38,778 nucleotides of DNA from Deltaproteobacteria bacterium (GTDB taxonomy: Bacteria > Desulfobacterota > Desulfobaccia > Desulfobaccales > 0-14-0-80-60-11): contig JAKAKP010000148.1 in assembly GCA_021813445.1 (NCBI GenBank), positions 1-38,778 on the forward strand, read 5' to 3'. How positions within the stretch are numbered: the stretch's first letter is position 1; each line of letters starts with the position of its first letter. The notes under the pieces were generated by a model that was given only the letters and a program-made list of their open reading frames with translations, did not search any database and was not told the DNA's origin. Shown here piece after piece: positions 1-38,778 of this stretch. Made by a program: the position numbers and the translations under genes.

Positions 1-1222
1 CGATCTCGGTGATGGGGGCCGGAGCCGGAGTCGGAGACGGTTCTGCCGCCGGAGCCGCAGGCTCTTCTTGTTCCGCCAGAGGTGGAACAGCACTGGGTGC
101 TGGCGTCGCGGTGGCGGCGGTGGGCGCGGCTGGCTCCGGAGCCGGGAGCAAAAAGCGTTTCACCTGGAAGCCCGCGACCACCAGAATGATTAAAATCCCG
201 GCCAGACCCAGGCCCCAGCGGAGATGGCGGGAGCTCAGGGCCAGGCGGGGTGAGTGGCCGCGCAGGCTGGAATAAAGCTTTTCTCCCCAGAGCTTGCCGT
301 TATGCCAGAACTTCCCCAAAATGCCGGCGGCACCGGAACCGAACCGGGGCCAGGCCGCCTTGGGCTCCGACGCCTCCTCCGAGAACCAGGTATCCCGGCC
401 ACTCGTCTGCCAGGTATCCCGCAACTGCCGGAGTTGGGTCAGAAAGGCGCCGGCATCGGCAAAGCGGTCTTCGGGGTCCGGAGAGAGGCACTGCAGCAGC
501 AGGTTCTGCAAAGGTAAGGGAATCTCCTCCAAATCCACGGGCATGGTTTCCAGCCGATAGGGGAAAGGCTCATCAAAGGTCAGCGGGTAAGGCAGACTGC
601 CCGCCAGCAGGCGGTAGCCCAGGACTCCCAGGGAAAAGATATTGCCGGCCGGGGAGACCTCTTCACCGTGCAGGACCTCCGGCGGAATATAGGCTTTAAG
701 CTCCAGGTGTATAGCCTTATCCCCGTCTGTCGGGGGGGAGGCGAAATTGGCCACCCGCACTTCATCTCCCTTGAGGAGAATATGCAAGGGGTTAAGGGAT
801 TGATGCGCCAATCCCTGCTGATGGGCAAAAGCCAGGGCCTGGCCTACCTGCTCCAACAGCCGCAGCGTTTGCGGCACCGACAGATGCTGCTTCTGGGACA
901 GGCGGGCCATCAAACTCTCGCCGTCAAAGGGCTCCTCCACTAGATAAAGCCCGTCTTCCGCCTCTCCCAGAAAGGAGATCCCAAGAATGAGGGGATGCCG
1001 CAAAATAAAGGACAGCGCGGCTTCCCGGGCCAGGATCTTCTGACCCTCGGCCCAATCCGGGTCAGCCCGGGGGTAAAGCTTTAGGGCCACTTCGGTATGC
1101 AAGAGGCGATCTGCGGCCAGCCACACCTCTCCCCAGGGCTCTTCCCGGAGCTGGTGCTGCAGCTTGTATCTCTGGCCGAGTTCTTCCAAGGGTTCAGAAT
1201 TATCCTGCCTGAAGCTGGTCAT
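1..1222 (-). CDS. Membrane-anchored Ser/Thr kinase homologue, probable pseudokinase (3' part outside window)
   Basis: The reverse strand is open for 407 codons to the window edge, so the C-terminus is missing. Residues about 19-275 follow the bacterial Ser/Thr kinase fold: a degenerate Gly-loop ending WGEVW, the beta-3 lysine in VALK (K48), an alpha-C glutamate (REAALSF), and NIFSLG late in the domain. The catalytic HRD site reads HQSLNP (S142 where Asp is required) and DFG reads NFA (N159), so phosphotransfer is unlikely. One TM helix follows (about 336-354, GILIILVVAG), then an Ala/Pro-rich linker leading out of the window. I infer a cytosolic pseudokinase or scaffold with an extracytoplasmic C-terminal domain. 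ATG at 1222 was chosen because the domain starts soon after it. In-frame ATGs at 1276 and 1288 are possible, and none has a good ribosome site. Confidence 0.85.
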   Translation of the reverse strand, partial: MTSFRQDNSEPLEELGQRYKLQHQLREEPWGEVWLAADRLLHTEVALKLYPRADPDWAEGQKILAREAALSFILRHPLILGISFLGEAEDGLYLVEEPFDGESLMARLSQKQHLSVPQTLRLLEQVGQALAFAHQQGLAHQSLNPLHILLKGDEVRVANFASPPTDGDKAIHLELKAYIPPEVLHGEEVSPAGNIFSLGVLGYRLLAGSLPYPLTFDEPFPYRLETMPVDLEEIPLPLQNLLLQCLSPDPEDRFADAGAFLTQLRQLRDTWQTSGRDTWFSEEASEPKAAWPRFGSGAAGILGKFWHNGKLWGEKLYSSLRGHSPRLALSSRHLRWGLGLAGILIILVVAGFQVKRFLLPAPEPAAPTAATATPAPSAVPPLAEQEEPAAPAAEPSPTPAPAPITEI

Positions 1223-1408
1223 CCAAAAGCCCGCCTTGGCTGGGGAAATCGGCCTGTGGACAGGCCGCTTAAACATGAAACATAGCATAGAACTTTAGTA
1301 CAAAAAAGCCCTTTTGCAGATAGCCCTCTCGGCCAAGGTTCTATGCAAAAGTTTAAACTCAGAGAATGCGTTTTGCCCGAAGCGGCTCCTTTGAGTGGTG
1401 GTATTAAA

Positions 1409-1435
1409 TTGAAAAAAGTTAACTATTTTGATAAT
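1409..1435 (+). promoter_or_regulatory. Possible promoter for the phosphatidyltransferase operon
   Basis: TTGAAA and GATAAT lie 15 bp apart in a markedly AT-rich stretch just before the CDP-alcohol phosphatidyltransferase gene. The spacing is short for sigma-70, so this is only suggestive. The rest of the 1223-1473 gap holds no gene that I can see. Confidence 0.3.
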
Positions 1436-1473
1436 TTTTTGATCAAATCTAAAGTTTTTCTAGGACGCCCCGG

Positions 1474-2082
1474 ATGTCTCTGGCTAATACCATCACCCTG
1501 GCCCGTCTGCCGCTGCTGCTGCTGCTGGTGGCCTTTCTGTTCGTGCCTTACTGGCACGTGCATCTCCTGGGGTTGGGGTTGTTGATCATTCTTTACCTGA
1601 TGGATTGGTTCGATGGCTATGTAGCCCGGCTCCGCAACGAAGTAACGGAGATCGGGGCAGTTCTGGATATCGCCCTGGACCGGGCCGTGGAAAACATCCT
1701 TTGGATCACCTTTATGTATCTGGATATGGTCCCTTTATGGGTGCCCATCATTTTTTTGATCCGCTCTTTTATTGTGGACGGTATTCGGGGGGCGGCCCTG
1801 ACCCAGGGAAAATCCGGCTTTGGCATGATGCACACCCCGGTGGGCAGGTTTTTGGTGGCCTCCCGATTCATGCGCGCCTTTTACGGCCTAGCCAAGGCCG
1901 TGGTCTTCTGCGTGTTATATCTCACTCACGCCTTGGCCCTGGAAGACCCGCAAATATTAGTGACCTTGCATCCCCTGAACCAAGGTCTTATCTTCCTGGC
2001 TGTGGGCCTTTGCGTTTTGCGAGGGATCCCCGTAGTGCTGGACGGCCGCATCTATTTCACTGCCGGGAAGAGACAGGGGTGA
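1474..2082 (+). CDS. CDP-alcohol phosphatidyltransferase family protein (PgsA-like)
   Basis: This 202-residue integral membrane protein carries the complete family signature D-x2-D-G-x2-A-R-x8-G-x3-D-x3-D at residues 44-69 (D44, D47, G48, A51, R52, G61, D65, D69). The family moves a phosphatidyl group from CDP-diacylglycerol to an alcohol. Four to six hydrophobic segments are visible, starting with a leucine-rich one at residues 11-24. Length matches phosphatidylglycerophosphate synthases (about 180-200 aa). The next gene, 32 bp downstream, encodes a HAD-IB phosphatase of the size of E. coli PgpC, which suggests consecutive synthase and phosphatase steps towards phosphatidylglycerol. The alcohol acceptor cannot be read from the motif, so inositol-phosphate or other acceptors stay possible. 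Confidence 0.9.
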   Translation: MSLANTITLARLPLLLLLVAFLFVPYWHVHLLGLGLLIILYLMDWFDGYVARLRNEVTEIGAVLDIALDRAVENILWITFMYLDMVPLWVPIIFLIRSFIVDGIRGAALTQGKSGFGMMHTPVGRFLVASRFMRAFYGLAKAVVFCVLYLTHALALEDPQILVTLHPLNQGLIFLAVGLCVLRGIPVVLDGRIYFTAGKRQG

Positions 2083-2114
2083 GCCAACGCCATCTTGCCG
2101 GTTACAGGAACCCT

Positions 2115-2747
2115 ATGAACCGCATTGCCGCTATCTTTGACGTGGACCAGACTCTCATTCAGGGATGCACCGAGCGTCTTTTCTTCCGGTATCTGCTGCG
2201 GCAGGGCCTGCTGCGGGTGCCCCGGGCCTTAACTTACTTGGGACGGCTGGCCTGGAACCCCCAGGAGCGTTTTCGGGACAAGACTTACCTCCAGGGGTTG
2301 CCAGTGGACGAGACTCTGCGTCTGGCCCGGCAGTGCTACCGGGAAGAAATCGCTCCCCGCCTGAGCCCCACAGGCTTGGCCTGTGTCCTGGAGCATCAGT
2401 CCCAGGGGCATGGGATCGTCCTGCTCACCGGTTCCCTGGCATTTCTGCTGGCCCCGTTGAAAGAGGAACTGGGTGCGGATTGGCTCATCGCCACAGAGGT
2501 AAGGCAAAGCGGCCCTGTTTTCACCGGGGAGATCACCGGCCTCCATCCCCGGGGAGAGAATAAACTGCATCTGCTTCTGGAGCTGTCCCGCTCTCATAAC
2601 CTGGACTTGCCTCATTCCTTTGCTTATGGCGACCATTTCCAGGATCTTCACCTTTTTCACCGCATCGGCTTTCCGGTGGCGGTCAATCCCTCCTGGCGCT
2701 TGAAGCGCCAGGCCCGGAGACACCAGTGGCCCATCCGCTCATTTTGA
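2115..2747 (+). CDS. HAD-IB family phosphatase (SerB/PgpC-like)
   Basis: The 210-residue soluble protein has all four HAD motifs: DVD with nucleophile D9 and general acid D11, LLTGS (T105 to S107), a lysine at 150 and GDHFQD (D173, D177). The cap inserted after motif I is helical, as in subfamily IB (phosphoserine phosphatase, phosphatidylglycerophosphatase C). The ATG at 2115 follows AGGAA and gives an N-terminus that begins directly at beta strand 1; the same frame is open further upstream, but there it only shadows the preceding gene. Position behind a PgsA-like synthase points to phosphatidylglycerophosphate as a likely substrate, but HAD-IB enzymes are substrate-diverse and this is an inference. 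Confidence 0.85.
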   Translation: MNRIAAIFDVDQTLIQGCTERLFFRYLLRQGLLRVPRALTYLGRLAWNPQERFRDKTYLQGLPVDETLRLARQCYREEIAPRLSPTGLACVLEHQSQGHGIVLLTGSLAFLLAPLKEELGADWLIATEVRQSGPVFTGEITGLHPRGENKLHLLLELSRSHNLDLPHSFAYGDHFQDLHLFHRIGFPVAVNPSWRLKRQARRHQWPIRSF

Positions 2748-2819
2748 GAGGAGAAGCCGAAGCTCCGCAATTGATTGACAAAGACAGGGTTTTCGGGTAG
2801 TTAGATAGCAGGGTGACCT

Positions 2820-3029
2820 ATGGATGAAGCTCTGGTAAAACAGTTGAAACAACGGGTGGAAGAGGAACTGCGCCAGCGGGAGACGGCTATCCTGGAGTTT
2901 TGGTTCAAGGAACTGAAAAGCATCGACGCCAAGCGCCATAAGGAACTGGCGGCCCTGCAAAGCGATCTGCGCGCCTTTATCGGCCGGATAGAGACCCGGC
3001 TGCGCCGCCTTAAAGAAGGTTCGGGCTGA
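2820..3029 (+). CDS. Small charged coiled-coil protein of unknown function
   Basis: This 69-residue protein is almost wholly helical and very rich in Lys, Arg, Glu and Leu, with heptad-like spacing from about residue 5 to 65. It has no cysteines, signal peptide or membrane segment. It sits 72 bp after the HAD gene and only 7 bp before queD on the same strand, so it is probably co-transcribed with queD. I do not recognise a family. It could be an oligomerising accessory protein. Its reality rests on clean gene spacing, a plausible GGGTGA upstream of the ATG and protein-like composition. Confidence 0.6.
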   Translation: MDEALVKQLKQRVEEELRQRETAILEFWFKELKSIDAKRHKELAALQSDLRAFIGRIETRLRRLKEGSG

Positions 3030-3036
3030 TTATCCC

Positions 3037-3408
3037 ATGTACGAAATCAAGATCATTACATCGTTTTCCGCGGCCCATCGCCTGGAAAACTTTTATGGCA
3101 AATGTGAAGCCCTGCACGGGCATAACTGGAAGGTGGAAGTCTTCCTGATGGGAGAAAAGCTGGACGAAACCGGGCTGCTGATGGATTTCGGCGCTATCAA
3201 GGCCCGGACCCGGGAGTTGCTGGAAGAGATCGACCATAAGTATCTGAATGAACTGTCCGCGTTCAGCCAGCAGAACCCGTCTTCGGAAAACCTTGCCACT
3301 TTCCTGTTCCAGCGCCTGTCTGCCGTCCTGAACCAGGACGGGGTGAAGGTCAGCCGGGTCAATGTTTGGGAATCGGATACCTCCTGCGCCTCATACTACC
3401 AGGACTGA
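3037..3408 (+). CDS. queD: 6-carboxy-5,6,7,8-tetrahydropterin synthase
   Basis: QueD turns 7,8-dihydroneopterin triphosphate into 6-carboxytetrahydropterin, the first dedicated step towards 7-deazaguanines (preQ0, queuosine). The 123-residue length is typical. Zinc ligands are H14 (FSAAHR), H27 and H29 (HGHN); the catalytic cysteine is C23 in the C-x3-HGH arrangement specific to QueD rather than eukaryotic PTPS. MDFG (49-52), DHKYLN (66-71), PSSENLA and WES (E112) are the remaining conserved blocks. queE, queC and folE are not adjacent. The product feeds 7-carboxy-7-deazaguanine synthesis, the substrate class of QueC-like enzymes, one of which (a QatC homologue) lies 4 kb away. Confidence 0.95.
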   Translation: MYEIKIITSFSAAHRLENFYGKCEALHGHNWKVEVFLMGEKLDETGLLMDFGAIKARTRELLEEIDHKYLNELSAFSQQNPSSENLATFLFQRLSAVLNQDGVKVSRVNVWESDTSCASYYQD

Positions 3409-3432
3409 CCCTGCCGGCAGGGGAGAGAGTGG

Positions 3433-4659
3433 ATGCTGTTTAGTCCGGAAGAGATGCCGGCCGTGGGTCCAAAAGGCAAGCCTAAGAATTCCTTGACCAG
3501 CCGGGCCTGGCAAATGATCCGGCAAAATCCTGGCATGCTCTACTCGGTCCTGCGGGAAGAATATCGCCGCCGCTGGGGCATTTCCCTGGACCGCCGCTAC
3601 CGGCCGGGATTAAGCAGCCCGCCGGTGAGCCTCAGTCTCAACCTGACCCGGCGTTGCAACCTGAAGTGCTGGATGTGCGAGCAGCACCGGCATCAATCCC
3701 GCGGCTCCTCCGTCTTGAGCTGGTATGACCCGGCCCGGGAGCTGCCTCTGGCCGTCTGGCGGAATTTGCTGAAGCAGGTGGCTTATTTCCGTCCCCGGCT
3801 CTATCTCACCGGCGGGGAGCCCTTGCTTTACCCCCATCTGCCGGAATTGATCCTGGAAGCCAAAAAACGTGGACTGCTCGTGCACCTCCAAACCAACGGC
3901 ACCCTGCTGGACCGGGCGGCCCAGGAGCTGGTGGCCGCGGCCGTGGAAATGGTTACGGTTTCCTTGGATGGACCTCCGGAAATCCATGACCGCATCCGGG
4001 GACAACGGGGTGCGTTCCGGCGCACCCGGGAAGGGATTGCCGCTTTGCTCGCGGCCCGGGAAGGCCGCGGCGGCCCCCTGGTTTTGATCAACTGCGTCAT
4101 TTCCAAAGCCAATATCCCCATTTTAGGGGAGGTGGCCTCCCTGGCCCTGGAAATGGGGGCCGACATCCTGCAACTCCAGCATACCATCTTTAATTCCCGG
4201 GAGAATGTGGAGCGCCATAATTGCTGGCTTTCCCAGGAATTTGCCCGGAGTCAAGGTCTGGACCTGGTTACCCCTTCCATTCCCCCGGGCGAGTTTTACG
4301 AGAGTGAAATCACCCGGGAGGATCTGCCCCGGCTGCGGGCCGGTTTGGAAGAGGCCCGGCGCCTGGCCCAGGGCCGCCTACGGCTCCAGTTCCTGCCCAA
4401 CCTGCCGGATGATTTGCTCGCATCTTATTATCTGGATCTGAACCATCCCTTCCCCCAGGTGTGCCAGGATTTGTGGAAGGGTTGCCGGATCATGCCCGAC
4501 GGCACCGTATCTCCCTGTTTGCATCTCGTGGCCGGGAATATCACCCAGCAGCCTTTTCGGGAAATCTGGAACGGCCCCCAGATGCAGCGGGTCCGGCGGC
4601 TGATCGGCCGCCGGCTTTTCCCCGGCTGCGCCCGCTGCTGCAGCCGGAGCTTCACCTGA
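3433..4659 (+). CDS. Radical SAM protein with SPASM-like C-terminal cysteines
   Basis: A 408-residue radical SAM protein. The [4Fe-4S] motif C-x3-C-x2-C is C75, C79, C82 (RCNLKCWMC), followed by the SAM-binding GGEP in YLTGGEPLL. The C-terminal third has further cysteines at 344, 351, 362, 399, 402 and 403 around MPDGTVSPC, the pattern of a SPASM/twitch domain holding an auxiliary cluster. Such proteins modify peptides or act in cofactor assembly. The first 60 residues are basic and precede the barrel. It begins 24 bp after queD behind GGGAGAGAG. It is not QueE, which is about 220 residues and lacks SPASM. Substrate unknown. Confidence 0.85.
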   Translation: MLFSPEEMPAVGPKGKPKNSLTSRAWQMIRQNPGMLYSVLREEYRRRWGISLDRRYRPGLSSPPVSLSLNLTRRCNLKCWMCEQHRHQSRGSSVLSWYDPARELPLAVWRNLLKQVAYFRPRLYLTGGEPLLYPHLPELILEAKKRGLLVHLQTNGTLLDRAAQELVAAAVEMVTVSLDGPPEIHDRIRGQRGAFRRTREGIAALLAAREGRGGPLVLINCVISKANIPILGEVASLALEMGADILQLQHTIFNSRENVERHNCWLSQEFARSQGLDLVTPSIPPGEFYESEITREDLPRLRAGLEEARRLAQGRLRLQFLPNLPDDLLASYYLDLNHPFPQVCQDLWKGCRIMPDGTVSPCLHLVAGNITQQPFREIWNGPQMQRVRRLIGRRLFPGCARCCSRSFT

Positions 4660-4783
4660 AGGAGAGGACGGAAACTAATTTCCTTGACCGGGGGAAAGAG
4701 TTTGCCGGAGAGGATAGCGGTCGGGTTTCTATACTTTCCTTGAAAATAAATTATGCTTGCCGGCCACGGCATTTTGAAGGACT

Positions 4784-5950
4784 GTGCTTAAGGAAAACAT
4801 TGCCGGTTTTGTCATAGTTCTGCGCCGGGAGCGGGTTTTCAACCTGCTGCTGGCGGTGTCCCTATTGATTCTCTTTGGGGGCCTTGGTTTTTCCCTGTTT
4901 GAACCCCTGGGAGGGTCCTGGCTGGTCCGTTTCGGCACCGGTATCTGGTGGTCCCTGGTCACCCTTACCACCGTGGGCTATGGGGATGTGGTGCCGACGA
5001 CTTTCCCGGGGCGCCTGGTGGGCGTAGGCCTGATGCTGGGCGGGGTGCTCAGCCTGTCGCTGCTTACCGCCACCGTGGCCTCGGTATTCGTGGAACGCAA
5101 GTTCCGCCGGGAGAGAGGTTTGGAAGCAATCAAGACAGTTAACCACATTCTGATACTGGGCTGGCATTATGACGGGGAAGTTCTGCTGGACCAACTGCTC
5201 AAGCGTCTGACCCCGCCGCTGCCGGTGGTGCTGGTCAACCAACTCCCCCCGGAACAATTGGAGCGGTTAAAAGAAAGATTTAGCACCTTTGAGTTGTATT
5301 ACCTCTGGGGAGATCCCTCCAGGGAAGAGATTCTCCTGAAAGCCAACGTGGGTAAGGCCCTCAAAGCCATCATCCTGGCGAACCGGCAAGAAGGGGAGAC
5401 TGCGGCCCAGGTGGACCAGCGCACCCTGCTCACTGCGCTCACCGTCAAGTCCATGAACAGCCAAATCCGGGTCCTGGCGGAACTGCTGCAGCCGGAAAAC
5501 CGGCCGCACCTGGAACGGGCCGGAGTGGAGGAAGTCCTGGTCCGGGGGCAATACGACAGCTCCCTGCTGGCCGGGGCCCTGGCTTCCCCGGGGCTCTACC
5601 ATATCCTGGCCACTTTGTTGACTGCGGAAGGGCAGAACCTGTGGCCGGTGGCGGTGCCTCTCCGGTATCACGGCCGCCCCCTGGGGGAATTCGCTGCCTT
5701 GTTGAAAGAGAAGTACCAGGCGTTGCCCGTGGCCGTCTATACCGAAGGCCGGGCCCTGGCCCTGGATGATTTGCTCTCCGGCGAACCTTCGGGCATCGAC
5801 GAGTTCATCCGCCGCAAATTTACTGAGACCGGCATGACCCACCTCTTTGGCCGCACCAAAGTGGATTGCCAGATCAATCCTCCGGACTCCCTGATTTTGG
5901 GGCCCCACCAATACGTGGTGGTCATTGCCCCCCGGCGGCCCACGCTATGA
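4784..5950 (+). CDS. Two-TM potassium channel with cytosolic RCK (TrkA-N/C) domain
   Basis: The 388-residue protein starts with TM1 (about 18-38), a pore helix and selectivity filter TVGYGD (63-68), then TM2 (about 78-103). The gating region continues into an RCK module from about residue 121, with a Rossmann-like beginning (ILGWHYDG) and a TrkA-C-like region near the end. The architecture matches MthK-type ligand-gated K+ channels. GTG at 4784 follows GAAGGA and leaves a short basic N-terminus before TM1. The stop codon overlaps the start of a cyclic-nucleotide-binding gene (ATGA), so the two are translationally coupled. RCK domains usually sense Ca2+, nucleotides or NAD(H); which one applies here is not visible. 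Confidence 0.92.
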   Translation: MLKENIAGFVIVLRRERVFNLLLAVSLLILFGGLGFSLFEPLGGSWLVRFGTGIWWSLVTLTTVGYGDVVPTTFPGRLVGVGLMLGGVLSLSLLTATVASVFVERKFRRERGLEAIKTVNHILILGWHYDGEVLLDQLLKRLTPPLPVVLVNQLPPEQLERLKERFSTFELYYLWGDPSREEILLKANVGKALKAIILANRQEGETAAQVDQRTLLTALTVKSMNSQIRVLAELLQPENRPHLERAGVEEVLVRGQYDSSLLAGALASPGLYHILATLLTAEGQNLWPVAVPLRYHGRPLGEFAALLKEKYQALPVAVYTEGRALALDDLLSGEPSGIDEFIRRKFTETGMTHLFGRTKVDCQINPPDSLILGPHQYVVVIAPRRPTL

Positions 5951-6447
5951 TGTCCCAGTCCGACCTGTTTAAGAAAATCTTCCTCTTCCAGGACCTGGAA
6001 GAAAACGAAATTCAACAAGTCTTGAAACGCACCCACCCCCGCAATTTCCCCGCGGGCGAGGCCATCTTGCAGGAGGGGGAAACCGGGGACAGCCTGTTCA
6101 TTATGTGCCAGGGAGAAGTGGAGATCACCAAGGCCCTGACCCTGGTGCTGGATGAGGACACGCCCAAGGAAAAGGTGATGATCCGCCTCAAGGCCGAGGA
6201 CGGAGTCTGCTTCGGGGAAATGGCCCTGCTGGAAAACGAGGCCCGTTCCGCCACCGTCACCGCCCTTTCCGACTGCAGCCTCCTGGAGCTGGACCAGCAG
6301 GACTTCCTGGCCCTGGTCCAGGAAAACCCGCAGATGGGCGCCAAGATTCTGCTGCGCCTGGCCCAAATGCTCTCCCGGCACTTGCGGAAAAGCAACCAGG
6401 ACGTGGTCAAGCTCACCACCGCCCTGGCCATCGCCCTGGGGGGGTGA
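5947..6447 (+). CDS. Stand-alone cyclic-nucleotide-binding domain protein
   Basis: A 166-residue protein made of one CNB (cAMP-receptor-like) domain, with no DNA-binding helix-turn-helix and no membrane segment. The phosphate-binding cassette reads FGEMALLENEARSATV: E91 would contact the ribose 2'-hydroxyl and R100 the cyclic phosphate, both retained. A short insertion (about 64-78) sits between beta strands. The C-terminus after about 130 is helical. The ATG at 5947 overlaps the channel's TGA; a second ATG follows at 5950. In CNG and MloK channels this domain is fused to the pore, whereas here it is a separate but coupled gene, so it may be a subunit gating the RCK channel. That role is inferred from context. 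Confidence 0.88.
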   Translation: MMSQSDLFKKIFLFQDLEENEIQQVLKRTHPRNFPAGEAILQEGETGDSLFIMCQGEVEITKALTLVLDEDTPKEKVMIRLKAEDGVCFGEMALLENEARSATVTALSDCSLLELDQQDFLALVQENPQMGAKILLRLAQMLSRHLRKSNQDVVKLTTALAIALGG

Positions 6448-6456
6448 GGATAGAGG

Positions 6457-6476
6457 CCAGTGTGACCACTGGTCAC
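6457..6476. promoter_or_regulatory. Two overlapping inverted repeats before yedF
   Basis: CCAGTG-TGAC-CACTGG (6457-6472) and GTGACC-ACT-GGTCAC (6462-6476) share bases, so they are mutually exclusive hairpins or overlapping dyad operators. They end 17 bp before the yedF start codon. The TGTGA...TCAC half-sites resemble a CRP site but are separated by 7 rather than 6 bases. Confidence 0.35.
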
Positions 6477-6493
6477 TAATCAAAGGGAGATAT

Positions 6494-7090
6494 ATGGTAA
6501 AAATCTTGGATCTCACGGGTCTGGCCTGCCCGTTGCCGGTGGTGCGCACCAAGGAGGCCCTGGAGGCTGGAGGCGCTAAGCACCTGATCGTCATGGTGGA
6601 CAACATCGCGGCCCGGGATAATGTCACCCGTTTTGCCGAGAGCCGGGGCTGCACGGTGGAAGTGGCCGCGGTCGAGGGCGGTTATCACTTGACCATCCAA
6701 CCCCCCGCGGGCGGGGCGGCGGTAAGTTGCGTTGCCCCCCTGTCGACTCCCGCGGCCCTGAGTACGGTGGTGGTCTTTGCCTCCGATCACATGGGCGAGG
6801 GCGACCCCCAACTGGGAGCCGTGCTCATGCGGGCCTTCTGCCAGACCCTGGTGCAGATGGAGGTGCCCCAAAAGATGCTCTTTTACAACCGGGGCGTCTA
6901 CCTTACCCTGAATGATTCCCCTGTGCTCGCGGAACTTACCGGGCTGGCGGACATGGGGGTGGAACTCCTGGTCTGCGGCACCTGCCTGGATTTCTATAAG
7001 GTCAAGGAGCGCCTGGCCGCAGGCAAGGTCTCCAACATGTTCGCCATCCTGGAGTCCCAGATGCAGGCGGGCCGGATCATCAAGCCGTAA
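6494..7090 (+). CDS. yedF: YedF-type sulfurtransferase-like selenium metabolism protein
   Basis: The 198-residue protein is a TusA domain (about 1-70) joined to a DsrE-like domain (about 88-198). The TusA half carries the persulfide-forming cysteine C12 in the CPxP motif (ACPLPVV). The DsrE half has C161 and C164 (VCGTC), characteristic of the YedF family found beside selenium-handling genes in selenium-using bacteria. It probably relays sulfur or selenium as a persulfide or selenide. Start ATG at 6494 follows AAAGGGAG at good spacing. It comes after the CNB gene by 46 bp containing overlapping dyads and is convergent with the QatC-like gene. No selD or selA is visible here. Confidence 0.88.
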   Translation: MVKILDLTGLACPLPVVRTKEALEAGGAKHLIVMVDNIAARDNVTRFAESRGCTVEVAAVEGGYHLTIQPPAGGAAVSCVAPLSTPAALSTVVVFASDHMGEGDPQLGAVLMRAFCQTLVQMEVPQKMLFYNRGVYLTLNDSPVLAELTGLADMGVELLVCGTCLDFYKVKERLAAGKVSNMFAILESQMQAGRIIKP

Positions 7091-7100
7091 AAGTATTAAA

Positions 7101-7131
7101 GGCGGGAGGCGCTACGCTTTCCCGCCCTACA
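7101..7131. repeat. Palindromic dispersed repeat between convergent yedF and the QatC-like gene
   Basis: GGCGGGAGGCGC and GCTTTCCCGCC form an imperfect hairpin. A second copy in opposite orientation is at 21721-21751, so this is a dispersed element. It overlaps the stop codon of the - strand gene and may help end transcription from both sides, though it lacks a T-run. Confidence 0.6.
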
Positions 7132-8494
7132 TATCCCGCCCCAGATAAGCCTTTAGAGGATTTGTCCCTTTATCCTGAAAAAACTGCCCGATCTCCCGGA
7201 AGCCGGAGGCCAGCAACTGCCTGGTCTCCCCATATCTTTGGGTGAAGCCCGGCCCCGGTTCCCCCCAATGAATGCGCCCCTCGATATCCCTGGGGGCTTC
7301 CTCCCAGGTCTTCAGGGCCAGGAGCAGGGCCCGGAGGTCCCGGCCCCGGACCCGGTGCCGCAGGGTTTCGGGAGCGGCCAGGACATCCAGGAGGTAATCC
7401 TCCCCCCGGTCCCAGCCCAGGCAGTGGAGCGCGGCCCGGCGCACCAGACAAGGGTAGCAGTAGCCGCATTCGCCCCCGGCCTGCCGCCGCCAACGTGAGG
7501 CCACGGGCCGGGCGCAGGAGCTGCTTAGCCGCGCCAGCTTGTACAAAAGGTCCCGGTTGCGGCAACTCTCCAGCAGTTCTCCCTTGGTCTGCTGCCGGTA
7601 GGGGTTGATCAGGGGGTGGGTAATGCCTGCGGCCCGCCACAGCCGGGTGAGCTGCTCCAGGAAGTAAGGATGAGTGGTGCGGGTGGTATAAGCGCCCAGG
7701 CGGTTCAAAGTCAACGGTGGATTGAGGCTGACCCAGCCGTTCTCGGGGATCAGCAAGGGGGTATCCGGCCCGAAAGCGGCGGCCGCGGTCAGGCCCAGGG
7801 CCAAAAAGAGCAGGGAGCGGCTCCGCAGGGTCAACTCCGGGGCCTCCGGGAACTGCACCCGCAAGCCCAGGTGCTGCAGCCGCTCCGGGCCGTAATGCCC
7901 GGCCAGGGCCCCGGCCAGGGTTTGCTGCAAGCCCGCCAACTGGCCATAGTCATGGTGGCTCACCAGCAGGAGTTTTTTGTCTGCCTCCAACTGGTCAATG
8001 GCTCCGGCCAGGGAATCCAGGCCCCCGGAGAATAAAACCACGGCCTGGGGCCGCCAGGGCTGCTCCCATTTGCCTGCGAACCCCAGGGCTATCTGGGCTT
8101 CCCTGGCCTTGATCTGCCAAAGGTCACCGGTAAGGAAGTTCAGGATCTGGCCGAATTGCGGGGCAAGCCGGGCCCAGGCGGGCGTCGCCGGGAGGTGCAG
8201 GACGATCTCCCGGGTCCAGGCATCCGGCCGGGAACTGCGGGGCAAGAGCTTATCCCCGGCCCAGACCCCCAGGGCGGCCAGGAGAAACGCGGCCACCGCC
8301 GGCGGCGGCGGAGAGGGCTGAACGAACATGGCCTCCAGATTGTGGTGCAGCGGATAACCCCGGCGGCCCGGTTCATCCAGATGGATAACGGCAGTCAGGC
8401 CCGGAGGTGGGCGGCGTTTTTCTCCCGGCGCCCGCAGGTAAAGATGGTGTGGCGTGTTCTCGTTGATCTGACCAGTCCGCCCGGAAACGTTCAA
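7127..8494 (-). CDS. QueC-like PP-loop ATPase resembling QatC of the Qat antiphage system
   Basis: A 455-residue protein, much longer than QueC (about 230). The C-terminal two thirds hold a PP-loop SGGLDS (156-161) and a QueC-type zinc site C327, C343, C346, C349 in ECGYCYPCLVRRAAL. The region ahead of it (FLTGDLW, 120-126) and blocks PENGW (250-254) and NPYRQQTKGEL are as I recall for QatC-like proteins rather than housekeeping QueC. QueC converts 7-carboxy-7-deazaguanine to preQ0 with ATP. The gene follows a QatB-like gene on the same strand after 191 bp of repeats. The TTG start at 8494 has no clear ribosome site, and a TGA lies just upstream in frame, so the N-terminus is uncertain. Alternative: a free-standing QueC paralogue. 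Confidence 0.8.
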   Translation of the reverse strand: MNVSGRTGQINENTPHHLYLRAPGEKRRPPPGLTAVIHLDEPGRRGYPLHHNLEAMFVQPSPPPPAVAAFLLAALGVWAGDKLLPRSSRPDAWTREIVLHLPATPAWARLAPQFGQILNFLTGDLWQIKAREAQIALGFAGKWEQPWRPQAVVLFSGGLDSLAGAIDQLEADKKLLLVSHHDYGQLAGLQQTLAGALAGHYGPERLQHLGLRVQFPEAPELTLRSRSLLFLALGLTAAAAFGPDTPLLIPENGWVSLNPPLTLNRLGAYTTRTTHPYFLEQLTRLWRAAGITHPLINPYRQQTKGELLESCRNRDLLYKLARLSSSCARPVASRWRRQAGGECGYCYPCLVRRAALHCLGWDRGEDYLLDVLAAPETLRHRVRGRDLRALLLALKTWEEAPRDIEGRIHWGEPGPGFTQRYGETRQLLASGFREIGQFFQDKGTNPLKAYLGRDM

Positions 8495-8518
8495 GGTTCA
8501 GGATGCGAAGCTCTAAAG

Positions 8519-8649
8519 TGTAGGGTGGGCACTGCCCACCGATTCCTTCCTTTTCGAAATGCACGGTAACCTATTAACATATTTCATAAATTTAAAAGCC
8601 CAAAAAAACAGAGTGTTATTGCGCAGGCTGGAAAGCCTGCGCCACCAGG
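8519..8649. repeat. Two dispersed palindromic repeats in the qatB-qatC gap
   Basis: TAGGGTGGGCA-CT-GCCCACC occupies 8519-8540 (sister at 12935-12956). GCGCAGGCTGG AAAGCCTGCGCCACCAGG occupies 8621-8649 (sisters near 10801, 10838 and 35653). Between them lies a short AT-rich stretch. No promoter stands out. Confidence 0.65.
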
Positions 8650-8685
8650 TTCTTTGCCGCCTGGTGAATTATCCGGGTCAGAGGA

Positions 8686-9315
8686 TTATTCCTGGAGGCG
8701 CGCCAGCATCTTTTCCAGGGTCAGGGTGACCCAGGTCCACCCCGCCAGGCCCCGCCACTTCTCGGGGGACCCCGGCGCCTCCGGCTCCTCCGGAGCCGCA
8801 TCGGCGATCCAGCCTTTAAGACCCGCCAAACCCTGCCGCCAGTGGCTGCAACTGCGGCTGGTCGCCTCCAGGGGCTCCCCCAGGTCCAGGGCCAGGCGCT
8901 GATAGAGCGACTCGGCCAGGAAACGGGTCACCACGGCGGCGGGGGCAGCATCTGCCGCACCCCCAAAATCCTGGAGGACCGCAGCCAGGGCCGACCGGGC
9001 CACTGCTCCCTCCAGGCTGCCGTCCGGCTCCAGGAGTCTGCCGGCCACAACCGGAGGCGCCTCCTCTTTCCGGGGCGCGGCCTGGGCGGCAAAGGCCCCC
9101 AGGGTTTGGGCCGCCTTCCGGGTCAGGCGAAAGGCCGCCAGCAGATCCGGGCTGCCGGACCCCGCGTCTTCCCCCAGGGCCGCGAGATACCGGGCCACCA
9201 CCTCCCGGGCTTCCAGGCCCACTCCCTCTGGGGGGGATAAGTACCGGGTGGCCGCGCCTTTGGCCCGCCGCCAGAACCAGGAGGTGGGCGCCCGCCGGGC
9301 GCTGGACGTGCCCAT
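8686..9315 (-). CDS. QatB-like protein of a Qat-type module
   Basis: The 209-residue protein begins MGTSSARR. I chose the ATG at 9315 because a strong AAGGAG stands 6 bases upstream; the frame extends further 5' but that part is repeat-derived. An N-terminal MGTS is the hallmark I associate with QatB. The rest is Ala-, Leu- and Glu-rich and mostly helical: ARYLAALGED near residue 45, a Pro/Ala linker near 87, then two helical segments ending EKMLARLQE. No catalytic motif, signal peptide or membrane helix is seen, as for QatB, whose biochemical role is not settled. It precedes the QatC-like gene on the same strand. The call rests on the N-terminus plus this neighbour; overall similarity was not measured. 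Confidence 0.65.
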   Translation of the reverse strand: MGTSSARRAPTSWFWRRAKGAATRYLSPPEGVGLEAREVVARYLAALGEDAGSGSPDLLAAFRLTRKAAQTLGAFAAQAAPRKEEAPPVVAGRLLEPDGSLEGAVARSALAAVLQDFGGAADAAPAAVVTRFLAESLYQRLALDLGEPLEATSRSCSHWRQGLAGLKGWIADAAPEEPEAPGSPEKWRGLAGWTWVTLTLEKMLARLQE

Positions 9316-9332
9316 GTTTGACTCCTTAAAGC

Positions 9333-9363
9333 CAGGGGTCAGGGGCCAGGGAGCAGGGGTCAG
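9333..9363. repeat. Degenerate GGGGTCAGG tandem repeat upstream of the QatB-like gene
   Basis: CCAGGGGTCAGG, GGCCAGGGAG and CAGGGGTCAG form a short degenerate tandem about 20 bp ahead of the ribosome site of the QatB-like gene. It separates this gene from the radical SAM gene upstream. Confidence 0.5.
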
Positions 9364-9410
9364 AAGAAAGACCGAATACCGGCCCCTTTCTAAGCACCCT
9401 ACCACAATTT

Positions 9411-10730
9411 CTAGGCCGCAGCCAAACGTTTCAAGTGGGTATAGCGTTCCCAGGAAAATTGGGGCCAGCAAGGAAAGAGGGAATTATTGTGGTAAAGGGG
9501 GTCGCTTTGGAGGTCGAAGCGGCAGGAGGCCACGGCCCGGGGCCACAACGCGGTGCCGGGAATGGGGGAGTAGAGGGCCAGGACCGGGGTGGCCCCCAAC
9601 TCTTTTACCCGGCGGATAGAGGTGATGACTTCTTCCTCGTCTTGCTCAGGCAGGCCGAGGAGGAGATAAACCCCGATCTCCTCCCGGCGGAACCCGGCTT
9701 CCTGGAGATAGGCCAGGGCCGCCTCCAGTTCCCCGGCCTGGAGCTTATGGTCCAGGCGGGCAGAGCCCAGCGCGGTGGTCTCCACCCCCAGGCGCAGGGT
9801 GGCGAATTGCGCCCGCTTCAGCCAGCCGGCCACCTCCTGGGTGATGTAGCGGGCATGGAGACCGTTGGGGGTGTGGCAACGGCAGACTAAACCCCGGCGG
9901 CTTAGCTCTTCTAAGATAACCAGCAGATGCCGGTCCGCGTCCAGCAGCAAGGCGTCGTCATAAAAGGCCACGTCTGTCAAGCCCAGGCGTTCCTGCCAGT
10001 ACGCAATTTCCTCCACCACCGCCAGGGGCCGGCGCCGCCGGAACTGCGGTTGGAGCTGGCGGGAGGCGCAGTAGTCGCAGTCCAAGGGACAGCCCCGGGA
10101 GGTCAGGAGGGGGAGGTAGGAAAGGTGCGACAGCAGGTGCAGGGCGGGGTAGGGCAGATCATCCAGTGATAGGGGCGGACCCTCGGGTCCGCCCTGAGGT
10201 GCGGGCAGTCCCAACGCGGCCAATTGGGGAAAAATGTCCTCCTCACCGGGGCCGCTGATGACCACGTCCGCGCCGCTGTGCTCCCGGGCGTGCTCCGGGC
10301 AGAGGCTGGCGTAAATGCCCCCCAGGATGACCGGAACGCCCGGGAACTGGACCCGGGCCAGGCGGATGGCCGCCTGCACCCCCGGGTACCAGTAGGTCAT
10401 CAGCGAGGTAACCAGGATGGCGTCCGGCCGGGGGACCGCAGTCAGGCGCGCCTGAAAATCGGCCTCGCTGCTGCCGTAGCGGCCGTAACGCCGGGGAACC
10501 CCCAGGAGCGCGGGCGGCGTCGGCAAGATCTCCTTGGGATACCTGCCGGTGCCGAAGGCGCCGTGGCGGGCGTGAGGGGTATCCAGGCAATCCAGGAAAT
10601 GGACCTTATAGCCCCGGCTGCTGAGAAAAGAGGCCAGGTACAGCAGGCCCAAAGGCCGGGCAAAGAAATCGTAGGCCGCGACGTCGTAAATCCAGGGGTT
10701 GATGAGGAGTAAAACCGGATTTGTTTCCAT
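9411..10730 (-). CDS. Radical SAM protein with N-terminal B12-binding domain
   Basis: The 439-residue protein has a B12-binding-like Rossmann domain (about 5-175: LLINPW, PLGLLYLASFL, LGGIYASLCPEHA) followed by a radical SAM barrel with C214, C218, C221 (GCPLDCDYC). The B12 domain has no DxHxxG motif, so cobalamin would bind base-off without a histidine ligand, as in most class B radical SAM methyltransferases. The barrel contains the usual later blocks (VAFYDDALL, LGVETT, YLLLGLPEQ). Start ATG at 10730 lacks a clear ribosome site. It lies upstream of the QatB-like gene on the same strand with 95 bp between, and could belong to the same transcript. Substrate unknown. Confidence 0.85.
   Translation of the reverse strand: METNPVLLLINPWIYDVAAYDFFARPLGLLYLASFLSSRGYKVHFLDCLDTPHARHGAFGTGRYPKEILPTPPALLGVPRRYGRYGSSEADFQARLTAVPRPDAILVTSLMTYWYPGVQAAIRLARVQFPGVPVILGGIYASLCPEHAREHSGADVVISGPGEEDIFPQLAALGLPAPQGGPEGPPLSLDDLPYPALHLLSHLSYLPLLTSRGCPLDCDYCASRQLQPQFRRRRPLAVVEEIAYWQERLGLTDVAFYDDALLLDADRHLLVILEELSRRGLVCRCHTPNGLHARYITQEVAGWLKRAQFATLRLGVETTALGSARLDHKLQAGELEAALAYLQEAGFRREEIGVYLLLGLPEQDEEEVITSIRRVKELGATPVLALYSPIPGTALWPRAVASCRFDLQSDPLYHNNSLFPCWPQFSWERYTHLKRLAAA
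10173..10194. repeat. Perfect 10-bp palindrome inside the radical SAM gene
   Basis: GGGCGGACCC-TC-GGGTCCGCCC is a perfect hairpin with a two-base loop. It lies in frame in codons for the Gly/Pro linker between the B12 and radical SAM domains, like a repeat unit that entered the gene without breaking it. Confidence 0.6.
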
Positions 10731-10800
10731 TGCTAGATAGATGGTTCAATAGATAAAAGGTTTTGCCGCCGTCCCTACCCCGTTGTTACCAGTTCGATAA

Positions 10801-10952
10801 CTGGTGGCGCAGCCTTTCCAGGCTGCGTCGGAAAACTGCGCAGGCTAAGAAGCCTGCGCCACCAGGACCTCTCTTAAAAAAAACTTCCTGACCGGTGGGG
10901 TGCTTAGCAAATCTGGAGCACACCATTTCTGGCGTTTAAGACGCGCCCTACA
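10801..10952. repeat. Cluster of dispersed palindromic repeats between tilS and the radical SAM gene
   Basis: Two copies of the CTGGTGGCGCAGCC element face each other at 10801-10827 and 10838-10866; a TAGGGCGCGTCTT-type element (reverse) is at 10931-10952. The gap 10731-10964 contains no gene that I can see. Confidence 0.65.
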
Positions 10953-10964
10953 AAACTTTGAACT

Positions 10965-12440
10965 TTAAACCTTGAACCTTTCTATACAGGCCAGAAACAT
11001 CTCCCAGATTCTGCGGGTGCCGGCATTGGCGGGAGAGAGTTCGATCTCCAGCACATTCCGGCTGGCCGCAGTTAGTTTTGCGTCTTCGGCCACCCTGAGC
11101 CCCGCCACCCAGACGAGGCGGTGGCCGCTGACCACCAGAGGCAGGTGGGGCCGCAGCCAGCGGGGAATTTTGCAGTCCACCAGGAAATCTTGCAGCTTTT
11201 TGGCGCCAGCCGCGCCCTGGGGCCAGAAGCGGTCTCCCGCCTGGAAAAAGCGGACCTGGAGGGGCAGGGTGACCTGTTCCTGGTCCAGCCAACCAACGTG
11301 CGGTTTTTGCGGCAAAGGCAGGTCTGCGGTATAGGCGCGGCTGGCCAGACGCCAGTGCCAACCCCCGGCCTCGAAGCTCCCAGGGACACCGGGCAAGATG
11401 CCCCCCTCCCGGGGGGGCGCCGGCAGACGGGGGAAAATGTGTAATTCCTTGCCGGCCCGGGCCACCCGGCAGGTCTCCAGAGAGATTTGGCCCCCGCTTT
11501 TTCCGGCCCGGGCCAAATCCAGCACCCCGGCAACCTGGGCCGCGCTCAAAGGGTATTCTTCCAGGAACTTTTGGAGAATGGCGCGCACTACCAGTTTTTG
11601 CAGAGCCGGCGGTAGGGCCGCAAATTGGGGCAAGTTGAGGCGGTAAAAATCCGGCCCCCCGGCTTCTGCCACCGCGGCCAGGGCCTGGGCAACCAGCGGG
11701 GCCAGGAGATCTTCCTGCTCCCGAAGCAGGGCCTGGGTCCGCCAGACGGCCTCGTTAATCCTGGGGTTATAAGTCCGGAGTTGGGGCAGAAGATCCAGGC
11801 GCACCCGGTTGCGCAGGTAATCCCGCTTCAGGTTGCTGGGGTCCTGGCGAAAAGGCAGATTTTCCCTGCTGAGCCAAGCCAAAATAACATCCTTGCTGAC
11901 CCCCAGCAGGGGCCGCACCAGGCCCTCGGGGCTGGCAGCCAGCATGCCCCGCAAGCCCTCCGGTCCAGCACCGCGCAGGAGGCGCAATACAAAAAGTTCC
12001 ACCTGATCGTCGGCGGTATGGCCCAGGGCCAGCTTCTGATAGCCGTGGCGGCGGCAGGTGTCTTTCAGGAACTGGAGGCGGAGCCGCCGGGCCGCCATCT
12101 GCAGGGAGACGCGCTCCCGGCGGGCCGCGTCCCGGGTGTCGCCCTGCCCTAAATAGCAGGGAAGGGAGAGGCTCCGGGCCAGGCCGGCAACGAACCCGGC
12201 CTCCTCCCGGGATTGTGCGCCCCGGAGGCCGTGGTCGAAATGGGCCACCCCCAAGTCCAGGCCCAGATCCGGGTGGAGACGGTGCAGCAGGTGCAAAAGG
12301 GCCACCGAGTCCGGGCCGCCGGAAACGGCCACCAGCACCCGCTCCCCACCCATAAAGAGGTGTTCCTGGCGCACATACCGGCCCAGCCATTGGGGCAGGC
12401 CGGCCACAGCCGCGGCCCCTGGCGCCAGGGGCGGAATCAC
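10965..12440 (-). CDS. tilS: tRNA(Ile)-lysidine synthase
   Basis: TilS attaches lysine to C34 of tRNA-Ile(CAU), letting it read AUA codons; it is normally essential. The PP-loop VSGGPDS is near residue 40, followed by FDHGLRG, RRLRLQFL, LGHTADDQ and RLLRGAG, all diagnostic. A central TilS substrate-binding region and a C-terminal beta domain (FFQAGDRFWPQG, PRWLRPHLP) complete a 491-residue protein, slightly longer than usual. I chose GTG at 12440 because it overlaps the stop of the upstream response regulator (GTGA) with GGAG close by; a TTG at 12458 is also in frame. Coupling to a signalling gene is unusual. Confidence 0.93.
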   Translation of the reverse strand: MIPPLAPGAAAVAGLPQWLGRYVRQEHLFMGGERVLVAVSGGPDSVALLHLLHRLHPDLGLDLGVAHFDHGLRGAQSREEAGFVAGLARSLSLPCYLGQGDTRDAARRERVSLQMAARRLRLQFLKDTCRRHGYQKLALGHTADDQVELFVLRLLRGAGPEGLRGMLAASPEGLVRPLLGVSKDVILAWLSRENLPFRQDPSNLKRDYLRNRVRLDLLPQLRTYNPRINEAVWRTQALLREQEDLLAPLVAQALAAVAEAGGPDFYRLNLPQFAALPPALQKLVVRAILQKFLEEYPLSAAQVAGVLDLARAGKSGGQISLETCRVARAGKELHIFPRLPAPPREGGILPGVPGSFEAGGWHWRLASRAYTADLPLPQKPHVGWLDQEQVTLPLQVRFFQAGDRFWPQGAAGAKKLQDFLVDCKIPRWLRPHLPLVVSGHRLVWVAGLRVAEDAKLTAASRNVLEIELSPANAGTRRIWEMFLACIERFKV

Positions 12441-12811
12441 GGAGCTCCGGTGGGGCAAAGTTGGGTTACCGCTTCTAAAATGGCTTCTTTGGAAAAGGGC
12501 TTGGCCAGGAAACGGTCCACCAGGGCGGCGTCCTGGTCTAATTTCTGGAGGCCGGGAAGTTCGGCGGAAATAAGGAGGATGCGGCAGTCCGGCATGGCTT
12601 CCTTCAGCCGCCGGGCCACCTCCAGGCCGTTGTGGTGCGGGAGGTGATAATCCACCACCGCCACCTGATAGCCGCGGCTGCGGCAGGCGGCTTCGATTTC
12701 CACGTCACTGCCCGCTAGGGAAGTGAGGTGATAGCCGGCCCGGTCCAGAATAGCCACCAGGGCTTCCCTGGTCCCGGGGTCGTCGTCGATTACCAGAATC
12801 CGAGGCTCCAT
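12437..12811 (-). CDS. Single-domain response regulator (receiver only)
   Basis: A 124-residue CheY-like receiver with acidic pocket D9-D11, phospho-acceptor D54 (VVDYHLP), switch residue S82 (LLISAE) and K104 in the KPF motif. No output domain follows. ATG at 12811 was taken because the receiver fold begins there; the longer frame upstream runs into repeat sequence. It lies 181 bp downstream of a histidine kinase on the same strand, so the pair likely forms a two-component system whose output is protein-protein contact. Its stop overlaps the tilS start. Confidence 0.9.
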   Translation of the reverse strand: MEPRILVIDDDPGTREALVAILDRAGYHLTSLAGSDVEIEAACRSRGYQVAVVDYHLPHHNGLEVARRLKEAMPDCRILLISAELPGLQKLDQDAALVDRFLAKPFSKEAILEAVTQLCPTGAP

Positions 12812-12837
12812 ACGGTCCCGCTTCGAAAAAATAGGCC

Positions 12838-12956
12838 TCACGCAAAGACGCAAAGGCGCAAAGAAAGAGGCAGAAATATATATTCTAAAGGCAGTTCCAT
12901 AGCACCAAAATTGCTTTATAAACTAATGGCTTATTGTAGGGTGGGCACCGCCCACC
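12838..12956. repeat. Repeats between the response regulator and the kinase
   Basis: A CGCAAAGACGCAAAGGCGC tandem (12838-12866; inverse copy near 35021-35056) and a TAGGGTGGGCACCGCCCACC palindrome (12935-12956; sister at 8519). Confidence 0.6.
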
Positions 12957-12992
12957 GTTCCCTGAGTGCTGTGAACCAGGATTAACAGTGAT

Positions 12993-14804
12993 TCAAGAGG
13001 CCAAAGCAGTTTCTGTAGCATTTTCTCCATCGCCTCCGGACGTTGACGCGGGAAAAGCCAGATGGAATCGGCTGCCCTGGCCCTCCTGGCTTTCCACCCA
13101 GATACGGCCATGGTTGGCCTCCACCAGGGTTTTGCAGATATAGAGGCCGAGCCCGGAACTGCCGCGCTTCTGGGGGGTCAGACGATATTTCTCAAAGAGG
13201 TGCTCCTGATCCCGGGGGTCAATGCCGCAGCCGGTATCGGCGACAATGATTTCCACTTGCTGGGAATCGGCCTCGGGAAGAATCCGGGCCTGCACCTCAA
13301 TCCGGCCGCCGGCCGGCGTGGCTGCCAGGGCATTGACCAGCAGGTTGGATAAGACTCTTTCCATAGAGTGTTCATCCACCTGCAAAGGCGGCAGGTCCTG
13401 GGCCAGGGCTGCGTTCAAGGCCACTCCCTGATGCTGGGCCACCGGGGTGAAATGATTAACCAGCCGGTGAATGATAAATCCCGGGGGCACCGCCTCCGGC
13501 CTGAGGGCCAGGCTGCCTGCTTCGAAACGGCTCAAATCCAGGACATTGTGGAGATGCAGCAGAAGTCCCTCACTCCGCTGGATAATCCCCTGCAGCTTGT
13601 GGTGAATTTCCGGAGGCAGGGTTTCGTCCTCCAAGGCCTCAATGGTGAGGCGCACCCCCGTGAGAGGGGCCTTGATGTCATGGACGATCATGGAGAGAAA
13701 ATCGGCGTTGGCCGCCACCCGGTCCCGCTCCTCTTTGAGGAGCCGGGTCTTGTCCCGCAGGGCCCGGGTCATGCTGTTGAAGGAATCTGCCAGTTCCCCC
13801 AGTTCGTCCTGGCTGGTCACCGGAATGTCCCCGGCCAATTCCTCCTGGGCCGCTTGCTGGGTGCCCCTGGCCAGGTGGGCGATTTGCCGGCGCAGGCCCG
13901 AGGACAGCCCGTAGCTGAGGATGACCCCTAAACAGGCGGCTGCGCCTCCGACTCCGAAGATCACCAATTTCAAGCCTTGCAGCGCGGCCTCCAGTTCTTT
14001 GCGGGACACGCCGACGACGATGAGGTTCTCCCAGGGCTTCACGTCTTCTTCTTCCAGAGGAAGGTAAAAAAGAGTGTAGTCCCGCTTGCCCAGTTTCACG
14101 CTTTGCACCTGCAGCGGGGGAGGGGAGCCCGCGGCCGCCCGTTCTTTGCTCCGACGGATCTCATTGAGCACCCGTTCCGGCAGGTCTTTAAAAGAGTTGA
14201 CCACCAGGCGGTTGGCAAAGAAGATGGCCACTTCCGCACCGGGGCGGGACAGCGATTCCACGAATTTCTTGTCCACCAGCAGGCCTGTGAGCACTACCCC
14301 CTCCACCTTGTCCTGGAAGTAAATGGGACTGGAGGCGCTGAGGACGATGCTGTCCTTCCATTGGGTCATGCGCACCGAGTCTTTGCCTTTGAGCGCGGCC
14401 CGCACCAGGGGGTTGCCGGCGATATCCACGCCGATGGCTTCGGGGTCGTGGGCCCGGGCCTGGATTATCCCTTTGGAGTCGGTGATGGTCAGAACATTGA
14501 GACCGGTGGCCTTCATCAAGGGGGTGGTCAGACGGCGCAGATTGTCAGTATCCCCTGCGGCCAGGAGTTCGCCGTAGCTGGGATTGTCCGCCAGCAGGCT
14601 GGCGGCCAGAGCCACCCGCTGAATTTTGCCCAGATATTCCGCCAGCACCAGGCGGGCCACCAGTTCCACCCGCTGGCCGTGCCATTCCAGGATCTGGCGG
14701 GTGGCCAGGTATTGCAGGACCAAAAGCATCCCCACCAGGGCCACCAGCAGGGATAACAGGTTGACCCCCAAAAGCTTGGAACCGACTTTGCTCCTGATCT
14801 TCAT
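12993..14804 (-). CDS. Membrane sensor histidine kinase (CACHE-like, HAMP, HisKA, HATPase)
   Basis: The 603-residue protein has TM1 (about 11-31), an extracytoplasmic region of roughly 245 residues with a CACHE-like pattern (TDSKGIIQARAHDPEAIG), TM2 (about 280-300), a HAMP linker, then HisKA with phospho-accepting H375 in VHDIKAPLTG. The ATP-binding domain shows the N-box (NLLVNAL), G1 box (DTGCGID) and G2 box (GSSGLGLYICK). Such kinases sense small molecules outside the membrane. The receiver gene downstream is the obvious partner. The start ATG at 14804 gives a short basic N-terminus before TM1. Confidence 0.92.
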   Translation of the reverse strand: MKIRSKVGSKLLGVNLLSLLVALVGMLLVLQYLATRQILEWHGQRVELVARLVLAEYLGKIQRVALAASLLADNPSYGELLAAGDTDNLRRLTTPLMKATGLNVLTITDSKGIIQARAHDPEAIGVDIAGNPLVRAALKGKDSVRMTQWKDSIVLSASSPIYFQDKVEGVVLTGLLVDKKFVESLSRPGAEVAIFFANRLVVNSFKDLPERVLNEIRRSKERAAAGSPPPLQVQSVKLGKRDYTLFYLPLEEEDVKPWENLIVVGVSRKELEAALQGLKLVIFGVGGAAACLGVILSYGLSSGLRRQIAHLARGTQQAAQEELAGDIPVTSQDELGELADSFNSMTRALRDKTRLLKEERDRVAANADFLSMIVHDIKAPLTGVRLTIEALEDETLPPEIHHKLQGIIQRSEGLLLHLHNVLDLSRFEAGSLALRPEAVPPGFIIHRLVNHFTPVAQHQGVALNAALAQDLPPLQVDEHSMERVLSNLLVNALAATPAGGRIEVQARILPEADSQQVEIIVADTGCGIDPRDQEHLFEKYRLTPQKRGSSGLGLYICKTLVEANHGRIWVESQEGQGSRFHLAFPASTSGGDGENATETALAS

Positions 14805-14811
14805 TCATTAA

Positions 14812-14840
14812 ACCATAGCATATTCCAGGGAATTGGCCAA
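14812..14840 (-). promoter_or_regulatory. Possible promoter of the histidine kinase, nearly leaderless
   Basis: On the reverse strand TTGGCC and TATGGT are 17 bp apart. Transcription would start about 1-2 bases before the kinase ATG, which has no ribosome site, so the message may be leaderless. Confidence 0.3.
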
Positions 14841-14906
14841 TGCGGGAAGGCAGTTTCAGCCAGGAGACGCACCGGGCGGCAGCCCCCGGCCTTTTTTACA
14901 CGGCTT

Positions 14907-15542
14907 CTAGTAACTCAGACCCAGAAGGAACGAAGCTATCAGACGGTAGAGGGGCATCAGGAAGATCCCCATGATCCCGGTGTAAAAAAGGACCAGGATG
15001 AGGATGAAACCCACCGGCTCCAGGTAGGCATAGAGCCGGGCCAGGTCCCGGGGCAGCAGAATGGCCAGGATATGGGAGCCGTCCAGGGGCGGAATGGGGA
15101 TGAGGTTGAACAAGGCCAGGAAGATGTTGATTTGCACGCCCCAGAGGGCCAGCTTCATCAGGCCCAGGTTGGCCGGCCCCAGGCGCAGGATGTAAGCGAA
15201 CAAAACGGCCAGGGCCAGGTTGCTCAAGGCTCCGGCGGCGCTTACCGTAATCTCCCCCCAGCGGTAGTTGCGGTAGTTCAAAGGATTAACCGGCACAGGT
15301 TTGGCCCAACCGAAGAGGATGCCCGAGCCGCTGGCCAGGAGCAGCAAAGGCAAAAGGACGCTGCCGATGGGGTCGATATGGGGGATGGGGTTGAGGGTGA
15401 GGCGGCCTAACATTTTGGCGGTGGGGTCGCCGTTGCGCAGGGCGATATAACCGTGGGCCACTTCGTGGACCACAATGGAAAACAGGAGCACCAGGGCCTT
15501 GAGGGCCGCTTCGATCAGGAACGGGGTGCTGATGTGGGGCAT
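14907..15542 (-). CDS. Site-2 protease (M50) family membrane protein
   Basis: A 211-residue intramembrane metalloprotease homologue. HEVAH (H26, E27, H30) provides the zinc ligands and catalytic glutamate inside the first helix; NLIPIPPLDG (147-155, D154 the third ligand) is the second diagnostic motif. Five or six hydrophobic segments fill the protein. It belongs to the short group without PDZ or CBS domains. ATG at 15542 stands one base after the stop of the phosphohexomutase gene, so the two are co-translated; the open frame further upstream is a shadow. Substrate unknown. Confidence 0.92.
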   Translation of the reverse strand: MPHISTPFLIEAALKALVLLFSIVVHEVAHGYIALRNGDPTAKMLGRLTLNPIPHIDPIGSVLLPLLLLASGSGILFGWAKPVPVNPLNYRNYRWGEITVSAAGALSNLALAVLFAYILRLGPANLGLMKLALWGVQINIFLALFNLIPIPPLDGSHILAILLPRDLARLYAYLEPVGFILILVLFYTGIMGIFLMPLYRLIASFLLGLSY

Positions 15543-15543
15543 C

Positions 15544-16962
15544 TCAGGCTTCCCGGAGCAAGGCTTCCCCGGCTTTGCGCAACTGCTCCAGGGCCTCTTG
15601 GGAAGAGGCCTCCAGATAGAAGCGCACCACCGGTTCGGTGCCGGAAGGCCGGAAGCAGACCCAGCTGCCGTCTTCGAGAATGAACTTGTGGCCGTCAATG
15701 GTGACGTGCCGGGCTACGGCCTTGCCCGCAAAGCGGGACGGCACGGTTTGCAGGCGTTCCAGGAACCGCGTTTTGGCGGCCGGGGCCAGGGAAAGATTGA
15801 TGCGGCGGTTGTACACCGGCCCCACCCTGGCAAAAAGGTCCTCCAGGAGCTGGGGCAGGTCTTTGCCTTTCCGGGCCACCATTTCCGCTACCATCAGGTC
15901 GGCCAGGATACCGTCTTTTTCCGGCAGATGGTTTTTCATGGAGAAGCCTTCGCTTTCCTCCCCCACCATCACCGCCTGGTCGTTGAGGATGTATTCCCCC
16001 AAATACTTGAACCCCACCTTGGTTTCAAATACCGGCCGGCCGTTTTGGGCGGCCACCCGGTCGATGAGGTGGGTGGTGGCCACACTCCGGGCCACGCCGC
16101 CATCCCAGCCCCGGGTCTCAATCAGATAATCCAGCAGCAGGGCCAGGATCTCATTGGCTTCGTGATATTCGCCCCGGGAGTCCATGACTCCGAAGCGGTC
16201 GGCGTCCGCGTCTGTAGCCAGACCCAAATGGGCCTTGGACGCGGGGATACGATCAGACAGTTCCCCCAGAAATTCTGCAGACGGCTCGGGGCGGTGGCCC
16301 CCGAAAAGGGCGTCCCGATGGCCGTGGATCAGCTCCACCTCTACCCCGGCTTCCTGGAGAAAGGCGTCCAGATAGCCGCGGCCGGTGCCGTAAAGGGCGT
16401 CCACCACCACCTTCAGGCCCGCCTTCCGCAAGACCTCGGTGTCCACCAGGGTTTGCAGATGCTGGAAATAGGCCGCCCGGGGATCGATGTCGTGGAGTAA
16501 TCCCCGGGAGCGGGCCTGGTCCAGGGACAGGCGCTTGATGTCGCCGGGGGTAAGCTTATTGGCAATGGCCTCAATGGGCTTGGTGGCCGTTTCCGGAGCC
16601 GGGCCGCCGCTGGCCGGAGAAAACTTGACGCCGTTATATTCCGGGGGGTTGTGGCTGGCGGTGATGTTAATGCCCCCGGCATGGCGCCCTTCCCGGATGG
16701 CGAAGCTGACCACCGGAGTGGGGCAATCCCGGACCGTAAAAAAAGAGGGGATGCCATTTCCCGCCATCACCTCCGCGGCCGCGGCGGCAAAGGCCTCAGA
16801 CTGGAAGCGGGTGTCATAGCCGATGACCACGCCTTTGGAGGCGATGCCTTCTTGTTGCAGGAAGTCGGCAATGGCCTGACATACCAGCCTGGCATTGGCA
16901 AAAGTGAAATCTTCGGCAATGATGCCCCGCCATCCCGAAGTGCCGAATTTGATTGCGGACAT
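15544..16962 (-). CDS. Phosphoglucomutase/phosphomannomutase family protein
   Basis: A 472-residue alpha-D-phosphohexomutase. Domain 1 has TSGWRG near the start and the phosphoserine loop TASHNPPEYNG (S103). The metal loop reads DADADR instead of the usual DGDGDR, keeping its aspartates. The sugar loop is ESEGFS and the C-terminal phosphate-binding loop is RPSGTEP. The family interconverts hexose-1- and hexose-6-phosphates for polysaccharide and LPS sugar supply. GlmM is less likely because its N-terminal FGTDGIRG is absent. It heads a pair with the M50 protein. Confidence 0.92.
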   Translation of the reverse strand: MSAIKFGTSGWRGIIAEDFTFANARLVCQAIADFLQQEGIASKGVVIGYDTRFQSEAFAAAAAEVMAGNGIPSFFTVRDCPTPVVSFAIREGRHAGGINITASHNPPEYNGVKFSPASGGPAPETATKPIEAIANKLTPGDIKRLSLDQARSRGLLHDIDPRAAYFQHLQTLVDTEVLRKAGLKVVVDALYGTGRGYLDAFLQEAGVEVELIHGHRDALFGGHRPEPSAEFLGELSDRIPASKAHLGLATDADADRFGVMDSRGEYHEANEILALLLDYLIETRGWDGGVARSVATTHLIDRVAAQNGRPVFETKVGFKYLGEYILNDQAVMVGEESEGFSMKNHLPEKDGILADLMVAEMVARKGKDLPQLLEDLFARVGPVYNRRINLSLAPAAKTRFLERLQTVPSRFAGKAVARHVTIDGHKFILEDGSWVCFRPSGTEPVVRFYLEASSQEALEQLRKAGEALLREA

Positions 16963-16988
16963 TGACCAGACCTCGCCTGTTAAAGCAG

Positions 16989-17009
16989 GGGCGGGTTAAA
17001 AACCCGCCC
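16989..17009. terminator. Hairpin between ahcY and the phosphohexomutase gene
   Basis: GGGCGGGTT-AAA-AACCCGCCC is a perfect 9-bp stem located after the end of ahcY. The tail on the reverse strand (CTGCTTTAA) is weak, so it may end ahcY transcription only partly, or be another repeat unit. Confidence 0.45.
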
Positions 17010-17042
17010 TTTAAAATTACCTTAATGCTTCGGCGAAAACTT

Positions 17043-19524
<2,482 letters not shown>

Positions 19525-19531
19525 CCTGTGA

Positions 19532-19573
19532 CTCCTTTGTAAAAATAGTCGGGCCAAGGGAGCTTGCCCCCCC
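19532..19573 (-). promoter_or_regulatory. metK leader hairpin with possible ribosome-site pairing
   Basis: On the reverse strand a G7 run folds onto GCTCCC (19558-19573). The same CTCC can instead pair with the GGAG of the metK ribosome site (19532-19538). Two competing pairings in a leader of about 50 nt suggest translational control. It does not match a SAM riboswitch class that I can recognise by eye. Confidence 0.3.
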
Positions 19574-19584
19574 TTAACCGTAAA

Positions 19585-19614
19585 ATCATAACTTTAAACC
19601 GAGGAAAAAGACAA
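19585..19614 (-). promoter_or_regulatory. Probable metK promoter
   Basis: TTGTCT and TATGAT are 18 bp apart on the reverse strand in the gap between panD and metK, giving a leader of about 50 nt before the metK start codon. Confidence 0.5.
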
Positions 19615-19635
19615 GAGGTTTTGTGAAGAGTAGGG

Positions 19636-19983
19636 CTATTTGCGACGGTTTTGAGCGTCCACCATGATGATTTGGGGATGATGCTGCTGCAGGGCCGCGT
19701 CTTCATACGTGGCAAAAGTGGCAATAATGATCAGGTCCCCAATCGACCCCTTTCTGGCCGCGGCGCCGTTCAGGCACATGATGCCGCTGCCCGCTGCCCC
19801 TTCGATGGCGTAAGTCTGAAACCTTTCGCCGTTGGAGATATTGAAGATATGCACCATCTCATAGGGCAGGATATCCGCGGCCCGCATCAGGTCGGCATCG
19901 ATGGTGAGGGAGCCTTCATAATTCAAATCGGCTTGGGTGACAGTGGCTCGATGGATTTTGGATTTCAGCATTACACGCAACAT
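19636..19983 (-). CDS. panD: Aspartate 1-decarboxylase proenzyme
   Basis: PanD makes beta-alanine for pantothenate. The 115-residue length is typical. The proenzyme cleaves itself at G24-S25 (YEGSL), giving a pyruvoyl group on S25. Conserved blocks are [10 protein letters not shown], the [17 protein letters not shown] loop and GDLIII. The N-terminal MLRVML matches the family start. It overlaps the end of panC by 13 bp on the same strand, so the two are coupled and made together. Confidence 0.96.
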
Positions 19984-20834
19984 AACCGGGACTCCGAAAG
20001 CAGAGTATTGTCAATGAGTCGGGTCTTGCCCACCCACACGGCCAGGACCAGTCGGGCCTCATTCTGGATAGTTTCCAATTCCTGGAGGGTTTCGGGATGC
20101 ACCAGGGCCAGGTAGTCGATATTGGTGTGGGGCGTGGCCGTGATAATCCCCCGCACCGCCTCCAGGATGCTGGCCCGGGACTTGGCCCCGGACAGCACCA
20201 GCTCTCGGGCGGCCTTGATGGCCCTAAAGAGGCAAAGGGCTGAGGCCCGTTCCTCCGGGGAGAGATAGGTGTTCCGGGAACTCATGGCCAGGCCGTCGGC
20301 CTCCCGGACGATGGGCCGGCCCACGATCTCCACCGGCACGTCCAAATCCGCGGCCAGGCGCCGGATGACCTGTAACTGCTGGTAGTCCTTCTCCCCGAAA
20401 ATGGCCGTATGTGGCTGCACCTGGTGCAGCAATTTCAGCACCACCGTGGCCACCCCCCGGAAATGCCCGGGGCGGGAGGCGCCGCAGAGCCCCCGGCTCA
20501 ATTCCTCCACGGTCACGTAAGTCTGATAGCCCGGGGGATACATGGCTTCTGCCGGGGGAGTGTAAAGCACGTCCACCCCCACTTCCTGGGCCATGGCCGC
20601 GTCCCGGTCCAGGTCCCGGGGATAGCGGGCCAGATCTTCGTTGGGCCCGAATTGGGCGGGGTTGACAAAGAGGCTTACTACCAGCTTAGTGGCTATTTCC
20701 CGGCCATAGCGCATCAGCGACAGGTGGCCTTCGTGGAAGTAGCCCATGGTGGGCACCAGGGCAATCTTTGTCCCCTGGGACCGCCAGTCCTGCGTCTGCC
20801 GGCGTATCTGCGCCGGGTTGCTGATAATTTCCAT
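19971..20834 (-). CDS. panC: Pantothenate synthetase
   Basis: PanC joins pantoate and beta-alanine using ATP. The 287-residue protein has [13 protein letters not shown] (H34 and H37 of the nucleotidyltransferase HxGH), [32 protein letters not shown] and the KMSKS-like MSSRN. The product of panD, encoded next, is its substrate. The ATG at 20834 directly follows a T7 run and a GC-rich hairpin with no ordinary ribosome site, only GGGGG seven bases away inside the hairpin. panB is not in the window. Confidence 0.96.
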
Positions 20835-20863
20835 AAAAAAACCCCCGGCCGCTACTCTGGGGG
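20835..20863 (-). promoter_or_regulatory. Hairpin and T-run abutting the panC start codon
   Basis: On the reverse strand CCCCC, a 12-base loop and GGGGG are followed by seven T then the panC ATG. It has the shape of an intrinsic terminator and also buries the only possible Shine-Dalgarno (GGGGG), so it may act as an attenuator or a translational switch. It is about 55 nt into a leader of about 84 nt. Confidence 0.4.
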
Positions 20864-20924
20864 AGGAATTTAAACCGCCGCCGAGTCTCGGTCCGCGCCT
20901 GCCGGATCCAAGCTCCTAGCAAAA

Positions 20925-20952
20925 ATTATCACTTCAAAACCGGGAATGTCAA
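20925..20952 (-). promoter_or_regulatory. Strong promoter of panC-panD
   Basis: On the reverse strand a perfect TTGACA and GATAAT are 16 bp apart. The -35 overlaps the stop codon of the decayed nucleotidyltransferase. It points at panC and predicts a leader of about 84 nt. Confidence 0.65.
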
Positions 20953-21658
20953 GCATTTTGAGGTGGTGGGCCTTGGTTCATTTTGCCCTCGGGTTCAGGG
21001 TCAGTCATCTTTATGCCTGGTCCTGGATTGGTTTCGCTGGCCTGGTTGCCCCTCAGCCGGCGTTGGAGCCAGCGGGGAACACGCATTAAAAAGTAGAGAA
21101 AGAATAGAGAGTCTGGAAGGCGTAGGGTTATCCAGTCCACGCTAATAAAGATTTCCCGCAAGATCTTCAGCTTCTTTTTGAAAGAATTTGCAAACCTCAA
21201 ATCACATAAGCAGCGATCGATGAGCAGAGAAACGGATGGATTCTCCGCTTGTGCATGGAGCATAAAGCGATGCGCCACTTTGATTGAGTAGGATAACCTC
21301 TGGTCTTGCACTGCATAAGTTCTAACTGCCTCCGGCAGGGGCACATCCAGGAGTTCATGAGCCAGGATCACCCCTTGGGTTAGGGGCCAGACCTAGTCTT
21401 AGCGGCATAGCGCCTGAGATTCCGGTAAACCAGCGGCGCTACCCGGTGACGGTCCACCCCCCTCAAAAAAACCGGCCAATCGATCTGGGCCCGGCTCAAC
21501 TCCTCGATCTGCCGCACTGCCTGCACTTCGGGGGTAATACGCAGACAGGCAAGAATCAGACGTAATTCCGGAGGCAGGGCAAACTTCTTCAAAGAGGACA
21601 ATTCTCTCATGTTACCCCCTGTGTTTGCACCCGGCAACATCGCTCTCCTCAAAGGCAC
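20949..21658 (-). pseudogene. Decayed nucleotidyltransferase (NTP_transf_5-like) with core deleted
   Basis: Two reading frames separated by 8 bp and shifted relative to each other look like the two ends of one protein. The upstream fragment (21658-21380) has LPPELRLILACLRI and DWPVFLRGVDRHRVAPLVYR, the N-terminal helices I associate with the uncharacterised NTP_transf_5 family. The downstream fragment (21371-20949) has AHELLDVPLPEAVR and a hydrophobic DSLFFLYFLMRVPRWLQRRL tail, like the family's C-terminus. The expected catalytic centre between them (a GS-type and D-x-D nucleotidyltransferase motif) is absent. I infer an internal deletion followed by frame loss. Family assignment is from memory of the pattern. 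Confidence 0.6.
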
Positions 21659-21720
21659 TTTTGCCCAAAAAATGATGGCCCTTATCAGGGTGCAACATTA
21701 CTTGAATCAAAATTGCCTAA

Positions 21721-21751
21721 TATAGGGCGGGAAAGCGCCGCGCCTCCCGCC
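21721..21751. repeat. Palindromic dispersed repeat upstream of the decayed gene
   Basis: TAGGGCGGGAAAGCG and CGCCTCCCGCC followed by six T. It is the sister of the element at 7101-7131, in opposite orientation. The T-run makes it terminator-like on the + strand, although no + gene precedes it. It sits in the gap 21659-21811 between two - strand genes, where no other feature is seen. Confidence 0.6.
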
Positions 21752-21811
21752 TTTTTTGGCTATCCCACCCTAATTACCGAAGCAGGATGCGTTTCACTTT
21801 TCCGCCCACAC

Positions 21812-23371
21812 CTAAGTGATTTCCCCCCAACCCCCGCCCCCGGGCGTGTGGATGGACAAACGGCTGCCGGCAGGCAGGGGCAGGTTGATCTTCCCCGGCA
21901 GTCTTTCTTCGCCCTGCGCGGAGATGAGTACGTTCTCCCCCGGCGCGGCCGGCCCTCCCCCCTGGAGGCCGTAAGGCGCGTGGCTACGGCGCTCGGTTAA
22001 GAGACTGACCGTCACCGGCACCAGAAAGCGGAAATCCCGGACCAGGCCCCGGCCCCCGGGAAAACGCCCGGCCCCGCCGGAGTTCTCCCGGAAGGCGTAG
22101 CGTTCCACTACCAGTGGGTATTCACGCTCCAGGACTTCAATGGGGGTGTTGCGGGTGTTGGTCATATGGGTGTGCACGCCGTCCAGGCCGGCGCGGCCGG
22201 GCCTCCCCCCCATGCCCCCGGCAATGGTCTCGTAGTAGGTGAATTCCCGGCCCGTGGCCGGGTCCTGGCTCCCGAAGGCCAGGTTGTTCATGGTGCCCTG
22301 GGACGCGGCCGGGATCACCTCCGGCAGGGCCGGGGCCAAGGCTCCCAGGACCACGTCCACCAGGCGCTGGGAGGTTTCCACATTGCCCGCGGCCACGGGC
22401 GCGGGATAGACCGGGTCCAGGAGGCTGCCGGGCCGGGTCAGGACGCTTAAAGGCCGGAAGCAGCCCTGGTTGATGGGATAATCTTCCGCCAGCAGCGTTA
22501 AAAAGACGTAATAACAGGCCGCGTCCACCACCGGGGGGACGGCGTTCACCCCGCCCGTGGCCTGATCGGTGCTGGCCCGGAAGTCCAGCACGGCAGCATC
22601 TCCTGATACGGTCAAGTTAAGCCGTATAGCCAGGTCCCGGTGGCCGTAACCGTCATCGTCGAGATAATCCTCGAAGGCGTAGGAGCCGTCAGGGATGGCG
22701 GCGATCAGCTCCCGCATGGCCCGCTCCGAGTAGGCCAGCAAGGCCTCGCTCAGGTCCAGCAGTTTTTCCAGGCCATAACGGGCAATCAGGCCGGCGAGGC
22801 GCTCCTGCCCCCGGTTCAGCGCCGCCAGCTGCGCCCGCAGGTCGCCCCGGCGTTCAGTGGGCACCCGCATCCGGGCCACGAGAGATTCCAGAAAATCTTC
22901 CTGCAACCGGCCTGCTTTGAACAGGTAAGAAGGAGAAATGATCACTCCTTCTTCCTCTAAGTTCCGGGCCAGGGGCATGGAGCCCGGGGTGGAGCCCCCC
23001 ACGTCCGCATGGTGGGCCCGGTTCACCAGATAAAAGGCCAGGCGCTGGCCGGCATAGACCGGGGCCAGGACCGTGAGGTCCGGGAGATGGGTGCCGCCCC
23101 AATAGGGGTCGTTGAGCAGGAGTACATCCCCGGGCCCCAGGGGGAACTCCGGCAGGACCCGGGCCAGGGTGCGGGGCAGGGCCCCCAGGTGCACCGGGAT
23201 ATGCGCGGCCTGGGCCAGGAGTTCGCCCTGCGCGGTGCACAGGGCGCAGGAATAATCCCGGCGCTCCTTGATGTTGGGGGAAAACGCGCTCTTGCGCAGC
23301 ACGATCCCCATCTCCTCGGCCACCGCCGCGAAGAGCTTGTTGAAGATGGTCAGTTCCAGGGAGATGGACAT
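21812..23371 (-). CDS. Hydantoinase B / oxoprolinase B subunit family protein
   Basis: The 519-residue protein matches Hyu[96 protein letters not shown] and the glycine-rich GTPGGGGWG-like end. These enzymes open hydantoin or 5-oxoproline rings with ATP together with a HyuA subunit, often as a fused or adjacent gene. No hyuA lies in this window: upstream is a repeat-filled gap and a divergent gene. It may act alone (acetone-carboxylase or caprolactamase-like groups also exist) or pair with a distant HyuA. Confidence 0.9.
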
Positions 23372-23440
23372 TTTCTTAGCCGGAAAACAATCATTATTAA
23401 TGATGGGTGTCAGGGCATATTAACAAAAGAAGGCCCCGGC

Positions 23441-23600
23441 TGTCAGCTATCAGCTTTCAGCAGTCAGCTGATAATCTCTTTGACCCAGCAAAAAAATGGT
23501 GCGTGAGACGCACCCTACACCTTCTCGTACCCAAGTTGCATTTCTTCTCGTTCCCAAGTTGTACTTGGGAACGCTCTTATTTGCCCAAGCTGTGCTTGGG
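23441..23600. repeat. Repeat cluster in the hyuB / PurD-like gap
   Basis: The gap 23372-23786 holds no gene. It contains a degenerate TCAGCT tandem (23441-23472), a GGTGCGTGAGACGCACC palindrome (23498-23520), a perfect GTTCCCAAGT-TGT-ACTTGGGAAC hairpin (23550-23572) and a related CCCAAGC-TGT-GCTTGGG hairpin (23584-23600). Four unrelated repeat types sit within 160 bp. Confidence 0.7.
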
Positions 23601-23786
23601 GGAGGTTGAAAATGCCAGGGTGCACCAATCCGCCAAGGTTGGCTTATTTGCCCCCATTCTGGTTCCATACCGTTGCTTGGCAACCGGGTGCGCCGGGAAG
23701 ACCTGACATTTTTAATGGATTTGCCCAACCCTTATTGCTATAAGATGACCATGCCACTCAAACCAGGACCGGAGAAAAGACAACCC

Positions 23787-25298
23787 ATGGAAAAGGTGAA
23801 AATCGGCTTCATCGGCACGGACGGCAGGAGTTTTCTGGCGGCGCTGGAAACCAGCCGGGCCACCAGCGAACTCTATCCGGGCGATTATCAGGGCGTCGTG
23901 GTCCGGGGCACTCCGGCCATGGAGCCCTTTGCCCGGAAGATGCGCTGGCCGGTGGATTTCATCCCGGTGGCCGCCAATTCTCCGGAGGCTTACGCCGCGG
24001 GGCTGATCAAGGCTTTCTCGGAGGAGACCCTGGACCTGGCTCTGGTCATGCCCGAGGCCCTGCTCTTTGAGGGCCTGGTGGATCAGGTGGGGGCAGCCGG
24101 TTTTGGGGAGAGAATTCTCGGCCTGGATCAAAAGGGCGCGTTTCTGGAGGCCGATAAGATCGCGTGCAAGCGTTTCTGCCAGGAGGCAGGCATCCCGGTG
24201 GCCCCGGCCTGGAGCGAGGTGGAGGCCAGGGATTATCCCGCGGTTCTAAAAGTATGCCTGGACTATCTCCACGAATTCGGGGGCGCAGTCCTGAAGTTCC
24301 CTTACAGCGCCGGGGGCAAAGGGGCCCGGATCATCCTCAACACCTGGGAAATCCGGGAGGTCTACGACCTGCTAATCAAGGACTATAAAGATTCTTACGC
24401 CCAGTTTTGCGGCAAGAAAAACCCCTGGCCCCTGCTCATCGAAGCCCGCATGTCCGGAGTGGAGATCAGTTTCACCATCTTCGTGGATAAAAATGGCAAT
24501 TATCAGCTTCTCCCCACCGCCATGGACTATCCCGAGAGGTTCGCAGGCCCCCCGGGGATTGACAACCCCATCACTGGCGGCATGGGCTCCATTTCGCCGC
24601 ACCCCTTCGAATCCCTGGCCTTGATGGCCCTGGCGGAGGAGACCATTGCCAAACCCCTGATCCAAAGCATGAAGGAAAAGGGTCTGCTGCGGCCCTGTGT
24701 GCTCTATCCCGGCTGCTTCGCATCCTTTGACCGGGATTTTCAGCCCCGGGCCGTCCGGGTCTGCGAAATCAACATCCGCCCCGGTGAGCCCGAGTTCCAG
24801 CCGGTGGTGAAGCGGCTGCGCAATCTGGGGGCTCTGCTCGAAGCCATGCGGGACGGCCGCCTCCACGAAGTCTCCCCGGAGGTGCGGGCCGAGCAGATTT
24901 CCCTCTGCCTCGCTCTGGTCACCGGCCCCGGCGGCCCCAAGCAGCAGAAGGGTTACCCCTGGTCCCTCACCAAGGGGGAAGTCCTGGAGATCGACTTCGA
25001 TTATTTCGACAAAAAGAAGATCACCGTCATCCCCTCGGCCATGGACTGCACCGAGGAGGGTGTCTTCAAGTCCGACGGCTCCCGGGTGGCCTTCCTGGTG
25101 GCCAACGCCACGGTCAAGGCGGGGCAGAACCGGGGCCAGGTGGTGGAGAGCCTGCGCCTGCGGCTGTTGAACGCCTTTGATCAGGGAAAAATCCGGGTCA
25201 TTCCCCGGGAGGACGAGAAGGGGAACCGTTTGGCGCTAAGGCGGGATATCGGCCTGCACTACCAGAAGGCGGAAATGCTGGCGCCTGGGGACAAGTGA
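23787..25298 (+). CDS. Divergent PurD-like ATP-grasp ligase of unknown substrate
   Basis: A 503-residue protein with the domain order of GAR synthetase (PurD, about 420 aa): an N-terminal Rossmann domain (KIGFIGTDGRS), then an ATP-grasp domain from about residue 115 (KFPYSAGGKGARI, EARMSGVEISFTIF, NPITGGMGSISP, VCEINIRPGEPEFQP) and a C-terminal PurD-C-like domain with an extension. Motifs that mark true PurD are changed: GGREH is TDGRS, QDHKR is MDYPER, and GPNTGGMG is NPITGGMG. ATP use looks intact, so it probably makes an amide bond to another carboxylate or amine substrate. ATG at 23787 was chosen because the fold begins there; the frame is open further upstream. Confidence 0.75.
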   Translation: MEKVKIGFIGTDGRSFLAALETSRATSELYPGDYQGVVVRGTPAMEPFARKMRWPVDFIPVAANSPEAYAAGLIKAFSEETLDLALVMPEALLFEGLVDQVGAAGFGERILGLDQKGAFLEADKIACKRFCQEAGIPVAPAWSEVEARDYPAVLKVCLDYLHEFGGAVLKFPYSAGGKGARIILNTWEIREVYDLLIKDYKDSYAQFCGKKNPWPLLIEARMSGVEISFTIFVDKNGNYQLLPTAMDYPERFAGPPGIDNPITGGMGSISPHPFESLALMALAEETIAKPLIQSMKEKGLLRPCVLYPGCFASFDRDFQPRAVRVCEINIRPGEPEFQPVVKRLRNLGALLEAMRDGRLHEVSPEVRAEQISLCLALVTGPGGPKQQKGYPWSLTKGEVLEIDFDYFDKKKITVIPSAMDCTEEGVFKSDGSRVAFLVANATVKAGQNRGQVVESLRLRLLNAFDQGKIRVIPREDEKGNRLALRRDIGLHYQKAEMLAPGDK

Positions 25299-25303
25299 AA
25301 AGA

Positions 25304-25440
25304 TTCACCACAGAGGCACAGAGAGCACAGAGAGCACAGAGAAACGCTGAGGAAAGATTTATTTGTGCCTTGGCAGAGCCAAGGCACAAATTTTTTTTTC
25401 TCTGTGAACCTCTGTGTCTTCTGTGTCTCTGTGGTAATTT
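25304..25440. repeat. CACAGAG-type tandem and inverted repeat
   Basis: ACCACAGAGGCACAGAGAGC units (25304-25342) face an inverted set ending TCTGTGTCTCTGTGGT (about 25398-25435), with a TGCCTTGGC...GCCAAGGCA dyad between. It fills the gap between the PurD-like gene and the convergent murI gene and could form a long stem. Confidence 0.7.
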
Positions 25441-25441
25441 T

Positions 25442-26245
25442 TTAAAGCTCCACCACTTCCGGGGTGAGGCTTTGGCCCATGAAGAGGCTGGCCAGTTGCT
25501 GAAACCGGGGGGTGAGGTCGGTGGTGAGGTAGCGGCGGCTGCCCCCCCGGCTGAGCCGGGTTTCCATCTCCGGGTGGCGCTCCAGGTAATCCATCAGCTT
25601 GGCCGCGGTCACCTGGCCGGAGCAGATCAATTCCAGGTTGTTCCCCATAATGCCCCGGACCTTCTCCTTTATAATGGAGTAATGGGTGCAGCCCAGAATC
25701 AGGGTGTCCACCCGGGCTTTTTGTAAGGTGGCCAGGTAACGCTTTAGAATCATGTCCGTGCCTTCCCAGTCCTGCTCCCCGGATTCGATGAGGGGCACCA
25801 GCAAGGGGCAGGCCTGCTGCACCACTGCCACTTCCGGGTCCAATTTCTTCAACTCCATATCGAAGGACAGGGAGGACACGGTGCCTTCGGTGGCGATAAC
25901 GCCGATGCGCTTGCCCGGGCTGCGGGCCAGGGCCTCCTCCACGGTGGGAATCACCACCCCCAGGACCCGGCGCTCCGGGTAGTGGACCGGCAGGTAGACC
26001 TGCTGGATGGTGCGCAGGGCCTTGGAGGAGGCCGTGTGGCAGGCCAGGATGATGAGGCGGCAGCCCTGGCGGAACAGATAATCCACCGCTTGGGCGGTGA
26101 AGCGGACCACCACCTTATCCGAACGGGTGCCGTAGGGGATGCGGGCGTTGTCCCCCAGGTAGAGATAATCGTACTGGGGCAGGACCTGGAGGAACTCCCG
26201 GAGCACCACCAGGCCGCCGAATCCTGAATCAAAGACGCCGATCAT
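25442..26245 (-). CDS. murI: Glutamate racemase
   Basis: MurI supplies D-glutamate for peptidoglycan. The 267-residue protein has DSGFGGL (D6, S7), DNARIPYG, the first catalytic cysteine C69 in ACHTAS and the second, C186, in LGCTHY. The usual ACNTAS carries His at position 70 here. Start ATG at 26245 has no ribosome site: the upstream bases are an AT-rich hexamer and then a long inverted repeat. It is convergent with the PurD-like gene and follows the ABC exporter on the same strand. Confidence 0.95.
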   Translation of the reverse strand: MIGVFDSGFGGLVVLREFLQVLPQYDYLYLGDNARIPYGTRSDKVVVRFTAQAVDYLFRQGCRLIILACHTASSKALRTIQQVYLPVHYPERRVLGVVIPTVEEALARSPGKRIGVIATEGTVSSLSFDMELKKLDPEVAVVQQACPLLVPLIESGEQDWEGTDMILKRYLATLQKARVDTLILGCTHYSIIKEKVRGIMGNNLELICSGQVTAAKLMDYLERHPEMETRLSRGGSRRYLTTDLTPRFQQLASLFMGQSLTPEVVEL

Positions 26246-26255
26246 TATTTTCGTA

Positions 26256-26304
26256 GCGAACCTTGTGTTCGCCCTGGCCCCTTCCGGGCGAACACAAGGT
26301 TCGC
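26256..26304. repeat. Perfect 19-bp inverted repeat between murI and the ABC permease gene
   Basis: GCGAACCTTGTGTTCGCCC at 26256-26274 is matched exactly in reverse complement at 26286-26304 across an 11-base loop. One arm starts 10 bp before the murI start codon, the other ends 8 bp after the stop of the permease gene. Confidence 0.85.
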
Positions 26305-26312
26305 CCCTACAT

Positions 26313-27107
26313 TTATTCCGATAGCCTCAGCAATGTACCCCTCTGCAACGCCGACCTCAAGGTGTATTGCACCAAACCATAGCAGAGGCCCAAATATATC
26401 ACGCTTTGGGAAAAGCCGTAAAGCAGGGGATGGGAGGAGGCCTGGGGGAAGCCGTAAAAGTGGCGGAAATATTCCAGAAAATAGGTGAGCGGGATGAATT
26501 GGGCCAGTTCCCGGACCCCCGGGGGCAGCACGCTCACCGGATAGTAGAGGCCGCAGAGCAGGAGCATCAGATAGGAAAAGGCCCAGGCCGCGACTTCGGC
26601 CCGCTGCCCGAAGCGCAGCACCAGGGCCAGGACCAGGGCGCCGATAATCGCGGCGTTGAGAAACATGCCCGCCAGGAAAATCAGCAAACCCCAGGTCCCG
26701 GGGGGGCCCAGGTCCATGTTGAAGAGCCACATGCTCAACAGGCCCATGAGCACAAAGACCAGGAAACCCCGGATCAGGCCCACCAGGCCGGAGCCCACCA
26801 GGATGTGGGCCAGGCCTACGGGGGCCATGAACTCGTGCTTCAGGCTCTTGGCCCAGACGGAATAAAGGAGGGCGTAAGACAGGTCCAACTGCGCGATCTG
26901 AATGGTGTTCATGCTCACCGCGCCGATGAGGATGAAGGTCACGGTCTCCGGGTCCAGTTTCAGAAACCGGGTCAGCAGCCCCACGGAGAAGATGGCCACC
27001 CCGGGCCAGAAGAGCATCTCGAACACGGCAAAGACATTGCGCCGGTTGACCAGGGCGCTGCGGACTGCGTAAGCGTATATCTTATGAAAATCAGAGGGTA
27101 ATCTCAT
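26313..27107 (-). CDS. ABC-2 type exporter permease
   Basis: The 264-residue protein has six hydrophobic segments and the ABC2_membrane pattern: an amphipathic N-terminus (FHKIYAYAVRSALVNRRNV), an inner loop LYSVWAKSLKHEFMAPVGLAHIL and a conserved LYYPVSVLPPGVRELAQFIPLTY near the end. It overlaps the ATPase gene by 17 bp, so they form one transporter. Substrate class (polysaccharide, lipid, drug) cannot be told from the sequence. Confidence 0.9.
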   Translation of the reverse strand: MRLPSDFHKIYAYAVRSALVNRRNVFAVFEMLFWPGVAIFSVGLLTRFLKLDPETVTFILIGAVSMNTIQIAQLDLSYALLYSVWAKSLKHEFMAPVGLAHILVGSGLVGLIRGFLVFVLMGLLSMWLFNMDLGPPGTWGLLIFLAGMFLNAAIIGALVLALVLRFGQRAEVAAWAFSYLMLLLCGLYYPVSVLPPGVRELAQFIPLTYFLEYFRHFYGFPQASSHPLLYGFSQSVIYLGLCYGLVQYTLRSALQRGTLLRLSE

Positions 27108-28029
27108 GATAGATCTCGGCCAGATCCACTTCCTGGAGCCGCACCTGCACCACCTGGCTTTGGGTCCGGGAGACGGCCTCCAGGATCGCGGCCAGCCGCT
27201 CCTCCCCCCGGTCCACCCGCAGGTCCACCCGGTTATTTTCCAGATTAAAGGTCAATACCCCAGGGAGTTGGGCATAATCCAGGGGTGCGGGGCCGTCCCG
27301 GAAGACCAGGCTCACGTGGTCCCCCAGCCCCAGGCGCTCCTGCAACTGGGGTATGGTGCCCCGGGCCAGCATACGCCCTTCTTTGAGAAAGGCCACCTCC
27401 CCGCAAAGCTGCTCCGCCTCCCGGAGATTGTGGGTGGTGAGGAGGATGGTCAAACCCTTGTCCCGGTTCAGTCTGAGGATCTCCCCCCGGAGATGCCGGG
27501 ACATCTCCGGGTCCAGGCCGGTGGTGGGCTCATCCAGAAAGAGCAGTTCCGGGTTGTTGATCAGGGCCTTGGCCAGGGCCAGCCGCTGTTTGAGACCGGT
27601 GGAGAGGCGCTCAAAAGTCACCCGCCGGTGGGGTTGCAGTTCAAATAATTCCAGGAGTTCCTCCACCTTGGCAACCAAGGTCCGGCCCCCTAAGCCGTAA
27701 AGGCGGCCGTAAAAACGGAGATTCTCTTCCACGGTGAGGCACCAGAGAAAATGGGCGCCGCTGGCTGCGAGATTGACCCGCTCCCGCAGCCGGCCCGGGT
27801 CCTTAAGCACGTCCAGCCCCAGGACCTGGGCCTGGCCGCCATCAGGCCGCAACAGGGTCGCCAGGATGGAGATAAAGGTGGTCTTGCCCGCACCATTGGG
27901 CCCCAGGATGCCGAAGATGGCTCCCGGGGCCACCTCCAGGTCCACGGCGTGGAGCACCTGCTTCCGGGGCTTGAAGAATCCGGTCCGGAACGATTTGCTG
28001 ATGCCCTTGGCAGAAATGGCTGGTTGCAT
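27091..28029 (-). CDS. ABC transporter ATP-binding protein (DrrA-like)
   Basis: A 312-residue ATPase with Walker A GPNGAGKTT (43-51), signature LSTGLKQRL (142-150), Walker B LLFLDEP (162-168) and H-loop H200. The Q-loop glutamine is replaced (NLAASGAHF), which is common in the DrrA/ABC-2 group. About 85 C-terminal residues form an accessory domain. It pairs with the overlapping permease downstream, and a DUF202 membrane protein gene lies 11 bp upstream, probably in the same operon. Confidence 0.93.
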   Translation of the reverse strand: MQPAISAKGISKSFRTGFFKPRKQVLHAVDLEVAPGAIFGILGPNGAGKTTFISILATLLRPDGGQAQVLGLDVLKDPGRLRERVNLAASGAHFLWCLTVEENLRFYGRLYGLGGRTLVAKVEELLELFELQPHRRVTFERLSTGLKQRLALAKALINNPELLFLDEPTTGLDPEMSRHLRGEILRLNRDKGLTILLTTHNLREAEQLCGEVAFLKEGRMLARGTIPQLQERLGLGDHVSLVFRDGPAPLDYAQLPGVLTFNLENNRVDLRVDRGEERLAAILEAVSRTQSQVVQVRLQEVDLAEIYHEITL

Positions 28030-28040
28030 GGTGATATTTT

Positions 28041-28457
28041 TTAATTCTTCACAGCATGGAGCATATAAAATACCAGAAAGATGCCGATGGTAATGACCAC
28101 CATGGTTACCAGTATGTCCAGCAACAGTGACGGTCGGTACGACGCTGCATTTATTTCCTTTTCCACCTTTCTATACCTAATAAATGCCAGCATTCCCATA
28201 CAGCCGCCCATAACCACCAGGGCGATGCCGAAAATTGAAGGGTAGTCGGAGGAGGAATGGGTAGCGGCCGGGGGGAGGCCTTTGGCAAAGAAGACGTTAA
28301 GGTGCCTCATAAACAGGGAAAACTTCTCGACCACAAAACCAAAGGCCATGATGCCGATGGAGGTCCTGATCCAGGCCAGAAAGGTCCTTTCATTGGCCAA
28401 ATGATCGCGGGTCCGGCGACTCTTCTCTGCCTTATTGGCTTCAGTTATATCATTCAT
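28041..28457 (-). CDS. DUF202 (YidH-type) membrane protein
   Basis: A 138-residue protein with the DUF202 signature RDHLANERTFLAWIRTS running into a first TM helix, then two more helices (FGIALVVMGGCMGMLAFI; LLLDILVTMVVITIGIFLVF). Start ATG at 28457 follows AAGGAAGG; a longer frame from 28496 has no ribosome site. Function of the family is unknown. It lies 11 bp ahead of the ABC ATPase gene on the same strand and is divergent from ruvB. Confidence 0.9.
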   Translation of the reverse strand: MNDITEANKAEKSRRTRDHLANERTFLAWIRTSIGIMAFGFVVEKFSLFMRHLNVFFAKGLPPAATHSSSDYPSIFGIALVVMGGCMGMLAFIRYRKVEKEINAASYRPSLLLDILVTMVVITIGIFLVFYMLHAVKN

Positions 28458-28609
28458 GCCCGGGCCTTCCTTATTGTCTCCAGCATTTGTGGCCATAAAA
28501 GGGACGGTTAAAGTGTATCAAACCTGGAGCCAGGCACCAAGATTTTCCGGTTTGGCGGCAGGCCGCGACTGTCTTGCAAAGTTGCCGGGGCTAGGGTAGA
28601 TTGCAAGGA

Positions 28610-29635
28610 ATGGGTGAAGAAGAGCGCATCGTCAATCCCCGGCGGCAAGTGGAGGACCTGGGGCTGGAGCCGGGTCTCAGGCCCCGGTCCTTGTCGGAGT
28701 TCGTGGGCCAGGACGAGGTGCGCCGCAACCTGGAAATCGCCATGACCGCGGCCCGGGCCCGGGGCGAGGCCGTGGACCACATCCTGGTGCACGGGCCCCC
28801 GGGGTTGGGGAAAACCACCCTGGCCCACATCATCGCCCAGGAGATGGACGCGGGCATCAAGACCACTTCCGGCCCGGTGGTGGAGCGGGCCGGGGACCTG
28901 GCCGCGCTCCTCACCAATCTGCAGCCCCGGGACGTCCTCTTCGTGGACGAAGTCCACCGCCTGCCCACGGTGGTGGAGGAAATCCTCTACCCGGCCATGG
29001 AGGATTTCCGCCTGGACCTGATCATCGGCCAGGGGCCCGGGGCCCGCTCCGTGCGCCTGGAACTGCCCCACTTCACCCTGGTGGGGGCCACCACCAGGGC
29101 CGGTCTCCTCACGCCCGCGCTCCGGGACCGCTTCGGGTTGATGCTGCGCCTGGATTTCTATAGCGCCGAAAATCTCGCCAAAATCACCCGCCGGGCCGCC
29201 CAGGTCTTAGGCGTGGAGGTGGAAGAGGAGGGGGCCTGGGAGATCGCCCGGCGCTCCCGGGGCACGCCCCGCATCGCCAACCGGCTGCTCAAGCGGGTGC
29301 GGGATTACGCCCAGGTCCGGGGCGACGGCCGCATCACCAAAGAAATCGCGGACGCGGCCCTGACCCTCCTGGAAGTGGACCAGTTGGGCTTTGACCGCAT
29401 GGACCGCCAGATTCTCAAGACCATCCTGGAAAAATTTGGCGGCGGCCCCGTGGGCCTGGGCACCCTGGCCGCAGCCCTCTGCGAAGAGCAGGATACCTTA
29501 GAAGACGTCTACGAACCCTTCCTCATCCAATGCGGCTTCCTGCAGCGCACCCCCAGGGGCCGGGTGGCCACGGCGAGAGCAATGGAGTATTTTGGCAAGA
29601 TTACTAAAAAAGGAACTATCCCCAATCTATTTTAA
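28610..29635 (+). CDS. ruvB: Holliday junction branch migration helicase RuvB
   Basis: RuvB is the hexameric motor that drives branch migration with RuvA. The 341-residue protein shows [11 protein letters not shown], Walker [12 protein letters not shown], Walker [10 protein letters not shown], sensor 1 GATTRAGLL, the RDRFG block and a C-terminal winged helix ([26 protein letters not shown]). AAGGA immediately precedes the ATG at 28610, which is too close; a TTG at 28601 or GTG at 28613 may be used, so the first residues are uncertain. ruvA and ruvC, usually adjacent, are not here. Confidence 0.96.
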
Positions 29636-29760
29636 ATTTCTAATCAAATAGAGTAACAAAGATATCTTTCGTTGATAAGGAAAGGGCATGCAGGTAAGTA
29701 TCAAAAGTCCTTATATGTACTCGATATGCCATGCTTTTCCTGGCTTAAGGGCTATCCCCT

Positions 29761-30076
29761 AGATTCTTCGCCGCCTGTGGCGGCTCAGAATGACAATTTT
29801 TTGTTTGTCACCCTGAGCGCAGCGAAGGGTCTAGTCTTCGAAACGGCTAGATTCTTCGCTGCGCTCAGAATGACACCATTTGAGAAACTCTGTTTCTGTA
29901 AACAGCTTCCAGCATTTTATAACGGTTTGAAAAAACTATTATGTTAACAATTGTCATTCTGAACGGAGCGCCGCGGAGTGAAGAATCTATCGTTTGAAGG
30001 ACCGTAGCCGGTTTGCCTGGCTTTTAGCTGTTTCCAGCCCTAGATTCTTCGGTCGCTTTGCTCCCTCAGAATGACA
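29761..30076. repeat. Cluster of five AGATTCTTCGC...CTCAGAATGAC palindromic repeats
   Basis: Copies lie near 29761-29795, 29807-29833, 29848-29877, 29952-29989 and 30041-30076, alternating in orientation, so neighbours can fold on one another. They fill the 481-bp gap between ruvB and the radical SAM gene, which otherwise has no gene or clear promoter. Spacers differ in length and sequence, so it is not a CRISPR array. Confidence 0.8.
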
Positions 30077-30116
30077 GAAGGGATTAAGCCAGAGATTCAT
30101 AAGTAATCTATTATCC

Positions 30117-31220
30117 ATGGTTTCCTGCCGCCATTGCGGTCGCACCGACCGCGTCCTCTCTCCCCGCCTGGGGTATTGTGCGGCCTGCATCCACGGCCAC
30201 TTTGCCCAGGTCTGGCCGGAAATTAAGAAACTGCACGAGGAGAGCCGGAAGGCCTTCGGCCTGCCCCTTTCTCCGCCCCAGGACCCCCAGGGCAAACGCT
30301 GCACCCTTTGTTTCCATGCCTGCTCCATTCCTGAAGGCGGCTACGGCTTCTGCGGTGCCCGGCGGGTCAAGGACGGCAAGATCGTGGGCGGCACGGCCGC
30401 GGGCGCGGGGGTGAGCTATTATTACGATCCCCTGCCCACCAACTGCGTGGCCGACTGGTTCTGCCCCGGGGGCACGGGCGCGGGCTATCCCCAGTATGCC
30501 TCCTGCCCGGGGCCGGAGCGGGGCTACACCAACCTGGCGGTCTTTTATCACGCCTGCAACTTCAACTGCCTCTTTTGCCAGAACTGGACCTTCAAGAAGG
30601 CCACTTTCACCGGCCCTAAAGTCCCGGCCCGGGAATTGGCCGGGGCGGTGCGCCCAAACACTGCCTGCATCTGCTACTTCGGGGGCGACCCCACGCCCCA
30701 GTTGCCCCACGCCCTGGCCGCGGCCCGGCTGGCTTTGAAACAAGTCAAGGCAAAAGGCCGCCGCCTGCGCATCTGCTGGGAGAGCAACGGCGCCATGCAG
30801 GCGCAGTGGCTCAAACCTTTGGTGGAGAGTTCCCTTAGTAATGGCGGGGTCATCAAGTTCGACTTGAAATCCTTCTCAGAGGAAATCCACCTGGCCCTCT
30901 GCGGGGTGTCCAACAGCCAGACCTTGAAAAACTTCGCGGCCCTGGCCGCCCGCCTGGGGGAGCGCCCGGAGGTGCCCCTGCTCTGCGCCAGCACGCTCCT
31001 GGTCCCCGGTTACGTGGACCTGGAGGAAATCCACGGCTTGGCCCGCTTCATCGCCAGCCTCAACCCCGCCATCCCTTACAGCCTCCTGGGCTTCTACCCC
31101 CAGTTCTACCTGCGCGATCTCCCCGTCACCACCCGGGATTTTGCCTGCCAGGCCCGGGACGTGGCCCAGGCTGCGGGCTTACATAAGGTGCATCTGGGTA
31201 ATGTGCACCTGTTACGGTGA
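30117..31220 (+). CDS. AmmeMemoRadiSam-type radical SAM enzyme with extra cysteine pairs
   Basis: A 367-residue PflA-like radical SAM protein. The cluster motif C147, C151, C154 sits in CNFNCLFCQNW, diagnostic for the group encoded near AMMECR1 and Memo. Two further cysteine sets precede it: C4, C7, C21, C24 (zinc-ribbon spacing) and C62, C65, C69, C79 (CTLCFHACS...FCG). FGGDPTPQ and WESNGAM follow as SAM-binding blocks. The natural substrate of this group is unsettled. No AMMECR1 or Memo gene lies in the window. The ATG at 30117 has no strong ribosome site. Confidence 0.88.
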   Translation: MVSCRHCGRTDRVLSPRLGYCAACIHGHFAQVWPEIKKLHEESRKAFGLPLSPPQDPQGKRCTLCFHACSIPEGGYGFCGARRVKDGKIVGGTAAGAGVSYYYDPLPTNCVADWFCPGGTGAGYPQYASCPGPERGYTNLAVFYHACNFNCLFCQNWTFKKATFTGPKVPARELAGAVRPNTACICYFGGDPTPQLPHALAAARLALKQVKAKGRRLRICWESNGAMQAQWLKPLVESSLSNGGVIKFDLKSFSEEIHLALCGVSNSQTLKNFAALAARLGERPEVPLLCASTLLVPGYVDLEEIHGLARFIASLNPAIPYSLLGFYPQFYLRDLPVTTRDFACQARDVAQAAGLHKVHLGNVHLLR

Positions 31221-31405
31221 GTGAGCAGTAAGCAGTGAGCAGTGAGCAGTAGAAATCAAGGCCAGGCCAGGCATTACCTTAATTTGTTGGTTGAAAGAGG
31301 TCGGGGTTGATTGCCTGCCACCAAGCCAGCAGTCAAAGGAATTGGTGGACAGTATTCACCCTACCTAGACTGGCTACTGCTTACTGCTCACAGCTCACTG
31401 CTCAC
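31219..31405. repeat. Inverted pair of GAGCAGT tandem repeats before pyrG
   Basis: GAGTGAGCAGTAAGCAGTGA-type units (31219-31252) overlap the stop of the radical SAM gene and face an inverted set (31374-31405) that ends 4 bp before the pyrG -35 box. About 120 bp of non-coding sequence lies between. Confidence 0.7.
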
Positions 31406-31409
31406 TTCC

Positions 31410-31437
31410 TTGACAAGGGACCGGGTACCGGTATATT
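31410..31437 (+). promoter_or_regulatory. Near-consensus promoter of pyrG with a dyad in the spacer
   Basis: Perfect TTGACA and TATATT are 16 bp apart. A dyad ACCGG-GTA-CCGGT (31420-31432) fills the spacer, where a repressor would block RNA polymerase. The expected start gives a leader of about 12 nt containing GGAGG before the GTG. Confidence 0.7.
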
Positions 31438-31455
31438 CTGACGCAGGAGGGGACG

Positions 31456-33114
31456 GTGAAGACCAAGATCATCTTTATTACCGGCGGGGTGCTTTCCTCC
31501 TTGGGGAAAGGGGTGGCAGCGGCGGCCATCGGCGCCTTGTTGGAGGCCCGGGGGCTCAGGGTCACCTTTCAGAAACTGGATCCCTACATCAACGTGGACC
31601 CCGGCACCATGAACCCCTTTCAACACGGGGAAGTGTACGTCACCGAGGACGGGGCCGAAACCGACCTGGACCTGGGCCACTACGAACGCTACACCACCGT
31701 CACCCTGGGCCAGGAGAACAATTTCACCTCCGGCCGCATTTATAACAACGTCATTACCAAGGAGCGCCGGGGCGATTATCTGGGAGGCACCGTCCAGGTC
31801 ATCCCCCACGTCACCGACGAGATCAAGCAGGCCATCCTCAAGGTCGCACCCGCGGTGGACGTGGCCATCATCGAAATCGGCGGCACCGTGGGGGACATCG
31901 AGAGTCTCCCCTTCATGGAGGCCATCCGCCAGCTCAAGGGCGATCTGGGCAAAGAAAACGTCTGTTACATCCACCTCACCCTGGTGCCTTACATCAAAAC
32001 CGCGGGGGAGGTGAAGACCAAGCCCACCCAGCACAGCGTCAAGGAACTCCGTTCCATCGGTATCCAACCCGATATCCTGCTCTGCCGCACGGAAAAAAAC
32101 CTCAACAAGGACATCAAGGCCAAGATCGCCCTCTTCTGCAACGTGGAGCCTAACGCGGTGATCACCGCCCGGGATGTGGACAATATCTACGAGATACCCC
32201 TGCTATTCCATGAAGAAGGGCTGGACGAGCGCCTGGTGGAGGTGCTGAACATCTGGACCCGGGCCCCTCGCCTGGAACCTTGGCAGGAGTTGGCGGCCCG
32301 CATTCGCAATCCCAAGGACCGGGTGGAGATCGGCATCGTCGGCAAATACGTGGACCTGCGGGAGTCCTACAAGAGCCTGCATGAGGCCCTGGTGCACGGG
32401 GGGCTGGCCCACGAATCCCAGGTGTCCTTAAGCTACATCGACTCGGAGCGGGTGGAGCGGGAAGGCCCGGAGGGCCTCCTGGGCCATCTCCACGGCGTGC
32501 TGGTGCCCGGCGGCTTCGGGGTGCGGGGGGTGGAGGGCAAGATCCAGGCCATCCGCTACGCCCGGGAACACCAAATCCCCTATTTCGGCATCTGCTTCGG
32601 CATGCAACTGGCGGTGGTTGAGTTCGCCCGCCACCTGGCCGGGATCACCAATGCCACCAGCGAGGAGTTCGACCAGGAAGCCGCGGAACCCGTGATCTAC
32701 CTGATGCGGGAGTGGTACGATTACCGGCGGGACGCCATCATCCACCGGGACCGGGAAACGGAAAAAGGCGGCACCATGCGTCTGGGGGCCTACCCCTGCG
32801 TGCTCAAGGAAGGCTCCCTGGCGGGCCAGGCTTACGGCACCCTGGAAATTATGGAGCGCCACCGCCACCGCTACGAGTTCAACAACAGCTACCGGGAAGG
32901 GCTTCAAAAGGCGGGGCTCAGGATCAGCGGCACCTCCCCCAACGGCGAACTGGTGGAGATCGTGGAATTGAAGGACCATCCCTGGTTCCTGGGCTGCCAG
33001 TTCCACCCGGAATTCAAATCCGGGCCCATGCGGCCCCACCCCCTCTTTCGGGACTATATAGGCGCGGCTCTGGCTTATAAAAGGCGGCAGACCGGGAAAG
33101 ATACCGAAATTTAG
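31456..33114 (+). CDS. pyrG: CTP synthase
   Basis: PyrG makes CTP from UTP, ATP and glutamine. The 552-residue protein has a synthase domain ([55 protein letters not shown]) and a glutamine amidotransferase domain with nucleophile C380 (GICFGMQ) and HPEF near the C-terminus. GTG at 31456 follows GGAGG. It heads the stretch running through Kdo synthesis and LPS export; CTP is needed to make CMP-Kdo, which is a functional reason for the neighbourhood. Confidence 0.97.
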
Positions 33115-33130
33115 GCTCGGAAGCGTCAAG

Positions 33131-33748
33131 TTGATCGATTTCAATAAAGTGGCCGCCACCTGGGACGCCAACCCCAAAAGGGTGAAGCTGGCCCACGACG
33201 TGGCCGAGGCTATGATCAGGGTCCTCCAGCCGGAGCAGTCCATGGAGGCCCTGGATTTCGGCTGCGGCACGGGCTTGGTGACCCTGCGGCTGCAGCCGCT
33301 GGTGCGCAGCATCACCGGAGTAGACAGCTCCCCGGAGATGCTGGCGGTCCTCCAGGACAAGGTGAAAAGACAGGGCCTCACCAATGTGCACACCCGGCTG
33401 GCGGACTTCGACAAAGGTGAGGTGCCGGAGGGCCGGTTTGATCTGCTGGTCAGCAGCATGACCCTGCACCACGTCCCGGACACCGCGGCTTTGCTCAGGT
33501 TATGGTTTGATCTGCTGGTGCCGGGCGGGCTCTTGGGGGTCGCGGATCTGGATACGGAAGACGGCTCCTTCCACGGCGACAACACCGGGGTTTTTCATCT
33601 GGGCTTTGACCGGGCTCGCATTAAGAAGCTCCTGGAGGATACGGGTTTTCACCAGGTCCAGGCCACCACCGCGGCGGCCATGAAGAAGGAGATCGCCGGG
33701 GGCGGGGAACGGGAATTTACCGTGTTTCTGGTGACCGGGAGGAAATGA
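33131..33748 (+). CDS. Class I SAM-dependent methyltransferase
   Basis: The 205-residue protein has motif I LDFGCGTGLVT, an acidic residue ending strand 2 (VDSSPEM), the motif DFDKGEVPEGRFDLLVSSMTLHHV and post-motif VPGGLLGVADLD: a Methyltransf_11/25-type fold. It starts 16 bp after pyrG with TTG (33131) preceded by GGAAG. No membrane or substrate domain is visible. In related genomes pyrG is often followed directly by kdsA, so this gene appears inserted into that order. Substrate unknown. Confidence 0.85.
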   Translation: MIDFNKVAATWDANPKRVKLAHDVAEAMIRVLQPEQSMEALDFGCGTGLVTLRLQPLVRSITGVDSSPEMLAVLQDKVKRQGLTNVHTRLADFDKGEVPEGRFDLLVSSMTLHHVPDTAALLRLWFDLLVPGGLLGVADLDTEDGSFHGDNTGVFHLGFDRARIKKLLEDTGFHQVQATTAAAMKKEIAGGGEREFTVFLVTGRK

Positions 33749-33837
33749 GCTGCGCGTTTCCCTGAGCCCCTCCTCCCTCCCCTATTTCCTAATCCTGGTA
33801 TGCTGTTGATATCTTTGAGAATTACATGATTAAGTCT

Positions 33838-33917
33838 TGTAGGGTGCGTCTTACACACCAATAATCCGGCTGTGAAGGTAAACTGCCAGTGGCAAGCGCG
33901 TAAGACGCGCCTTACAG
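33838..33917. repeat. Pair of facing TAGGGTGCGTCTTAC elements before kdsA
   Basis: TGTAGGGTGCGTCTTACACACC (33838-33859) and an inverted relative GCGCGTAAGACGCGCCTTAC (33896-33915). Related elements lie at 10931-10952 and 23498-23520. The gap 33749-33974 has no gene. Confidence 0.65.
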
Positions 33918-33974
33918 CCGAATTATGGCGGCTCAGGGCCGCCCTATAACTGACCTCTGGCCCATCGATTTCGC

Positions 33975-34796
33975 ATGATCGGAAAAGTCCAAATATCTGA
34001 TTTTATCGTGGGCGCCGGCGAGTTGGTGATCATCGCCGGGCCCTGCGTCATCGAGTCGGCCGCGGCCGCGCTGGAAGTGGCCCGGGCCCTGCAGGAATAC
34101 GCCCGGGAGCTCTCCCTGCCCCTGATCTTCAAAGCCTCCTACGATAAAGCCAACCGCACCTCCGTGACTTCGTTCCGGGGCCCGGGCCTGGCCGGGGGCC
34201 TGGAGATTCTGGCCCGGGTCAAGGACGAGGTGGGCCTGCCGGTGCTCTCCGACGTGCACCAGCCCTCGGAAGTGGAGCCTGCGGCTCAAGTTCTGGACGT
34301 CCTGCAGATCCCCGCGTTCCTCTGCCGCCAGACGGATTTGCTGGTGGCCGCGGCGCAAACCGGCAAACCGGTAAGTATCAAAAAAGGCCAGTTCCTGGCG
34401 CCCTGGGACATGGCCGCGGCGGTGGAAAAAGTCCGGTCCGCGGGCGGTACCAAAATCCTGCTCACGGAGCGGGGGGCCTCCTTCGGCTACAACAACCTGG
34501 TGGTGGATTTCCGGAGCCTCCCCATCATGCGGGGCCTGGGCTGTCCGGTGGTCCTGGACGTGACCCACAGCGTGCAGCTCCCCGGCGGCCAGGGCAGTTG
34601 TTCCGGGGGGCAGCGGGAATTCATCCCCCATCTGGCCCGGGCCGGCGTGGCGGTGGGAGTGGACGCCTTGTTCATGGAGGTGCATCCGGACCCGGATCAG
34701 GCCAAATGCGACGGCCCCAATTCCCTGCCGCTAAAGGAGGTCTTGCCCTTGTGGCGGCAGCTTCAGGGGTTGCACCGGTTCCTCCGGGGCGTTTAG
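33975..34796 (+). CDS. kdsA: 3-deoxy-D-manno-octulosonate 8-phosphate synthase
   Basis: KdsA condenses phosphoenolpyruvate with arabinose 5-phosphate to form Kdo 8-phosphate for the LPS inner core. The 273-residue protein has [59 protein letters not shown] and [10 protein letters not shown]24 in AGPC, with His in THSVQ, Glu in MEVHPDP and Asp in CDGPN, are the four ligands of the metal-dependent class, unlike the E. coli enzyme where Asn replaces this Cys. Confidence 0.96.
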
Positions 34797-34860
34797 CAGG
34801 TTGATGAAAAATTTTCATATGGATATTCAGAGCCTCATTAAAAATCAAAGGTATCTAAAG

Positions 34861-35056
34861 TCCCCCTTGGCAAAAGGGGGATTTGAGGGGATTTCGGGCG
34901 CATCGCAAATCCCCCCTAACCCCCCTTTTACCAAGGGGGGGGATAAAACTGCATCTAATCAGGGTCACAAGCTATTTTGGCAACGGATCGTAGGGGCACA
35001 GCAAGCGGTGCCCCTACTTTTTTTTGCGTCTCTGCGTCTTGGCGCCTTGGCGTGAG
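34861..35056. repeat. G/C-run inverted repeats and other repeats between kdsA and kdsC
   Basis: A CCCCCTTGGCAAAAGGGGG arm (34861-34894) is inverted at 34907-34942. A TAGGGGCAC...GTGCCCCTA dyad (34991-35016) and a GCGTCTCTGCGTCTTGGCG tract (35021-35056, inverse of 12838-12866) follow. The 291-bp gap 34797-35087 has no gene; the frame at 34801-35055 is repeat-encoded. Confidence 0.75.
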
Positions 35057-35087
35057 ATCATAATTATCTATTACTAAGGAAAAACAC

Positions 35088-35630
35088 TTGAATTCCCCTG
35101 ACTACCCCCCGGAATTGACAGAACGGGCCAAAAATATCCGGCTGCTGATCCTGGACGTGGACGGCGTCCTCACTGACGGGCGGCTCTATTTCGGGCCGAA
35201 AGGGGAGACCCTCAAGGTCTTTCACGTCCGGGACGGCCACGGCATCAAGATGTTGCAGAAGGCCGGGATCGAAGTGGCCTTTCTCTCCGGGCGGCGCTCC
35301 GACGCGGCCTACCACCGGGCCCGGGAGTTGGGGATCAACCGGTTTTTTGAGGGCCTCCGGGACAAGGTGGCCACCATGAAGGAAATCAAGGCCGCGTTGC
35401 AGATCCGGCCCCAGGAAGTGGCGGTGGTGGGCGACGACCTGGTGGATCTGCCCATCATGAACCGGGCCGGGCTGGCGGTGGCGGTGGCCGACGCGGTGCC
35501 GGAGGTCCGGGCCGCGGCCCATTGGGTCACCAATCTCCCCGGGGGCAAAGGCGCGGTCCGGGAGGTCTGCGATCTGCTGCTTAAGGCCCAGGGGAAGTGG
35601 GAAGGGATTGTGAGTCGGTGGATGGCCTGA
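35088..35630 (+). CDS. kdsC: 3-deoxy-D-manno-octulosonate 8-phosphate phosphatase
   Basis: KdsC removes phosphate from Kdo 8-phosphate, the step after KdsA. The 180-residue protein is a cap-less HAD hydrolase with LDVDGVLTDG (D23, D25), LSGRRSDAA, a lysine block GLRDKVATM and GDDLVDLP. TTG at 35088 follows AAGGA with 7-base spacing. Despite the shared pathway it is separated from kdsA by 291 bp of repeats. Confidence 0.95.
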   Translation: MNSPDYPPELTERAKNIRLLILDVDGVLTDGRLYFGPKGETLKVFHVRDGHGIKMLQKAGIEVAFLSGRRSDAAYHRARELGINRFFEGLRDKVATMKEIKAALQIRPQEVAVVGDDLVDLPIMNRAGLAVAVADAVPEVRAAAHWVTNLPGGKGAVREVCDLLLKAQGKWEGIVSRWMA

Positions 35631-35652
35631 CAAGAATGCCACCCACCTTTCC

Positions 35653-35740
35653 GGCGCAGCTGGAAAGCCTGCGCCACCAAGGAACAAGTGAACCATCGGG
35701 AAAGGGAAGGAAGAGGCGGGCGGGGACGCCCGCCCTACGA
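35653..35740. repeat. Two palindromic repeats between kdsC and lptC
   Basis: GGCGCAGCTGG AAAGCCTGCGCC (35653-35682) belongs to the family at 8621 and 10838. GGCGGGCG-GGGA-CGCCCGCC (about 35716-35737) followed by CTAC is a second type. No gene is seen in 35631-35816. Confidence 0.65.
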
Positions 35741-35816
35741 AAGGCTGCGGAAAGCTGGCAGCTATTCGCCTGCCCCTCTCCCGCTGCTAAATAAAATCTG
35801 TTAAGATGTTGAGTTA

Positions 35817-36422
35817 ATGGGCATGATGAACCAAGAAGGAGGCAGACAGCCGGTCCCACGGCGGCGGCGGTCCCGGAGGTGGCTGTGGCTCGGACCGCTG
35901 CTGGTGGCGGGAGTGGCGCTGGTGGTCTGGCTGGTGTGGCCGCCTCCGCCTCCGCCTCCCAAGCCCGCACCCGCGGCTGAGGGCAAGGCCCGCATGGAGG
36001 CTCTGGCCCTGACCGAGGTCCAGGAGGGGGACAAACGCTGGAAGCTCGAAGCCCAGAATGCCGATTTTCTCAAGGATAAGGATCAGATTCGCATCACCGG
36101 GGTCAAGGTGCAGTTTTTCGGGGGTCCGGATAAGATGATCAGCGTCAAGGCTGATGAAGGTCTGGTCAACACCAAAACCCGGGTCTTGACCCTCAAGGGG
36201 AATGTGGAAATGGTGAGCGGCGACCTGCGCATCACCACCAGTGTGGCCACCTATCAACCCGCGGGGCGGCTCCTGCTGGCCCCGGAGGAAGTGAACCTGG
36301 AAGACCCCCGGATTAAGATCCAAGGCAAGGGACTGAAAGTGGAGTTGGCGGAGAAAAAGCTGGTCCTGGCCCAGCACCGCCTGACCCAGATCAAGGTCCA
36401 GGGAATGGAGTTTAAACCGTGA
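35817..36422 (+). CDS. lptC: LPS export protein LptC
   Basis: LptC anchors the periplasmic LPS bridge to the inner-membrane LptB2FG extractor. The 201-residue protein has a basic cytosolic tail (RRRRSRR), one TM helix (about 22-42), then a beta-jellyroll periplasmic domain with repeated strands (WKLEAQNADFLKD, MISVKADEGLVN, LTLKGNVEM). Directly after the TM is a run of seven prolines (WPPPPPPPKP). Several ATGs (35817, 35823, 35826) could start it. Its stop overlaps the lptA start. Confidence 0.88.
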   Translation: MGMMNQEGGRQPVPRRRRSRRWLWLGPLLVAGVALVVWLVWPPPPPPPKPAPAAEGKARMEALALTEVQEGDKRWKLEAQNADFLKDKDQIRITGVKVQFFGGPDKMISVKADEGLVNTKTRVLTLKGNVEMVSGDLRITTSVATYQPAGRLLLAPEEVNLEDPRIKIQGKGLKVELAEKKLVLAQHRLTQIKVQGMEFKP

Positions 36423-37057
36423 GGCATGGAAAAACCTGGCAAGGCTGGGCCGGCGCCCTGGGCCTGTTGATGCTGCTGGGCCTGGCTTATCCTGCGGCCG
36501 CGAGAGCCGCACAGGACAAAAAACCCCAAGACGAATTCCCCCTGCATATCACCGCGGCCCGCCTGGAGGCGGACCAGAATCAGAGGCTCATTGTCTTCAG
36601 CGGCCAGGTGAAGGCCACTTACGGCGAAAATATCCTGTACTGCGAGCAGTTGCGGGTCTATTACGAACCGCCCGCGGCCGGTTCCAAGCCCGCGGCCGCG
36701 GCGCAGGCCCAGGAGAAAAAAGAGGCTTCTCCCCTGGGGGACCTGGGGGGGGAAAAGATCGACCGCATCGTGGCCAGCGGCGGCGTGCGTTTCGTGCAGG
36801 GGGAGAAAGTGGCCACGGGCCGGGAAGCCACCTTCTACCGGAAGCGGGATGAAATTATCCTGGTGGGCAACCCCCAGGTCTGGAGCGGAGAAAATACCCT
36901 GAAAGGGGAGCGCATCATTTTTAATCTGAAAGACAACCGGGTGATGGTGGAGAGTTCCCCCCAGAAACGGGTGGAAGCCCATCTTTATCCGGCCAATCAA
37001 CCGGCCGGGGCGGCCAAAAGTTTTCCCCTGGGGCCTAAGAGCCGGAGGTCGCGGTAA
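36419..37057 (+). CDS. lptA: LPS transport periplasmic protein LptA
   Basis: LptA polymerises into the periplasmic bridge carrying LPS from LptC to LptD. The 212-residue protein has an N-terminal signal peptide (hydrophobic 10-24, cleavage near ARA at about 30) and an OstA-type repeat region (ITAARLEADQNQRLIVFSGQVKA split over two strands; DEIILVGNPQVWSGENTLKGE). A low-complexity Ala/Lys insert (about 85-105) interrupts it. GTG at 36419 overlaps the lptC stop as GTGA, so translation is coupled. Confidence 0.9.
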   Translation: MRHGKTWQGWAGALGLLMLLGLAYPAAARAAQDKKPQDEFPLHITAARLEADQNQRLIVFSGQVKATYGENILYCEQLRVYYEPPAAGSKPAAAAQAQEKKEASPLGDLGGEKIDRIVASGGVRFVQGEKVATGREATFYRKRDEIILVGNPQVWSGENTLKGERIIFNLKDNRVMVESSPQKRVEAHLYPANQPAGAAKSFPLGPKSRRSR

Positions 37058-37062
37058 CTTAG

Positions 37063-37788
37063 ATGAGGCACTTACTGGCCCTGCGCCATCTGGTGAAAAG
37101 TTATGACAGCCGCACCGTGGTGGACGACGTCAATCTGGAGGTGCGCAGCGGCGAGGTCGTAGGCCTGCTAGGGCCCAACGGCGCGGGGAAGACCACCACT
37201 TTCTACATGGTGGTGGGTCTGATGCAGCCAGATCAGGGCCAAATCTTATTGGACGGGGAGGATATCTCCACGCTGCCCATCTATCAGCGGGCGCGCCTGG
37301 GAGTGCAATACCTGCCCCAGGAGCCCTCGGTCTTTCGCAAGCTGACGGTGGCGGAAAACGTCCTGGCGATTTTAGAGACTTTGGAGCCTGATCCCCAGGT
37401 ACGGCAGGAGAGGTTGCAGCAGTTGCTGGCGGAGCTCCGCATCACCCACCTGGCCGACCAGCAAGCCTCAGCCCTCTCCGGGGGGGAGAGGCGTCGGGTG
37501 GAAATTACCCGGGCCCTGGTCACGGCCCCCCATTTCATCATCCTGGACGAGCCCTTTGCCGGGATCGACCCCCTGGCTGTGACAGATATTCAGAATATTA
37601 TCCGCCAGTTAAAAGAGAGACAATTGGGGGTCCTCATCTCCGACCATAATGTGCGGGAGGCCCTGGGAGTTTGTGACCGGGCCTATATCTTGAACGAAGG
37701 TGTGGTCCTGGAGCAGGGCACCCCGGAGGTTTTGGTGCAAAGCGAAGTAGCTAAAAGGATTTACTTGGGAGAGACCTTTAAGTTATAA
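37063..37788 (+). CDS. lptB: LPS export ABC ATPase LptB
   Basis: LptB powers LPS extraction with LptF and LptG. The 241-residue ATPase has Walker A GPNGAGKTTT, Q-loop YLPQEPSVFRKLT, signature LSGGERRRVEI, Walker B FIILDEPFAGIDP and H-loop SDHNVRE, the blocks that distinguish LptB from other ABC ATPases. It starts 5 bp after lptA, in the same operon. lptF and lptG are not in the window. Confidence 0.96.
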   Translation: MRHLLALRHLVKSYDSRTVVDDVNLEVRSGEVVGLLGPNGAGKTTTFYMVVGLMQPDQGQILLDGEDISTLPIYQRARLGVQYLPQEPSVFRKLTVAENVLAILETLEPDPQVRQERLQQLLAELRITHLADQQASALSGGERRRVEITRALVTAPHFIILDEPFAGIDPLAVTDIQNIIRQLKERQLGVLISDHNVREALGVCDRAYILNEGVVLEQGTPEVLVQSEVAKRIYLGETFKL

Positions 37789-37843
37789 TATGAACAGAAC
37801 TGGCTCCAGGCCAGAGACGAGACACGGAGATTTTTTCTAATCC

Positions 37844-38778
37844 ATGGCCCTTGAGATTCGACAGAACCTAAAGCTTACCCAGACGCTGATCATGACCCAG
37901 AAGCTGCAGCAGGCCATCAAGCTGCTGCAACTTTCCCGGCTTGAACTCCTGGGGGAGATCCATCAGGTTCTGGAGACCAACCCGGTTCTGGAAGAATCTC
38001 AGATCGAAGAAAAGAGCGATCTGCAAGAGCCGGAAATTCTTCCTTTCGCCGGCGGCGGCGAAGAAGTCTCCGAGGGCGAGGCCAGCAACGGCCCGGAGGC
38101 CAAGTCGGCGGCGGAGGAATGGGATTGGGACAGCTATCTGCAAGACCGGTTGATGCCCACCCCCACTTTTGGCGACTTTGAGGAACGGGAAGCTCCATCT
38201 TTTGAAAACCTGAATGCCCAGAAGCCTACGCTGAAGTCCCACCTGATGTGGCAGTTGCGCATGGCGGAGTTGGATGAGGAAGGCGAAGCCATCGGCACGC
38301 TGATCATCGGCAACCTGGACCGGGACGGCTATCTCCAGGCCACCGTGGAAGAAATTGCGGGAGAGATGAATGCCTCCCCGGAACGGGTGGTGGAAATTCT
38401 GGAGGTCATCCAGGGGTTCGATCCTCCGGGGGTAGGGGCCAGGGACCTGAAGGAATGCCTCCTCCTGCAGCTTAAATTCTCCGGCCAACAAGATCCTATT
38501 GTCATTGCCATCGTCGAAAATCACCTGAATAATCTGGGAAACAAGAATTACCAGGCCATTGCCCGGGACTTGAAAGTCCCTCTGGAAAAGATCTTCCAGG
38601 CCTGTGAGCCCATTCTGAAGTTGGACCCTAAACCCGGCCGGGAGTTCGATGCCGAAGACGCGGATTACATCAACCCCGATGTGCACGTGCAAAAGATCGG
38701 CAATGACTATGTCATCAGTTTAAATGAAGACGGTCTCCCCAAGCTGCGGGTCAATTCCTTCTATCTGGAGGATCGAAC
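37844..38778 (+). CDS. rpoN: RNA polymerase sigma-54 factor (3' part outside window)
   Basis: RpoN directs RNA polymerase to -24/-12 promoters and needs AAA+ activators. The visible 311 residues include region I (MALEIRQNLKLTQTL, QKLQQAIKLLQLS, ETNPVLEE), an acidic region II and part of the core-binding domain (IGNLDRDGYL, GFDPPGVGARDLKECLLLQL, PKPGREF). The DNA-binding end is cut off by the window. The lptB-rpoN order is conserved in Gram-negatives. A TATAAT (37784-37789) overlapping the lptB stop might give rpoN its own promoter, but I see no good -35. Confidence 0.96.
   Translation, partial: MALEIRQNLKLTQTLIMTQKLQQAIKLLQLSRLELLGEIHQVLETNPVLEESQIEEKSDLQEPEILPFAGGGEEVSEGEASNGPEAKSAAEEWDWDSYLQDRLMPTPTFGDFEEREAPSFENLNAQKPTLKSHLMWQLRMAELDEEGEAIGTLIIGNLDRDGYLQATVEEIAGEMNASPERVVEILEVIQGFDPPGVGARDLKECLLLQLKFSGQQDPIVIAIVENHLNNLGNKNYQAIARDLKVPLEKIFQACEPILKLDPKPGREFDAEDADYINPDVHVQKIGNDYVISLNEDGLPKLRVNSFYLEDR

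Follow-up and report, generated by a model that had tools for sequence, protein, structure and literature searches.

In the order Desulfobaccales, we found that the genes for QatB and QatC are retained without QatA or QatD as a two-gene core pair, whose conservation across genomes indicates that it is under selection throughout the order. QatBC is otherwise known solely from an exchangeable four-gene defence operon. Both proteins belong to known families; a vertically inherited, QatA/QatD-free QatBC serving as an order's core pair was not found in the open-access literature that we searched. We propose with moderate confidence that a stand-alone QatBC was fixed in the Desulfobaccales ancestor without QatA and QatD and has been inherited vertically since, that QatC modifies the N-terminus of QatB, and that a standing cellular role is the likeliest function of the pair.

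The pair lies in a 38,778-nucleotide stretch of DNA, the whole of which is referred to here as the window and which comes from contig C15 of a draft genome of 4.18 Mb. The original prediction had read two adjacent minus-strand genes as resembling qatB and qatC. Their coordinates were confirmed, and both assignments were upheld, QatC by profile and QatB by family profile and fold:

7127-8494, minus strand: qatC, 455 aa counted from a TTG, a predicted QueC-like ATP-dependent enzyme, identified by profile and PDB matches
8686-9315, minus strand: qatB, 209 aa from an ATG, a helical putative QatC substrate, identified by family profile and predicted fold

The larger protein matched the QatC model NF041925 at 316.9 bits (curated cut-off 280) over profile positions 14-397 of 398, the PADLOC QatC model (PDLC02214) at 3e-96, and the QatC chains 9zee_B and 9vlk_A in the PDB at 1.6e-60 and 6.9e-56, respectively. 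Its score with the housekeeping QueC model TIGR00364 was just 10.9 bits, and a genuine QueC is encoded separately on contig C139 of the same genome. The alternative that the larger protein is itself a housekeeping QueC was ruled out by these model scores. The two proteins have the PP-loop core and the zinc site in common, whereas QatC is 455 aa long here and QueC about 220 aa. With regard to the start of qatC, no ATG was located close to the conserved start region (HLYLRAPGEKRR), and the TTG at 8494 is merely the first listed start. We then located three functional motifs of QatC in the window:

8012-8029, minus strand: SGGLDS pyrophosphate-binding loop, residues 156-161, a sequence motif
7676-7684, minus strand: T-R-T motif of the QatC-specific substrate pocket, residues 271-273, equivalent to T278, R279 and T280 of P. 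aeruginosa
7448-7516, minus strand: zinc site formed by the four cysteines C327, C343, C346 and C349

The loop residues S156, G157, G158, D160 and S161 and the four zinc cysteines were invariant in the 20 sequences from the order and in 71 sequences from outside it, and both threonines of the T-R-T motif were likewise invariant inside the order and outside. Across the order, all 20 sequences retained SGGxDS, T-R-T, HP, K, the four zinc cysteines, and the N-terminal motifs D..R..WxR and DxW. The SGGxDS loop of QatC is essential, as are the pocket threonines in P. aeruginosa (PMC13279940), while the zinc cysteines and N-terminal motifs are among those listed in PMC13329287. One feature may differ from the P. 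aeruginosa QatB-QatC complex, in that the electrostatic interface patch appears not to be conserved in either protein here, in a region of uncertain alignment: the QatC columns equivalent to the QatB-binding basic patch R407/R410/R414 read T/E/D and vary within the order, although these columns align poorly and vary outside the order too. Tail to tail with qatC, at 6494-7090 of the window, lies a gene encoding a TusA domain fused to a DsrE-like domain.

The identity of the smaller protein could not be established from the lone sequence, which scored 12.7 bits with NF041924, below the curated cut-off of 100, and gave no useful match in single-sequence searches of Pfam, PADLOC or PDB sequences; it was therefore tested with a family profile and with the fold. 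Of 15 relatives within the order, 14 matched NF041924 (best 4.3e-18), and a profile built from the alignment of these 15 relatives matched the PDB QatB chains 9vll_A and 9zee_A at 1.4e-12 and 2.3e-8. The profile search put forward in the original prediction thus succeeded directly for QatC and for the relatives of QatB, and failed for the single QatB sequence. The AlphaFold model of QatB (mean pLDDT 88) aligned with 9y01_A at a VIA Z of 16.2 over 175 residues, compared with Z 4.2 for the next PDB entry, and Foldseek placed QatB at ranks 1 and 2 with probability 1.00 and no other convincing PDB match. In addition, the order QatB profile matched the gene adjoining QatC in 65 of 66 outside loci, and in 4 more within the phylum. 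Taken together, the profile and model results identify the smaller gene as qatB. Its N-terminus reads MGTSSARRAP (MGTSSARRAPTSWFWRRAK) and contains the following element:

9304-9315, minus strand: MGTS N-terminus of QatB, in which Gly2 is the proposed modification acceptor

M1, G2, T3 and S4 were invariant in the 15 order members, as were R7, P10, W15, R16, A18 and K19, and the MGTS start was present in 67 of 70 QatB proteins outside the order. The MGTS start and helical character on which the original prediction had relied are borne out here by sequence and predicted fold, and MGTS, including Gly2, is essential in P. aeruginosa QatB (PMC13279940). The tail preceding the first helix spans about 12 residues here versus about 63 in P. 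aeruginosa, and short-tailed QatB proteins also occur within ordinary Qat operons (loci L126 and L157). In a further order genome (G014, L050:7375-7528), no MGTS was seen upstream of the conserved SARRAPTTW, and a repeat-like FSVFSF stretch was found instead; this apparent loss is possibly due to the assembly or to a different start.

We next considered the missing partners. The original prediction had noted that QatA and QatD were absent nearby, which was confirmed. For QatA the absence extends to the whole genome, in which no KAP NTPase (PF07693) and no QatA by profile search were detected; the sole TatD gene sits on another contig, C128. An effector encoded elsewhere, one of the possibilities first raised, is thereby disfavoured, with QatA absent from the genome and the lone TatD gene only nominally a candidate. 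Across the order, the QatA profile returned nothing beyond weak matches of 23-28 bits in four genomes of one genus, and neither QatA nor QatD was found near QatC in any of 14 order loci. Outside the order, a QatD-like gene was near QatC in 71 of 71 loci and QatA in 68 of 71, in a non-random sample made up of the nearest relatives from a genome scan plus five phylum matches; two of the three loci without QatA are cut by a contig end. Since this outside set contains the nearest QatC relatives, the two-gene state characterises the Desulfobaccales lineage. QatC without QatA is also known from elsewhere: a published survey found qatA beside only about one third of QatC-cluster genes (PMC13329287).

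The pair may well function in the absence of QatA and QatD, a point that the original prediction had missed and that is suggested by analogy with QatBC in E. coli: the two proteins associate as a 1:1 complex that, without QatA and QatD, still fully protects this host from lambda (PMC13279940). This result also lends weight to a different explanation, namely a minimal Qat antiphage system that serves as a permanent, order-wide innate defence, with the mode of action of QatBC in E. coli. All residues required in the E. coli work are present in the order, as this explanation would expect. The closest outside relatives, on the other hand, retain QatA and QatD, and no defence genes neighbouring QatBC were detected by PADLOC in the window, the flanks of which gave only generic matches (ATPases and radical SAM proteins). 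On inspection, the remaining open reading frames of the window are housekeeping genes, including tilS, metK, CTP-synthase-like and ruvB-like genes and others.

The survey of related genomes that had been suggested revealed the feature that the original prediction missed altogether, that the two genes are core genes of the whole order. QatC was found in 20 of 22 near-complete Desulfobaccales genomes representing 11 of 11 genera, and QatB likewise in 20 of 22 and 11 of 11. In the remaining phylum, QatC was present in 10 of 374 sampled genomes (28 of 394 in the phylum sample minus 18 of 20 order genomes; Fisher p 4e-22 versus the order). Nearly all of the 29 order genomes are MAGs, so individual absences are unreliable; one order genome (G022) is a single contig of 3,282,536 bp. 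In G010, QatB, QatC and the neighbouring radical SAM gene are all absent, and we rejected co-loss in favour of an assembly gap as the probable cause because TilS is missing there too. In G023, the other near-complete genome without QatC, the contig stops 43 bases past the QatB match; there and in G004, a contig end falls where the third gene would be expected. G007 carries QatB, QatC and the radical SAM gene on separate contigs, with all three retained.

Phylogenetic analysis pointed to vertical inheritance. The order formed one clade (support 100/99) in a tree built from 91 QatC proteins, whereas phyla were intermixed outside that clade. QatC distances within the order tracked those of rpoB (Mantel r 0.91, p 0.0001), and 8 of 15 splits were common to both trees, the remainder being mostly weak in QatC. 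Deep QatC splits in one family nevertheless disagree with rpoB, with G002, G004 and G021 grouping at 90/98, and some transfer of QatC inside the order is possible. Among the outside sequences, QatC was identical in the unrelated proteobacteria Luteimonas and Roseateles (L160 and L161), a sign of recent transfer of an ordinary Qat operon or of contamination.

Within the genus, dN/dS was 0.17-0.25 for QatC and 0.26-0.43 for QatB, compared with 0.20-0.35 for TilS and 0.13-0.25 for a nearby kinase; the constraint on QatC is housekeeping-like. These values bear on the remnant proposed as one option in the original prediction, a Qat operon decaying after the loss of qatA and qatD. The missing partners, the uncertain start codon of qatC and the repeats inserted between the genes would fit such decay, whereas order-wide retention, purifying selection, and an intact active site and MGTS start refute it, and we regard it as highly improbable. 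The repeats in question lie in the intergenic gap:

8495-8685, no strand assigned: qatB-qatC gap of 191 bp, with two short repeat elements at 8520-8540 and 8622-8645

Each element recurs once or twice elsewhere in the window, where zero matches are expected by chance. Overall, the window contains two short, partly palindromic families of intergenic repeats (8520-8540, 8622-8645, 10804-10862 and 12936-12956), both of which are represented between qatB and qatC.

The conservation of the pair shows selection and not which function is selected, and a fixed immune gene would look identical. Defence by a permanently retained QatBC accordingly remains a strong rival to a standing role, and the faster evolution of QatB relative to its neighbours is in line with it. 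Against this, QatC has a patchy distribution elsewhere, with phyla intermingled, while almost every near-complete genome of the order carries it and its inheritance there is vertical. Defence genes are not usually fixed by vertical descent throughout an order, and for this reason a standing cellular role is favoured over fixed immunity, which we consider a serious but lesser possibility.

We also evaluated the gene directly upstream of qatB, which the original prediction had suggested as a partner in a distinct system:

9411-10730, minus strand: B12-binding radical SAM gene (PF02310 and PF04055)

This gene is the usual neighbour of the pair and adjoins qatB-qatC in most other order genomes. 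The idea drawn from this arrangement is a three-gene pathway in which the B12 radical SAM enzyme would make or alter the group that QatC adds to QatB, or would modify QatB itself. The order radical SAM-qatB-qatC is kept in both families despite outer flanks that vary by family, the phylogenetic profiles of the three genes closely agree, and the radical SAM model resembles the B12-dependent methylases TsrM, MgmA, TokK and CysS as well as AprD4. However, of 375 near-complete phylum genomes, 190 carried radical SAM orthologues, in most cases with no QatC and beside other, unrelated genes, and outside the order no radical SAM gene of the same family was detected near QatBC. Some apparent separations within the order reflect contig breaks, as in G012 and G002, where the genes lie at contig ends. 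G007 and G021, by contrast, have a radical SAM gene that is truly unlinked from QatBC, and the joint absence from G010 probably reflects the assembly gap described above. In G021, which carries the radical SAM gene on a different contig, integrase-like open reading frames were observed upstream of QatBC (L062:50-475 and 570-1284). Order-wide linkage had suggested a dedicated QatBC partner, an idea weakened by this broad distribution over half of the phylum genomes; on these grounds we interpret the radical SAM gene as a conserved neighbour. The linkage is shared across the order but the gene itself occurs well beyond QatBC, and we judge the three-gene pathway to be unlikely.

Returning to the reading that we prefer, a stand-alone QatBC with a standing cellular role, a mechanism can be outlined on the model of what has been published for QatBC and Cap9. 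QatB would lose Met1, and its tail would enter the active site of QatC, which would spend ATP on activating a carboxylate (CDG, another 7-deazaguanine or a related molecule) and would then join the activated carboxylate to Gly2 of QatB. For none of the systems studied so far, P. aeruginosa QatC included, has this reaction been reconstituted (PMC13279940). A further gene in the window, identified by reading the sequence, bears on the supply of the carboxylate:

3037-3408, strand not given: QueD-like gene

Together with the QueC on contig C139, this gene suggests that CDG may be made in the source bacterium. Judging from the distribution of the pair, its output would need neither the ATPase nor the nuclease, and the pair has most likely been domesticated for a standing cellular function rather than kept as an exchangeable defence cassette. 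Domestication may have turned QatBC into a housekeeping system for conjugating a nucleobase or other carboxylate to protein, in which QatB would be permanently modified at Gly2 and would act without ATPase, nuclease or infection; we advance this more specific form tentatively, as a prospect close to evenly balanced.

Compared with the qatABCD systems of P. aeruginosa and E. coli (PMC13279940), the pair described here has homologous QatB and QatC in identical gene order, with the same MGTS start, SGGxDS loop, T-R-T pocket, zinc cysteines and QatB fold, and differs in occurring without QatA and QatD as vertically inherited core genes. It has its two-gene composition in common with the truncated QatBC constructs used in E. 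coli (PMC13279940), but those constructs were made in the laboratory by deleting genes from a four-gene operon, while the present pair is a natural, order-wide form. A more distant parallel is the deazaguanylation of CdnD by Cap9 in type IV CBASS. That system (PMC11996544; PMC13279940) resembles QatBC in its QueC-family enzyme, the N-terminal glycine of the partner and the MG[GT]S motif; it differs in that QatB is not a CD-NTase, that T-R-T in QatC replaces the CDG-reading Tyr/Asp pair, and that QatC adds N- and C-terminal extensions.

The order-wide two-gene core form suggests that QatBC is a natural functional unit, and a natural two-gene form takes QatA and QatD out of the mechanistic question. 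The order also offers a native setting, for example cultured Desulfobacca, in which to seek a QatB adduct without phage. If the role is indeed housekeeping, a defence enzyme and its substrate would have been adopted into ordinary cell physiology, giving a core use to a reaction known only as antiphage.

Two further observations were made on QatC relatives outside the order. In Kibdelosporangium philippinense (L131:9119-11218), QatB and QatC were read as a single fused open reading frame adjoining QatA and QatD. Longer QatC-like proteins of about 640-709 aa were found at five loci (L086, L087, L088, L089 and L022); they match part of the QatC profile at about 186-208 bits, below the cut-off, and possibly represent another QueC-derived family.
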